Assembly (NCBI GenBank): GCA_000467715.1
Contig: AJFK01000576.1
Location: forward strand, 146,539 to 210,538
Direction: 5' to 3'
DNA length: 64,000 nt
From: Hysterium pulicare CBS 123377
Taxonomy: Eukaryota > Ascomycota > Dothideomycetes > Hysteriales > Hysteriaceae
Shown here: positions 1-64,000 of the stretch, piece after piece
Layout: each line of letters starts with the position of its first letter
Numbering within the stretch: position 1 is the stretch's first letter
The notes under the pieces: model-generated
What the model saw: only the letters and a program-made list of their open reading frames with translations
Told to the model about the DNA's origin: nothing
The model's database searches: none
Made by a program: the position numbers and the translations under genes

Positions 1-244
1 GAACCTCAGGTGATGGAAAGGAGGGTCATCGCGGGAAAGCAAAAGGAAAGGGCGTAGGGCGGAGATTGAAAGAGAGTGATCCCTCTGGGACTCGCTACTC
101 AAGCCCCGAGTACAGCTCCGTATTTCAGTCGTCAGCTCGATGATGAGTCATGCGTCTTCCAGCAAGCTGTTGATATTCAATCAGATCCGCATATCTTCTT
201 CAAGTGCCAGAAGTTAAAATCCGGTCTGGAGCGACGACAAAATT

Positions 245-1887
245 ATGGCCACGGGAAGTGAAGATCCTCTTTCGGTAGGCGATTCTGAGGCCTTTATGGA
301 GTTCAAACAAAGTGTAGAAGAAATGATGAAATCCTGGAAAGTCCCTGGCATGGCAATTGCAATAATCACTGGATCTCGAGTGTCAAAGCATGTATGAATT
401 TACACCAACCCCAATGAAGTGAGTTGTACTAATTGTATTCGCAGGGATTTGGAGTCGCACAGTTTGAAGATGGGAACCAGCCGAAGAAGGATGTTACAGC
501 TGAGACGCTGTTTGACTGTGCTAGCATGTCTAAGTCATTTACTTCTGCCGCGACAGCCTTACTGGTAGACGATGCAGAGCTACCTCATGTGAGGTGGGGA
601 ACTCCAGTGTCACAGATTTTGAACGATTTCGTACTTCCAGACCCCTCATACACGGAGCAAGTCTCTATTGAAGATATCTTGAGCCATCGTAGCGGTATGC
701 CAGGGTTTGTATAGCCGAGCAGTCTATGTACAAAGCACCTTCAGATGCTAATCTTTTCCTGTAGTCACGATGCCTCTTATTTAGGAAAGAATGCCAAATT
801 TCCAGACGACGCTTATTCGGTAACTCGGAACCTTCGTAACTTGCCCCTGAGTCGGCCATTACGAACTGCATATCAATATTGCAACATGATGTATACAGTC
901 GCAAGTTGTCTTGTCGAAAAAATCAGCAAAATATCCTTCGATTCACTCCTCCAGGACAAAATCTGGCGGCCGCGGAACATGATGGACACTTTTCTTGGAA
1001 TAAACCAGGTCCCCCAAAACAAGCGGTCGCATCTGGCCAAAGGTTATCAATGGAATGGAAATGAAGCAAAGTATGACGAGGTTCCTTGCGTTGACGAACC
1101 GGAAGGCCGAGGGGCGGGCTCGGTGTTCAGCAGCGTATCTGACATGGCGACTTGGATAAGTACTATGTTGGAAAAGACATTGCCACTATCGCCACAAAAC
1201 CAAGAAGAACTCTTCAAGCCCAGGATACTCATTGAGGAAGAAGGGGAAAACGTACCCTACCTCAGTCCTGCGTTCTACGCGCTAGGTTGGGCAGTGCAGT
1301 ACTATCATGGCCAGACCATTGTGAAGCATGACGGACTAGTTAGCGGATTTTCTGGCCGTATGCTTTTTCTTCCCATGAAAAACTGGGGAGTCGTACTCCT
1401 AGGCAATTCGGAAGGAGCCAGCGAGGTTGCAGCGGAACTCTCCTGGTATTTGATCGATGAAGTCTTGGGCATTCCCCCGTCGCAGAGATGGGACTGGCAT
1501 CACCATTTGGCGCAGCAAGTTGAAGAAGATGAAAAGCCGACTTCGTGGAACGAACTCTTTCCGGAACTTCGAGAAAGGGAAGATAAGAATCGTGAGATCC
1601 CTTCCACTTTCGCTGGCACCTACACACATCCCGGTTATCACACTATTCTGGCCAAGCACCATGGTTCGCATCTTGAAATAGACGCGTCAGATCGATCTTT
1701 CGGGTTCAAGATAACGATCTCTGAACGAGTGTGCGAGAATTGGTACGTTGCAGAATTGATCGATAGCATCTCTGGGGGAAAGGAGACTATGAGAGCGCAA
1801 TTTGAGGTGGAGGACGGCATTGCTAAACGCCTTGGGTTGGGGATATGCGAGGAGCTTGGAGAACTTATCTGGTTCGATAAGATCTGA
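245..1887 (+). CDS. Serine beta-lactamase-fold protein (class C / PBP-like)
   Basis: Three exons, 245-391, 445-704 and 765-1887, give a 509-residue protein; the phases close exactly (0, then 2). The fold is that of the beta-lactamase/transpeptidase-like family (Pfam Beta-lactamase). The catalytic S-x-x-K is S76-M-S-K79 in CASMSKSF. The Y-x-N motif is Y174-C-N176 in YQYCNMMY. The third box is probably HDGLVSGFSG, which fills the KTG position. The second intron has a GTTTGT donor at 705 and restores the SGMPGHDAS junction. Fungal members are mostly uncharacterised esterase- or peptidase-like hydrolases; some act in secondary metabolism, but no such cluster is seen here. There is no clear signal peptide, so it is probably intracellular. 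The family is certain, the substrate unknown. Confidence 0.85.
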
Positions 1888-2938
1888 CACATCAGACGGC
1901 CTCGCTATCGATACTGGCACGTTTCTCCCAAGTCCTTTGCGTTTTGCTTTGACCCATTCGCTCTTGCTCTCCGTGCCTCTAGCCCTCATGCACTGATACC
2001 GAGTATTATCTGGTGGTGTGTTTCTGCTTGTTCGGTATGGCCGTGCTGATGTGTTGCGGACGCCAAAGGGACGGGCGTGGAGAAACGGTGAATGCATCCC
2101 AGCCAATCCTCAAGCCCTCGCTTAGCTAGCCTGAAACATGCAAGCCTCAAAGCGCCGTACAGCCGGAGGTGTCTTCAACTCCAGCGCCTCATCAGCGCGC
2201 GACGTCCTGTCGTTCAACATCGCAGATTTCTCTCCCTCACGCCTTTGATACATTGAGTTCCTGTCTTGCAGTGATGAGGTCCGCTGAAGCTGTTCTGACG
2301 CGTCAACTCCACCTGCACAATGCCTTCGCATCCCCACTGCGAACCTCTCCCGCTCGGAGCAAATCATACTCAGCTGTCGTGGACGTCAGAAGTATGGACG
2401 GATTGACACTTGAACAATCGGCGTGTCGCCATCGCCAATGAGGTTGAGGGAGGTGAAGCGTGAAGCGAAGTCACTCGCCTGGCCAAACGCGAAATCCTTT
2501 CTTCAATCAAACATTGCAAGGGGCAGACCACACGAGGCCATTGAAGAGACTGCTCTGCAAATATGTGCGCGTTTGGTGTGGCGCCTTGGAAGGTATTTCT
2601 AGACCATGCGGCGGCTACAGAACAGGTCCACGTTGAAACAGAGATCGCCCACCCGACATCTGGAACGAAAAAGCTTAATTCATACCGGGTTTGCTGCGTT
2701 TCGGTTTCGATAGTCATTTGTGCAACCTGTTGATTGGCTTCTGTGCCTTCACTATCCGCTACCACCCAGCTGTCTCACGACAATTCTTTTCGCTGTTTAA
2801 AAGAGGTGCTCCCCGGTGAAGAAGTTCACAATGCCTTTGTGTGTTTTTGCCAAGGACAAAGAGTCGCGTGGTGCGGCCTGCAAAGGTCTTTGTCTCTTAC
2901 ATTGTGTTTGGTGAATCGTTGCGCCAAGCCTTCCTGTT
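1888..2938. other. Intergenic stretch, no gene seen
   Basis: About 1 kb lies between the beta-lactamase-like gene and the next gene. Short open frames exist on both strands but none has an ATG with coding-like composition, a family motif or splice partners. It probably holds the promoter of the downstream secreted protein. Confidence 0.5.
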
Positions 2939-2946
2939 TTATATAC
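2939..2946 (+). promoter_or_regulatory. TATA-like box upstream of the secreted DUF7492-like gene
   Basis: The sequence TTATATACC sits about 200 nt before the ATG at 3148 and is followed by a pyrimidine-rich, CAA-rich leader typical of fungal 5' UTRs. The placement fits a core promoter, but this is inference from sequence only. Confidence 0.4.
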
Positions 2947-3147
2947 CTTTACCTTTCACTCCACGTACAATTTTAATTCCTTTTCGCAAACTTACACGCG
3001 TCTGCAACAACAACAAAGCTTACTCTCAGACGTTCAGCAAACAAACCTTTTCAACACTCATTTCAACTTCACTTCTTGCTGGTCAGGAAATCACCATTCG
3101 TTCAGAACAACCCTGCCGTTTACGCAGCGCCTAAAGACCTTTGCAAC

Positions 3148-4386
3148 ATGCGTAGTCTCACCGCACTCCTTTGCGGAGGTTTCTTGCTCGGACAGGCTGC
3201 TGCGCATTCCTGGATCGAGCAGATGATCAATATCGACAGCGACGGAAAATACGTTGGCGACTGGGGATATCCTCGTGGATTCGTGGATAAAGGAATACAG
3301 CCCTTCGACCAAAATGCCGATGTGTACATGCTTCCACCATTGGCAGCTCAGCCACCACTTATCAATAAGACCGATCTACTCTGTCACCCGTCGCAGCGAA
3401 CCCAGAATCAGTCGGACAACTACCCGCGTCTACAAGTTACCCCAGGTGGTTTCTTCGCCTTGCGGTACGCTGAAAATGGTCACATCACCAAGGCGAATCT
3501 ACTCAAAGGAAAACCAGAAAAGGGGGGAACAATCTTCGTCTACGGTACGACTCAGCCAAAGGATGACGAAACGCTTGTCAATGTTCTTCAGTGGTCGAAA
3601 GATGGCTCTGGGGGTGACAAGAATGGCATTTTGATAACCGCTGAGGATTTCGACGATGGACGATGTCATCAGCTCAATCCAGGCAATCCAATTGCGGACC
3701 AACGATCGAAAGCGTTTCCCAATTATGCTCAAGGCCAGGTAGGAGATGGTCCAGGCGATTACGACGTATACTGCGAGACGGATATGGCCCTCCCAAAAAC
3801 GGCTCCTGTTGGCAAAACATACACCCTTTACTGGGTATGGCAATGGCCTACGGCACCCAACCAAGACCCCGGCCTTCCGTTTGGCAAAGACGAATACTAT
3901 ACCACCTGTATGGATGTAGAAGTCGTTAATTCCATCAACAAGAATGCAAACCGGTCGCACACGATTACTCAACAAGATGCAGCCACTCAGGCCGTCTCCG
4001 ACTTTGCCTCTCGTACCGCCATCACGACCGACCCTGTCAAAGGCGAGATTCCAGCGTCTGCATATGGATTGGCAACTGGAGCACCAGCCCCAAGTGCGAC
4101 AACGTTCCAGACTTCCGGTGCCGCGGCTCCAACGATCATTGGTTCATCAAACAGCCTCAGCATTCCGTCTATCACTAGGTTTACTAGTGGACAACACCCG
4201 ACGCAATCTGCTGATGAAGGCGATGCTGTCACAATCACAGTCACCGAGCATGTCACGGTCACGGCTCCCTTAAGCATCCAAACCATTGCTGCTCGAGCTG
4301 AACCTTCAGCCGCTGACGCACATGCTCGCATGAACTCGCATCTATCGAAGCATGGCTCAGCCAAGTTTCGGGGTCGGCTGCACTGA
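3148..4386 (+). CDS. Secreted protein with LPMO-like N-terminal histidine (DUF7492-like)
   Basis: Intronless, 412 residues. The start at 3148 is chosen because it gives a clean signal peptide, MRSLTALLCGGFLLGQAAA; predicted cleavage leaves His20 as the mature N-terminus (HSWIEQM). An N-terminal histidine is the hallmark of copper lytic polysaccharide monooxygenases. A second candidate copper ligand is His112 (ENGHITK), and YTLYWVWQWP and YYTTCMDVEV near the end of the domain resemble the core strands of LPMO-fold proteins. From recall the domain matches the fungal family DUF7492, whose function is not settled. After about residue 265 there is a Ser/Thr/Ala-rich, probably glycosylated tail without an obvious GPI signal. 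An upstream in-frame start at 3076 would bury the signal peptide and is rejected. Secretion is firm; oxidative activity is inferred. Confidence 0.8.
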   Translation: MRSLTALLCGGFLLGQAAAHSWIEQMINIDSDGKYVGDWGYPRGFVDKGIQPFDQNADVYMLPPLAAQPPLINKTDLLCHPSQRTQNQSDNYPRLQVTPGGFFALRYAENGHITKANLLKGKPEKGGTIFVYGTTQPKDDETLVNVLQWSKDGSGGDKNGILITAEDFDDGRCHQLNPGNPIADQRSKAFPNYAQGQVGDGPGDYDVYCETDMALPKTAPVGKTYTLYWVWQWPTAPNQDPGLPFGKDEYYTTCMDVEVVNSINKNANRSHTITQQDAATQAVSDFASRTAITTDPVKGEIPASAYGLATGAPAPSATTFQTSGAAAPTIIGSSNSLSIPSITRFTSGQHPTQSADEGDAVTITVTEHVTVTAPLSIQTIAARAEPSAADAHARMNSHLSKHGSAKFRGRLH

Positions 4387-5079
4387 TAGCGCCTGCTTCG
4401 CTAGGCACACTTCACACGTCGCGCACTCTTCATGAAATGAACACTGTGGCATACACATGGAGCGCCTGGCGTGCTTCTTCTCTTGTCTTATTATACTTCA
4501 TACCCTGCATTTGCATTTTGCATGGCGTAGCATAGCATGGTTTGCATTTTCACCTGCATTCGCCCAGTAAGCCTTGAGCTGAACGGATGGAAAACATTGA
4601 TCGGCGGATCGTTTGCATAGCATACTGAAAAGGTGTTCGGGGTCACTGGCGTTCCAACTAGTATACCTACGACTGGGCGGATGTCTGTTTCTTCTTCTTT
4701 TATGATTGTCTTCATGGCCGGCAGGTAGGGTGGACTGCATTATCGTCCAAGACCCGGTGTAGCATAGCTTGAAAACCGGACTCAAACCGAGTCGAGATGT
4801 ACTGTGTACTTCTAACGGAGGTTTTTCGTTATTATTTTATGTGAAAGTGCGGACATAAGTGATTGTGATATTGAACGATGTCCGCATAAAATTGGCTTCC
4901 GAATGCAACGGCAATCAGCTCAACCTCGGATCCAAGCTTTTCCCCACATTCAGCGAGCCGACTACTAGGACCTCTGTCGTAGAGCCGCGGTAACATCTTA
5001 ATCATGTATCCATTCTGTATTCGTACCATCGTCAACATGACCTGGTCTTTGGTGCAACAGAACCGCATCTGTTTTTGCC
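4387..5079. other. Intergenic stretch, no gene seen
   Basis: Terminator of the secreted protein gene and promoter of the acyl-CoA dehydrogenase. Only short frames without motifs are present. A run of ATGG/CATAGC-type near repeats occurs around 4505-4550 but has no clear structure. Confidence 0.45.
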
Positions 5080-7118
5080 ATGCCATCCACAAAGGGATTC
5101 GTGAATGAGCCCTCTTCACATCCTGGACCTCCTTCTAGCTCGACCGACGGCTTTTTCCAGGCTGCGCCGGAACTGACGAGTTTATTTGAGGAGGATGAAG
5201 CTTTTAAGAGGGTCTTCTTTTGTGAGTAGGATGCCAGATGCTTTCTTCATACCTCTGCGAATCAAACTGAATAGCTATAGTTTACCTCCCCCAATCCGTC
5301 CAAACTGCAACAACCCCTGATTTATCACGCTTTGGATCCCTTGTCCAGTCTCCCCAAATACTAACTTGGACTGCTGATGCGGAACGGAATCCTCCCTACC
5401 TCCGCGCCTTCGACACGTGGGGTCGCCGCTCCAATACCCTAGTAACTAGCGAAGGCTGGCGGAACCTTCAGGACTTAGGCATCAAAGAAGGCATCGTTGC
5501 CATCGCCTATGAAAACGAGTTCGGTGCATTCAGCCGCCTCTATCAGCTCTTCAAATATCATCTATGGACTCCAGCAAGCGCGCTTGTGACGTGTCCGTCT
5601 GCGATGCATGATGGTGCTACGAAACTGTTGGCCGTACAGCTGGCGACGACTGGGAATATGGGCGAGGTCGACCGGCGGGTTTTTGAGAACGCTTATAAGC
5701 ATCTCACATCGAGGAATCCAGAAGTGGCCTGGACAAGCGGGCAATGGATGACGGAGCGTCCGGGTGGGAGCGACGTTAGGAATACGGAAACTCAGGCTAC
5801 ATATACGCCTGCGTTCATAGAGGGAGTTAGCACACGGGATGTTGATGGTCTGCCGCTTGGCCCCTGGGTCATCAATGGCTTTAAATGGTTTTCCTCGGCG
5901 ACCGACTCCCATATGTCTGTTGCGCTTGCCAAGACACCTTCTGGCGCTCTATCAACTTTCTTCATCCCCATGCGCCGACAGGTTCCGACTTCTGGATTAG
6001 AAGACTGTCAAACTGAGCTCAATGGCATCACGATTCAGCGCCTGAAATCTAAACTTGGCACACATGCTGTTCCCACAGCGGAACTCGTTCTCGACGGAAC
6101 GCGCGGATACCTACTCGGTGAACTGGGGCAGGGGACCAAGACTATCTCTACAATACTCAACGTTACACGTCTGCACAATGCAATATCTGCCGTTGGGTAC
6201 TGGGGTGCCGGTCTCGCCATCGCTCGAGCCTTCACACGCGTTAGGAAAGCAAGTGGAAAACTGCTTACGGAGATCCCTGCACACATGCACTCATTGGCTT
6301 CTGAGCATGTAGAGTATCGGGGAATGATGCATCTTTCATACTTCGTTGCCGCATTACTAGGCATTTCGGAGACGTCTACGACAACGTATACCACGTCGCA
6401 CGCTCCTTATCCAGTGCAAGACTCTCAAACGTCCGCCGCCGCAGCCGCCCACCTCGACATCGATGTCGAAATGGCACCCATACTTCTTCGCCTTCTGACT
6501 CCCATCAGCAAGGCGGTTCCTCCTCGTGCAGCTATTGCTGGACTGCAAGAATGTATGGAGTGCCTGGGTGGTGTAGGCTACCTCGAGAACGAGGAAGTAC
6601 AGTTCAATATAGCACGTCTTTTCCGTGATGTGAATGTACTCTCTATTTGGGAGGGTACCGTGAACGTTATTGCTGATGACGTTTTGCGGGTGCTGAAAAG
6701 CCCACGAGATGGAAAGACCACACTTCGAGCTATACAAGCATGGTTTGATACAACTTTGGAAGCGTGGGAAAGTGAAGAGGAGTGGATATCGTACGCAGCT
6801 ACTGTGAGGACTTTATGGAATCAGATGAAAAATGTCGTTGAGACAAAGAGTGCGGATGAACTGAGGATCAAGGGAAGGGAGATCATGTGGGAGTTGAGCT
6901 GGCTGGTAGTCGCTGTCTTGCTGGGGCAAGATGCTAGGAAAGATGGAGATGCTGTCGCTCAGGAAGTTTGTAAGAGGTGGGTTGAGAAGAGGATAGGTAG
7001 CAGTGGTGTGAAGGACCTGGATGAGGAAGAGAGGGACTGGAAAGTCATTGCTTACTGGGATAAGAGGATTGTTTTTGGCGATAGTGAAGGGCTGGTGGAA
7101 GAGAAAGCGAAACTATAA
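5080..7118 (+). CDS. Acyl-CoA dehydrogenase, AidB-like
   Basis: Two exons: 5080-5221 and 5281-7118 (or 5275-7118, see below), giving 659 or 661 residues. The protein belongs to the long fungal AidB-like branch of FAD-dependent acyl-CoA dehydrogenases. The substrate/FAD segment TSGQWMTERPGGSDV and the C-terminal helical bundle with ECLGGVGYLENE are plain to see. The N-terminal region WTADAERNPPYLRAFDTWG is typical of these fungal forms. The physiological substrate is not known; roles in fatty-acid or branched-chain acyl oxidation are usually suggested, and E. coli AidB is linked to alkylation protection. The intron starts at GTGAGT (5222) and has two acceptors six bases apart (after 5274 and after 5280); both keep frame. 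The coding sequence upstream of the first long ATG frame was recovered from family similarity. Confidence 0.88.
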
Positions 7119-7663
7119 CCCTCGATAACGATATCAACTTGGACTTCAATACAAACGCATCGGCTGTGCACTACGCTGAGCGAGTGGTGCCTCGAGACAT
7201 ATTGTACCTTGAAGGCTCTATGGGATATGAAAGCTAAGTGCGCCGAACGAATCGTGGGTGCTCATACAATGTTTAAGTTTATAAGATAAAATATAAACAC
7301 ATGATTCGGGAAACTATAGATTTCTCTCCGTTTAAAGCTCGTGTATGCAATGGTATATACATCCTCAACTCTTGATCTCTTTCTACATATAAAAGTATGG
7401 GTTTCTCTTGTATTTAATTGGTATACTAGAAGTTTCAAAGTAGTTTATAGATAAGAGAATAGTTTTCAGGGAACACGTCTAGCGCTATCCAGTTTCTACG
7501 AAGTGGCTTGAATGGCTGATCCTCGATTCTCCGCTAGTGCAAGGCCAACTTGGCTGGCGAGAAGTGCAACACTCAGCCCCGCCAGCTGCTGGCAGTTTGA
7601 CGGAAGTATCATGTGCTGAGAAGGCTTGAAAACATTACAATTGAGAGAAGCGCGTGCTGCTAG
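7119..7663. other. AT-rich intergenic stretch
   Basis: The base composition drops to AT-rich after the dehydrogenase stop; 7260-7450 carries many TATA-like words. No coding pattern is seen on either strand before the coiled-coil fragment. Confidence 0.4.
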
Positions 7664-8050
7664 TATCTCCGAAAGTCATCTTCTCGGGAAGACTGCCTCT
7701 CAGCGTTAAAAGAACAAACTAACACGTGGCGATCCAAGTATGAAGCACTCGATAAATTATACTCGCAGCTTCGGTCTAAGCACTTTGATCTTCTGCAAAT
7801 CTTTAAAGGATATAAGCTACATGACGTGGAGAGTAAGGAGAAGATACTAACCCTAACCCAGACTTTAAAAGGGAAGAATTTGGAGATAGCTGACTTGACT
7901 CGACAGAAGGAATGGGCGATCTCGGAACGAGATGTCCATATGAAGAAGGTTGAGCGGTTGGAGGAGGTTGAGGTGAGGGATGTGGACCTTAGGGTCATGG
8001 AGGTAAACTTAGAGGAGCTGGCAGTGCATGGGGGACTTGGTGATCATTAG
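7664..8050 (+). pseudogene. Coiled-coil gene fragment without start codon
   Basis: An open frame of 128 codons plus a stop follows a TAG at 7661-7663. It has no ATG until 7939, far inside the frame. The encoded segment is rich in Lys, Glu and Leu with heptad-like spacing (KYEALDKLYSQLRSKHF, then NLEIADLTRQKEWAISER, then KKVERLEEVEVRD) and would form a coiled coil. Just upstream, another frame reads LREARAASISESHLL, also coiled-coil-like, so a frameshift near 7690 may separate two pieces of one former gene. No family is recognised. It may be an exon of an intron-containing gene, but no good donor/acceptor pair was found. Confidence 0.35.
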
Positions 8051-8652
8051 TGAGGTATACCTGGTATAGCATGATCTCATGCAGGTATTTCATAAGGATG
8101 CCCTGATTTGCGGGTATACTAGAAATGATGTACCTGTCGTCCTGCCTGAAGGTCATGGTCAGTTAAGCCTTGGTGCAAAATAGCCATGATAGACAGGCAC
8201 ATCCGACAGCATAACACCTTACGTGGTGATTCCAGGTGGACATTTTTGCATGTTTTTTCTGACTATACAAGCATATACATAGAAGTAAGAGTACTTAGGT
8301 ACTAGCAACGCTTGCGTCAGTAAAAGTACTATACGGCCTAGCGTAAAGACTAGACCATATATGTAGGAAGTAAACATAGAATATAAACATAAGTAGAGGT
8401 TTCGAAAAGCATAAATTCCGTCTCTACCTAAGACTCTTTGTATCTATGCATAGGACAAGTCATTACAGTTGGCAGATAGACAAGAGAAGCCAGGACAATT
8501 CACGTGATCACACCTTATCCGAAATTCTTGGCGAAATAAGCGAGCGACGCCAAAATTCCCACAACCCCGACTCCAAATCATCAGCCAACGACAACACCCG
8601 CTGCTATATCCTCTAAACCAGACTCGATCCTCTCGATCTCACATCTACCACA
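8051..8652. other. AT-rich intergenic stretch and eS21 promoter
   Basis: AT-rich up to about 8480, then a GC-richer 150-bp leader before the ribosomal protein gene. Nothing coding is seen. Confidence 0.4.
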
Positions 8653-9021
8653 ATGGAGAACGAACGCGGCGAGCTCGTCGATCTGTACGTCCATTTCTAT
8701 CCAGCAATAAACCCCAAAGCCCCCCGGCAATGCTTTTAGGAGCCCCCGCCTTCAAACCATCTCCTATAGCTTCTGCTAACCTCGAAATACAGATACGTCC
8801 CCCGCAAATGCAGCGCCACTGGCCGCATCATCAAAGCCAAAGACCACGCCTCAGTCCAAATCAGCATTGGCAAGGTTGACGAAAACGGACGATACACGGG
8901 CGAGAACCAGACATATGCGCTCTGCGGATTCGTGCGCGCTATGGGCGAGAGCGACGATTCGTTAAACCGGTTGACACAGAAGGATGGGTTCTTGAAAGGT
9001 GTATGGAGTGCCAGCCGGTAA
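8653..9021 (+). CDS. rps21: 40S ribosomal protein eS21
   Basis: Two exons, 8653-8684 and 8793-9021, encode 86 residues, the usual eS21 length. The tiny first exon codes for [11 protein letters not shown]; the 108-nt intron (GTACGT...CTAAC...ACAG) interrupts codon 11. The second exon gives the diagnostic segments [30 protein letters not shown] and the C-terminus VWSASR, very close to yeast Rps21. The protein sits on the small subunit and takes part in maturation of the 3' end of 18S rRNA. An early intron right after the start region is common in fungal ribosomal protein genes. Identification is certain. Confidence 0.97.
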
Positions 9022-9047
9022 ATGGTGGGCTTGAAGGGAGACGTGGG

Positions 9048-9107
9048 GTGAGTTCCTGGGGAAAAATGATTATTAGGTTGAGTGAGTCAGCTAACCAGGC
9101 ACTATAG
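9048..9107 (+). other. Possible 3' UTR intron of rps21
   Basis: Twenty-six bases after the stop there is a complete intron signature: GTGAGT donor at 9048, GCTAAC branch-like element at 9090-9095 and ACTATAG acceptor ending at 9107, 60 nt in all. It lies outside the reading frame, so it would be spliced within the 3' untranslated region. Inferred from signals only. Confidence 0.4.
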
Positions 9108-10304
9108 GAGTTCCGGACTTCGACTTTTCGAGGGCATCGGAGGTTTGCGGAATACATGACATGGGTACATGGGAATCTTTCTTCATTTCTCGGCATCTGT
9201 AGCTAAGACAGCCTGACGTCGAAACGGCATGATACGATCCATGAACCGGCGAGGGCAAAGCAAATCAACAAAAGTCACAAACTTCATCTGCATCTTCATC
9301 GGACATGCATCTCAACCACCTTACACTTTACTTGGTTAGCATACTAACTAAGTTTCATTGACCAGAGCATTTCAGTCGCACAGCCCGCATACCCCAATGT
9401 ATTCTGTCTCATCTATTCGTTTGAACTTGACATCCTCATCCAGACCATGCTACGAGAGTTACACCATGTTCTTTATTCCAATTTATATGACGTGGAACAA
9501 AGACCAAACACAGCCCTTCCTTTGTCCTCCTTATATCCCCCCAACCAACCACAACCAACCCCAACCAACCCGGCTCCCACTCACTCACTCAAGCCACCTC
9601 GGTCTACACGCTCCCCATGGACTTGAGGCGGTCGAGTTGAACATTTCTAAAGCCGCAGATTAGGAGACCGCCTTCTGATGAGCGCCGTTCTTACTGAGTT
9701 TCTTGTAGCGGTGCACAGATACGGGCGGGACATCTCTATATTGAGTTGTTGGTCATAGTGAAGCGAGTTTGTAAGGCACTGAGTGGGTCTTGTATAATAA
9801 ATGCGGTATATAGTGATGTTGTCCGTTAAGGAGTGAAATGGCTAGAGAATCACTTTGGTTCAGTGGAACCACCTGGCTATGACACAATTTCGTAGAGAAT
9901 GTATCCAACAGTCCCAGGCATGTTTTTAACATACAGCTCTAATGTTTGGGCATTTGGTTCAAATACAGCAGTGACTTGTGCTCTGACGTGCGCAGCAGAG
10001 GTGCATTATTAAGTATTATTGGTGATACATTTCAATGCTACATGATTAATGATTAACCCCCACGATCTACTACAATACAGTCCTCAACCACAAGCAGATG
10101 CAACATAACCCAAACTCCGGATTTCCAGGCTGAATAGAGAGGATACCCCGAACCCGCGGAGATACGAGCAACTGGCCCAAGCTCCAATGCTCGCGTGTCC
10201 AATTTCCTCATTCCAACACTTCCCACGAAGCGGTGAGCAACGTGTGCATGAGCGTCATATTACGCCCCAAAAATGCCGTTTTGGGAGCTCCGTGGCGGAT
10301 GAGG
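9108..10304. other. Intergenic stretch, no gene seen
   Basis: About 1.2 kb between eS21 and the end of RTC1 (convergent). It contains a short CCAACC-rich patch at 9541-9570 and otherwise nothing recognisable. Confidence 0.45.
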
Positions 10305-13300
10305 CTATACCTGTCTCTTCCCAGCAGGGGTGCCACTTAGATCATCAGGTACAACGACCCTGACTCTTCTCGCTTCACCCCCATCTCGCCTCGTAGTTCC
10401 CACTCCGCTTCCACCTCCCACTACAGGGCCCGGTCCCGCTCCTCCACCATCTCCCAAAGCACCACGAACAACACCCACCGCCCTGCTCTCCCCAACCTTC
10501 CATTCGTCCCCTCGAACGACTTTTCTACTCTCCTTCTCAGCTTTGCGTCCTTGAGCTTCTTTGATCCTCTGCTCACGTCGACGACCACGTACGCAGTCGC
10601 ATAAACAACCTTCTGTTGCGCATGCGCCTTCGGACAAATATGTGTTGGAGAACCAGGCTGAGAGGCAGGCAGTATGACCGCCATGGCCACAAAGTGGACA
10701 CCAAGTCCAGAGGGTTGGGCGAGGAGAGGCAGGAGTCGTGGGAGTGGATGGGGATGGAGAGTCTGTGGTACCATCGAAGTAAGAGTGAGCAGCGGTTGCT
10801 GCACTGGGCGGAGAGGTGAGAGAAGCTCGTTTGCGACGATTCTCAGGTTTCGACGTCGATCTAATCTTTGCCTTTTTCTTTGCCGCTACACTTTCGAAAG
10901 CCGGATAGCGAGCCCAGCAGATGGGACAGGGGGCTTGTGCGCGCTTGCATGTCTCGCATTTCATCTTGTCTCGTGGGTTGTTAATTGGGGATTTGCAGCT
11001 TAGACATAGTAACCCGAGTTGTGTGTCTTTGAGCGCTTGCTCAAAGACAGCTGGGTATGTTGGGTAGGCGAGACGACGGAGAGAGGCGGCGACATTGAAC
11101 AGAGAAAGACCATGTAGCTGTGTGTGGTAAGTTAGGAGGATGGATTCGGCTTGGTAAGGGTTTATGCCTGTTTCTAAGAGGTGCGTAAGCTGCGTGGAGA
11201 GGACTGTTTGAGTTTGGGTTGGCGTAAGACCCAAATTAGTGAGATGATCCGCGTAGTTAGCCAAAATATCGGAGGTGTTAATATTCGTTGCAGAATTGAA
11301 AAGAGAATGTGTTCGAGGAAGAAGAGGAGCTAGCAAAAGCAGAAACTGAGACGATGTCTGAGCGTCAGAGAGAGTGCTGGTATGGTAAGCAAGGATTTCT
11401 CGAAGCAGATTGATAACAGAAAAAGCGGTCCCCTCCTCGGCATCGAGTCCGGTGGCTTGAAAATCTGACAATATGATTGGATCTTCGGCAGAAGGATCGA
11501 GTGCCGGCGGAGCCGTCTCCGTCGCGTGCGGTAGATTGATAGGTAACGCCTTCTGGCCTTGGGGAGACGCGAGGTCTTCATGCACGTCTGGCACGATGGT
11601 CCCACTTGCCTCCATGTTCTCGGCGTACTCTGGAGATGATTCGGAAGCGTCGCCCTTACTACTCATGTACGCTTCAGATTCGGAGCTATCATGGCGGAGC
11701 AATTGATTGTTCCTGCGCAGATTCTCAATATCCTTGAGTGCTCGGTCTCGACTTGCATACTCGACACCATGGTCCGTGACATTACGGGCCGTACCTAGTT
11801 GGTCCGCTTGATCCTGCGGCTTATTCCCGCTTGATTTACCAATAAGCTTAGAGGTGGGCGAGTACTGGATGCTTGCACCCAGGCTATCTGTACCGGCTGT
11901 ATCACCTGCGGGATGCTGATCTAAGATATTACCCAGTGTGCCGGAACGACTGTTGCCGAAGCTCGAGTCGGCTGGCGGATTCGACCATTTCTCCGGGATA
12001 GAATCCATGCTTTGCGAGTGAGACTTGCCGCTGGCGTAAGAGCTTGGCATAGATGTCCCCCGTTGCGAATCAGTCGAGGCCGAAAACATGGCGAAACTCT
12101 CGTCCGAGTTGTGGCGGTCAAGACGGGGTGGTATTTTGATGTTGATCCCCTGCATGTGTGGAGGGTCCAGACTAAGCGGTGCCCGGGGTGCTGCCCGCCA
12201 GCTGCCGATCAGAGCTCGCCGCACGTCGAGATCGTTTGATGTATTGTACCAGTGCGGCCCATTGAAACTTGGGCGTCTTAGTGCGTGGGATTTGTTTGCG
12301 GTTTCCGGCGACAAGTAGTCTTCCCCGTTTCTCGCATGCGGCCCCGCCAGCGCAGGAGGTAGACTAAGCTCTTCCTCGTGGTCGGGATCAGGGAGGGAAG
12401 GGAGTTGTGTATCAGATACTAGGGTGGAATTCGTCACCGGCCTGGCGAGTGGGGTGGCAAGATTTGATGTACTTTCCCTCATGCCATAGGGCGGCTGCTT
12501 CTCTGGCCCCAGGATGGCACGAACAGCGGGGTTTGGGGGTACAGTATGTGGTCTGTCATGCGCCAGCTGGCCCTGAATGGAGGTTGCGTTGTTGTCAGAT
12601 GGGCTTGGACGTTTGTGCTCGTGCTCAAGCCGTCGCCTCCTGTGTAATTCTGCTCTTCGCTTTGCTGCAACTGCGATTGATGCACCCACTACCCTCCATG
12701 TTTCTGCCAACCGGTAAAAACCAGCTCGCTGTGCATACTCAGCATTCTGCTCGAAGATTCGCTGGAGTTCATTGAATGACTGCAACGTCGGAGGATCCGG
12801 GAGGGGTATAGCCTTGTACTTCTGAGCAAGATAGGTAAAAGTAGGAATGTTGATTGATCCAGGAAGAATTCCACGGAACGCCACTTGATTCGCCTTAAAA
12901 GAGTCATTGTGCGATGCCATCGAGTCGGTCAAGCACATGACTTTGGGCGCTGTTTCGGAAGATGGAGGCGTACCTCCAAATGATTTGGTCGATCTGTTGC
13001 TAGCTGTTCTGCCATGGTGTCTCTTGAAGGAAGAGCTAAGAAAGCTGTCGCCCACGCTGTCATCAGCCGAGCTGCGAAGGCTGTTCTTCTCTGGACTGCT
13101 GCGTTTCTCTCGGTTATCACCATTGTACGTGTCGTCAGTCGAATAGTCGAGGCCCGAGCGTCTACGTCGCGGTCGTTTTTGGACAAATCCGCCAATCTCT
13201 CCACGAGGCGATACTGCAAACGCCTGCAAGTTCCGCCGATCGACGACCTTTGGCGAGAAGTGTACATCTGTCTGCGTGAAAATTCCTTCTCGTCCAACCG

Positions 13301-14579
13301 TCCAGAGGAAGTCACGCGAGTGCCATAGCAAGTCTGACGGCGCACTACTGTAGCGATTGATCTCTCGAAAAGGCAAAAATGGACGTCGAAAATCCCAGAC
13401 ATGCACGACTGAATGATCGCGGTCGTATGACGTTGCTAGCTGTGTACATTGATAAGCACCCTTTTCATGGAATTCGTCAGACCAGTAAGGCGGTCTCCAT
13501 CTTGCCTTGTAGACAGGGTAAGGCGTTCGAAGGACATATGCAGGCTTTTGTCTACGAACATCGGTAGAAAAATCCCAAACCTTGACAGTCTTGTCAACAC
13601 TTGCGCTGAGTAGATGTTTACCGTCCGGATGCCAGTCGATAGACGTGCAAGTCTTCTGCTCGTGGGCATTGATTTTGAGCTTGGGGCCCTTGTTATGTCT
13701 GAAGTCCCAACGCTGTATCACACCATTATCAGTGCCGAATGCGAATTCAACGCCATCGGTGGGTGACCATTGTACGTCGCGGATGCCTTCACTCATTCCA
13801 GGAAATTTATCTCTACTTGGACATGTCATCACATCTTTTCTCATGTCTCTCAAGTCCCAGAGGCGAACAGTGGCATCTTGACTTCCCGAGAGGAGTAGAT
13901 AGCCCTGGTGAGGATTGAAGGCAATCTTGTGAACTTGACGGTGGTGTTCATGTAATCGAGCCAATTCCATGCCAGCTCTATTGAGGTCGTACAAGATGAC
14001 TTTTCCATTGGTGGCTGCGGTTGCAATATGCGTGTTGAATTGTCCATGGGACCATTTCACGTCATGGATTTCGAGGGCCTCTCTATGTCTGGCAGAGGCA
14101 GCAGGCCCAGATGTGGTGTGTGCAGCATAGTTGATAATGGCTGCTCGAAGATTGGTCTCTTCAGCACACTTTGCATCCTGAATTCGAAGCGTCTTCAGGA
14201 TCTCCCGGCCTGCAAGAATAGCGTGGGTCCTGTCACGATTGACATCGAGGGCTGTAATCTCAAGGCCGGTCTTATGGCTTGCATCTTGGGAAGAGCCGGA
14301 ACTTATCCTATGAAACGATTCAGCGACAACATGCACAGGGGCCGGCTAGATGGCCACGCGAGAGCGGCTTCAAGATGGCCGGGTCAGAAGGAGCCACGCT
14401 GCGCCAGATATAGCAAAACACACTCACCCTAATGGGAGTCTGGGTACCGGTCTCCCCTTCTTTTCGGCGCTGGGCGGGCGGGAGCCATAGCCGGCCAACG
14501 GCTGGGTCACGAATCTCGAGAAGTAGCTGTGCTTGACTGGAGGTAACGGAGGAGGCTCAGGGATCCGGCGCTCACTCAT
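10305..14579 (-). CDS. RTC1: WD40/RING-like SEA-complex protein RTC1 (WDR24 orthologue)
   Basis: Two exons on the minus strand, 14579-14428 and 14307-10305, encode 1384 residues. The first exon (MSERRIPEPPPLPPVKHS) ends in phase 2 at AGG/GTGAGT; the acceptor TTTCATAG restores PLGISSGSS ahead of the conserved KTGLEITALDVNRD. WD40 repeats fill roughly residues 70-430 (HPDGKHLLSASVDKTVKVWD is one). The middle is long, low in complexity and Ser/Pro-rich. The C-terminus carries the zinc-ligand pattern of WDR24/Rtc1: CLSCKSPI, then CETCKRAQAPCPICW, then CPLCGHGGHTACLSAWF. Rtc1/Sea2 belongs to the SEA complex (GATOR) at the vacuole, which tunes TORC1 to amino acids; the name comes from restriction of telomere capping in yeast. 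It is divergent to the ABC transporter. Confidence 0.93.
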
Positions 14580-14966
14580 GTTGGCGCATGGCGAGCAACG
14601 TGTGCGGCGCGGTGTTGCGGTGAGCACTGAGCACTGAGCAATGAGCAATGGGGACGTATTCACTGCCTACCTAGTGAATCCCTAGACTGCGGTAATTTAG
14701 ACCCGGACACTTCGAATGGGGAGTCGAGCGTGATAGAATGCGCTTCAGTGCAGCCCCGGGTACACTTGGCAGGCGAGACCTCGCAGCATCAAAGCTACAG
14801 TAGCGCGGCGGCGGCTTTCGAGAGACGCCACTGCACACGACTTGGTAGTTACTCCCCTACTACCGGGCCATGTTTGCTCGCGACCTGCCTCCATAACACC
14901 TCTTCCTCGACTGTATCTCCCTCTGCATCTCTTCCTCGAGCATTGGGTTTTACCATCGGCCTGATC
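14580..14966. promoter_or_regulatory. Shared divergent promoter, RTC1 / ABC transporter
   Basis: The starts of RTC1 (minus) and of the transporter (plus, 14967) are 387 bp apart. The reading frame of the transporter stays open through this gap back to 14730, but without an ATG. A short repeat (AGCACTGAGCA/ACTGAGCAATGAGCA) lies at 14623-14648. No factor site is assigned. Confidence 0.45.
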
Positions 14967-17900
14967 ATGGCCCAGCACTCCGAGTCTCCTTACGCCCCGC
15001 ATCTCATTGCCGAAGCTGCCCACCACCCGTGGGTACGGCATCACACCACTCGTTCCATTCTTAGGAATCTCCATTATGCATACCCGATATTCCTTCTTTT
15101 CTTCTTTCTCGTTACCCTCACTTGCCGTAGTGCCTTAACCACCTCTAATAGTAGTCCTAATCCTCCCAAGACAGACCAAAGAGGCCCTGGCGGAAAACCT
15201 CTGCCCGTCACAGATCCGAGTAAAAACATACCACGGAAAAGAGCTGATGACGACGTCACGCGCTCCCAAAAACGCCTCTTCGAGTGGCTCTCGGCCGCTG
15301 CTGCTCTCACATTCATAGGGAATGCCATCAACGTTATTGTCCACTCCCTCTACAGTCGGAAAGATGAGTGGTGGTGTGGGCAACCTGTTGTGGTAAGCTT
15401 CTATGCACTTCGGATGTGTAATCCGAGGCTATGGGATATGCTAACTTGGAGGCCACAGATCTATCTCGTGGGATCCTTCTTCGTCTACTGTCTCTTCCTG
15501 ATCTCCCTCCTCGATTCCAAACCAGCGCCGAACGCGGGCCATCTTATAATATGGAGCTCTGCTGTGCTGTTGGAAATCATACTGCTTGCCTCTTCACTCT
15601 CGCTTTACACGCATCCACACAAAGAGCCCCGAGCTCACAAGCCTCGGTCTGGACGTATCCGTTATGGAATGACTGAGTGGGAAATCACCGAGGTAGTAAT
15701 CGACCTCCTGAGAATCATCCTGCTACTCGCCTTGATTGGGTTTTACTTGATCTTTGTGACCTGGCGCCGGGAAAAGAAGGCAGACAACGGAGAAGGCTCG
15801 AGTGAGACAACATCGCTCCTCGCCGCGGATCGAGCAGCCGAGAATGGCCATGCCAATGGCAGGTATGGCTCAACAATGCCAGTCGCAGGAAAGGATCCTC
15901 ATACAGAAGGCACACAGCCAGGATGGAGCAGACCCATGACTCAACCATCAAGGAGTTGGTGGGAATACATCAAGGGCTACTCCGTCTTCTTTCCATACCT
16001 TTGGCCCTCGAAAGAGCGGCGCCTCCAAGTTGTGGTCGTGATCTGCTTTCTTATCGTAGTTGCTCAAAGAGTTGTCAATCTGGCGGTACCGTATCAAGTC
16101 GGCGTAATCACAAACATATTGTCAGGGGAAACTGGACAGGATGAGAATGGTAAGATCAAAATGCCCTGGGGACCAATCTGTCTCTATATATTCCTACGTT
16201 TTATCCAGGGGAACAATGGTCTCCTTGGAGCCATCCGTTCAACGCTGTGGATTCCGATTGGGCAATACTCTTATCGCGAGCTCTCTGTCGCGGCGTTCGA
16301 GCACGTCCACAGTCTCAGCTTGGATTTCCATCTGGGAAAGAAAACCGGCGAGGTGCTCTCCGCTCTTGGGAAAGGAAGCTCCATCAACACATTCTTGGAG
16401 CAAGTCACTTTCCAAGTTGTGCCAATGCTGGTTGATCTTTGTGTCGCCATAGGGTACTTTTTGATCGCCTTTGACGCTTATTACGCACTCGTAGTATCCG
16501 TGGTGACGTTTTGGTACATTTATCTTACGATTCGCATGGCCCAATGGAGAGCTGAAATACGCCGTCAAATGGTCAACGCCGACAGAGAAGAAGATGCAGT
16601 CAAGTAAGTTGCAGAGATTAACCGAGCCTGCCTATCGTTAACATATAGTAGAAATGATTCAATGGTATCATACGAGACGGTCAAATACTTCAACGCGGAG
16701 GCATACGAGTTCAACCGTTATCGCTCGGCCGTGAACAAATTCCAGGACGCGGAATACCATGTGCTGCTTTCGCTAAACTTAATGAATGTTACGCAGAACA
16801 TGGTCTTCATGCTTGGATTGATGGTGACCTGCTTTATCGCTGCTTGGCAGGTTACAACGGATCAAGCCCGGGTTGGCAAGTTTGTCACACTTTTGACATA
16901 CATGGCTCAACTGCAAAGTCCTCTCAATTTCTTCGGTACCTTTTACAGGATGATACAATCAGCTATGATCAATTCGGAGCGTATGCTAGAGCTGTTCAAG
17001 GAGCAACCGACCGTCGTAGACAAGCCGGATGCTGCTACTCTCCCGTCGTGCGAAGGAGACATTCACTTCAACGAGGTGCACTTCTCGTATGACAACAGGA
17101 AGCCTGCTTTACAAGGTCTGGACTTCCACTGCGCTCCAGGTACGACGACGGCTTTTGTTGGTGAGTCTGGTGGCGGGAAGTCAACAGTATTCCGTCTTCT
17201 TTTCCGATTTTACAACATAATGTCGGGAAGCATTCAAGTAGATGGACACGATGTGGAAGAGCTTACTATCGACTCTGTGAGAAGACATATCGGCGTAGTC
17301 CCTCAGGACACAGTCTTGTTCAACGAGACCCTCATGTACAACCTAAAATATGCCAACCCAGAGGCAACGGATGAACAGGTATATGAGGCGTGCCGAGCGG
17401 CGAGTATTCACGATAAGATTATGGGATTTCCGGATAAATATGAGACGAAAGTTGGCGAGCGTGGATTGCGACTTTCGGGTGGCGAAAAGCAACGAGTGGC
17501 CATCGCGCGTACCATTCTCAAGGATCCGCGCATCATTATGCTTGACGAAGCAACGGCTGCTCTTGATACTGAGACCGAACAGCACATTCAAGAAGCCTTT
17601 ACCACGCTTGCGAAGGGACGCACCATGCTAATAATTGCACATCGTCTGAGCACGATTACTCATGCGGACCAAATCCTTGTCCTAAATAAAGGAAAGGTAG
17701 CAGAGCGCGGGACTCATGAAGAGTTGCTGGATTGGAACGGCCAGTACGCGACCATGTGGAAGAAACAAATCCGAGCGCAAAGGGCGGCCGAACAGGCCAA
17801 AATGCTGAAGGACAAAGCCGACAGGCTGAGAAGAGAGTCGAAAGACGGAGTCAGCTTTGCGGAAGAGGACGAAAGCCATTCCTCAAGCGATGAGGAAAGA

Positions 17901-18008
17901 TCGAAGCTGTCCCGAAGCGGACAAAAGCCCGAAGATCGACAGAGGAGTGATGAGCAAAGAAGTGGCCCAGATGAGGGGAGCAGGAGTCCTGGCAGCGGCA
18001 GTAAGTAG
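14967..18008 (+). CDS. hmt1: HMT1-type vacuolar half ABC transporter (ABCB, ATM/HMT group)
   Basis: Exons 14967-15392, 15459-16603 and 16652-18008 give 975 residues. An N-terminal hydrophobic domain (TMD0-like, residues about 30-290) precedes a six-helix ABC membrane domain and one nucleotide-binding domain. Walker A is GESGGGKST, the signature LSGGEKQR, Walker B IIMLDEATAALD and the H-loop AHRLST. The segment KNDSMVSYETVKYFNAEAYE is typical of the HMT1/ATM1 group; the TMD0 favours Hmt1 over mitochondrial Atm1. In fission yeast Hmt1 moves glutathione- or phytochelatin-linked cadmium into the vacuole. The C-terminal 80 residues are charged and low in complexity. The 66-nt first intron is frame-neutral and stopless, so it is easily missed; removing it gives the expected GQPVVIYLVGSFFVY. 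ATG 14967 is the first in-frame ATG; the open frame further upstream starts only from GTG. Confidence 0.88.
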
Positions 18009-19315
18009 CATGGACATTAGTGGCGTTGAAGGTGGTCATATTGCGAAGGAATAGCCTGGAGTAAGATTATGTGAAAGGGGCAAGATTCGCTTGCACTGTT
18101 CCTTTGAGAGCAGCGGAAAAAAGCTTCTGATGTTTCTCGTGTATTATTTTGGACGAGTTGGGAGGGCATTTCCGGCATACCCTTTCGGAGGCGCAGGCGG
18201 CATGTTTTCATGGAAGGGGCATCATTCGGTACTTAAATATCTGGGGTAAAGCTGGGCGGATTGGACAGCTCTGCATTGTAATGTCGAAATCGCGCAAACA
18301 GACCCGAATGGAAGGTCAAGATTATCGGCATACCGAGCGTTCTTGGTTCGCAATGATCGGCGATGCTCTGTCGTTCACCAACCCTTGCCCAGCTGAATCG
18401 CGTGTGCGTTCGAAGGTGACCTCAACTCTGGGTGCGGGCCATAGCAAGCCGGCGGAGGCTTCGGTCGCAGCGACAGCCACTCATGGAGTATCACAAGATG
18501 CAGGGCCGGCATGGGCGAGAGACAGGTGCAAGGCAGCATGACTGCTTTGCAACACAAAAACGGCGGACGCGGCACAGCAATGGCGATGTTAGGTTTTCGA
18601 GTCGCTACCGGCTCCCTGGTGCCAGCCCGCTGTCTTTGGGGTCCTTTGGGGTCCCGACAGAGTGGAATCAGATCAGATGGCGTTTACCTCGAGGCAAGTC
18701 GGGACGCAACATCTCTAACCTCAACCTCATCGCCATCCACAGCCATAACGGCCTAGGAACGGCCGCCTTCTGCGTGATATGAGCGATGCGGTATATTAGT
18801 CGGCGATATTGCTGCCATGTAGCGTCACCCTATCCCACCCTTGCAGCTGCGTCGGGGTCGTTGTCCGTGCTCAGGCATGGATTTGGTGGTGCATGGTGGA
18901 CAAGGACAGTTGAAAGAAGGCTGGGGACAAGTCTTTGTCCTATCCACCACACCACCGGCCTGGGTTCCCTCTTTATTCCATCGTCCTTCCAAATAATCTC
19001 CAGCGCTGTGATTGAAGCCATTACCATTTTCTGGGGAAACAAGCTATTCCCCGGTGCTTGTCCCCAAGATTTTGCCCCACCCCTCAGACACAAGTGCCTA
19101 CAGTAGTGCGCTGATGTACATAGCTGGACTCTGGAGACAGCTCGGAAGTTTCCTGCGCGTTTTGCCTCCGACGGCCGCTCCGTGCGTCGGTCATTATTCA
19201 GGCCATTATTACAACGCCTGCTGCAGACGTTGAAAGGGTCCTGAGGCGCTCCGCATGTACCTCTATAATAGGCGGGGGATCCTGGGCATACACCAATCAT
19301 CTTATCGTGAAGGAC
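18009..19315. other. Intergenic stretch, no gene seen
   Basis: About 1.3 kb separates the transporter from the methyltransferase. Short frames are present, but none shows family similarity or proper splice structure. Confidence 0.45.
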
Positions 19316-21268
19316 ATGTCCAAGATGCCATCCGAAGAACGCAATATTCCTGTTGTAAGTGGTCTTCTCCTTTCCCCCGTTGTCTATCCCTATCTCTGTT
19401 CTTCATATATCTCTAAGATCCCATAATCTGTTGCTCCGTTTGACTCTCTTTGGGTTTCACCTGCTCAAATCAGACTTCTCCTTTTACATGCAGCACCTCG
19501 CTCGTGGGGGCGTTGTCATCGACGCTCTGCGCACGCCCCGATCTGACAGTCTCGTAGGATGCAGCTTATGGCGAGCACGACGACGACGATGATCGCTACA
19601 CCTACTCCTCGTAAGTTCAGAGCACAATGCAAACTTGCGGTTGAAATTGACACTCCCCGAGAGGACAGTCGTTAGCTTCCAGCGCAACCAGATATATCTA
19701 CGAGAACGGCAGGAGATATCATTCGTTCCGTAAGTCATCGCTACTAAGCAACAGAAACAACGTCCTAACACATTCCAGGAGATGGAGCCTACTATGGGCC
19801 CAACGATCAGCAATATTCAAATTACGAGACTATCGTGTACGTTGAAGATTTACTCTGGGGCCTAGCTGAGACTACTGCTGACAAGTCGTCTGAAAGACAT
19901 CACCTTTGGCTATTGACTTTCAACGACAAACTATTCCTCGCACCAGTCGAAAACCCACAAAGAATTCTAGACGTCGGCACGGGGACGGGATTATGGGCAA
20001 TGTGAGCCCCTTCCCTCACACTGTTATCATTCAGAATCAAAATTGATGGATGCACTCAACAGAGACATCGCAGACTTTTTCCCTGGTGCTGAGGTAGTAG
20101 GTACGTATTACAGCCTTCTTTGCTCCCTAGTTCACATGGACTGCACAATGTTTGGCACTGATAATATTCCCAGGCACTGATTTATCTCCAACACAAATCA
20201 CACCCGCGCCACCTAGCATCCGTTTTGAAATCGATGATTGCTGCAGCGAATGGACATACCCAGAGAACAGCTTCGACTTTGTACATATGCGAGGCTTGAC
20301 AGGCTGTATTACAGATTGGCCATATTTGTACCAACAGTGCTTCAAGTAAGCTCAACTCCATTCCAGCAAAAGCAACATGCGACCTCGCACTGCAAAGTTG
20401 GCGGGCATTCTCTGTTCCGTCAATATTCCCTAAATTTCTCCACTGGCCAACCTCACCGGCTAACAATTTGTTCTTCCCAACAGACACATTGCCCCTGGTG
20501 GATACTTCGAGCACGTCGAGTTCAGCGTCTCCACGAATGCAAATCGTGATTCAGATGATTATGCTCATAGAATATACACACAATTCAGCGATGACCTCAA
20601 GGAAGCAGGGCGAAGAGGGGGGCGCTGTTTTGACATAGAGGAACACATGGTTGAGCATATGAGAAATGCTGGTAAATTTTCCAATGTGCTATTCACTACT
20701 CAGTCCCCTCGAACTTCAAACCTTTCACATGTTGAGACCAGCCTCCGCGACTGCACAGGCTATCCTCATATTTCTGTGCTAAACACTTATGCTGACGTTA
20801 TTGACTTATTACTAGGCTTCACCGACATCGTCGAAAAGAAATTCGTCTGGCCCATCGGCTCCTGGCCCTCGGACCCCAAACTGAAAGAAATCGGCCGCTG
20901 GGGCCAAAGGAACTGGGACGATGGAATAGAAGGTTGGGTGATGGCACTCTACACCAGGAACCTAGGCGTAAGTGCGCTCTTCTTACTCAACGAACAAACA
21001 CAATGATTTCTCCACTTTTTATTCTGCCACACCTCGACCGATTCCTTGATTGAGAAAATGGAATACTGCGACGTCGGCCCTGCCGGAAAATCTTTTGTAC
21101 ATTATGACTTGTCGCGGATGGTGGTGGCCTTGATTCAAATTAAAAATGTGATTGCTGACATGAAGCGGTGTGAGCATACAGTATACCTATGCACAAGTGC
21201 AAGACTTCATCGATGAGATGAGGAAAGTGATACGGGATCGAAGTAATCATTTTTATCATGAAGTGTAA
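19316..21268 (+). CDS. LaeA-like class I SAM-dependent methyltransferase
   Basis: Exons read as 19316-19354, 19558-19610, 19683-19729, 19779-20001, 20063-20100, 20174-20345, 20484-20671, 20816-20967 and 21182-21268; all phases close, giving 332 residues. A frame-neutral intron 19835-19885 (GTGTAC...ACAAG) may exist, giving 315. Family marks are SATRYIYENGRRYHSFRDGA, HHLWLLTFNDKLFLAP, the SAM motif I ILDVGTGTGLWAIDIADFFP, GTDLSPTQ, FDFVHMRGL and the C-terminal GWVMALYTRNLG. The short last exon ends the protein with SNHFYHEV. These proteins are the broad fungal family of LaeA relatives; LaeA itself is a nuclear regulator of secondary metabolism, but most members have unknown substrates. No biosynthetic cluster surrounds it. 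The unusually small exons explain why the gene looks like scattered fragments. Confidence 0.85.
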
Positions 21269-22049
21269 GTCGCACCTTCTCTTTCTCATTATCTACATAG
21301 TCTCTTGCTCCGCCTCGTCGGATAATAACTCTGGACTTTCTTTCTTCTGATTTGTTTCGGTTCCTTAGATTCTATCCAAGCACCGTCTTGGACAAGATAG
21401 CATAGGTTAGGTTATGTTAGAAAAGACTAACACATCGAAATAGTCGCTGTGTCTACGCACGCAAACCATCACCCACAATCCACTAACGGGACATCTTAAC
21501 ACTCGCATCCTTACTCGACATGGGATTCAAACGCAGGACTACGATAGACCTCGATCGGGCAGTAAAGGTAGGCATCGAATCCGTACTTAAACTCATGATT
21601 CCTGTAAGGGTCCTATATTCCATGATACGAGTGCCGAATAAAGGAAAGTAGGGCTCCCAATAGCAGTTACGGGATAGGGTAGGGATAGATAAGATGTCAA
21701 AGAGGCAGAGATAAGGAGGCGAGGCAAGGCATTTGGTAATACCCCAGTTGGTGGTGTTCTAGACATATATAGGCATTATCAATATATTGAATTCCATGTG
21801 CGGTGATTTCGAGTTAGGAGGTTTTGTTCCAACAAAAGTTTGGCGATTTCTAGCACCTGCCATGCACTCACTCCCTTCCCTCAAAATGTGAGAGATTCAT
21901 TGCATTATTTCCCATGTTCCAGCCTCATCGCCACATGAAAGGAGGACAATGATGGATGAAAGCTGGTATGGTATAAAATACCTATCTAATCCTGAATTAA
22001 CCCAAGCCAAGGCCATGAGATAACTTTCAAGGGGGTTCTAAAAAACAAT
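21269..22049. other. Convergent intergenic region
   Basis: Lies between the 3' ends of the methyltransferase and RPN11. AT-rich in parts; no coding pattern seen. Confidence 0.45.
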
Positions 22050-23393
22050 TCATAGCTCATCATCTACTTCCATATCCCCGTTCGCAGCACCATTAGAGCT
22101 ATAGTTGGACTTAGGCACCGAAGCCTCCTTATCGATCATCTGGCGCGAGACGGAGACGATGTTGTCTTCGATGAGTTGTTGGCCGACGTCTTCAAGATCT
22201 GTACAAGATAGGTTAGCATCGTCCTGCGGTGTTCGGTTGGATAAATGAAAGTGAGAAAGGCGTACGTTTCTTCGGATCCACCTTCCCCACATATCTCGTC
22301 TTCAACTGTTCCTTCGTTAATTCTGTCTCCTCCTTGACCCTCTTCTCATACCCCTCCGCCAGTCCGACCAACTTCTTCAACCTCTCTCTATTCCTATCAC
22401 CCTCCTGCCTAAAATCATCCATTTGCAGCGCCTCCGTCCAAACATGCTTATGTAAATTCATGAGCATGTTCTCCTCTAGCCCAGTCTTACGATAGTTGAT
22501 ACCGATGGAGTAGTAGTGGCGGTTGAGGCCATGAATCAGGGCTTGAATGGAGGGTTTATTGAGGTGACCGACGTTGGAGGTTGTTTGGCGAGGCTCATGA
22601 CCCATCATCAGGGTTTGCGGATTTATGAGGCGGAAAGCGTCGATTACGACTTTGCCTTTTACGGATTGAATTGGGTCGACGACGACGGCAACGGCGCGGG
22701 GGGTGAGCTGTTCGAAGGATTGTTGCGTGTTTATGTCGACGGAGGAGAGCCAGCAGCCAAAACCGGGGTGGGAGTGGTACCAGCCTACTACTGTTTCTGG
22801 TCTATTGTTGAAAAGTCAGCATCCTCATTCGAAACGAATCAGGTTGTCAGACTCGTGGTGTGATAATGCGAGGAACGGCGTGAACGTACCGCCCTGTTTG
22901 CCGTAGCATGTCCATCATCTTTGTCTGGAACACCGGATCTACTGCTTCTACACTGACTCCCGTACCGCTCTGTGGCATAGCAAAGACATCAACCACCCGT
23001 ACCGTGTAGTCATCTACAAATTCGCCCAGCATCAGTCCCATGACTTCCATCGGTACACCGGCGCGACCGTGTCGGAGCATTTTTAGGAGGGCGAGAGATG
23101 AAATGTAGACGGTTTCGGAGTTGTCAATTAGATTTGTGTCCTGTCAAGTATGGGTTAGTGAGGTATTCTGGCGTGATGGAAGTTCGTGACGGTGGCCCAA
23201 AGAGGTGATGTAAACCGAAGTATACATAGTAAAGGCTGAGAAAAAAAGGGAGTATAGAGCGCACAGCATCGAGATAGAATCCTCCAGAACCAATGGATGG
23301 AAACAAATAAGGATGTACACATACCTGAGCAGGTCCACCACCCATTCCACCCATGCTCTGGGCCGCCGCTAGCATTCTGCTTAACCGCTCCAT
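22050..23393 (-). CDS. rpn11: 26S proteasome deubiquitinase Rpn11 (PSMD14)
   Basis: Four minus-strand exons, 23393-23325, 23140-22890, 22801-22266 and 22198-22050, encode 334 residues, close to the family length. The MPN+/JAMM metalloprotease motif is complete: Glu55 in [10 protein letters not shown], and H116-S-H118 with seven intervening residues to S126 and D129 in [15 protein letters not shown]. The N-terminus [20 protein letters not shown] and the C-terminal helices match Rpn11 rather than the close relative Csn5. Rpn11 in the proteasome lid removes ubiquitin chains from committed substrates, and its C-terminus is linked to mitochondrial fission in yeast. The intron after residue 23 is 184 nt. 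It is divergent to RPD3. Confidence 0.96.
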
Positions 23394-23743
23394 GGTGTCT
23401 CTGGAAGCCCGGGAGGCTTTGGGATGAGCAAGTGCGTCGGGAATCAAATTAAGTGAGCAGAGGAGAAGTTTGATGTCGAAAGAAAGGCGCAAGTGTGGTT
23501 CGGCCGTGTATGTGAAGCTTGAGGTTGATAATCATCGGAGCTTGCGCGCTTTCACGATGGCTTGAATGCCAAGCTTTCGGTGTTCGGCAAAACATTTTCC
23601 CCTAATCTCTTGGCGACAGGGATTCCAGCCTCTCATGCCCGCTGTTTCTTCGGGCGTTCACCATTCCCTCAATTCAACGAGAGCTTTCCATCGACCCCCA
23701 GACTTATTTTCCACTGAAAGCTCTTCACTCACAACACGCGGTC
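23394..23743. promoter_or_regulatory. Divergent promoter, RPN11 / RPD3
   Basis: Only 350 bp separate the two start codons, so the genes probably share regulatory sequence. No exact Rpn4-type proteasome element (GGTGGCAAA) was noticed on either strand. Confidence 0.45.
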
Positions 23744-26023
23744 ATGGCGGGCACAGCTCCTGCTATTGACGATATAATCTCCAATGGCACCATGCCGCAA
23801 CCAAAGAAAGTCGCATATTTCTACGATTCAGATGTGGGAAACTACGCATATGTTGCTGGACACCCTATGAAACCACACAGAATTCGGTTGGCGCATAGCC
23901 TTATCATGAACTATGGACTGTATACGAAGATGGAAATTTACGTGAGCATTTCATTGTGTTATATCCTTTCATTTCGAGCTTTCTCAAGCGCAACCTCGGA
24001 AGCAGGCTCAAGGGTGCCTGTGGTCTCTCACTTTTCAATCACTCGTAATGTGCCGAGACTGACCTATATACAGCGGGCGAAACCTGCGTCAAGATATGAA
24101 ATGACTCAGTTCCATACCGACGAATATGTCGATTTCCTACAAAAAGTCACACCTGACAATATGGACAATTACGCAAAAGAGCAGGGTAAGTACAACGTCG
24201 GAGATGATTGCCCTGTGTTTGATGGCCTTTTCGAGTTTTGTGGTATCAGTGCAGGTGGCAGTATGGAGGGCGCTGCACGTCTGAATCGAGGGAAGTGTGA
24301 TGTGGCTATTAATTGGGCTGGTGGATTGCATCACGCAAAGAAAAGTGAAGCGAGTGGCTTCTGCTACGTTAATGGTAGGTTCCCTCAGGTGTTTCTACTC
24401 GTCATTGTGAGGTGCAGTAGCTGATTTGATGATGCATGCAGACATCGTCCTCGGAATTATCGAGCTTCTCAGATTCAAGCAGCGGGTACTGTACATCGAC
24501 ATCGATGTTCATCACGGTGATGGAGTCGAGGAAGCTTTCTACACCACAGATCGTGTCATGACAGTGTCTTTCCATAAGTATGGAGAGTATTTTCCAGGTA
24601 CAGGTGAGCTGCGAGATATCGGTGTCGGCAACGGTAAATACTACTCCGTCAACTTCCCTCTACGCGACGGCATCACCGATGAAACCTACAAAAGCATATT
24701 CGAGCCTGTCATCAAAGGGGTGATGGAATGGTACAGGCCCGAGGCGGTCGTCTTGCAATGCGGGGGTGACAGTCTCTCAGGGGACAGACTCGGTTGCTTC
24801 AACCTCAGCATGAGGGGTCACGCAAATTGTGTCAGATTCGTTAAGAGCTTCAATCTCCCTGTTCTGGTCCTTGGCGGTGGAGGATACACGATGCGCAATG
24901 TCGCGCGTACCTGGGCATACGAGACTGGCAAGTTGGTCGGCCAGGAAATAGGCCCCGACCTGCCCTTCAACGACTATTACGAGGTGAGATTGGCATTTCT
25001 ATTGTCTGAGATTTGAGAGTCCTATGTTAACAAAAACTGCAGTACTTTGCGCCTGACTTTGAACTTGACGTGCGGCCGTCTAATATGGACAACGCCAATT
25101 CGCCAGAGTACCTCGAAAAAATACTCTCACAAGTTCTCGAAAACTTAAGGCGAACCGCATTTGCTCCCTCGGTACAGATGACTGACGTACCGCGAACGTC
25201 CATGGTCCCAGGTATGGAAGAGGATGACGAAGATGAGATGGATGATCTGGAGGCAGACCAAAATCCCGATTCTCGCTACACCCAACGTGATTGGGACAAG
25301 TACGTCTCGAAAGACGCTGAGCTCTCGGAGAGTGAAGATGAGGAGGCGAACTCGAATATGGGTATAAGGCGCCAACCCAACCAGCGCCGAAGACGAAACA
25401 TCATGGACTATCCGAACCCACACGCTGTTGCCGACGACTTTGATAGCCGCTTAGGCACTCCAGATGCCGCACGTAGCTTGAATGGCGAGAGCGCTAGAGT
25501 CTCAAATAACCCATCACCAGCACCCGGTCGGAGATCTGTATCCCGTGCTTCATCCACCCGGCCCGCTGCCACAAACGGTCATGGAGCTGCAGTAGGTGCA
25601 AGAAGCAATGGAACCTCTTCTCGCACACGAACACCTGCAATCCCTGCCGACGATGATGGCGATGTTGATATGGATGAAACATCTGCCATAAAATCGTCTC
25701 CCGCCGGAGACAAATCATCAGCAAGTGCACAAGATGCTGATACAGCAGCGGCTGGTCCCTCCAATTCCGCAACAACTCAGACCGCTAGACACCCTTCGAG
25801 ATCACGGTCTCCGGGCGGCCTCGTCGTCACGCCGCCAGAGTCTCCGCCTGCATCTGCCGCAGCTAACATCGCAACAGGCGAAGACGTAGAGATGGCCTTT
25901 GACGAATTGGAGCCAGAAACGAAAACAGAAGAGGTAGAGAAGATCAAAGACGAAGGACTTGAAGAAAGGCAGCATGAGGATACAGTAGCGGAAGCCAAGG
26001 CCGAGATTGCAAAAGAGGACTAA
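23744..26023 (+). CDS. rpd3: Class I histone deacetylase Rpd3 (HDAC1)
   Basis: Exons 23744-23941, 24074-24374, 24442-24983 and 25043-26023 give 673 residues. All class I active-site features are present: the His dyad H152-H153 (GGLHHAKK), zinc ligands D188 and H190 (DIDVHHGDG) and D276 ([10 protein letters not shown]), and Tyr315 (GGGGYTMRN). The first intron is 132 nt, a multiple of three and without stops, so an unspliced reading would falsely insert 44 residues after MEIY. After the catalytic domain (about residue 400) comes a 250-residue acidic, Ser/Pro-rich tail typical of filamentous fungal Rpd3. Rpd3 removes acetyl groups from histone tails in the Sin3 complexes and affects development and secondary metabolism. 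Confidence 0.96.
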
Positions 26024-26506
26024 AATTTTGTCGTCGACTTTATGGTTAGCTTTCCGTGATATCATCATGACTGGTAATTACTTATGCTTTACGAAGCCAC
26101 GATTATGGCGTTAGGAACGGGTGGAAGACGGCCATGATGGGTGCTGCTTCATGCATTTCCATAATTCGAGGGGTTGGATTATTTTTGAGGTAGCACAGAG
26201 AGATCAATGTGTATCTGCTTGATTGAAAAATAGATGTTCACATTCCGAATCTTTTTGTATGATGTCCCTGATGTCTAGTGGTCCGTGTGGTCTGGGTGCG
26301 CGCGCGTACATACGCGCCGCGTCTTCCTTGGCTACTTGTCTCCCGGATTCTCTCTTCTCTACAGAGCAACTTGCAACTTATATGATGCCATTTTGACACG
26401 CCTTCTTCTCGAAGTGAGAGAGCGTAAACCTGTAGCTTTTCAACATCGTTCCCCAGGACCACAAAAGCCCACTCAACATCCTTTGGTTATCGAATGCTAC
26501 GACGCA
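26024..26506. other. Intergenic stretch
   Basis: Terminator side of RPD3 and 5' region of the F-box-like gene. The frame of the next gene is open from 26285 but has no earlier ATG that fits the family start. Confidence 0.45.
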
Positions 26507-28396
26507 ATGCGCCAGAAAAGGATCACCGACTATTTTGTCTGCCCTGCAAAATCTCCACCATTGGGCCTTACTTTCTTAGATCTGCCTTCCGAAGTTCGGA
26601 GGCTAGTTTACCAGCATGCCGGTCTCATTCGCACCGATGTAATCGATCTGAATTTACAAGGCGTCAGGATTCACAAGGGCCGCGAGATACTTGACAGGGA
26701 CTCACCTGATGATGGCTTTTATGAAATCCTGAAATGCCCTCACGACACTTACAATCTCTATGAAGAAGAGATTGCCCATAACGGTGACGATGACAATATT
26801 ACTGTTTGGGCAGCCGAAGACTTCTCTCGCTGCCAGAACTGCGAGTGGTTTCCTCACTCTTTATTGCTAGTCTCGAAGGCCATTTCGAAAGAAGCCATTT
26901 CGATACTCTACGGAGAAAACAGCTTCAGAGCACGGTCTGGAGGGCCTGGGGACGCATTCTAGCGACTACTTTCAATGCCACCGCATGGAATAGCCGTTAT
27001 GAGATCGCTTTCCATTTGGCTCAGCAATTGTCTCTGTGATGAACTATACAATGACGAACTACTTTGGGAACATTACGAATGTGGTACGTGGCCAGGCCAT
27101 CGGGACATCGAAATGGGCTCCATATACGGTAATACCATCGACTTCTGGAAGAAGGTATCTCATGATACCGTCGACGTCTGGAAGAAGGTAGCCTATACTC
27201 TTGCCGGACAAATCTCTCCGGGTCGCCTCAGCCTCTACCTGAAATTTGACGCGACAGATTACGAGACCGCTCAAGTGCTTCTAGGACCAATCCGACAACT
27301 TCCAAGATTGAGAGACTGTGGCATTCAGTTCTCAGATGCGTCTGATGGCCCCCAACGAAATTCAGACTTACAGAATTTGGCCAGGCACACCGTTTCGAGT
27401 GTGAAAAACTGGAAAGTTGCCAGGTCCTCATTCCGCTACCTTGACTTACCCCCGGAGTTGAGGCTACGGATTCTAGAGTCCTCCGACCTCGTCTCATCGG
27501 AGGATATACAATGGCAACCCAAGGAGGTACGACGTTTGCGACCACCTCGTCATTGTAATGGTGTTAACGTTCATCTATTTGGGGATGCATTTGTCCGTGA
27601 AGTTGAAGGTTGCGTCTGTCCACCCGTTAGCGTCCCCTACTCCGACGTCTATGGTGCATTTGAACCCGAATGATGTTGCGATTGCTGCTCTCAAATCTGG
27701 GATAACTGTTTCTGCTCTGTAAGCCACTCTGCAGCGTACTCTTCAGCATGCACTTGTGCTCCACGATTTCATCCTTTGTTTCTTGTAAGCCGGCAGGTGC
27801 GCGAGGACGCTGTGCACGTCTACTATTCGCGGAATAGCTTCGTTGTTGCTCCCCGGGGCACTTCCAACCTCTTGCAAAAGGATGACGTTGTGCGTCTTGC
27901 GTGGTATGATATAATGTCACGTCGTGTCGAACTCTCCGCCTATCTCATTTCTCTACCAGCGACGGTACTGCAGCATATTCGATGGCTGGAATGGCGTGTA
28001 CCAAGATTCGACTCCCGCTACCTTTCTTCAAAGCATCCAGCCTGGTATGACTATCTAGACATGTTGGACCTTATGGACAACGGCATGAACCTTGCTCAGT
28101 TGACGTTCATCGTCAACATGAGTCAAGGAAGAAGCATTCCTGAACAAGCGTCCCCCTACCCACGGAGCACAAAAACTGAGCTGGAGCATTACAGACGGAT
28201 TATCGGTCCCATCCGGCGGCTCAAAGAACTCAAGGACTGCTTTGTGTACTTGGGTCGACCTTTCCAGCCAGGTCAGCGAGAACTGGAAGAGCAGAAACTC
28301 GAGAAAGTTATCATGGGGTCTCATTACGATAGCTATAAAAGGGGGAAGTCTGATGAGCGTCGAGGAGACGCTTACTTGGATGGTTGGGACTCTTAG
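26507..28396 (+). pseudogene. Large F-box-like fungal protein gene with two in-frame stops
   Basis: A single reading frame runs 630 codons from ATG 26507 (MRQKRITDYFVC) to the TAG ending at 28396. It is broken only by TAG at 26960-26962 (codon 152) and TGA at 27671-27673 (codon 389). Family marks occur in all three parts: LDLPSEVRRLVYQHAG and SLLLVSKAISKEAISILYGE in part 1; PGRLSLYLKFDATDYETAQV and FRYLDLPPELRLRILE in part 2; a Cys-rich stretch CCDCCS immediately after the TGA, then LFLVSRQVREDAVHVYYSRN in part 3. Such paired F-box-like/LRR-like proteins are abundant in Pezizomycotina and have no known function. No intron of reasonable size removes the TAG. CAG to TAG and CGA to TGA are single C-to-T changes. 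Alternatives are programmed readthrough or an assembly error. Confidence 0.7.
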
Positions 28397-29719
28397 CAGG
28401 ATGTACGAAAGGGGTATGGATAGTTGATGGGAAGAGATAAATGCATGGTATCTTTTCGACTGAGTGAAAGTGGTGGAGCTGAAAGCGATATGCCAGGTGT
28501 ATTCCAATCAAGATACCTTATATGGCAAACACGTGCATCTTCATCTGCCGTTTGCCCATAACCGGCTTAGGGCTTCCGAAAGAACACGACTTCGCCTAAT
28601 TCTTCGCCTTGTTTCGATCAGCGCGTCGACTCAACGGAGCATCAATCGCCATAACTTTTCTTAGGTTGCCACAGACTTCTCAGCAATGATCATGCTGGAA
28701 AAGAGGCCACAGTATAGTTCTGTGGCGCTGCCAAAGGCTTAGCACGATCGTTCCTCACTACGAGAGTTCCACAGCCATACAATCTCATTCATTTCCTTCA
28801 CATACAGTTCCTTCACATACAGACACCGATTTGTCTAGGCTGCTTGATGGACAAGGACATTGGATGTCCCTTATGGGGATACGGGGAGATTGTCACCGGC
28901 TTGCTGGAAGATACAAACACCTTCGCTGGTGAGAATCCCTTGGTTGCCCCGTCGATGCTTCTCTACGCTCTCACCCTTGGCCAGCTACGTAAAGCGTAAA
29001 AATAACGAGATCACTAGCTGGTCATGGTACCAACTGTCTGTCAACCGACATAAACATAGCGAGCACTGCGCCTATGTCTGCTTACCATATCGGCCCGTCC
29101 ATCTAGCATTCACTACGGCCCGAGAATGAGGTCAGAAGCCGGGCCGCGCTCTCTCTTACTTCAAATGCTCCGTCACTTTTCTTTATTCCCGACATCCCGC
29201 TGTCTTTGTTCGTTTGTCGATAGCTAAGCCATGGTTCAGCAAATTGTGAATTTGCTACTGCGTGTCTAAAGAGATTCTGCATCTGTACAACGAAGTCTTA
29301 TTGTGATAGCCGAAGTAAGATTCCGATATGTACAGCTCATGAAAGCCTCATACGCCTGCGGCCTACATAACCATCTTCGGAGGCGTTACTCTCTGAAGTT
29401 TCTTGTAACCTGCCAGCTCAGCTCCTGCTACCTCGATGTACAGCGATATCATGGCGGAGCTGTAGGTACTATCTGGTATAAAGTCCTCTCGTTCCTAGGA
29501 TCCTCTTTTCCTTCCTCTCTAGGCTTGTGACGATCGTTAACAATCATACTTACAATAAAAGCTTTCTCCCGTATTCTCCGCCGTTCCAGTCATCAAGCGC
29601 TCTCACGTGCTAGCCAGGCCTGGCAGTTGCCCAAACAGGATCATCCATCAAACCTCAAACCACTCACCAGTTTTTGGCATTACCTCGTTCCTTACTTCCC
29701 ACTGTCAAAGCCACCAAGC
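28397..29719. other. Intergenic stretch, no gene seen
   Basis: About 1.3 kb of low coding potential; short frames only. A direct repeat of TTCC-TTCACATACAG lies at 28794-28821. An ATAAAAGC element near 29557 may serve the small gene that follows. Confidence 0.4.
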
Positions 29720-29986
29720 ATGTGTCGAACGGAAGTCTACTATCAGGGATGCGGCCACTCCTACGAATATTACTACGGCGCTTCTTGCGGTAACTTCTTG
29801 TCTGAGTTGAACCGCATCAACAGTTGGCGAGAACAGCAAAGGCCCGGTGTACCCTTTCGACCATGTTATGAAAACCATCGAAGGGATAAGATGGGAATGT
29901 GCATGCCCTGCCAGGCGCAGCGGTCAAGACTTTATGGACAGCAGCATTGCCTTGTCTTTCGCGGGTTCCCCAACGGGTATCGTTAA
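29720..29986 (+). CDS. Small Cys-rich hypothetical protein
   Basis: Intronless frame of 88 residues from ATG 29720, starting MCRTEVYYQGCGHSYEYYYG and containing CysxxCys (MCMPCQAQ) plus further Cys/His residues (ASCGN, RPCYENH). The pattern resembles many short fungal proteins that start MC and carry C-x-C-x-H / C-P-x-C clusters and may bind zinc. No signal peptide is seen, so it is not an obvious secreted effector. It is not assigned to a named family; composition and start context make it a plausible gene. Confidence 0.5.
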   Translation: MCRTEVYYQGCGHSYEYYYGASCGNFLSELNRINSWREQQRPGVPFRPCYENHRRDKMGMCMPCQAQRSRLYGQQHCLVFRGFPNGYR

Positions 29987-30436
29987 GAGTTGGATAAGAG
30001 ACACGTCTGTTAGTACCACGCGGATAATAGCTTCGCTATCGTGACGAGATTGTCTGGAGTTGGCTTGATCAAGCTGGGGCGCCTTCTAAAAGAGTTCTGA
30101 ATGTCCATACTAAGCAGGGTATATTGGGTGGTGGTTTTAGTGCTTCATGTTAGGTGCGATACCTGGTACCATGTCTCTGAGGATAACGTCGAATGGTGGA
30201 GTTCTGGCATGGCTTCGCCAAAAGTAGCATTTGCACGCGCCAAAGCGCTCGTAATTTTATTCGATTCGGTTTAGGCTTTCTTGGTTTCAAGGCAGTCTCC
30301 ACGATTCTCAGCCGACGCTGACTTTGTAGGACAGTTCGCAAGCCGCTTGACGAAAAATCCTTCAGATGTCCCATTTTAAACTTGGACTTTGCTTCGAGCC
30401 CTACCTCGATCCAATACCCATGCTCAAATCTCTATC

Positions 30437-30444
30437 TATATAAG
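30437..30444 (+). promoter_or_regulatory. TATA box upstream of a short interrupted frame
   Basis: TATATAAG lies 107 nt before ATG 30551, with a pyrimidine-rich leader between them; well placed for a core promoter. Confidence 0.4.
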
Positions 30445-30550
30445 GGTGCAATGGAATCTTCCTCTGCCTCGTTTACCATTCGTATCCGGAGAGTCTACTC
30501 TCCATCCCTCACAAGAGACTAAAGACAACTCTTAACCACGATCACGCACG

Positions 30551-30742
30551 ATGCCGCTTCCGACTCCCCACCCAACCGGCAGCAATGAGAATCTTGCTTT
30601 CCACGTGTACTAGACCATCACTCCACTCCGCGCATATCCATTAATAGTTCTCACTCCCACTTACGATCCTGCATCTGCCCAGCCTGCGCCCGGGCCAAAC
30701 ATGACGACTGCCCCAGCGAAGACTGCCACTACACAACCCTGA
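30551..30742 (+). pseudogene. Possible small gene with one in-frame TAG
   Basis: From ATG 30551 (MPLPTPHPTGSNENLAFHVY) a frame of 64 codons runs to TGA 30740, interrupted by TAG at 30611-30613 (codon 21). It is Pro/Thr/Ala-rich after the stop. The strong TATA box and leader argue for a transcribed unit; the stop could come from TGG or CAG. No family is recognised and the frame is short, so this is tentative. Confidence 0.25.
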
Positions 30743-31887
30743 TAGCCATACGGCTTCTCTCCAGATCTCCCAGGCCCCCGCCCTCTACCGTACCAACACA
30801 CGATTTACAGCCCAGCCCAATTTTCCGGACCAGCAATCCCTGCCACGTCCACATGGCCTATTACGGTTGTTTGAGCGACGGAGCACAAAGTAGCTTGTGT
30901 GTGTTTGTGCTACGTCACACCATGCTACGCTACTATCTGTGTGCACTGTGAGCTTCACAACTTAACTACCTACCTAGGCATGTACAACAACGAAGTGACA
31001 GGTTTGATGGGGGCGGAAATTCTTGGAAATGTTGCATGGTCGGGTGATGGGATGGCTGGACGTTGGGGGCGCTGCCGGCCGTTGAGGTTTTCTCCGTAGT
31101 TTCGTTTTTGACCTCTTTGCTTTTTGGAACTGGAGATGATGCGGTGCGGGTGTTTGTAGGGAATAGGGAGATGGGCAAGGTAAAGCGAGCTGAGATGTTG
31201 CTGGGTCATTACTGACTGAAAAGTACGCTTCCCTGCGAACCTAATCACCCGCCCTCTTTTTCTCCAGCATCGCAGTGAACGGGGAAAGTGGTTATTATAC
31301 GGTTGTCCTGACATTTGGACAAAAACTGTTAGGAGAGATGACGCCTAGAGATATGCAAGGAGACACCAAGGTGTAGGTATAAAACAATATAAAATTTAAC
31401 ATTCAGAAATTAACTTTATACTCTCCCTTGTTAAGGATAGATAGATAAGTACCATCGAAAATGCTATATGATCAAGGAGTGTGAGCGACAAGGTGCCAGC
31501 AGTCCCTTCTAACTTCTCCTCCTCCTCTTCCTTCCATATCACTACACTCCTTCATTTCGGGTATGCTGACATTCTTATCAGAATTACCCTCCTCCAAAAG
31601 ATACAATCCAAAAAGGATATAGCCAAAAGGATGTCCAAAGAAGGTATGCCCAAAAAGAAAGCCACCCCCCAAAACCCCTCTTTCACCGAACCAATGCAAA
31701 TGCGATAGCGATTTGAGCGCGCTTTCCAAATCGAGTCTGCCTCCACAATCACGGCTCTTCTTCTTCTTTCTTTCGTTTATCTTTTCGACAAGCGTAATAA
31801 CGTCGATCGATATCCTCCTCTTTCCAACACCCAAGACCGTAAAACATTCCGTAGTAATATTAACGGAGAATAGCGGAACTCCGCTCA
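30743..31887. other. Intergenic stretch, no gene seen
   Basis: Downstream region of the Utr2-like gene (minus strand). AT-rich patch around 31370-31440. Short frames on both strands lack motifs. Confidence 0.4.
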
Positions 31888-33353
31888 TTATAGGACCATC
31901 AGTGCCAACACTGCAACCACAACAGCCAATGCACTTCCACCCATTCGTCCTAAACTCGCGTCCTGACCTAAGGCCACAGCACCGCTAGCACCACCACCGC
32001 CGCCTTGTTGGAAGCTGTTCCCACCAGTTGCTTGAGCGGTACTTGACGCACCAGATGGCCCTGCTGCAGTGCCTGTAGCCTGCTGGGCAATAGCAGAGGA
32101 CTGGTCGTTACCGCGGTTGCCACCACCCGACATACCGGGCACAGTTTCGACGGACTGGGTAGGCTGCGCAGCGCCGGACGACGAAGACTTGGCGTTCGGA
32201 TTCGTGTCTGGATTCTCGCCCGTCGCGTAGAAAGAGGCGAGGATCTCGTCATCGTCAGTGATCTTGACGGTGTTGTTAGTTCCGGCAGCATCAGTGTAGA
32301 CGTAAGATTTCGATCCCTGAACATTGGCTCCGGAAGGTGGGTCATAACATTTCACGGTTACGTCCTGCACCATGGCGTAGTAGTATCCGTTTTGCATGTA
32401 TTGGGAATTCCAATCAATAAGGCCGCCAGCCCAGTCGATGGTTCCCTGGTCGTTCGTGGGAAGTCCGGCGGGCCAAAGGGAAAGCATGATTCGGGAGGGG
32501 GTCTGAGGATAATCGAAGCGGTTAGCGGTTGCATTCCATGTGTCGGAGCGCTTGATGGTTCGCATGGTTTTTCCGTCGATGGCCCAGGTTAGTTGGTCGG
32601 GTTGCCAGTCGATAGTGTATGTGTGCGCGGTTTCCACGGTGTTAGACACGGTGAGATTTTGTTCGTTGGTGTCTGTTGCGATCAATCATTAGAGGTTTCA
32701 CATTGACTTTGGATGCAAGGTGGGTAAACCTACAAACTGTCACGCCCTGCGAGTAGTAGTTGGATTGAGCGGTTCCCGTATCCACACCAACGAACTCAAA
32801 ATCGATTTCATCTTTGACGTCGGACATCATGATGAAGGCTGTGACAACACCCTTGCCTTGACTTGTCGTCAGTTTGGCAGAGATTTGACCGTACCACACA
32901 TAATGGGTCGAAGCTAGCAGTGTTCCAACAGTATCCTGCGCCATTGTCAAGAGAAGAGCGTCATTGTAGACCACGGGTTGGCCCGATGACACCCAGTTGA
33001 TGTCTGATGCATCGCCAAGGTACTTGTCGATTGACTGTACGTCGTCTAGGGATTTGAGTTGGAAGTCTCCAGCCTTGCACGTCGGTGCGGCCACGCAGGA
33101 ATCGAGTTTATGGGAGAAAAGAGGATCACAGCCGCCTAGACAGTATGCGCCGACACCGCATTGTCCGTATTCTATAGAGTGAGTATCAGTCGCGTATTCG
33201 ACAACGTGGAGAGCGAGCAAACAGTGACGTACGGGAACAGCATGGCGCCGACTCCGGGCATGGACTTCCAGGCCCACACTTGGGGGCATCGGCGAGAACC
33301 AGAGGAGAAGACAAAAGAGCTGCAAGAGCTGCAGCGGCGAAGTAGCGGAGCAT
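31888..33353 (-). CDS. utr2: Utr2/Crh-type GPI-anchored GH16 chitin transglycosylase
   Basis: Three minus-strand exons, 33353-33233, 33171-32734 and 32672-31888, encode 447 residues. A signal peptide (MLRYFAAAALAALLSSPLVLA) is followed by a CBM18-like Cys-rich chitin-binding module (CGPGSPCPESAPCCSQYGQC, to CLGGCDP). The GH16 domain has the catalytic DEIDFEF at residues 161-167 (nucleophile Glu162, acid/base Glu166). After it comes a Ser/Gly/Gln-rich linker and a hydrophobic C-terminus ALAVVVAVLALMVL, typical of a GPI signal. Yeast Utr2/Crh2 links chitin to beta-1,6- and beta-1,3-glucan at the cell wall. The CBM18 module assigns it to the Utr2/Crh2 branch rather than Crh1. The middle donor GTAGGT gives the junction GVTVYTNEQN. 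Confidence 0.93.
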
Positions 33354-34613
33354 GCCAGCGGCCGTTGTGGTGACTCGTCGGACAGCGGATGATGTCGTGT
33401 AAGGATGCAAAATTTGGGTCTGCAGAAAGGCGCTGCGCGTCCCTCAAATGGGCCGGAAGGGCAGACAGGTGCTCCCAGGTATGGCTGAGTATATTATTTC
33501 CAAGTTGGACCTTCCAAGTTTAAAGCTGAAACAGCAGTCGAGGGTCGGGGAAGGTATCACGGGGAATTCTGCAGCGAGTGTAGGCAGGGGAGACAGGGCT
33601 GAACCTGATTGTCTATCCCTGGAGGTTTCTGTTTTATGTGCGGCAATCGTAGCGAGTGTGAGGGCGATTTATGAACAATAGAAGGACGCAAAGAGGTTTA
33701 CAAGAAAAGACGAAACGATGAAACAAAGAATATACACGATGACGAGAAAGAAGGGATGGTAAAAGAGAGGATGGTGGTGTTCAGGGCGGCGAGCGACGGA
33801 CTCCCATCCAGGCGGTCGGCCGCTTGCAAAATTGGAGCAACGGGCGGAGCGAAGGGATGGTGCATTGCACTGATCCGCTTTCGGAATTCGTGCATGGAAC
33901 TTCGCCTTGATCGGGCAGAAGGCTGCAGGTCACGAGGCCAAGCAATGGCGAGGTCCATAAGGAAAGCAGAGTCAATTCCTGCCGCCATTTCGCATTCTTT
34001 GGCATCAACCTGAAGATGGTGGGGATGCCATGGACTTGCTTTGAATCCAAGCTTCAGCCTTTCTGGCTGATGGGGCAACCTGTCATCTTCGCGCTTAGCA
34101 TTGACTGTGGAACACCATCTTCTGCTGACTGGATTGCTGAATGACGGGAAGGATCTCTCCATCCAATATTCTTGCCGGCGCTGAAGTCCAAACACGAATT
34201 CCTTGACGTCTGTCACATGTTGCTTGTCGCTGTCGAGCCATGGTTGAATGCCCCCTGAATCCGTTCGTGAAAGCCGAGTACCAGGCTTCCTCGGCAGAAC
34301 AAAACACAACAATGCTAACTGTCGATATAAGAAAGGATTACGTCGACAGCATCTGACAATTGCTGTCCTTCAATGTCTGCGCAGTGGTGAGCAAGTCGAT
34401 TTCACAATGCCTCATTGGTCAGCCTCGTCGGCGACGTGCATGCGCAGAGAGTCTGAGTAAGACACGGCAGACTTGTACCTCCGTCTTAACGTCTTTTTCA
34501 CACAAACCTTCACTTCTTCAATGCCCTCAAATTGTGTTTGCCTCGCCAACAGCATCGTCATGTCGAGATAACATTTCTGTTTTGCACGATTCAATCTGCT
34601 CCGAGGATGAAAC
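33354..34613. other. Intergenic stretch, promoter side of the Utr2-like gene
   Basis: About 1.25 kb. A 204-codon frame occurs on the minus strand (33698-34312), but its composition is not coding-like and it shows no motif, so it is not called. Confidence 0.4.
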
Positions 34614-36119
34614 ATGGATCCCGTATCTGTCATATCTTTGGTCGGCGCATCCGCCAGCCTCGCCGCGAAATGTAGAAGCGTCATCAAAACACTATATGAA
34701 CTTGCCGAGGAATACAAGAGCCCAGAGATATCAATTCTCTCCGTCGTTGAAGAATGCAATACTATCCAAGTGGCCTGGAGACGCATCGAACGATGGGCAT
34801 CCGACAATCTGCATCAGTTGCAGGACTATGAAGAGACTCATGAAAGGCCCCATTCCCTATACGCTGGACAACTAATGATGTCTGCATTTGAAGAAGACCT
34901 GACCCGACCCAACCCAAAACTTGGACTCATTCGTAGAAGAACAAAGACCATTCAGTATAAGAGGACCGGGGAGCTGTCCAAAATCACTCCATAGGACGAT
35001 GAATCATCCACCGTAGCACAATCATCAGCCCCAGTGATAACTTTTCAAAGAAATACAGGTCTAGCGCAAAATGTGTACGACAGATGCCGTCAAGCAGCTA
35101 TCGAGGACCTACGGCGTGGTGCGGACATTCTCATCCTCTTCACGGACGGAACCTTTGTTCCCATATCTCGCACCATCACTCTCTTGAGATACTTGCCTAA
35201 GCGCGATGTTGAATTTTTTATTGTCTTCTCCAGACACTGGCATTGCACATGGGTTCTGATTGGACTTACAATTGACTCGATGTAACGATTACGATTCTCT
35301 ACAGTTCGCGAGTTTAGGATTGCACCACATATTGCCGTCTGGCCGGGTAGAGGATGTTACGCCGTTTGCTTCCATAAGATCAAATCACCCTCTCACCAGC
35401 ATTGCGTGGCTTCGTATTATGCTTGGATTAGATTTCACGGACACGTCATCTACTCACATGGAAGATGACTTCGCTCCGAACCTAACATGCTTACACTTAG
35501 CCTGCGCTACAGGCAGTAAGGAACTAGTACAGGATCTACTTCAGGTCGAGGCCGAGCATGTCATTTCATATCCTAGTGATAGAAGTTATCCTTTCGTTCT
35601 TGCAAGCCGCCGCCACCGCGTACCAATCATAGCCCTATTCCTGGATAACGAGTACCATATGCCATCAACTCATTTTCAGTACCTGGCCTTGAGAGAGTTG
35701 ATTGGATTTGCTGAAATATCAGCCTCTGATTTGGTTAATGGTATATGGACTGCGGATCGTAACTGCGAGCCCTATGTCGCGGTTATCCAACGTCTACTCA
35801 CGAAAGTAATATTCACTTCGGCTTCCTTCACTACCTTTGGGAATAGCAGTTGAGGCCTATTCTTCACGACGCCATGTACGCCGCCAGTTACGGGTCAAAG
35901 CAGATGCCTGGGTGCCGGTATCTCAGGCACATTATCGAATTACTCCTTCAACATGGAGCTGATGTGGATCAATTACGCGCACGACGAAGGCATCCAGAAG
36001 AACTTCTCACGCCGCTCATGGTAGCCTTTTGCCTTAATGATTTTGAAATTCTCAACTTTCTTCACCAACTGGGCGCGAAGAACTACGAGGCTGAGGGTCG
36101 CTGGAGTGGAGGATTATAG
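34614..36119 (+). pseudogene. STAND-type N-domain / ankyrin-like protein gene, interrupted
   Basis: ATG 34614 opens a frame beginning MDPVSVISLVGASASLAAKC, the usual start of the fungal STAND/NLR N-terminal domain, with helical text CRSVIKTLYELAEEYKS. The frame is cut by TAG at 34992-34994 and then continues in the same frame to about 35252. Two plausible introns follow: 35253-35304 (GTTCTG...CTACAG) and a 44-nt one around 35800-35843 (GTAATA...AGCAG). Downstream exons carry ankyrin-like text (LTCLHLACATGSKELVQDLL, and IIELLLQHGADVDQLRARRR, then LTPLMVAFCLNDFEILNFLH). The TAG sits in ITP-stop-DDESS and could come from CAG by one C-to-T change. No alternative splice that removes the TAG keeps frame. 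Related proteins act in fungal non-self recognition; this copy has no NACHT domain and looks degenerate. Confidence 0.5.
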
Positions 36120-36408
36120 TCAGGATGTAACAGATCAACAGGCAATACTCCTTCGTATCTACTGCCGCCTGGCACCCTTCTTTTACAAGAAAAGCATCGA
36201 GACGACGTCTTTATCTACGATATACAAACGGCGCCGTCTAAATCGAGGCATGGAACTCCGACTGAAAGCTCTCGTCCGGGAATAAGGATGATGCGAGACG
36301 GTAGGAGCGCAGTTTGAGATCTGCTGTGAACTATTATGGTCATTTGAAACATTCTCTTGATTGAATACTAGTATTACCTAGGTACTTAATTCATTGCACT
36401 ACCAAAAC
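36120..36408. other. Intergenic stretch
   Basis: Lies between the ankyrin-like gene and the convergent unknown minus-strand exons; no gene seen. Confidence 0.35.
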
Positions 36409-38960
36409 TCATCGATTCAGCTTCGGCTTCTTAGAGCGCCCGCCACCACTTTCCATATTCTCCTTATCTTCATCCTCTAGCTCTTGTTCAGCCTCTTCCT
36501 TCTTTTCGAAATCCTTAGGAAAATCTTCCCAGCCCCTCTTGGCCCAACGGAGTTTTCGCGTGTGATCCCAAGCCTTTTCATTATCTTTGTCATAGCCTTC
36601 GCAGAGCCATTCTTCTGCGGACCCAGAGTCCCGGCTAGAAGTCCAAGTGCCCCCTCAGGTGGAATACGGCATTGTCATTCTCCTGGGGGAAAGCCTCCCA
36701 AACCTCCGGCGTCCGGATCCATTGGACAAATTCCTTTTCATTAATTTCAGTGAACCGAAGAATGACACAGACACCAGTCAGCATCTTAATGGCTTGCTCT
36801 GCCTCCGTGCCCATAAATCTTTTCTTTTCAGCAGGGAAAACAACCCTTACCCCGTACTCCTCTCCCATCAATCGCGAGGAGTTTTTATAACAGTATCTCT
36901 CCCGTGAGCGTAACTAGACTAAGATATAGCGCGATAGAGTCCAGGATAGCAACTGGCTTTACAAGGTTTCCCAGAGCTCAGATGAGGTATGTAGACTGGC
37001 GACAGCAAATCTGGTGGACAGGTGCCGAGTTAAGAAAATGATTCTGACCTTGCCGTCGAGACAGGCTGTCTACTTATTTTGAACCCTTTGAACCTACAAG
37101 GTAATAGCGAGGTTAGTACGAGTGATTAGCGAAGTAATAGGGCAGACCAATGGTTGACCTGTTTAAGCGCCAATTCCCAACGGCGACGAGCCTTCTTCTG
37201 TTTGTCATTCGGTCTCATATGATAGAGTCCGGATGGATTGAGCATCTAATCCAGGAAAAAGACGCTTCCTAAGTCCCACTTGTTGAAAACCCTCCAGTTC
37301 TCAGCAAGCCAGGCGAAGAAGTCGTGTTGTCGTTAGATAGGGTTCGATTTCGCCGAAGGAAACACGCAGCTACCGGCAATTTTCTCGCCCTCAACGAACC
37401 CCTCTCTTGTGGGATCAAAGGCCATATAAATAAGCGATCGTATATGATAAGTTGTTGTTGGAAGAGCAACGTTGTTCCCCGACATATATCCTTTGCCGCG
37501 TAGGGCCAGGTCCAAGCACGCCGGATACTGTTGCAGCCTTGAGGAGAAGAGTGGGGCCGTGATGAACGATTGTGATATGAACATTGGAATGCATTCATGC
37601 CCCTTCCTAATACATGTCGAGCGGGAAATGCCGCCGTCGGTACACTCCTTTGTTGCGGTAGCGTATAAACTGCATTCGATGCAGGGCTCTAGAATGACGA
37701 GTATGAGGGTGGGTAAAGCTGTGAAGGTGGTGCAAGAAGAGCTCACCTCAATAATCTCAGGATACATGTCCAACGATGCAGGGAGCTCTGGAGCTTTGGC
37801 AAAGTCTGATTTCGGGAAGGCTGGCTTTTCCTCCGGCACCTTCCACCTTCAATCTTGGATGGTCTTCCTGGTGCTGACTTTAAACCATTTCCTCTCTCTA
37901 CTCGAGATCGTCGACAACGTCTTCGCTCTGCGCGGAGAGGCGTGCTTGGGAGGGAAGGGAAGTCACCGATAATGTGTCGACTTGTCATTCCAAGAACGTC
38001 CATCAAGAATATTATTGCATAAGCCTGCTCACGTACCTTCAGTTTCTTGAAATCTGAATCGTCAAGCCACAGGCTTCCATCAGGAAGCACGTATCGCTCA
38101 AAACCTTCCTCAAGTGGGGGAACTTTTGTTGGAAAATCGACTAAGGTTTCGCCGCCCTTGATCAGGTTTCCAACAGCCCATACCTTTCCAAGGCAGCTTT
38201 ACTCGTCAAAGCTTGCAGACTAAAGTCTTTCTAGCCACCCATGCGCTGGCGGACTGCCTGTAAATAGCCAGTTGCGATCTTGAGGCCAGCGACCATCTGG
38301 GCAACGTTAACCAGAAGTTCAATGAGCTCAAATACCACCTTATCAGACGGAGCACCTCGTGACATTGCATAAAGCAGAGACTCAGGGGCGTGGCAGGGGT
38401 ATTTAGAGCTTAGTAATGTTACCATAGGTGTTTTTTCCTTGACATGATAGGAAAGCGATGCTCTGAGATGCGATGCAAGACGTAGGTAACCCAAGAAATC
38501 GACTTTTTGAGGTTACGACCAGAGCGTAGGTACTCCAACGCATGCTGTCCGATGACTAGTGTGACCCGAGCAGTGGGCATTTCGTCCATCAGCTTCACAG
38601 GCCTATGATGAGCGGTCAGGCGTGGCTCTGAAAACCAGTTATACGCTTTGGTGTTTTGGTTGACTCTTTGCAACCTCCGGTAGACGATGTCGCTCATAAA
38701 CAGCTGTGTAAGTGCTTCGCTGTTTGAGACACCTAAAGCCCGGAGTATCAAGACGATACTTTTGTTTCTGTGTTCACATGTGGATAATGCAACCGTACGT
38801 GGAGCGGTATAAGTAGGCTGCCTGATGGATGGATCAGCAGACTCAGTTGGACGCTTGCATTCATCCATAGGTTCTCCATCCCAGGTGTGCATCGCCTCCC
38901 TGTAAACTAAATGCTCCCAATATTTACGTATCTATTCCTCCATTAGTGTTTTCGGCAACG
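36409..38960 (-). pseudogene. Unresolved minus-strand exons of an unknown protein
   Basis: Several stretches read like good coding exons but do not join into one clean model. From 5' to 3' they include KYWEHLVYREAMHTWDGEP (near 38900), RKLKK-type text and ARVTLVIGQHALEYLRSGRN (near 38540), GKVWAVGNLIKGGETLVDFP to LWLDDSDFKKLK followed by a GTACGTGAG donor (38188-38037), FPKSDFAKAPELPASLDMYP (near 37790), a stretch ending EVWEAFPQENDNAVFHLRG (36895-36638), and a C-terminal exon with EEWLCEGYDKDNEKAWDHTR ending GGGRSKKPKLNR at 36409. The last two are in different frames with no acceptable intron between them, which suggests a frameshift. The family is not recognised. It could be one multi-exon gene with errors or a decayed one. 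Confidence 0.4.
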
Positions 38961-41264
38961 CAACAGAAAGGAGACACCCTGAGATGCAACCAAGGCAGGT
39001 ACTTAATCTTCTTAAGATTACGACCAAAGCCGCGATAATGATGCAACGTCGAAAGCTAGCATAGAAACATTAGGCTTGAAATTCTTCATTGAAGAGTTTT
39101 TGATATGGAACCTTACATTAAAAAGACGCCGCGATGGCAAAACTCCTGCCCGATTCCACCTCCGTCTAGGCCAAGATGGCAAGGATAACAAGTACATGGG
39201 TTTTCTCAGCCACACGATAGCTACATTGAGCAAGCAAATAATAAGATCCCCCTCAGCTTCACAAAAGCTACACTTGAGGCACAAACACTCCTGCCCATGA
39301 AGACTACCACCGCAGCGCACATTCTATCAAAGCTAGCCTGAACAATGCTACATTTGGCCTTAGTTGAAGGGGTTCTCAAGGCATTGCGGTCATTGATCCA
39401 GCCTTTGATAGTGCTTTTTTGGATGTCGCGCGAGTCGAAGGGTGGCTGTACCCACCCGATAGTCATAGAGAGAATGCTCGTGGATCGCTTAATGATGGAG
39501 GATCAGCTTGTGAAGGAGTGTTGTTGAAGCCCCGAGTATCTCGATTGCTTCATGCGCGATGTCTGTTGTGCAGGTTAGCGAGTGAAGAGATAGCCTAGTG
39601 GAGGTGGTCCTCGAGCACGCTCAAACAGACGTACAACTCAATGACTTTGCGGATTTACAAAGCACCAGGCGACTTGCAAGGCGGAATGCGATGTAGCCCG
39701 AATGTGGCGGCATAGGCTTTGGTTGTCGCCGGGATTTCTCAGGCATTGGGTTTCAATTGTGGTTGGAAGTTGACTGCTGTTGCATGATTGCTACTTTCCA
39801 ATAATCTAGCCATCGACACTCCACTTCATATATTTTTTGGAACGAAGCAGTTCAAGAGTGCAATACACCGCGTAACCAGCAGTCGTCGTATGTTTTATGG
39901 CTGATTGGTGGAATTGGATCTGTTCACCGGTATTGTAGTACGTGAGGCTAGAACTTACAGGTGTCGAACGAAGTGACCGATTTATGGCAAAACTGATGTT
40001 GAGCCATGCAGACCACCTCCGTCGCGATTGACATCATGACCCTTTTCAACAAGAACCACGGAAGTGGAGGTTGGGCCGATAAGGGTGAGACAGTAGCTTT
40101 TCTACAGTGTCGAATCAGGTTCAAGCGACTGCGAAGCAAGGCTCGAGGTGAAGATCGGAGTTGTCGAAGCCGAGCGGTCGCCGCAGACCCCATCTTGTTC
40201 TAGTGGTTCTGGAAAGAGAGACGTGAGGCGGAGGCGTGAATCGTATTCGTATGGGCCGGAGAAATGGGTTCGCACTTGGAGGGATAGAGTCTCTTTAAGG
40301 TGAAGTTGAGGTGAGAGAAAAATTGGGAGCAGGATTTGCCGAAGTCTTGTGTCACAACGGCAGGATGTGACGGTAAGGCGCACGACACCGACTCAGCCTC
40401 AACGTGAATCAGCGCAAGTCTTTTCAGATTAAGTACATCGACAAAGTCAGCTCCCTCCAATGAAACCATTTGGCGAACACGGTTACATCAGCTCGGCATC
40501 CTTCGCCCCAGAGCCTCAGTAGGGGCCACGGCCACTGAGATGGCGCAAACACTAAATGCCGTCCATATCTACCCGGTTTGGTTCGCAGCTCATCTCTCAA
40601 ATAGGGAATCGACAGGGCGCGGCATCTCCAGGGTCTGGATCGGCCATTTATAGATTCTTTGCAGATTCCGGATAGCTGAAGATGAGATTCTTGAAAGTTA
40701 GACGCATCTCGCGAGATGCTCAAGCTGGCGTGTCACGTATCTTGACGGAACACAAACATGCTGATCTAAAGGAGATGGAAGATGCGAGGAAAGATAGTAT
40801 ATAATGTTTGAAGATGCGCCGGAGTGAGGAATGCAGTCAACGGTGTTGAAGAGTTTATGAATCGTACCTGCAAAGCCTCCTCTCGTCCATATATGAATCC
40901 GACGGACCTAATCCTGAGATGTCCCCTCCGAAAGATGATCATCACAGGGGGACCGAACGTCGCTCTATCGATCACCTCGAGCGTAAAAGACCAAACGACG
41001 GTGACCAAGAACCGGATAACCCAGATCCAGATCCGCCAATTGCTCCTCCGTAAGTTCGGTTTCTATAGAAGATTCCATTCGTATAAACTGTCGTTCCCGT
41101 CAAAGTCCACGTCCCTGAACTTCTTCTTGAGAACTTGCACCTCGAACCATATACGCTTGAATTGTCACCTCATCTCGTAATTTCGTTCTGGGCTTCAAAT
41201 ATCTTACACACCACACTTTCTTATCTCATCTTCTCTTCGGCTACTCACCTCATCTAATTCATTA
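38961..41264. other. Low-coding region, no supportable gene
   Basis: Many short frames on both strands (for example near 39076-39300 plus, 40200-40723 minus) read partly protein-like but are broken by stops and shifts. Nothing could be assembled or assigned. The region may contain remnants of further F-box-like or related genes. Confidence 0.35.
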
Positions 41265-41738
41265 GTGTCATCATCCTCCGCTCAGAATCCCGTTCATCGA
41301 GCCGGCGAACCCACCAATCTAACATCCACTAGTATTATACTCCTCCGTTTAACATCTCCACCACAACCGCCCCTTGAATTCCCTCCTTCAAATTTTCTCA
41401 AGTCAAGTTTGAAATCGCCTCAACCAAAAGATCAGGGTACCTCCGCAAATCAACCCCGTCGCATTTCCAAGAGGCTCAAAGGCCTCAGTCCATCGCCTAT
41501 CTCAGACCACAGTTCTCCAAAATCGCCAGACAAACGACGCAAAATGGACCGCCTTCTCTCCAAGTTCCCCAAGCCCAACAATAAAGAGGATGAAAAGGAG
41601 ATGAAAGAGCCAAAGGACTCTTACAGCAAGGGAAACAAAAAACAGAGACGAGGTGCTGGGTCCGGTGCTGATAGTAGAGGAAGTGGAGCAGGTATAGGAT
41701 TCGGAGATAGCGGTGGCGGTGGAGTTGGGGGGTATTGA
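41265..41738 (+). CDS. Pro/Ser/Lys-rich hypothetical frame (no ATG at its 5' end)
   Basis: The frame is open for about 158 codons and ends in a glycine-rich tail (FGDSGGGGVGGY). It is low in complexity: a Pro/Ser-rich N-half, a basic patch PRRISKRLKGLSP and KSPDKRRKMDRLLSKFPK, then a Lys/Glu segment. The first ATG is internal (MDRLLSKF), so a 5' exon would be needed. The composition resembles nuclear low-complexity proteins. No family recognised; weak call. Confidence 0.25.
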   Translation: MSSSSAQNPVHRAGEPTNLTSTSIILLRLTSPPQPPLEFPPSNFLKSSLKSPQPKDQGTSANQPRRISKRLKGLSPSPISDHSSPKSPDKRRKMDRLLSKFPKPNNKEDEKEMKEPKDSYSKGNKKQRRGAGSGADSRGSGAGIGFGDSGGGGVGGY

Positions 41739-44101
41739 GGATGAGATTTGATGATTAAGGAGAATTGGAGTTGATGGATAGGTTAGATTGGGCGCAGGTG
41801 TCTTTGGAGGCCTTGGGGTTGGCGCGTTTTTGGCATAGAGGAGTCTGGTACTTCGACTTGGATAGTAGTATGGTTTAACTCGCCCATTGGTTCTTCAATG
41901 TCATTTCCTTATTTCCTACAAAGAACAGCGGAATCTGCCCCCAGGTGAGGCCTTCCTTCTCCCGCTTACTTGGGACGTTAAGGAAATGTTGGTTTGAAAC
42001 CTTGCTCTAGGGACACGTATACCGATCTCATATGCAAAGCCAAAGTGCCCGCAGTGGATACCATATATGAGTCTTTGATATTATTCGATAGCAGGAAGGA
42101 TTTCGAATCCGGCTGGAGAGTAGAGGTCGAATAGGTTGGAGCAATGCAGCGTAGCTTTTCGGTGTCACATGAAGGATATCCATCGAGACAGAGAAGCGTA
42201 GGTATTCCTACGACCAAGACGATACTTTTTGGTCTTCGTTCTTGCCCCTCAATTAATAGCTTTGATCTGGATCGATAAGTAGCCGGCTTAGCCGCCCATA
42301 CTTCTAAGTTCAAACCCTTCCGCATGGAAGCATTCTGCCCAAAACGCGGAAACCAGCTCCTAGGCGCACAAGAAAACGCGATATTTTAGAAGACTGATTC
42401 TTCTTAGATTGCGTGATAGTATGAGCGATCGTTTCTATTAGCCTACATTTAGTATTCCCAATTCTTCGAAGAACTTCTCAATAGTAATCATACCCTCACT
42501 ACGCGAGTACATCTGACTCCACAAATGAACCATTCATTTAGCAACGTACTTGGAGAGCCCTTTGAACCATGTTTTTTCCTCGCATAATTATTCACAGGGC
42601 AAATTCATAGCTTTGAAGCCGGCCAGTTGCTCGCTTTTCCCTCCGGAGATGAATGGCTTGGTGCCAACTTGATATTGGGCGATTACAACACCCTACATTC
42701 ATTGTTCTACTACCAGATAATTCCAGGCAACTTTTTGAATCTTTCTAAGATGGTTGCTTGTTGTTGATGTTCCAGCTGAGCTTTGACGTTCTTTTGCCAA
42801 CCTCGTTCACCATCTCCGTTCCCTCTTCACCACACCACCACGATCATCACCCTTCTCCTCCCAACTCACCTCTAAACTCATTTCAAAACCATGACGCTAT
42901 GGTCAAGACTCCAGGCAGCACTCGCACGTGACCAACAGGCGACTCTTCGGCACTTTTAGCGCCTTTTAAAAAATATATAAAGCCCTAGCCTCCGTCTCTT
43001 CTATTTCCTCTTCAACCACATTTGACTTTTTCAACCACGACAACTGAGCCAGAGCAGAGATTGAGCCACCACCAGGAACTACGACAACATCAACTTACTT
43101 TCTTAGACCTTCTGGCTAACAAACCTCACAGTTCCCCCACCTTCACTAACTCTCCCGTCTTGTGTTTCTTTCCTTTGTCTCTCACCCCCGCAGACCTCGC
43201 GCGCCTCACTTTTCGACCTCCCTGCACTCCTTCCTATCCCTTTCCCTTCTCTTCACGCGCACGCTGCACTTGGCAAAGGGGTAGGTGCTCTCGCCTGACA
43301 TTCGTGTCTTGCGCCGACATCTTTCAAAACGTGAAGACGTACGGGACCAGCACACTGGACCCATTCCTTACGCGGGAGACGTATGCCCTCAAGTCATGAC
43401 CCACATGGCTGTGTCGTCTGGAACAGCTTGACCGGGTGGATTTAATGAAGCCGTAAGGTTTGTCGCCTCCTCCTGCTACTCCCTTTCGCATGAAATACTG
43501 ACTTGATCTCTATACTCCTTATCCGAATCAAAACACTTAAGTGTGTTTTTGTCTGGCGGGCTAAACACTTTTGTGTTTATGCTCAGCGGGTAACTGCCAG
43601 GATTTTTCTCCCCACGCGGTGCAGCCCCTCCCTGGTCTCTTTTCTCTCCTCTCTTCGGTAAGCTGATTCCCTCCTCCTCTCCCTTGTGGTGAGGTGGTGG
43701 CTCAATCTGTCTCTGGCTCTGGCTCTCTGGCTCGACTTGGTGGTTTTGGATATCGGTGGTCTTAGATAGTATCAATCAAAAGCCTACCCCTACAATTTTC
43801 TTTCACTCATGGTACTGTGACTTCTTGCTTCGTGACTCATTAACATGTCCTGACATTTCTTACTGTCGTTTGCAATGTGACGTCCGTGACGCTTCGTTGA
43901 ACTCACGTTGACTTATCGTTTGTGTAGCGTTTTAAGTGAGGTTATGACATCGTGTCATTCTGTTCTCGATGTTCAACTTTCACAGCGTTTACGGTTTGCC
44001 CTACCAATCTTTCCTTTATTTCTGTTAAGTCAAAAAGAGACGATTCTCACTTTTAGCTCACATATCTTCGTTCACAGAGTGCCCTCCTCCTCGTAGTCGT
44101 A
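41739..44101. other. Long region without a recognisable gene
   Basis: A TATATAAA element lies at 42974-42981 and is followed by a pyrimidine-rich leader-like sequence, but no ATG frame of useful length follows within 350 nt. Two adjacent inverted repeats occur at 43529-43580 (see findings). Pyrimidine-rich tracts dominate 43020-43300 and 43590-43740. Confidence 0.4.
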
Positions 44102-44650
44102 ATGAAACAATCTAGAACCATCAACTCACTCTCTCATCAAAGCCTCACTTGCGAATACAAAACCACTACCTCACCGCACCTCACTTGTTTCGCCGGTGAC
44201 TCTTCTTCATTGGGAAGAAGATCTCCAACTCACCTCATGCTCCCGGCTAGGTGTCAGGTCATCATCTCATCTTTGACAGCTAGCACAGAATTGTGGGCTG
44301 AGGAGCTTGCGCCAGACTTCTCATTCACGTCCACAAAAACAGTACTCGATTTCACCTGGATACTCTTCCAGAGACCCCCTCCGCTTCTATTCTCAAGCCT
44401 CCTCTCACACCGAGCGGATACTCGGGCGTCACATCGACATCCGCTACCTCAACCTCAGCTAATAAAACCTCGACCACCGTCTGCATCACCAGCCAACCAG
44501 GACCAACACGACACCATTGATTCTGCCGAGAACTTCGGCCCAATGCCTGATAATCTACTTAACAATGAGAACTCTCACAGGCTTTATCGCATTTTAATGA
44601 TACCCGAGCGTAGATGGCGGCGAAGGCGGAGAAGAGGGAGGAGACAGTAA
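44102..44650 (+). CDS. Hypothetical frame of 182 residues, doubtful
   Basis: ATG 44102 opens 182 codons ending in an Arg-run (RRWRRRRRRGRR). The Arg-run overlaps a GGC/GAA-rich stretch that reads as a strongly acidic segment in another frame (GGEGGEEGGDSN, later GDRDWDGEDNEDEND), which looks more protein-like; a real gene here may therefore switch frame by splicing near 44610. No family motif. Low confidence. Confidence 0.2.
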   Translation: MKQSRTINSLSHQSLTCEYKTTTSPHLTCFAGDSSSLGRRSPTHLMLPARCQVIISSLTASTELWAEELAPDFSFTSTKTVLDFTWILFQRPPPLLFSSLLSHRADTRASHRHPLPQPQLIKPRPPSASPANQDQHDTIDSAENFGPMPDNLLNNENSHRLYRILMIPERRWRRRRRRGRRQ

Positions 44651-44972
44651 CGCGGAATATGGAGAATCTGGCGATAGAGATTGGGATGGTGAGGATAATG
44701 AGGATGAGAACGATAAACAACTATACTTTAACAAAGGAGAATGGAAAAGGGTTTTCATCACGAAGAGGCGCGTATCGGCTTCACTTTTTCGTTCAAGATT
44801 CCTATCCAGTCTCCAGAAGAGGGCAGTGTGGAGATCTTGCTCGTTCTGATAATGTCACGTCTGCTGCAGATGTTACCAAGTCATATGTACTGTATATTCG
44901 ATACTACTATACACATTCAATTAAAAGATTACTTCCCTACTCTTCTTACTCACTTAAAACTCCTTCCTCTTC

Positions 44973-47900
44973 TTACGACGTCGCGCCAACCCTATAACTC
45001 TCCGGCGGCCCAAGATAACTCTTCACCACACCCCCCAAATCCACCACAACCTTCTGCAGCACAACTCCCGGTTCCACAAGCCACACCTTAACTTGATGCG
45101 CACCAGGCTTCACCTCTCCCCAACTCGTCGTATTGTACCATGCCGTATTCGCCACAGCATCATACCAGCCTACCGGCCAGTTCGGCTGCGGCTGGTCAAT
45201 GACATACTGTCGCCTCTGCTGAGGTTTATCGTCCAGTTGGACAATATATGCGAGTGGACGCTTGGGCGATGTGTTGAGCGTGGGCGCTAGGATTAGCGTC
45301 AAGTTCATAGGTTTTGCGTTTGTAGTAGGAGTGAAGGTGTAAAAGTCGTATTCGAGGCAAGGCGCGGTGGCGGAAGTGAGCGATGGAGCCAGGGAATCGG
45401 AAAGAGTGAGGGCGGGAGATATGTAGCGGCCGTAGCCGGGGAGATGCTGATATGTTAGAGCTGAGGAGTTTGAGGATGATGCTAGTGAGAGGCGCGTGTA
45501 GTGTGCTACTTCCATTGATACTTCGGCGTTTTCCTCGACGAAGCCGGCTTTGAAGCTTGAGGGGAGAATAGTATTGTTGAGAGGAATCATGATTGTTGGC
45601 ATGCTATATTGAGTGCCATAATCGGTGGAGGAGGTGACATTCAGAACTGTCATATTGGAGCCAGATGGAGCTTTTGTCCAATTAATTGTTATATAGACCC
45701 GGATGTCGGAATTATTCACGTTCGGGGAGAGCATGCCTGTCTTCTGGGAGACTTGGACGAATGATGCGGCTTGGATCGTCCATGTAAAGGGTTGAGTACC
45801 CATAGAGAAAATGTCGATCCACCGCTTGGGCCCGTAAGGGTCCATTGGTGGCAGGATGAGACTCCCACCTCCGTTGGTATGCCATTTGTCATCTCCAGGA
45901 ACAGTGGCGTTGCTCCCTTCGACCGCAACGCCCATGTCGCCTGCTAGATCGCGTTCGAGGTTTTGGACCCATTGTAGAGCGGGTGTCGCTTGACGCATTG
46001 GTTGTTGCCTGCTTTGATTAGGAAAAGATCACAGGGCGAGTTTGGTACACTTACCAATATCCTTGATATCCAAAATGAGTTTGGTCCATCATGTGGTTCC
46101 ATTTGCCGTTCAACATGGTGTTGTATTGCACAGTTAGTTGATGGTCAACTTTCATCTTGTCCAACACTCGCTGAAACATGAAGTTCGCACTATTTCTTCC
46201 CTGCCCGGCGTACATCTGGTTCTTCGCTGAGCTGACTTGGACATCCACAAAGTTACCTCCAGCAAGGACAGGATGAAGAACCATTTCGAAGAATGCGGGT
46301 TTCTCTGCATCCGAAAGTTTGCTGTAGATTGCTTGCGTTCTTTGCCCTAAATCTCCCCACTGTGCTAGGATTTTGTCTGCTTCTTCGTAATTAAGAATAC
46401 TGAAGCTGTTCGGTTCGATGAGTTCGTATTTTCTCAAGGCCGCGAGGAAGCTGTATTGATCAACTACTTTCGCAATGTCTTTCGCCATTTTCGCGTTGAA
46501 TTCGCGCGTTGCCCACTTCTCCAGCCACATCGGTGCACTATTTTCATCCCAAAGGCTCATGTCGTATGCTATGTCCATGAAGTGGCTGATCGGTATTTCC
46601 AAGGGCTTGAGGTCGCCAACGTTGACTATCCAGATTCTGGTCGCATCTCTGAGCACTGCTTGGTTCATCTGCTCCCTAGTCTTTTGCAGTTGTATCGTGT
46701 TGATCCATTTATAGTCACGCGGATCTCCAACGTAGTCGAAGTGATAATAAACACCAGCTCCACCGGAGCGATTTGTCTCGTTACCAACTGGCAGCCTCCT
46801 GATATTGCTCCAGTTGTCCTCAGTCCACAGTAGGGTAACGTGATCCGGAACCTTCATTCCAGCCTCGTAGTAGTCTTGGACCTCTTTATACAAGCACCAC
46901 ATCTGCGGTACTTCGGTTGCATTGCCGTAGACCTCATTCAAAATCTTTTGCTGCGTGTCCACAATGTCCTGAAGCATGCCCGTCTCCGTTCCTGCAGACA
47001 TTGCAGTGTCGCCTGAACGTATTAGCATTGCATAATCTAGGCCGATGGATATGCTTGAATGCGCATGCTGAAGAGATAAAAGAAGAATGAGAAGAAGGAA
47101 ATACCTGACCCCCTCATACCAATCGTCACAACATTCTCATATGGTTTGGCACGTTCCACTCCTTCCTTCATGAAAGGCGCAATTGATGCATTGTTAGTGT
47201 TCCATTGCCAAGGACCCTTCCCAAATGTGTTCCATTCTTTGGTAGCCCGTACCATTGGTTCAGTATGACTGGTCCCCATAACGATGGCATATTCATCGGC
47301 TAGAGGCTGATTTCGCGGGTCGTCTACGTTGAACATGCTATTCCATTGAGCCGGCCAGAGATAGTTTGCTCTCAAGCGGAGTAGGACCTCGAACACATGA
47401 GAGTAAAAGTCGGCGTTGAAGGCAGAACCCCACTTGCTCTTCGGGTATTTTGCATTTACATATCCGGTCAAGGCTGGAGCTTCATCGTTCAAGAAGAAGC
47501 CACGGTATTTGACGGTGGGTGAACCTTGAGTTTTGGTGGTAGGCATAGCATAGATTTCATCATGGCTCTTGGAGGCTACGTCCGCCATGTAGTACCAAGG
47601 AGAGACTCCAATCTGTTCCGAAATATCGTAGAGGCCATAGATTGTACCACGTCTATCACTTCCTGAAAGCAACTTAGCGACGCCATTCCAACGACGGATG
47701 ATGGGCAGTGCTACTTACCAACAATGACCAGGGCTTCGTCAACACCGTCCATTGGATTCTGTACGATCTGACTTTGAAATGCTTCCCATTTTCCTTTAAT
47801 CTGGGACACATCAATCTTTCCAGCCTTAACAAGCTTGTCAATATAAGAAGAGTTTCCAATTGTTCCTGTAATAATAGTCCCTTCCTCCTCGGTTCTTCTG

Positions 47901-48226
47901 AGTGACGGGACTTTCCAATTCGATTTGCCTGTGACGTTGAAGATCATTGAGGCATTCGCCGTCGCCTTGCCAGTAACCGATACCGTGCCATTGACACCGG
48001 TGACTCGGCCGAAGTCATATGCAAGATCGTTGGCAACTCTCAGGACGCCAGGCCAGTCCGCAGCATCGAGAATTAGATTGACATGGGAATCGCGCGTTCC
48101 CAGTAAAAGCCTGCCCTCAAAGTCTTCGAATGCTATTGTAGCATTTTGACCAATGGCAGTAACAACACGAAGGAAAAGGCAAATGAGAGCAAAGAAACGA
48201 AAGAAATTTGGGGAAAGCTTCTCCAT
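44973..48226 (-). CDS. GH115 xylan alpha-1,2-glucuronidase
   Basis: Four minus-strand exons, 48226-47719, 47662-47105, 47012-46055 and 46008-44973, give 1019 residues, the normal size for GH115. A signal peptide (FFALICLFLRVVTA) makes it secreted; many N-x-S/T sites follow. Family marks: GTIYGLYDISEQIGVSPWYY, the conserved YRGFFLNDEAPAL, LRLRANYLWPAQWNSMFNVD, TIGMRGSGDTAM, VTLLWTEDNWSNIRRLP, YYHFDYVGDPRDYKWINT and a C-terminal beta domain. GH115 enzymes remove 4-O-methyl-glucuronic acid from xylan side chains, so the organism can attack plant hemicellulose. All introns have GTAAGT- or GTATTT-like donors with close YAG acceptors, and the phases agree. It is divergent to the UPF0390 gene. Confidence 0.95.
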
Positions 48227-48926
48227 AGTGGCGGATAGTCGACAGGAAGAAAATTTGAGATCCCCACAAGTTCGAGAAATGAGACTTGAGGAATGACATG
48301 GTATATATCCTTACCTCTCTCTTCACATCTTACATGATCAAATCTAGTTCTTTGTGGATATCAATATCTACTCCGCATGGAAGGGTCATTAAATCCAAGA
48401 GCGCCCAGAGCGAAGACCTCATCTTGCATGCACGTGTATACAACAATTCCCGGTTATTAGGCTGGATAAATTAAAAGTCTTCTCGAACTATTCATCTGGG
48501 AGCAAAGAACCGTCCGCTTTGCAGGGGAACTCAATCAGAATAGATGAACCTCATGCCAGATCCGGATGATTTTCAACTGGGATGGATATGCAGTCTATGT
48601 TCGTGCTGGGGCTGATGGAATGCATCGAACTTTCTTCCGCAGAAGCATGATGGGTCAACGACCAATACCGAACTTCTTTCGCACCGAAAAGTTGCAATTG
48701 AGGCCTTCATAGAAACGGGGTCTCGGAATCATGGAGAGATGAGGTGGCGATCTTAACGGCCCGCAGGCTAAATTCCCCACAAGCCAACTCGTTCCCGCGT
48801 TGCCAAGCCTCACGATTTTCTTCTCTTTAACCATCCACACAACCTTTCCTGGAATCCGATCTTCCCGTACGGCATATCGTCTTTGCGCCTGGTAGTCGGC
48901 TTGTAAATACCGCGGCAATTGTTGCG
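48227..48926. promoter_or_regulatory. Divergent intergenic region, GH115 / UPF0390
   Basis: Seven hundred bases between the two starts. A TATATCC element near 48301 lies on the GH115 side. No coding pattern; no factor site assigned. Confidence 0.4.
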
Positions 48927-49237
48927 ATGGCTCAAGGCGCTGTCAAAAAAGCGCACAAGCCTAAGAAGTTCGTGATGCATTTTGCATATATATTCCGCTT
49001 TTGCTAACTTGGACTGCCTTCAATAGACCACAAGCGCATGGTCCCAAACGAGGCGCGCGAGTCATAAAACCTAAGAAAGCGAAGCTCATTCAACAGCAGA
49101 AGATCGCGAAGAAATATGGTGCGGGCTTGATTGCCATGACAGAGAAGACACTGGCGGAGAAGGCGGGACATTTGGAGATGTTGAAGGGTGGGAAGAAGGA
49201 GGGAAGGATTGGAGGGGATAAGAAGAAGGCGAAATGA
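48927..49237 (+). CDS. UPF0390 family small basic protein (DUF2462)
   Basis: Two exons, 48927-48967 and 49027-49237, encode 83 residues. The start [20 protein letters not shown] and the repeated basic text [20 protein letters not shown] match the UPF0390 family (animal homologue: Leydig cell tumour 10 kDa protein). Members are small, lysine-rich and thought to be nucleolar; the function is not settled. The 59-nt intron has an unusual GTTCGT donor but a good branch (GCTAAC) and acceptor (AATAG), and the junction codon restores KKPQ. Confidence 0.9.
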
Positions 49238-49592
49238 ATGGTTCTGCTATTCTTTGCTTGGACTAGCAGTCTCCAAAACCTATAATTTCGGTGGCAGCAT
49301 GATTAGTTCCCCGGAGCATCGTCTGGTGTTGATGGCGTGGGCGTTTCCACGGGGCATTTGGACATTCACGTAGGCCTTATAGAGTCCAATCGACTCTAGA
49401 CGACGAAGGGGTTAGCATCGTGTCGAGGCAGCTGACAAAATGCGGGTGACGAGTCATTAGAGTGATTGCATTGACTATTTATTATGAAGAGGGAACGCTC
49501 AGAAGAGAGTCCCATATAACGCCATGTCTGGCTCAAAGAAACAATAAACCTATCATTAAGACAAACGATAGAGTCAACAAGACCTATGCAGC

Positions 49593-51174
49593 TCATATAA
49601 TGCCCGCCCGTGCTGCCTCTCCTCCACCGGCTTCCACAACCTGTTCACGAGCCTTTCCTCTTCCGATGCCTCCTTCTCCTACACCCATCCTTCTTGCTAC
49701 ATACCTCTGAGCTACAATACCCACTCCCAAGCTAATAACCTCTTCCATCCACTCAGCGATCCATTCCCTTGGGTCAACGCCTCCACTCTGAATGATCTCC
49801 AGGATCTCTGCCGGCAACGGCTGTAGATCACCATCTGTAGCCTGAGCAGGCGCATCGAGCCACTCCACCCATTTCAATGGGAAAGCCTGGCTGAGGGCAT
49901 GGAAGCTTATGCTATGGATTGGATCATGTAGATAGACCGCGAAAGCGACAAGTTCGTCAGCATCTTTTGGTTCTTCTACTCCACTAGCCTTAGATTCGTC
50001 CGAAGAGGAGGTAGATTCGCCAAAGAGGTTGTCAGGGGCCGGGTAGCTGACAGCTTGTAGAGAGAGGAATATATCGCTGCTTCGTACAGGATTACTCTCG
50101 CTCAGAGATTCAGTTGCCTGCTTAGCCGCTTCCTCAACACCACCTCGTGCAGCAAAGAAATCAGTTGCGTATGCCTCCGCGCTCACTCTAGTGAGTTTTG
50201 TTCCTTCTACAAGTCCTTTGACAACGCTAAGATCCCTCTTCGATGTTTCGCGCCACCAAGGTCCATCGTTCCACCTACTAGAGCCTCCCCTATAGCCAGC
50301 ATCCGAATCGCGACGATGCGTAGACTCGGATCCTCGTTGAATGACAAGAAGGTCTCCTCCTTCTACCTGTGCCATTATACCTGAGAACGTTTGGTAAATG
50401 ATGGGGTCGAGGGAGGGGTAGCCGACAAGGTCGTGAGTAATGTGTATCTGGAGACGTTCGTGCTGAGAGATGGGTGGCGCGAGTGTGTGAAGAATGTTGG
50501 TAAATGTCGGTAGGGCGCGAGAGCGGAGTTCACCTCCTAGACAGACGTGAGTATCAAGGGCTAGACATAGACCATTCAATTCAAATGTCGAGCATACCAA
50601 TCCCACGTAGAGCTCCGACATTACCCCGGACTTGTTCTGCCCACTTCTGTGCCTCTTCGTTCTTTTGAATCTCCTTATATGCTGCTTCAGCTTGCTTGAC
50701 AGCTGCACTGGCCGTTGAAACCAGCCCTCCCCACCACCCACCACCAGATTGTTTGGCTGGCTCGGCCTCTGGCTTCCTTTCCGGCTCCTCTTCTGTCGCA
50801 GTAAAGCTTTGGTGGAAAGATCGTGTGCTTTCGGCCGACTTCCGCGGAGGATGCGGCTTTGCATTATCTTCGCTCGTTCGTGCAGAACCTGTTGACGATG
50901 GCGTGGCTATTCCAGTAGATCTATTCCTGGAGGTTGTTGATGATGAGGGGAGTTTTGGCGTGTTCGGTCGGCTCGATGGTTTTGCTGGCTCTGGTCGTTG
51001 GAACTTCTCAAGGGCTTCGAGCTCTTCAAGCTCCTTCAACGCATCGATTTCCTTCTCTGAGCTCCCTCGAGAAGGTTTGACTGCTTTGGTCGAGCTCTTG
51101 GGCGGGGCTGGAGCTGGTGCCTCCGCTTCAAATTCGAGCTCAGCAAGCATCTCTTCAGCTGTCTTTGGAGGCAT
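49593..51174 (-). CDS. MTC1: Maintenance of telomere capping protein 1
   Basis: Two minus-strand exons, 51174-50598 and 50536-49593, give 506 residues. The start MPPKTAEEMLAELEF, the conserved GGGWWGGLVSTASAAVKQAE and the C-terminal domain with QIHITHDLVGYPSLDPIIYQ and DELVAFAVYLHDPIHSISFH identify the Mtc1 family (DUF5427). In yeast, loss of MTC1 is synthetic with a cdc13 telomere-capping mutant; the protein associates with vesicle-coat components, and the biochemical role is open. The N-terminal third is Pro/Ser/Glu-rich and probably disordered. The phase 1 junction gives RGIGGELRS. It is divergent to the AT-hook protein gene. Confidence 0.9.
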
Positions 51175-51686
51175 GGTTTAAAAGCGTATAGCTAGGTAAT
51201 CAAGACGGTGGTAAAGAAGAACAAAATAGTACTTGACAATAGAGACAGCCTATTGTGCTTCATTCCAAACGCTATTGTTGTTGATTAGCTTAATGAGATT
51301 CGCGTACGTATAGGTAGCTAACCGGGATTGTTGTGATTGGCCGGAGCCATAAAGCTTTTCTCTTGGCGCCAGCAGCCACCATTTCCCTCCGTATCATCAC
51401 ACCAACACCATATCTTCTCTGCTCGAGTTCTTCGTCTTCGTTTTGTGGGTGGGATCCATCAAGGGCTATATCCGCTCTGCTTCTTTGGCACTTGGATCTC
51501 GTCCCGGAACTTGAATTACTTTCCTTCTTTTGTTGCCTTTGTATTAATCTGCATGCACCCTTTCCCCGGCGCACGTTACGCCTCATCTTACAGGCTGCGC
51601 GCAATCTCACACTTTCCTCCCTTCTCAATTTCTGCTCTCGCATGTTTTGAATCCTTTTTTGTGCATGCTTCCAATCAACCTTTTTG
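51175..51686. promoter_or_regulatory. Divergent promoter, MTC1 / AT-hook protein
   Basis: 512 bp with a pyrimidine-rich half toward the plus-strand gene (TCTTCT-type runs). No specific element identified. Confidence 0.4.
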
Positions 51687-54641
51687 ATGCCTGCATCAAA
51701 AATTGGGCCGTCGTCACGCGCTGCTCTGGTTGCTCCAAAGGCTAAGCCTCCAGACATCGCTATGCGTACCAGGAGCGCACGAGGCAAATCAGCCTCCGGA
51801 AAGGCAGAAACTCCAACGCCAAACCCAACTGCCAACGGTTCTCCCAGCAATGGGAACACCAATATCCCTCGCAAGCTCACGAGGTCTTCCTCTGGTGTTT
51901 CGACGTATTCTTCAATTACTGTTGGCGGGCCACCTACTCAGTATGTGGCAGCAAAATGGAACAAAAGAATACTAACAGTCACTGGGCTAAGTGACGAATT
52001 CTTGAAATCACTGATCGAGAGAGACTCGATAAAACAACAAGAATTTTCTGCAAAATTACGGACTCGGGTTCCGCTGCCAAAATATTCGGATGATGAAGAT
52101 TCTGAGGAGGATGCCAAGACTCCACTGCTGCCTCGAGCTACCACTGGTCGACGAGGAGGTAGAGGTCGAGGTGGCCGCGGTAGAGGACGAGGCGGAATTT
52201 CGAAAGGCATTTCGCCCAAAAAAGCTCGTACAACACGTAGTACATTGCCTACTGTTCCGCTTACGGATGTGGACGAAGAAGCTTCGTCCAATCACGCTTC
52301 ACCATTTGAAAGCGCCAAGACTTCCGAATTGATTGAGGTGGAAATATCCCCTCATGAGGAACTACAGGAGACGGAAGAAACAAAGGACGAGTCTGAGCCA
52401 ATGGCAGGCGTCCAGCTGACTTCTACGACGCCGCCAGGCTCGCCTCCGCCAGAAGTCCTGGGCCTAGAAACTTCAGAGGGAGACACATATCAAGTCGACA
52501 ATCAGGAACCATCTTCTCTGCAGGAACAACCAAACACACGGACTTCCCAAGCGTTAGAATCTGCTCCAGCTGATTCCGAACCAGCTCATTCGTTAGGACC
52601 GGTTGACGATGAACTTTCGGACTCGGAATTTCTGCCGCCTTTCGTCGAGGATTACGCCGAGCCTACCGAATCTGAGTGCGAGGATGCCGCAGATTACCTT
52701 GTTAAGACACGTTTCCAACCAATGACTGACCCCCAGGCCTTGATTGCCACGCTCACAAAGTATCCTCCGAATATGAGATCTACTGAGACATTGTATGCGA
52801 TCGCTTTCAACGCGCAGAGAGCACTCCTGGCGTGGCAGGATGAATTTTTAAAGCTGGATGCAAAGGTAAACCTTCCCTTTAGTGCTTACATAAGTCTCTT
52901 CTTGTTCTGAAGTCTGAGTCGGATGACCTGCTTTGGAGCCCCCTGTTCGGTCCTCCGTCGTGAATGATTGCAATTTTGACTAATTCTATTCAAGACTGCC
53001 CCACACGCTCATCCCCCTAAGAAGCCAGCTACTGGTGGTCGCATTCCCATAGATCCAGAAGTGTATGAAGACATGAAAGAAGCTGAGTTGTACAACTACG
53101 TGTACGATCCAAAGAAGGGACCAGGCCGCCAGGATCCGTTTAGCCAAAGGCTTGGGCGTGAGAACGGGAACGGCCGCGAATTACGTCAACGCCGGGCACG
53201 AGATATGATCGGTTCTGCCGCGGCTAGTGAAGATGAAGATGAGGAGGAACAAGAAGGCCGCGGAGGAAGACGAAGGCGCCGCACTGTTCAGCGCTTTGAT
53301 GGAACCGAGATAGGCACCGGTACGACCACGCCCCGTCGAACCGGGTGGGGTGGTGCGAGGAAGAGAGGCATAAGCGGTCTGCTCAGCTCCGAAACGCCGG
53401 AAATGGATGGGAGGTCTAAACGAGCTCGTACTGCAGCCGAACAACTTCTTCCTCAACGTGTTCGAGAGATGAGAGATGAAAGTGCCGTGCTTAGCTCTGG
53501 CGACGAAGGCAGCCCAGCTCCTCAATCTTCGAAACGCAGAGGGAGACCACCCGGAAGCAAGAACCTTCAGAAGCGAAGCGATGCAGGAATCAAGAAAGGA
53601 CCCAGGAAAGGTCAATTTTCCAGATCGGCAAAGGGCACGCCTACGATGTTAGAAAGTATGAGCCAAGGACAGGGTCAGTTTTCTGTCGAGCCTATGGTCA
53701 CTACGCCCACCAACGCACAACCATCTCAGCCCTTTCCTCCACATCTACCAAATATGCCACCATCATCCACAGTATTTCAGGCGGCGCCTCAGCCTGCTAC
53801 TGCTCCTCCGTATGAACCTATTGAAGGGCCACCGGTCACAGCATCCACCCCTGAGCAGTTTATCACCACCACGCCTCTTTCCCAGTACGGAAAAACTTAC
53901 GTCGAAGACCTATCAACGCCGACTACGGGTGCTTTGGATAAGAAGCGTAAACAGCGTGTCAAGTCTGAGAAGAGGAGTCACAGCATGACCATTTGGTGGG
54001 CGGAGAGGAAAGCTCGTGCCCAGGAGAAGAAGCTTGCTGAAATGAAAGCTAATGAGCAGTCCATGGCCGACGCAGTACCAGTTGGTCCACCACCGACCAC
54101 CACATTCACCACTCCAATGGGGCCATCTTACAACAACGGACTAGGCATGATAGGTGTTGGAAGCGGCCTTGCAGCATTACCCTCCGGAGGTGGTCGCAAC
54201 CAAATGCCTGTCCTTGCACCAGCACCAACTGCTTCCCAGGGATACCCGTCTTACCAATCTGCGCCCTTTCCTACGAGCGGTCCCCGATCGATGATTCCTC
54301 GTCCAAAGTCTAACGGACCGCCACCTCTTGCACCAGCGCCTACACCCTCTCACCGTCAATCTATCTCTGCAGCCCCTCCCCACATTTCACCATATCCGCC
54401 TGTCGGTCCACAGCACCAACCTTCTCCAATAATGGGCCCAATGCGTGGACAAAACCATCAATTCCATATCACGACTTTGGCGAATGCGCCTGAAAGGCAT
54501 CATGTCCTACGGAACGCCCAGAAGGAAGAACACGATCGCGCGAAGGTCGAAGAGGCCATACAGATTCAAGAAGAGCAACGTGAGGCGATGGGACTACGAC
54601 GACACCCATCTGCTGCCCGTAGTAAGTGCGACGTCATGTGA
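51687..54641 (+). CDS. Large AT-hook / RGG-rich nuclear protein, unknown function
   Basis: Exons 51687-52865 and 52995-54641 give about 941 residues. A third tiny exon is possible: a GTAAGT donor at about 54622 with TGCTAG at 54668 would end the protein as HPSAARS at 54673. Visible parts are a basic N-terminus, a short predicted-folded block (PPTQYVAAKWNKRILTVTGL, SDEFLKSLIERDSI), an RGG-like run (GRRGGRGRGGRGRGRGG), an acidic Ser/Glu region, a helical block (YPPNMRSTETLYAIAFNAQR), an AT-hook (SKRRGRPPGSKN), a Pro-rich segment and a C-terminal charged helix (WWAERKARAQEKKLAEMKAN). The AT-hook and RGG elements suggest chromatin or RNA binding. No named family is recognised. The 129-nt intron joins LDAK to TAPHAHPPKK. 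Confidence 0.75.
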
Positions 54642-54673
54642 GCTTGTCGCATGGACTAACAGTGCTAGGTTGA

Positions 54674-57113
54674 TGATGACCTTGGCTGAGATTGGATGAT
54701 GTTTTTTGGAGTAAATTCTCAGATAGTGGTATATTCGGACCAAAATAGTCCAGATTCTTGTGGAAGGCGTGAGAGAGGCGCCACTAAATATTTTGATTCC
54801 TCGGGGATTGTGCGCATAGAAACGCACTCCGAGTAATGTTCATTTTTGCTTTATTTTGCATTTGTTCGGCGCATGGGAAGATACCAACCGGGTGACCTAA
54901 ATGCCCCGGTTTGAATGGTCACGGCGTTGGCAATGAATCTGCATGGTCATTTTGCGGACCTTCGGATCATGTGTTTTGGTATTGAGGAAAGGCGATGTAT
55001 ACAGACTTCTACGAAATGTATTGCAGTTGTATTAGCAATGCTGACGAACTCGAATCTTGCATAGCTTCCCTTTAGTGTATACACCCTCTTTTGATCTAGA
55101 GTAGGGTTCTTAAAAAGCTGAGATGCTGCCGATCCGGCTCAGACCGCCCATTCATCATTTCTAAAGCCCGACTACATTGCTCCGAACCATCGTAATGCCA
55201 GGAGGTCCGAAGGCAATTCCAATTGACTGGATAAGCCACGAGGGATCAGTTCGCGTGCAGTGTCTTCCTCGAGCAGGGACCTTATGAAGGACTGAGATAT
55301 CGGAGGTGTCTCACGGCGCCCATAGCTATGGTTCACGATCTGCGCTAAATGTGGAGATTCATTCGAGTTTGGAAATTTGTCTCGTGCTTGCTGGGAATTC
55401 ATTAGTTAATTGCAAGGAAGTGGGGGCTGGTGGTGTAGAAGGTGGGTCAGTTAATATGAAGTAATCCCGGTAAATGATTATGAGAGTTTTGGGACGGATG
55501 GAGATGAGTTTCGGATATCTAAGGGGGCATTCGGTTTGATGGCGTTTACGACTTGGAAGATCTCTAAGCCGGTTGCTTTAAATGCGGCGGCGATACGCCC
55601 ATAAGAACTCGATGAGAATTTGATACTTCACGAGAATCTCTTCACGCTCAACTGGAGCTCTTCTCACTTCTCATGGCTGCCGGGAAGGAGTACGTAGTTA
55701 GTTGCACGCTTGATCGGTCCAGACAATCTGAGTAGCTGCGGATAGATGCCGAATCCTTCACTAGTCTATTCTTCATTTCAATTGGATATCCACTCTCCAT
55801 GCAAAGTTCTCATACAGCGTTGGTTTGTGTTGCATAATTAGTTGAAGAGAAATGATATTCGACTGGGGGATTCGTCAAACAATGCGTCTACACTCTCCTC
55901 GAGGAAAGAAGAACCGAGACTATCAGAACCGGTCGAAGTTCGACTTGCACGGTGCAATCGTAGGTCTGCGTCGAGCAAGGTCAATAGGTCGACATACTTG
56001 CGCTTCGTCGCGGGGACATGCAGCAATTGGAAGACAGGAAGTCAAGGAAAGGACCAGGTGGCTGTGTCGAATCGTCCAAAAGCCTGTCTCAATTGACTAA
56101 GGGTTGCCGCAGAATGTCACTTGAATAACGCGACAGGAACAATAGCGACCTTGGAGTGTTTGACGAGGCATTGAAAGTCATGCCATACCTAGGTGGGCGG
56201 GAAGGTGGGCGGCGGGAGGTTCCTGCATCGAAGGTTGAGGGAAGGAAAAAGATTTTCCGATCTTCAACCTTCCGAATCCAGGAAGCTCATCCGACGAATT
56301 TCCACCTCACCAGCTACGCCTCCTCCACTATTTGCTCGTGGCTCCAACGCCAATAATTGTTCGACGGCTTTTGCAAGACCATTAACATCAATGCCGCGTA
56401 ACTGCCGCTGTGAGCTTGCTGTGCTAGGAAGCTGGAAGCCATGGCCACCTCCATAATGGCACTCTTCGACCACTGCGGCTCACACCGGCTTGCCGACACC
56501 AGTCCTTTTGACCTCAAACGTCTCCGTCCAGCGTGCATCTACCAAGTTTAGGAAGTCCTGTCCCCTTGGCTCCACTAAAGCTTCTAATCAGCGATCGAAT
56601 GTGCCCGCACACCACCTGCGGCCATTGGGTTTACCAAGCTTTAGGCCTCTACCATGCCTCCACCACTTGGGTTCGATCGATCCCTTGCCATGGCATGCAG
56701 GAGAATGCCCGCCACGTTTTAAGGCTCCAGAAGGCAGTTATGGCCGTAGCTTACTGATCCGTGGCTGCTATCTGATAACGACAAGTCGCTTTCGTTGCGT
56801 TGCCGGCACCAAGTGGCAAGTGGCCTGGACATTTTAGCTATCCACAACATCGTTCTGTAGTCTTGGTGTGGGTGGACAGTCATAGCTAGACTGCAAACTC
56901 ACTATTGCCCTGATCGACCGTGCATGTTATTCTGGGTAGGCCCTCACTTCACGATCGCCACTTCCCGCAGGGCAGGGGAGAGCGAAAGGCGATCAAACCT
57001 CTTCTCTTTAAGATACCCCATCTCCACTTTTGATCGCTGCAAAGAATTATTCGCATTTCATGCTCACTCCAGTCCATCTTTATGCAGGGTCAACCACAGT
57101 TTGACACCTCACC
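54674..57113. other. Long intergenic region, no gene seen
   Basis: About 2.4 kb. Short frames only; none has coding-like composition or splice structure. Contains the promoter of the Pth11-like gene at its right end. Confidence 0.45.
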
Positions 57114-58543
57114 ATGTCCATTCTAGAGCCAGAGTCTGGCATTTGGTATGCCTTGTGCTGGCTCATTGTTGCGACGCGAATGTATTCGAGGAGACTGCAT
57201 CTTAGGTCATGGAAGAATCTTCAGGTAGACGACTACCTCATTCTCGTCGCCATGGTATGTCATCAAAGGATGCGCACGTCAATTGGCACAATGACTGACT
57301 CATTGAAGGCTACAGACACAATCTTAATGGCATGTATGCACATAGTCATCCATACAGATAGTAACCTTATTCCACCCGGAGTCGACGTTGCAAGCTTCAC
57401 CCCAGAAGATGTTAAAGAACGAATTTACGGCTCCAAACTTGTTCTCGTCATTGAACAAACCCAAATATTGACCATTTGGATAATCAAGGCTTGTCTCTTG
57501 ATCATGTATAGCCGCATGACGTGAGTATCAGCGTTACTTTCCTAGCCGTAAATGCACTGATGATCATGGGTAGAGCACTCTTGCCTCAGCACAAGATTGT
57601 CAAAGTTGTTGCCGTATATGTTGCCGTTGGATTTGTAAGTCACAATCCATGGCTAAATATTCATGGTTTCTAATAATCATACAGGTTTTGATGGAGATCT
57701 TGTACTTAGGAGTATGGTGCCGTCCATTTCCGCAATATTGGGCTGTTCCAACAAGTAGCAGTATGTCAATTGTCCCATCCTCAATTCGACACGCTGACCG
57801 TGTTTCTCAGCTCAATGTTCTGCTGCCATCCATCACTTGATCACCAATGCCGTTTTGAATATTTCCTCCGACGTGATGATCATCCTCATTCCAATGCCAC
57901 TCCTTTTCAAAGTCAAGCTTCCGTTGAAGAACAAAGCTATTCTTATCGGCATCTTCCTCGTTGGGACTTTCACGGTAAACTCTGCTCATCAGCTTAAACC
58001 ATGGCTAAAGGCTAATCAATTGTTTGTTAGATTATCGCAGCGACGCTCAACAAATACTATAGTTTCACTCATCCCTTCGCGCCCGATTGGACAATCTGGT
58101 ACCTACGTGAATCTTACACCGCCATACTATGCGCCAATCTGCCTTTGACGTGGCCAGTCCTCCAACGTATCTTCAATCTGAACAACTGGAGCCATGCCTC
58201 TTATGGTACCGGTCAGTATGGTGACACGCACTCTCATGGCAGAATATCCGCATTCAGAAACACCGCAACCAAATCGAAGGCACAGACCCAAACGAATGGC
58301 CGAGGAGCTGTATCCCGGACAGACAGCCAGGAAGCTATCAACCGCAAGGGTGAACCTCTTGAAATTGTATACAATACTGAAGTCACGATACATAGGACGA
58401 GCCTAAAGGATATATCACGAACTTCTGCTATGGAAATGGGGGACTTAGGTATACGGACCGCGAGGCCAAGCATCGACACTAAGGGGACTGGTAGCAGCGA
58501 GTCGGACAAGCAGGGTGTTATTACCACTTGTCACCATTTATGA
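57114..58543 (+). CDS. Pth11-like integral membrane protein (fungal rhodopsin-fold domain)
   Basis: Six exons, 57114-57254, 57309-57520, 57574-57634, 57685-57760, 57811-57974 and 58031-58543, give 388 residues; all phases close. The protein has about seven membrane segments. Family marks are the VDDYLILVAM after the first cytosolic loop, KACLLIMYSRM, the cysteine motif TQCSAAIHHLITNAVLNISSD, IPMPLLFKVKLPLKNKAILI and FAPDWTIWYLRESYTAILCA with NLPLTWPVL. The domain is the fungal Rhodopsin (Pfam PF20684) family, which includes Pth11-type putative receptors; there is no CFEM domain. The cytosolic C-terminal 130 residues are polar. The ligand and role are unknown. The introns of about 50 nt explain the fragmented look. 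Confidence 0.88.
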
Positions 58544-58924
58544 GCGTGTCTGTATAGGATACCATTTTACTTTGCAGGTGATTATCGGGCTATAGGAGGA
58601 TCTAACGACCGGTACAAGGGCGGGACTTTCTTTTGAACATTTATGATGAGATATTCACACATCAGCATGACATCTGGCTCTCGATGCGGTCGAACTTCTT
58701 CAATTTGAAGGTATATTGCCCACAGCCTTGCATGGTCGCACCGCTACACTAACGTTTTAAAGCATGTCATAAAGACACCATCATTTAGTGCTATCAACAT
58801 AAATGCCACTCCCATCAACCAAGATCCAAACGTTCATCTCCTCAAAACCCAGAACTACCAATGTCTCATTTCCCTTTCTAGAAATCATTCCCGTCTTACT
58901 TCCCTTACTTCTCCTCCTCGCTCT

Positions 58925-59101
58925 GCTGTGGGTTTCTTCCAATGTGTGGGTTGATCGTGGTGGAATCAGTATGGAGCTTGGAAATGTCGAGTTGAAGGTC
59001 GTGATTGTCTTGGATGTATACCGGAGCCCCGGCGGCCACGTCATTTGGAGCAGGATTGGTGCCATATATTGAAGGATTCCGGTGAGCTTTTCTAGGCTCA
59101 T
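58925..59101 (-). pseudogene. Decayed copy of the last exon of the gene at 59281-60144
   Basis: On the minus strand one frame reads SLEKLTGILQYM; after a shift the next frame reads APVYIQDNHDLQLDISKLHT and then NPQQ. This tracks the last exon of the gene upstream (RLENLVEILRSM, then MPKYIQTDQDLHRVIRISRD and KPQQ). DNA words such as TA(T/C)ATCCAA and CCACAGCAG are shared. It lies 180 bp beyond that gene's stop, on the same strand. Either a tandem duplication decayed by a frameshift or an old alternative terminal exon. Confidence 0.5.
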
Positions 59102-59280
59102 GGCTTTATTCGCGTGTTAGTATAGTACGGTGAGCTTCGAAAGATGAGTAGCTATCTTACTTTAGGCTGACCGTCACTCACACTTCCGTTGAAACAGATA
59201 GCATGATCAGCTTTGGCTGCATACTCAACTGAGAAATGGTCGGACATTGAAAAGAGCATGCTCAACTCACTTCATTTCCC

Positions 59281-60144
59281 TTACGAATCCTGCTGTGGTT
59301 TCTCTACAATCCGCAGGTTTATAACGGTTGAACTTGGATGCAGGTCACGACTGATACGAATGACCCTGTGGAGATCTTGATCCGTTTGGATATATTTTGG
59401 CATCCCACCTACGTCGTATAAAAGAATATTTGTGTCCTGCAGCTGAACGTTTTTCATTGATCGGAGAATCTCGACGAGGTTTTCGAGTCTGATAGCGCTG
59501 TTTCCAATTTATTATCACAGTTTGGGCTATGGAGAAAGCAAGTTAACTTACTTCAGGTCTCTATTAGTACGCGTCTTTCCTCCCTCAATCAAATCACTGA
59601 GCGGCACGTGACCAAAGCGGAGTTCCTTTCCTTCGGCAGGATCATCGATATACAGCTCCACCCCATCTAGCTCAACATCCGGGGCCACCTTTCTTTGTTT
59701 CGAGGGAGTATCTTTCGCATAGTCGCGATACCTTCGACGTTTCCTGCCAGATGCAGGATCCCTCCTAAGTTTTCTTGCAAGAATAACCATATACCTCGCT
59801 TTGGCTGTCTCTCGCCAATGTCTCGGAAGCCTACGATTCGTAAGATAATCAAACTTTTTATCTAAAGCGTCAAGCAATTCCCCTTGCTTGAGGAGGGTTG
59901 CTTGTTTTTGAAAGTCCTGCGTATAGAGCTCGGATTCGAGGAGCATGCTGTTGATCGCATCTTCAAGCTCGTCACATTGTTCATGGGTAATGTTATATCC
60001 TCTGAGGATTTCCGCTCGGGTCCAATTTGTGGTGTCCTCAAGAGATGTGAGATAAAAGTTCGCAGTCGGTTCGTCTTGATTGGCGCGCGGAGCATCCATG
60101 ATATCTCGTCTTTGACCCTTGGAGAGGTCGGGTGAACACGCCAT
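59281..60144 (-). CDS. Hypothetical protein, two exons
   Basis: Exons 60144-59552 and 59497-59281 (minus strand) give 269 residues. The intron has a GTAAGTT donor and GAAACAG acceptor; the joined text is RTNRDLNAIRLENLVEIL. The N-half is acidic and helical (ITHEQCDELEDAINSMLLES, QATLLKQGELLDALDKKFDY); a basic patch KLRRDPASGRKRRRYRDYAK could serve as a nuclear signal; the C-terminus is beta-rich (NILLYDVGGMPKYIQTDQDL). No family is recognised. A possible role in the nucleus is inference from the basic patch only. Confidence 0.6.
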
Positions 60145-60452
60145 TGTGATAAGTTAGGTAGCTGAGGATGTGTATGTCTGAGATGTGCTTGAGTGGCGCT
60201 GATAGTTAAAACAAATGGCACAAGAAGAGAGGGATATTTAATGGAGAAGCAAGGAAACCAGCTCATATACACCTATGGACGCAAACACGATGAACTCAGT
60301 TTGGACACGTCACCTTCCAACAGCTGTCTCGGATAGCTGCGCCTCGTGAGCATTGCTGGGACTTTACGACTCTTTGTTGAGATCAGGCCTGGCCTTGGAT
60401 AACGAACGCAGCTTTCACACCTCCAGACCATGCTGTAGTCTATTCTTAACAC

Positions 60453-60734
60453 TTACACGGCACTATCGATTAATGGTTCATTGAAGATAGTATTGTAGAG
60501 GTTCCTTAGGGGAAGGGAGACGGGAAGCTGCATGATAGCCCAAACGAGAACAAGGGACAAAAGCATGATGGGCAAGATGGGCATGATTTGACGGAGTCCT
60601 GTATTATTTTCTGCTGCACCGACTCTCAACAGCAAGTCGCCTACGGTGATGAGGACGAGGAGAGTGTGAATGAGAATGAATTTGGGATATTGATACGGTA
60701 AGAGGAGAATGTTGAGTAGGTCCGCCCTCTTCAA
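60453..60734 (-). CDS. C-terminal exon of a small membrane protein
   Basis: A frame of about 93 codons ending at 60453 codes for two or three hydrophobic helices (FILIHTLLVLITVGDLLLRV, then MPILPIMLLSLVLVWAIMQL) flanked by KRADLLNILLLPYQYPK and a polar C-terminus NTIFNEPLIDSAV. It has no ATG; upstream the frame stays open to about 60785. A 5' exon must exist but was not found. The family is not recognised; an endomembrane location is likely from the helices. Confidence 0.4.
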   Translation of the reverse strand: MKRADLLNILLLPYQYPKFILIHTLLVLITVGDLLLRVGAAENNTGLRQIMPILPIMLLSLVLVWAIMQLPVSLPLRNLYNTIFNEPLIDSAV

Positions 60735-61250
60735 CTTCCGTGCTACTTTTCCGGTTAGATTCGGAATGTGTAAGGAGCTTGAAATTCAATAAGCTTACTG
60801 AAATTAGCCTGAAAACAGTTGCCTCAGTAGTTATGCCTCGTCCGTGACAGGAACAAAAAGGGTCGTGGCTGATGTGTGGCTGATTGTCCAAGAGAAGGCT
60901 AGCCCGCTTCGCCAATCGACTTGGCGATCCAGGAACCCGGATTGTGGATTCACGTCATAGATCTATCGCATGCAGATCGCGCTCAGATCGCGCTTCCAGA
61001 TTTCCCTGCTCTACAAAGCTATTCTCCCCCTTTCCTCCTCTGCGTGATAAGAATCCACTCCCATCGTAGCAATTGACGCGTTGATGCACATATATATCTT
61101 TGAAGCCTCTTCATCGCCATCAAACATCATCGACTCCACAATCCTTTTCTTTCAAGCAAAATTTCTTTCGTTGACCCTCTCATAAATCCCAATCTTCCCC
61201 TCCCTGGCATAAAGTCCCATCTCCAAGTATATCGATCCTACACCAGCACA
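60735..61250. other. Promoter region of the photolyase gene
   Basis: Contains ATATATAT around 61090-61098 about 155 nt before the ATG and a pyrimidine-rich leader. Also likely hides the 5' exon of the minus-strand membrane protein. Confidence 0.35.
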
Positions 61251-63140
61251 ATGCCTCCAAAACGCAAAACATCTTCCACGGTCACCTACTCCGACGCCAC
61301 AGGCTCTAAATCCAACAAACGCTCTCGAACTTCCAAACCCCAGCCCAAAGCCTTCACCGTCGACGGAGCTCCCACTAATGGCGCAACTTCCCCCCAAATG
61401 ACCGAACATCAGTTCGACCACTCGCGCGCTGAGGAGCGCTCGGGAATCGTAGATCGAAGATTCTATCCCGCTGAAATGTCGGGCGAGCGATGTGCTATGT
61501 ACAATGCAGGCGAGATTCCGAAGCCCATGGCTGTTCTTTCGGATACTATCGATGAGACAAGGAAACAAAGAGAGAAGATTAGTATGGGAGAGTCAGTCAT
61601 ACATTGGTTTAAGCGCGATCTGCGGATTGGGGATAATACTGCACTGGGTCTCGCGGCTAAGAAAGCGAAAGAGAAGGGTGTGGGGCTGATATGTGTCTTC
61701 CTGGTTAGTCCGCAAGATTACGAGGCGCATATTACTAGTGCTGCGAGAGTGGATTTCGAATTGAGGACATTGAAGATCATGAAGGAGGAACTGGCTGAGC
61801 TGGATATCCCGCTTTATGTTGAGACTGTAGAAAAGCGCAAGAATGCTCCTGGAAGATTGTTGGAGTTGGTGGAGCAATGGGGCGCGAAGCATGTATTCTG
61901 CAATATCGAGTACGAAGTTGATGAGCTTCGGCGGGAAGAGAGACTGATCAGGGCCTGTTTGGCCCGGGGTATCGCATTCGACGCCGTCCATGATGATTTA
62001 ATCGTCCCGCCTGGAGCTCTGAGTACTGGTGCAGGGAAACAATACGCGGTGTATAGTCCCTGGTTTCGAGCTTGGCTAGCGCATGTGCATGCCCACCCGG
62101 AACTATTGAAGGAAGCCGAAATGCCTGGAAGGAATCCCTCAGGGTTTCGCACTAAGTACAAATCACTATTCAAGAGTGAAATACCTCCCGCACCCGAGAA
62201 CAAAAAGCTCGACAAAGAGGATAAAGAGAGATTAGAACATTTGTGGCCAGCTGGTGAACACGAAGCTCTCGAGCGCTTGGAGCGCTTCTTGATGGAGAAG
62301 ATTGGTCGATATCAGGCTACGCGTAACTTCCCTGCCGCTAACAGTACCGCATGTTTAAGTGTCCATCATAGCTCTGGGACGCTGGCTGTACGGACAAGTG
62401 TACGCATGGCTCGGAATGTCAACAGTACTAAGAAACTAGATGGCGGAAACGAAGGGATCAAAGGCTGGATATCCGAAGTCGCATGGCGTGATTTTTATAA
62501 ACACGTTCTGGCAAATTGGCCATATATCTGTATGGTAAGTCCTGCCAATTTTTCCACTCCTGTATCGCCTGCGCAATACTAATCCAAAGCACAGAGCAAG
62601 CCATTCAAATACGAATACACAAACATCGAATGGGAATATAACTCCACCCATTTTAGCGCCTGGTGCTCCGGCCACACCGGCTACCCAATCGTCGACGCCG
62701 CAATGCGCCAACTAAACAGCACAGGCTACATGCACAACCGATGCCGCATGATAACCGCCTCTTTCCTCGCCAAACACCTCCTCCTCGACTGGCGGCTCGG
62801 CGAACGCTACTTCATGTCGAAACTCATCGACGGCGACTTTGCCTCTAATAACGGTGGATGGGGCTTTTCGGCTTCCACTGGCGTGGATCCGCAGCCTTAT
62901 TTTAGGATCTTTAATCCTTGGTTGCAGAGTGAGAAGTTTGATCCTGAGGGTGAGTATATTAGGAAATGGGTGGTGGAGTTGGAAGATGTGGAGGGTGTGG
63001 CGGTACATGATCCTTATGGGAGGGGGCAGGGGGAGGTGGTGCAGAAGAGGGGGTATCCGAGGCCGATTGTGGAACATAAATTTGCGAGGGATAGGTGTTT
63101 GAAGAGGTATAAGGCTGGAATTAGGAGGGATACTGCGTGA
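61251..63140 (+). CDS. phr1: Class I CPD DNA photolyase
   Basis: Exons 61251-62534 and 62595-63140 encode 609 residues. A basic N-terminus (PPKRKTSSTV, SKSNKRSRTS) probably carries a nuclear or mitochondrial signal. The antenna-binding alpha/beta domain starts at VIHWFKRDLRIGDNTAL. The FAD domain has ISEVAWRDFYKHVLANWPYI, TGYPIVDAAMRQLNSTGYMH, RMITASFLAKHLLLDWRLGE, SNNGGWGFSASTGVDPQPYF and FNPWLQSEKFDPEGEYIRKW. These features mark CPD photolyases rather than cryptochromes or (6-4) enzymes; Neurospora PHR is a close relative. The enzyme splits UV-made pyrimidine dimers with blue light. The single intron lies between YICM and SKPFKYEY. It is the last gene before the AT-rich tract. Confidence 0.96.
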
Positions 63141-63298
63141 GCGGGGGAGGTTGACTTTTTGGGTTGGGATTATGTGAAGATAATAAGATGGATATTCAAT
63201 GGCTAATACATCTCCTTTTGGGTCTTATGGCTCCTTTTCCTACGCTTTTTATATTACTGACGGGTAGTATAGAAAGCATACTTTTTGGAAAAGCATAG

Positions 63299-63352
63299 AC
63301 TTGAAGCGCCTATTCAGAGCACCTACTTGAGGCACTGCATACTTGAAGCACC
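63299..63352 (+). repeat. Three degenerate copies of ACTTGAAGCRCC
   Basis: Copies start at 63299 (ACTTGAAGCGCC), 63325 (ACTTGAGGCACT) and 63341 (ACTTGAAGCACC). They lie between the photolyase and the AT-rich tract and may mark its edge. Confidence 0.55.
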
Positions 63353-63412
63353 ACTTCTTTAGAGTATGTCTACCCAAAGACTTTAAAGATAATTATTTTA
63401 AGACTTCCCCTG

Positions 63413-64000
63413 CTTATTTATTTAAAGTTATATTAGTAGTTATACTACTATTCCTTCCTAATTTAAAATAATAAATTAGCTTTGAAAAGTATTATTAATA
63501 CTAACCTACTTATCTTATAGCTATAAACTAGCTTTCTTTTCTTTTTTAAAATATATTTTATTCTTTTACTTTTTAAAAAAGTTTTATATTATATTATTTA
63601 AAGACTATAATACTCTTACTAAATATACTAAATTAGTTTTAATATAAAGTAAATAAAAAAATTACTTTATACTTTTATTTTTTTCTTTTCTTACTACTAC
63701 TAGTTTTTAACTATCTATTACTTTTTTTAAAACTACTTTACTTTAGTATACTACTTATTTTTAATAAAATACTAAAAGTATATATAAAATATAAAAGGTA
63801 GTAAATATAAAGTACTTAGAAAAGTAGTAGCTATTTAGTAATTTTTTCTACTATACTAAAAATACTAACTTAGTTACTATATTTTTCTAGTATCTATTTT
63901 CTTTATAAAATTTAGCTAAGCTCTTTATTAAAAAAAGTTTTTACTTACTATTTAATACTAATAGTTAGTAACTATTACTAGTAGCTAGTAAATATATTAG
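63413..64000. repeat. Extreme AT-rich, RIP-type tract
   Basis: From about 63413 to the end of the window the DNA turns almost pure A+T, with C and G mainly inside CTA/TAG, ACT/AGT, CTT/AAG and AGCT words. From 63485 to 64000 (516 bp) I find no CpA, no TpG and no CpG at all; only one TpG occurs between 63413 and 63484. Loss of CpA and TpG with gain of TpA is the known product of repeat-induced point mutation in ascomycetes. No coding sequence remains. It is probably the edge of a mutated transposon or an AT isochore that continues beyond the window. Confidence 0.85.

Follow-up and report, generated by a model that had tools for sequence, protein, structure and literature searches.

The window analysed here is a stretch of 64,000 nucleotides from Hysterium pulicare CBS 123377 (positions 146539 to 210538 of contig C420). 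Its last position, 64000, is also the end of the contig, and over its final 516 bp the dinucleotides CA, TG and CG are absent. The original prediction was that this tract had been mutated to saturation by RIP on both strands. The question is whether RIP accounts both for what has been lost and for what is left. We consider it very probable that a block of dispersed repeats, of which the tract forms the margin, underwent C-to-T mutation of both strands through fungal RIP until its preferred targets were exhausted. The RIP reading is right in kind and incomplete if classic CpA RIP is meant; overall, this is ordinary but unusually saturated RIP, a known phenomenon.

Composition and edge of the tract

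The following features lie at the right-hand end of the window.

61104..63140, plus strand: DNA photolyase gene in unique DNA, in two adjoining stop-to-stop frames (61104-62582 and 62583-63140), stop at 63138-63140
63299..63356, no strand: imperfect tandem repeat with a 13-bp unit (4.3 copies, 68% matches), located in unmutated DNA that separates the photolyase gene from the tract
63376..63484, no strand: transition zone, CA and CG already gone, TG at 63411 and 63483
63485..64000, no strand: saturated C-to-T tract without CA, TG or CG, reaching the contig end

The base composition of the 516-bp tract is A.382, C.103, G.058 and T.457, from which 20.2 CA, 13.7 TG and 3.1 CG would be expected; as had been claimed, there are none of the three. 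Over 20,000 shuffled versions of the tract their sum had a mean of 37.1 (sd 4.1) and a minimum of 22. Simple AT drift, already thought unfit as a cause in the original prediction, is ruled out by this result. C and G persist in the five contexts that had been named: CT (52, expected 24.2), AC (33, 20.2) and AG (29, 11.5) are over-represented, and GT (20, 13.7) and GC (6, 3.1) are kept. GA (2, expected 11.5), TC (13, 24.2), CC (1, 5.4) and GG (1, 1.7) are scarce, and the near-loss of CC and GG goes beyond what had been recorded before. Counted on both strands, 82 Cs remain that are flanked by a base on either side, and 80 of them precede T. With CA and TG both missing, and C and G left almost only as CT and AG, the tract has the pattern of C-to-T change on both strands.

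The two RIP indices proposed as a check were computed. The product index, TpA/ApT, is 116/57 = 2.04 and the substrate index, (CpA+TpG)/(ApC+GpT), is 0/53, giving the excess of TpA with loss of CpA and TpG that marks RIP-mutated DNA. Everywhere else in the window, in 2-kb steps, TpA/ApT is at most 0.88. Loose published RIP thresholds were passed elsewhere by 20 of 631 sliding 500-bp windows with a GC content of 41-57%, and these thresholds alone are therefore not specific. The wider interval 63413-64000 contains a single TG, at 63483. The strands of the tract are uneven, with 53 C against 29-30 G (10.3% and 5.8%); this imbalance has no counterpart in the tract of contig C40 (123 C, 125 G).

The photolyase gene was recognised by its domain matches (PF00875, 3.6e-40; PF03441, 1.5e-74) and by the match of its first frame to E. 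coli photolyase 1dnp (3.9e-31). Beyond it the GC content falls from 38% to 21% and then to 15% in the 100-bp bins at 63301, 63401 and 63501, and the change point lies at 63382, 242 bp beyond the stop, in agreement with the sharp transition within about 300 bp that had been described. Toward the contig end CG occurs for the last time at 63307, CA at 63375 and TG at 63483, and seven CC start positions near the edge lie between 63407 and 63505 or just before. In the two bins of 63201-63400, which lead from gene to tract, TpA/ApT is already 1.5-1.7. CA (3 and 7) and TG (4 and 5) are kept there, so no leak of mutation toward the photolyase gene is visible. The 13-bp tandem repeat is probably unrelated to the tract. 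No tRNA genes were found in the 64-kb window.

Related sequence at other contig ends

Parts of the tract recur at the ends of other contigs.

63924..63982, plus strand: piece in common with the end of contig C40 (59 bp, 92%); positions 63923-63977 also match the end of C16 (55 bp, 89%)
63953..63994, minus strand: piece in common with the start of C522 (42 bp, 93%), a less mutated copy on the opposite strand

The repetition that marks RIP-mutated DNA is thus found, as pieces of 42-59 bp at three other contig ends. The tract differs from the C40 end by 5 transitions and 0 transversions, from the C16 end by 5 and 1, and from the C522 start by 3 and 0. The starts of C40 and C306 belong to a second repeat family with the same behaviour: two alignments gave 13 transitions and 4 transversions, and the C306 copy is the more decayed. 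Ten alignments of degraded copies, which come from nine chosen pairs with an identity of at least 78% and are not independent, gave 45 transitions against 11 transversions; the least biased pair was C378 with C522 (3 and 4). Some of the AT matches between contig ends are of low complexity, and many such matches are among the pairs left out of this count. The Cs changed in the ten alignments were 22 at CpT, 12 at CpA, 9 at CpG and 2 at CpC. The excess of changes at CpT over those at CpA speaks against the RIP reading, although it is to be expected once CpA is exhausted; decay of CpT is visible in the more advanced copies.

No full-length copy of the tract was found; the assembly stops. Short common pieces of 30-95 bp make an origin of the tract in repeated DNA probable. 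The start of C522 (L008 1-130), a less mutated copy of the common repeat, still has CG and CA. Aligned to it (80%), the start of C395 shows 13 transitions, of which 7 are at CpG. Our guess is that the C522 start is the end of a DNA transposon.

The tract itself presumably descends from a transposon. No intact parent was found in the assembly, and no transposon domains were detected in the tract or the C40 start with stops read as X; a DUF92 match in this search (E 0.37, below its cut-off) was rejected as chance. The domain search of the assembly returned few transposon domains, namely 3 RVT_1 and 1 RVT_2. DDE_1 gave no match in the assembly and none in the control genomes either, so its absence from the assembly is not demonstrated.

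The outermost 150 bp had less than 25% GC in 14 of the 79 contig ends read. Among the 69 ends that had not been chosen for a match there were 7 such ends, against 0 of 1267 interior windows (Fisher 7e-10); the ten left out (L005, L006, L007, L008, L009, L016, L017, L056, L057 and L081) belong to contigs that had matched or to the window's own. At least two of the seven, the C14 start and the C9 end, are partly simple repeats. As the assembly is often cut at AT-rich blocks, its repeat content is probably underestimated, and much repeat DNA is probably missing from it.

AT-rich stretches also occur inside contigs, at about 1601-2000 of C450 (L020) and near 63600 of C464 (L036 1461-1680). The former, which fell outside the interior control because the first 2 kb of each locus were excluded, keeps 18 CA and 12 TG; not every AT stretch is therefore saturated. 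Four consecutive TTAGGG units were found on neither strand of the 596 contigs; the telomeres are either unassembled or of another unit.

Contexts lost and the source of the mutations

C-to-T mutation was simulated on the window's own DNA and run to its end for different sets of target contexts. With CpA as the only target the end point was 36% GC with CpG intact, 31% of the remaining C standing before G and 22% before C. Targeting CpA and CpG gave 25% GC with CpC left, CpA and CpC gave 27% GC, and CpA and CpT gave 14% GC with C left before G and C. When CpA, CpC and CpG were all targeted, the end point was 17% GC and every remaining C stood before T. The tract trimmed to 63454-63889, with 16% GC and 94% of its 67 C before T, fits this last case; pooling ten tracts gave 13% GC, with T following 83% of C. 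Classic CpA-only RIP, under which CpG and CpC survive, does not describe 516 bp with CG 0, CC 1 and GG 1, and is ruled out by the simulation as a full account, as is RIP at CpA and CpT.

Saturated RIP-like mutation of both strands, as originally predicted, has good support from the signature, the sharp edge, the recurrence, the transition-rich copies and the RID-like and DIM-2-like genes described below. Its reach is not fully accounted for: RIP that prefers CpA would by itself spare CpG and CpC, and their loss calls for either a broader set of targets or an additional process.

Kinetic fits, made on the premise that the window's other DNA reflects the composition of the lost sequence, gave values of rate x time for the window tract of 9.4 for CpA, 5.1 for CpG, 1.1 for CpC and 0.4 for CpT. 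The pooled tracts gave 5.4, 1.1, 1.1 and 0.7, respectively. When the tracts were bootstrapped 20 times, CpT had the lowest value in 17 runs and CpA the highest in 15, CpG exceeded CpT in all 20 and CpC exceeded CpT in 17; at least some put CpG as the fastest context. Fitted singly, CpA was fastest in 7 of the 10 tracts and CpG in L006, L007 and L052, and CpC fell below CpT in L006, L057 and L077.

A search of the assembly detected three loci with matches to C5 methyltransferases, four matches in all. At C582 an intron seems to divide the methylase domain, which spans two overlapping frames, and no BAH domain was found; from its motifs and the lack of BAH we take this gene to be RID-like. At the C109 locus a single frame of 1053 residues combines methylase, BAH and DUF7893, a make-up by which we take it to be DIM-2-like. 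At C507 the methylase part matches PDB 7r76 at 2e-42 and the SNF2-bearing part at 1e-129. The title of this entry is 'DNA repair protein Rad8'; we take it to be Cryptococcus DNMT5 and C507, hence, to be DNMT5-like. By labels based on domain make-up and motifs, the genome would appear to contain methyltransferases of the RID (C582) and DIM-2 (C109) types.

On the RIP reading, duplicated DNA would be recognised, presumably before meiosis, and the RID-like and DIM-2-like methyltransferases would be the likely enzymes directing C-to-T mutation, mainly at CpA. The loss of CpG and CpC as well would be due either to a less strict choice of target or to deamination of cytosines that DIM-2 and DNMT5 had methylated. 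Decay would be slowest at CpT, most of all at ACT and GCT, which would thus supply nearly all of the remaining C and G. Next to unique DNA the mutated block ends abruptly, and it is within this block that the assembly breaks.

The mutations could instead stem not from meiotic RIP but from methylated cytosine that deaminates slowly in the silent heterochromatin of vegetatively growing cells, with DIM-2 and DNMT5 as the drivers. DIM-2-like and DNMT5-like genes are present, CpG, which CpA-only RIP would leave, is wholly gone from the tract, and in Zymoseptoria tritici a functional dim2 promotes C-to-T mutation at CA in mitosis, according to the excerpt available (PMC8016269). We nevertheless regard this explanation as improbable, as the pooled fit has CpA disappearing fastest, as it does in RIP, and a RID-like gene is present as well. 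Even less credence can be given to plain drift, or to the tract being a satellite or centromeric, telomeric or mitochondrial DNA whose AT-richness has some other cause, despite its very high AT content and its position at a contig end. Against this stand the lack of a long tandem array, the best unit within the tract being 27 bp x 2, the continuity with a nuclear photolyase gene and the pieces in common with other contigs; a satellite was rejected on the first of these grounds. Drift is at odds with the complete loss of CA, TG and CG. A centromere built of RIP-mutated repeats is possible.

Among published systems, as given in the excerpts available of the papers cited, the closest depletion is that in repeats of Stagonospora (Parastagonospora) nodorum, where CpA, CpC, CpG, GpG and TpG are depleted and CpT is not among the contexts listed (PMC2621366). 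Similar contexts are lost in the two fungi; the depletion in S. nodorum is stated over repeat families, whereas here the loss of CA, TG and CG is complete over 516 bp. RIP most often acts at CpA. It is CpA-specific in Leptosphaeria maculans (PMC4352252), and in Z. tritici CpA was the site of 240 of the 242 mutations in duplicated regions (PMC10294615). Both resemble the tract in having C-to-T mutated repeats with CpA as the main target, but the tract has lost CpG and CpC as well. CpT is added as a RIP context in other fungi (PMC6180176), and RIP at CpA and CpT is described for Botrytis, Sclerotinia and Magnaporthe (PMC4352252) and for Anisogramma anomala (PMC10998396). These share with the present case C-to-T mutated repeats, there in two contexts, and RID-type genes; CpT is favoured in them and is the slowest-lost context here. 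Mutation at CpG and CpA is reported for Aspergillus repeats (PMC2621366, PMC4352252); the loss of these contexts is alike, but the tract is additionally without CpC and fully saturated.

As a nearly clean RIP end point, the tract shows which contexts the process spares. Its residue distinguishes CpA-only mutation, with its halt near 36% GC, from a process that takes CpG and CpC too. It may also be of use in separating decay linked to methylation from meiotic RIP where, as in this fungus, RID-, DIM-2- and DNMT5-like genes occur together.

The base upstream of surviving CpT

In the window tract TCT makes up 19% of the surviving CpT, and the C40 tract is close to it with 20%; about 42-45% would be expected from the fitted rates with four assumed ancestors. 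A share as low was reached in 0 of 2000 gene-derived replicates for the window tract and in 0 of 2000 for the C40 tract. Allowing for an effect of the upstream base raised the fit by 53 log units for the window tract, 119 for the C40 tract and 42 for six others; gene DNA served as the ancestor in these fits, in which single rates were unstable and only the gain in fit was used. The excess differs between the tracts, lying in ACT (64%) for the window tract and in GCT (33%) for the C40 tract. The two tracts are alike in the scarcity of TCT more than in one favoured survivor.

These figures might reflect a three-base process, in which C before A, C or G is hit, CpT with an upstream pyrimidine is lost and RCT (ACT, GCT) is spared, with AGCT and ACT/AGT as the end state, although we hold this only tentatively and think it rather doubtful. 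An odd ancestral sequence in one family could mimic the scarcity of TCT; this is less likely because the window and C40 tracts gave no match to each other. No flanking or trinucleotide rule of this kind was found in the excerpts of the literature searched, which included few subscription papers; a TpCpG context is mentioned there for Microbotryum (PMC4352252, PMC2621366). Of the 22 CpT changes between copies, 13 were at ACT, 4 at GCT, 3 at CCT and 2 at TCT. The changes at ACT speak against strict protection of RCT, yet ACT is the commonest site left.
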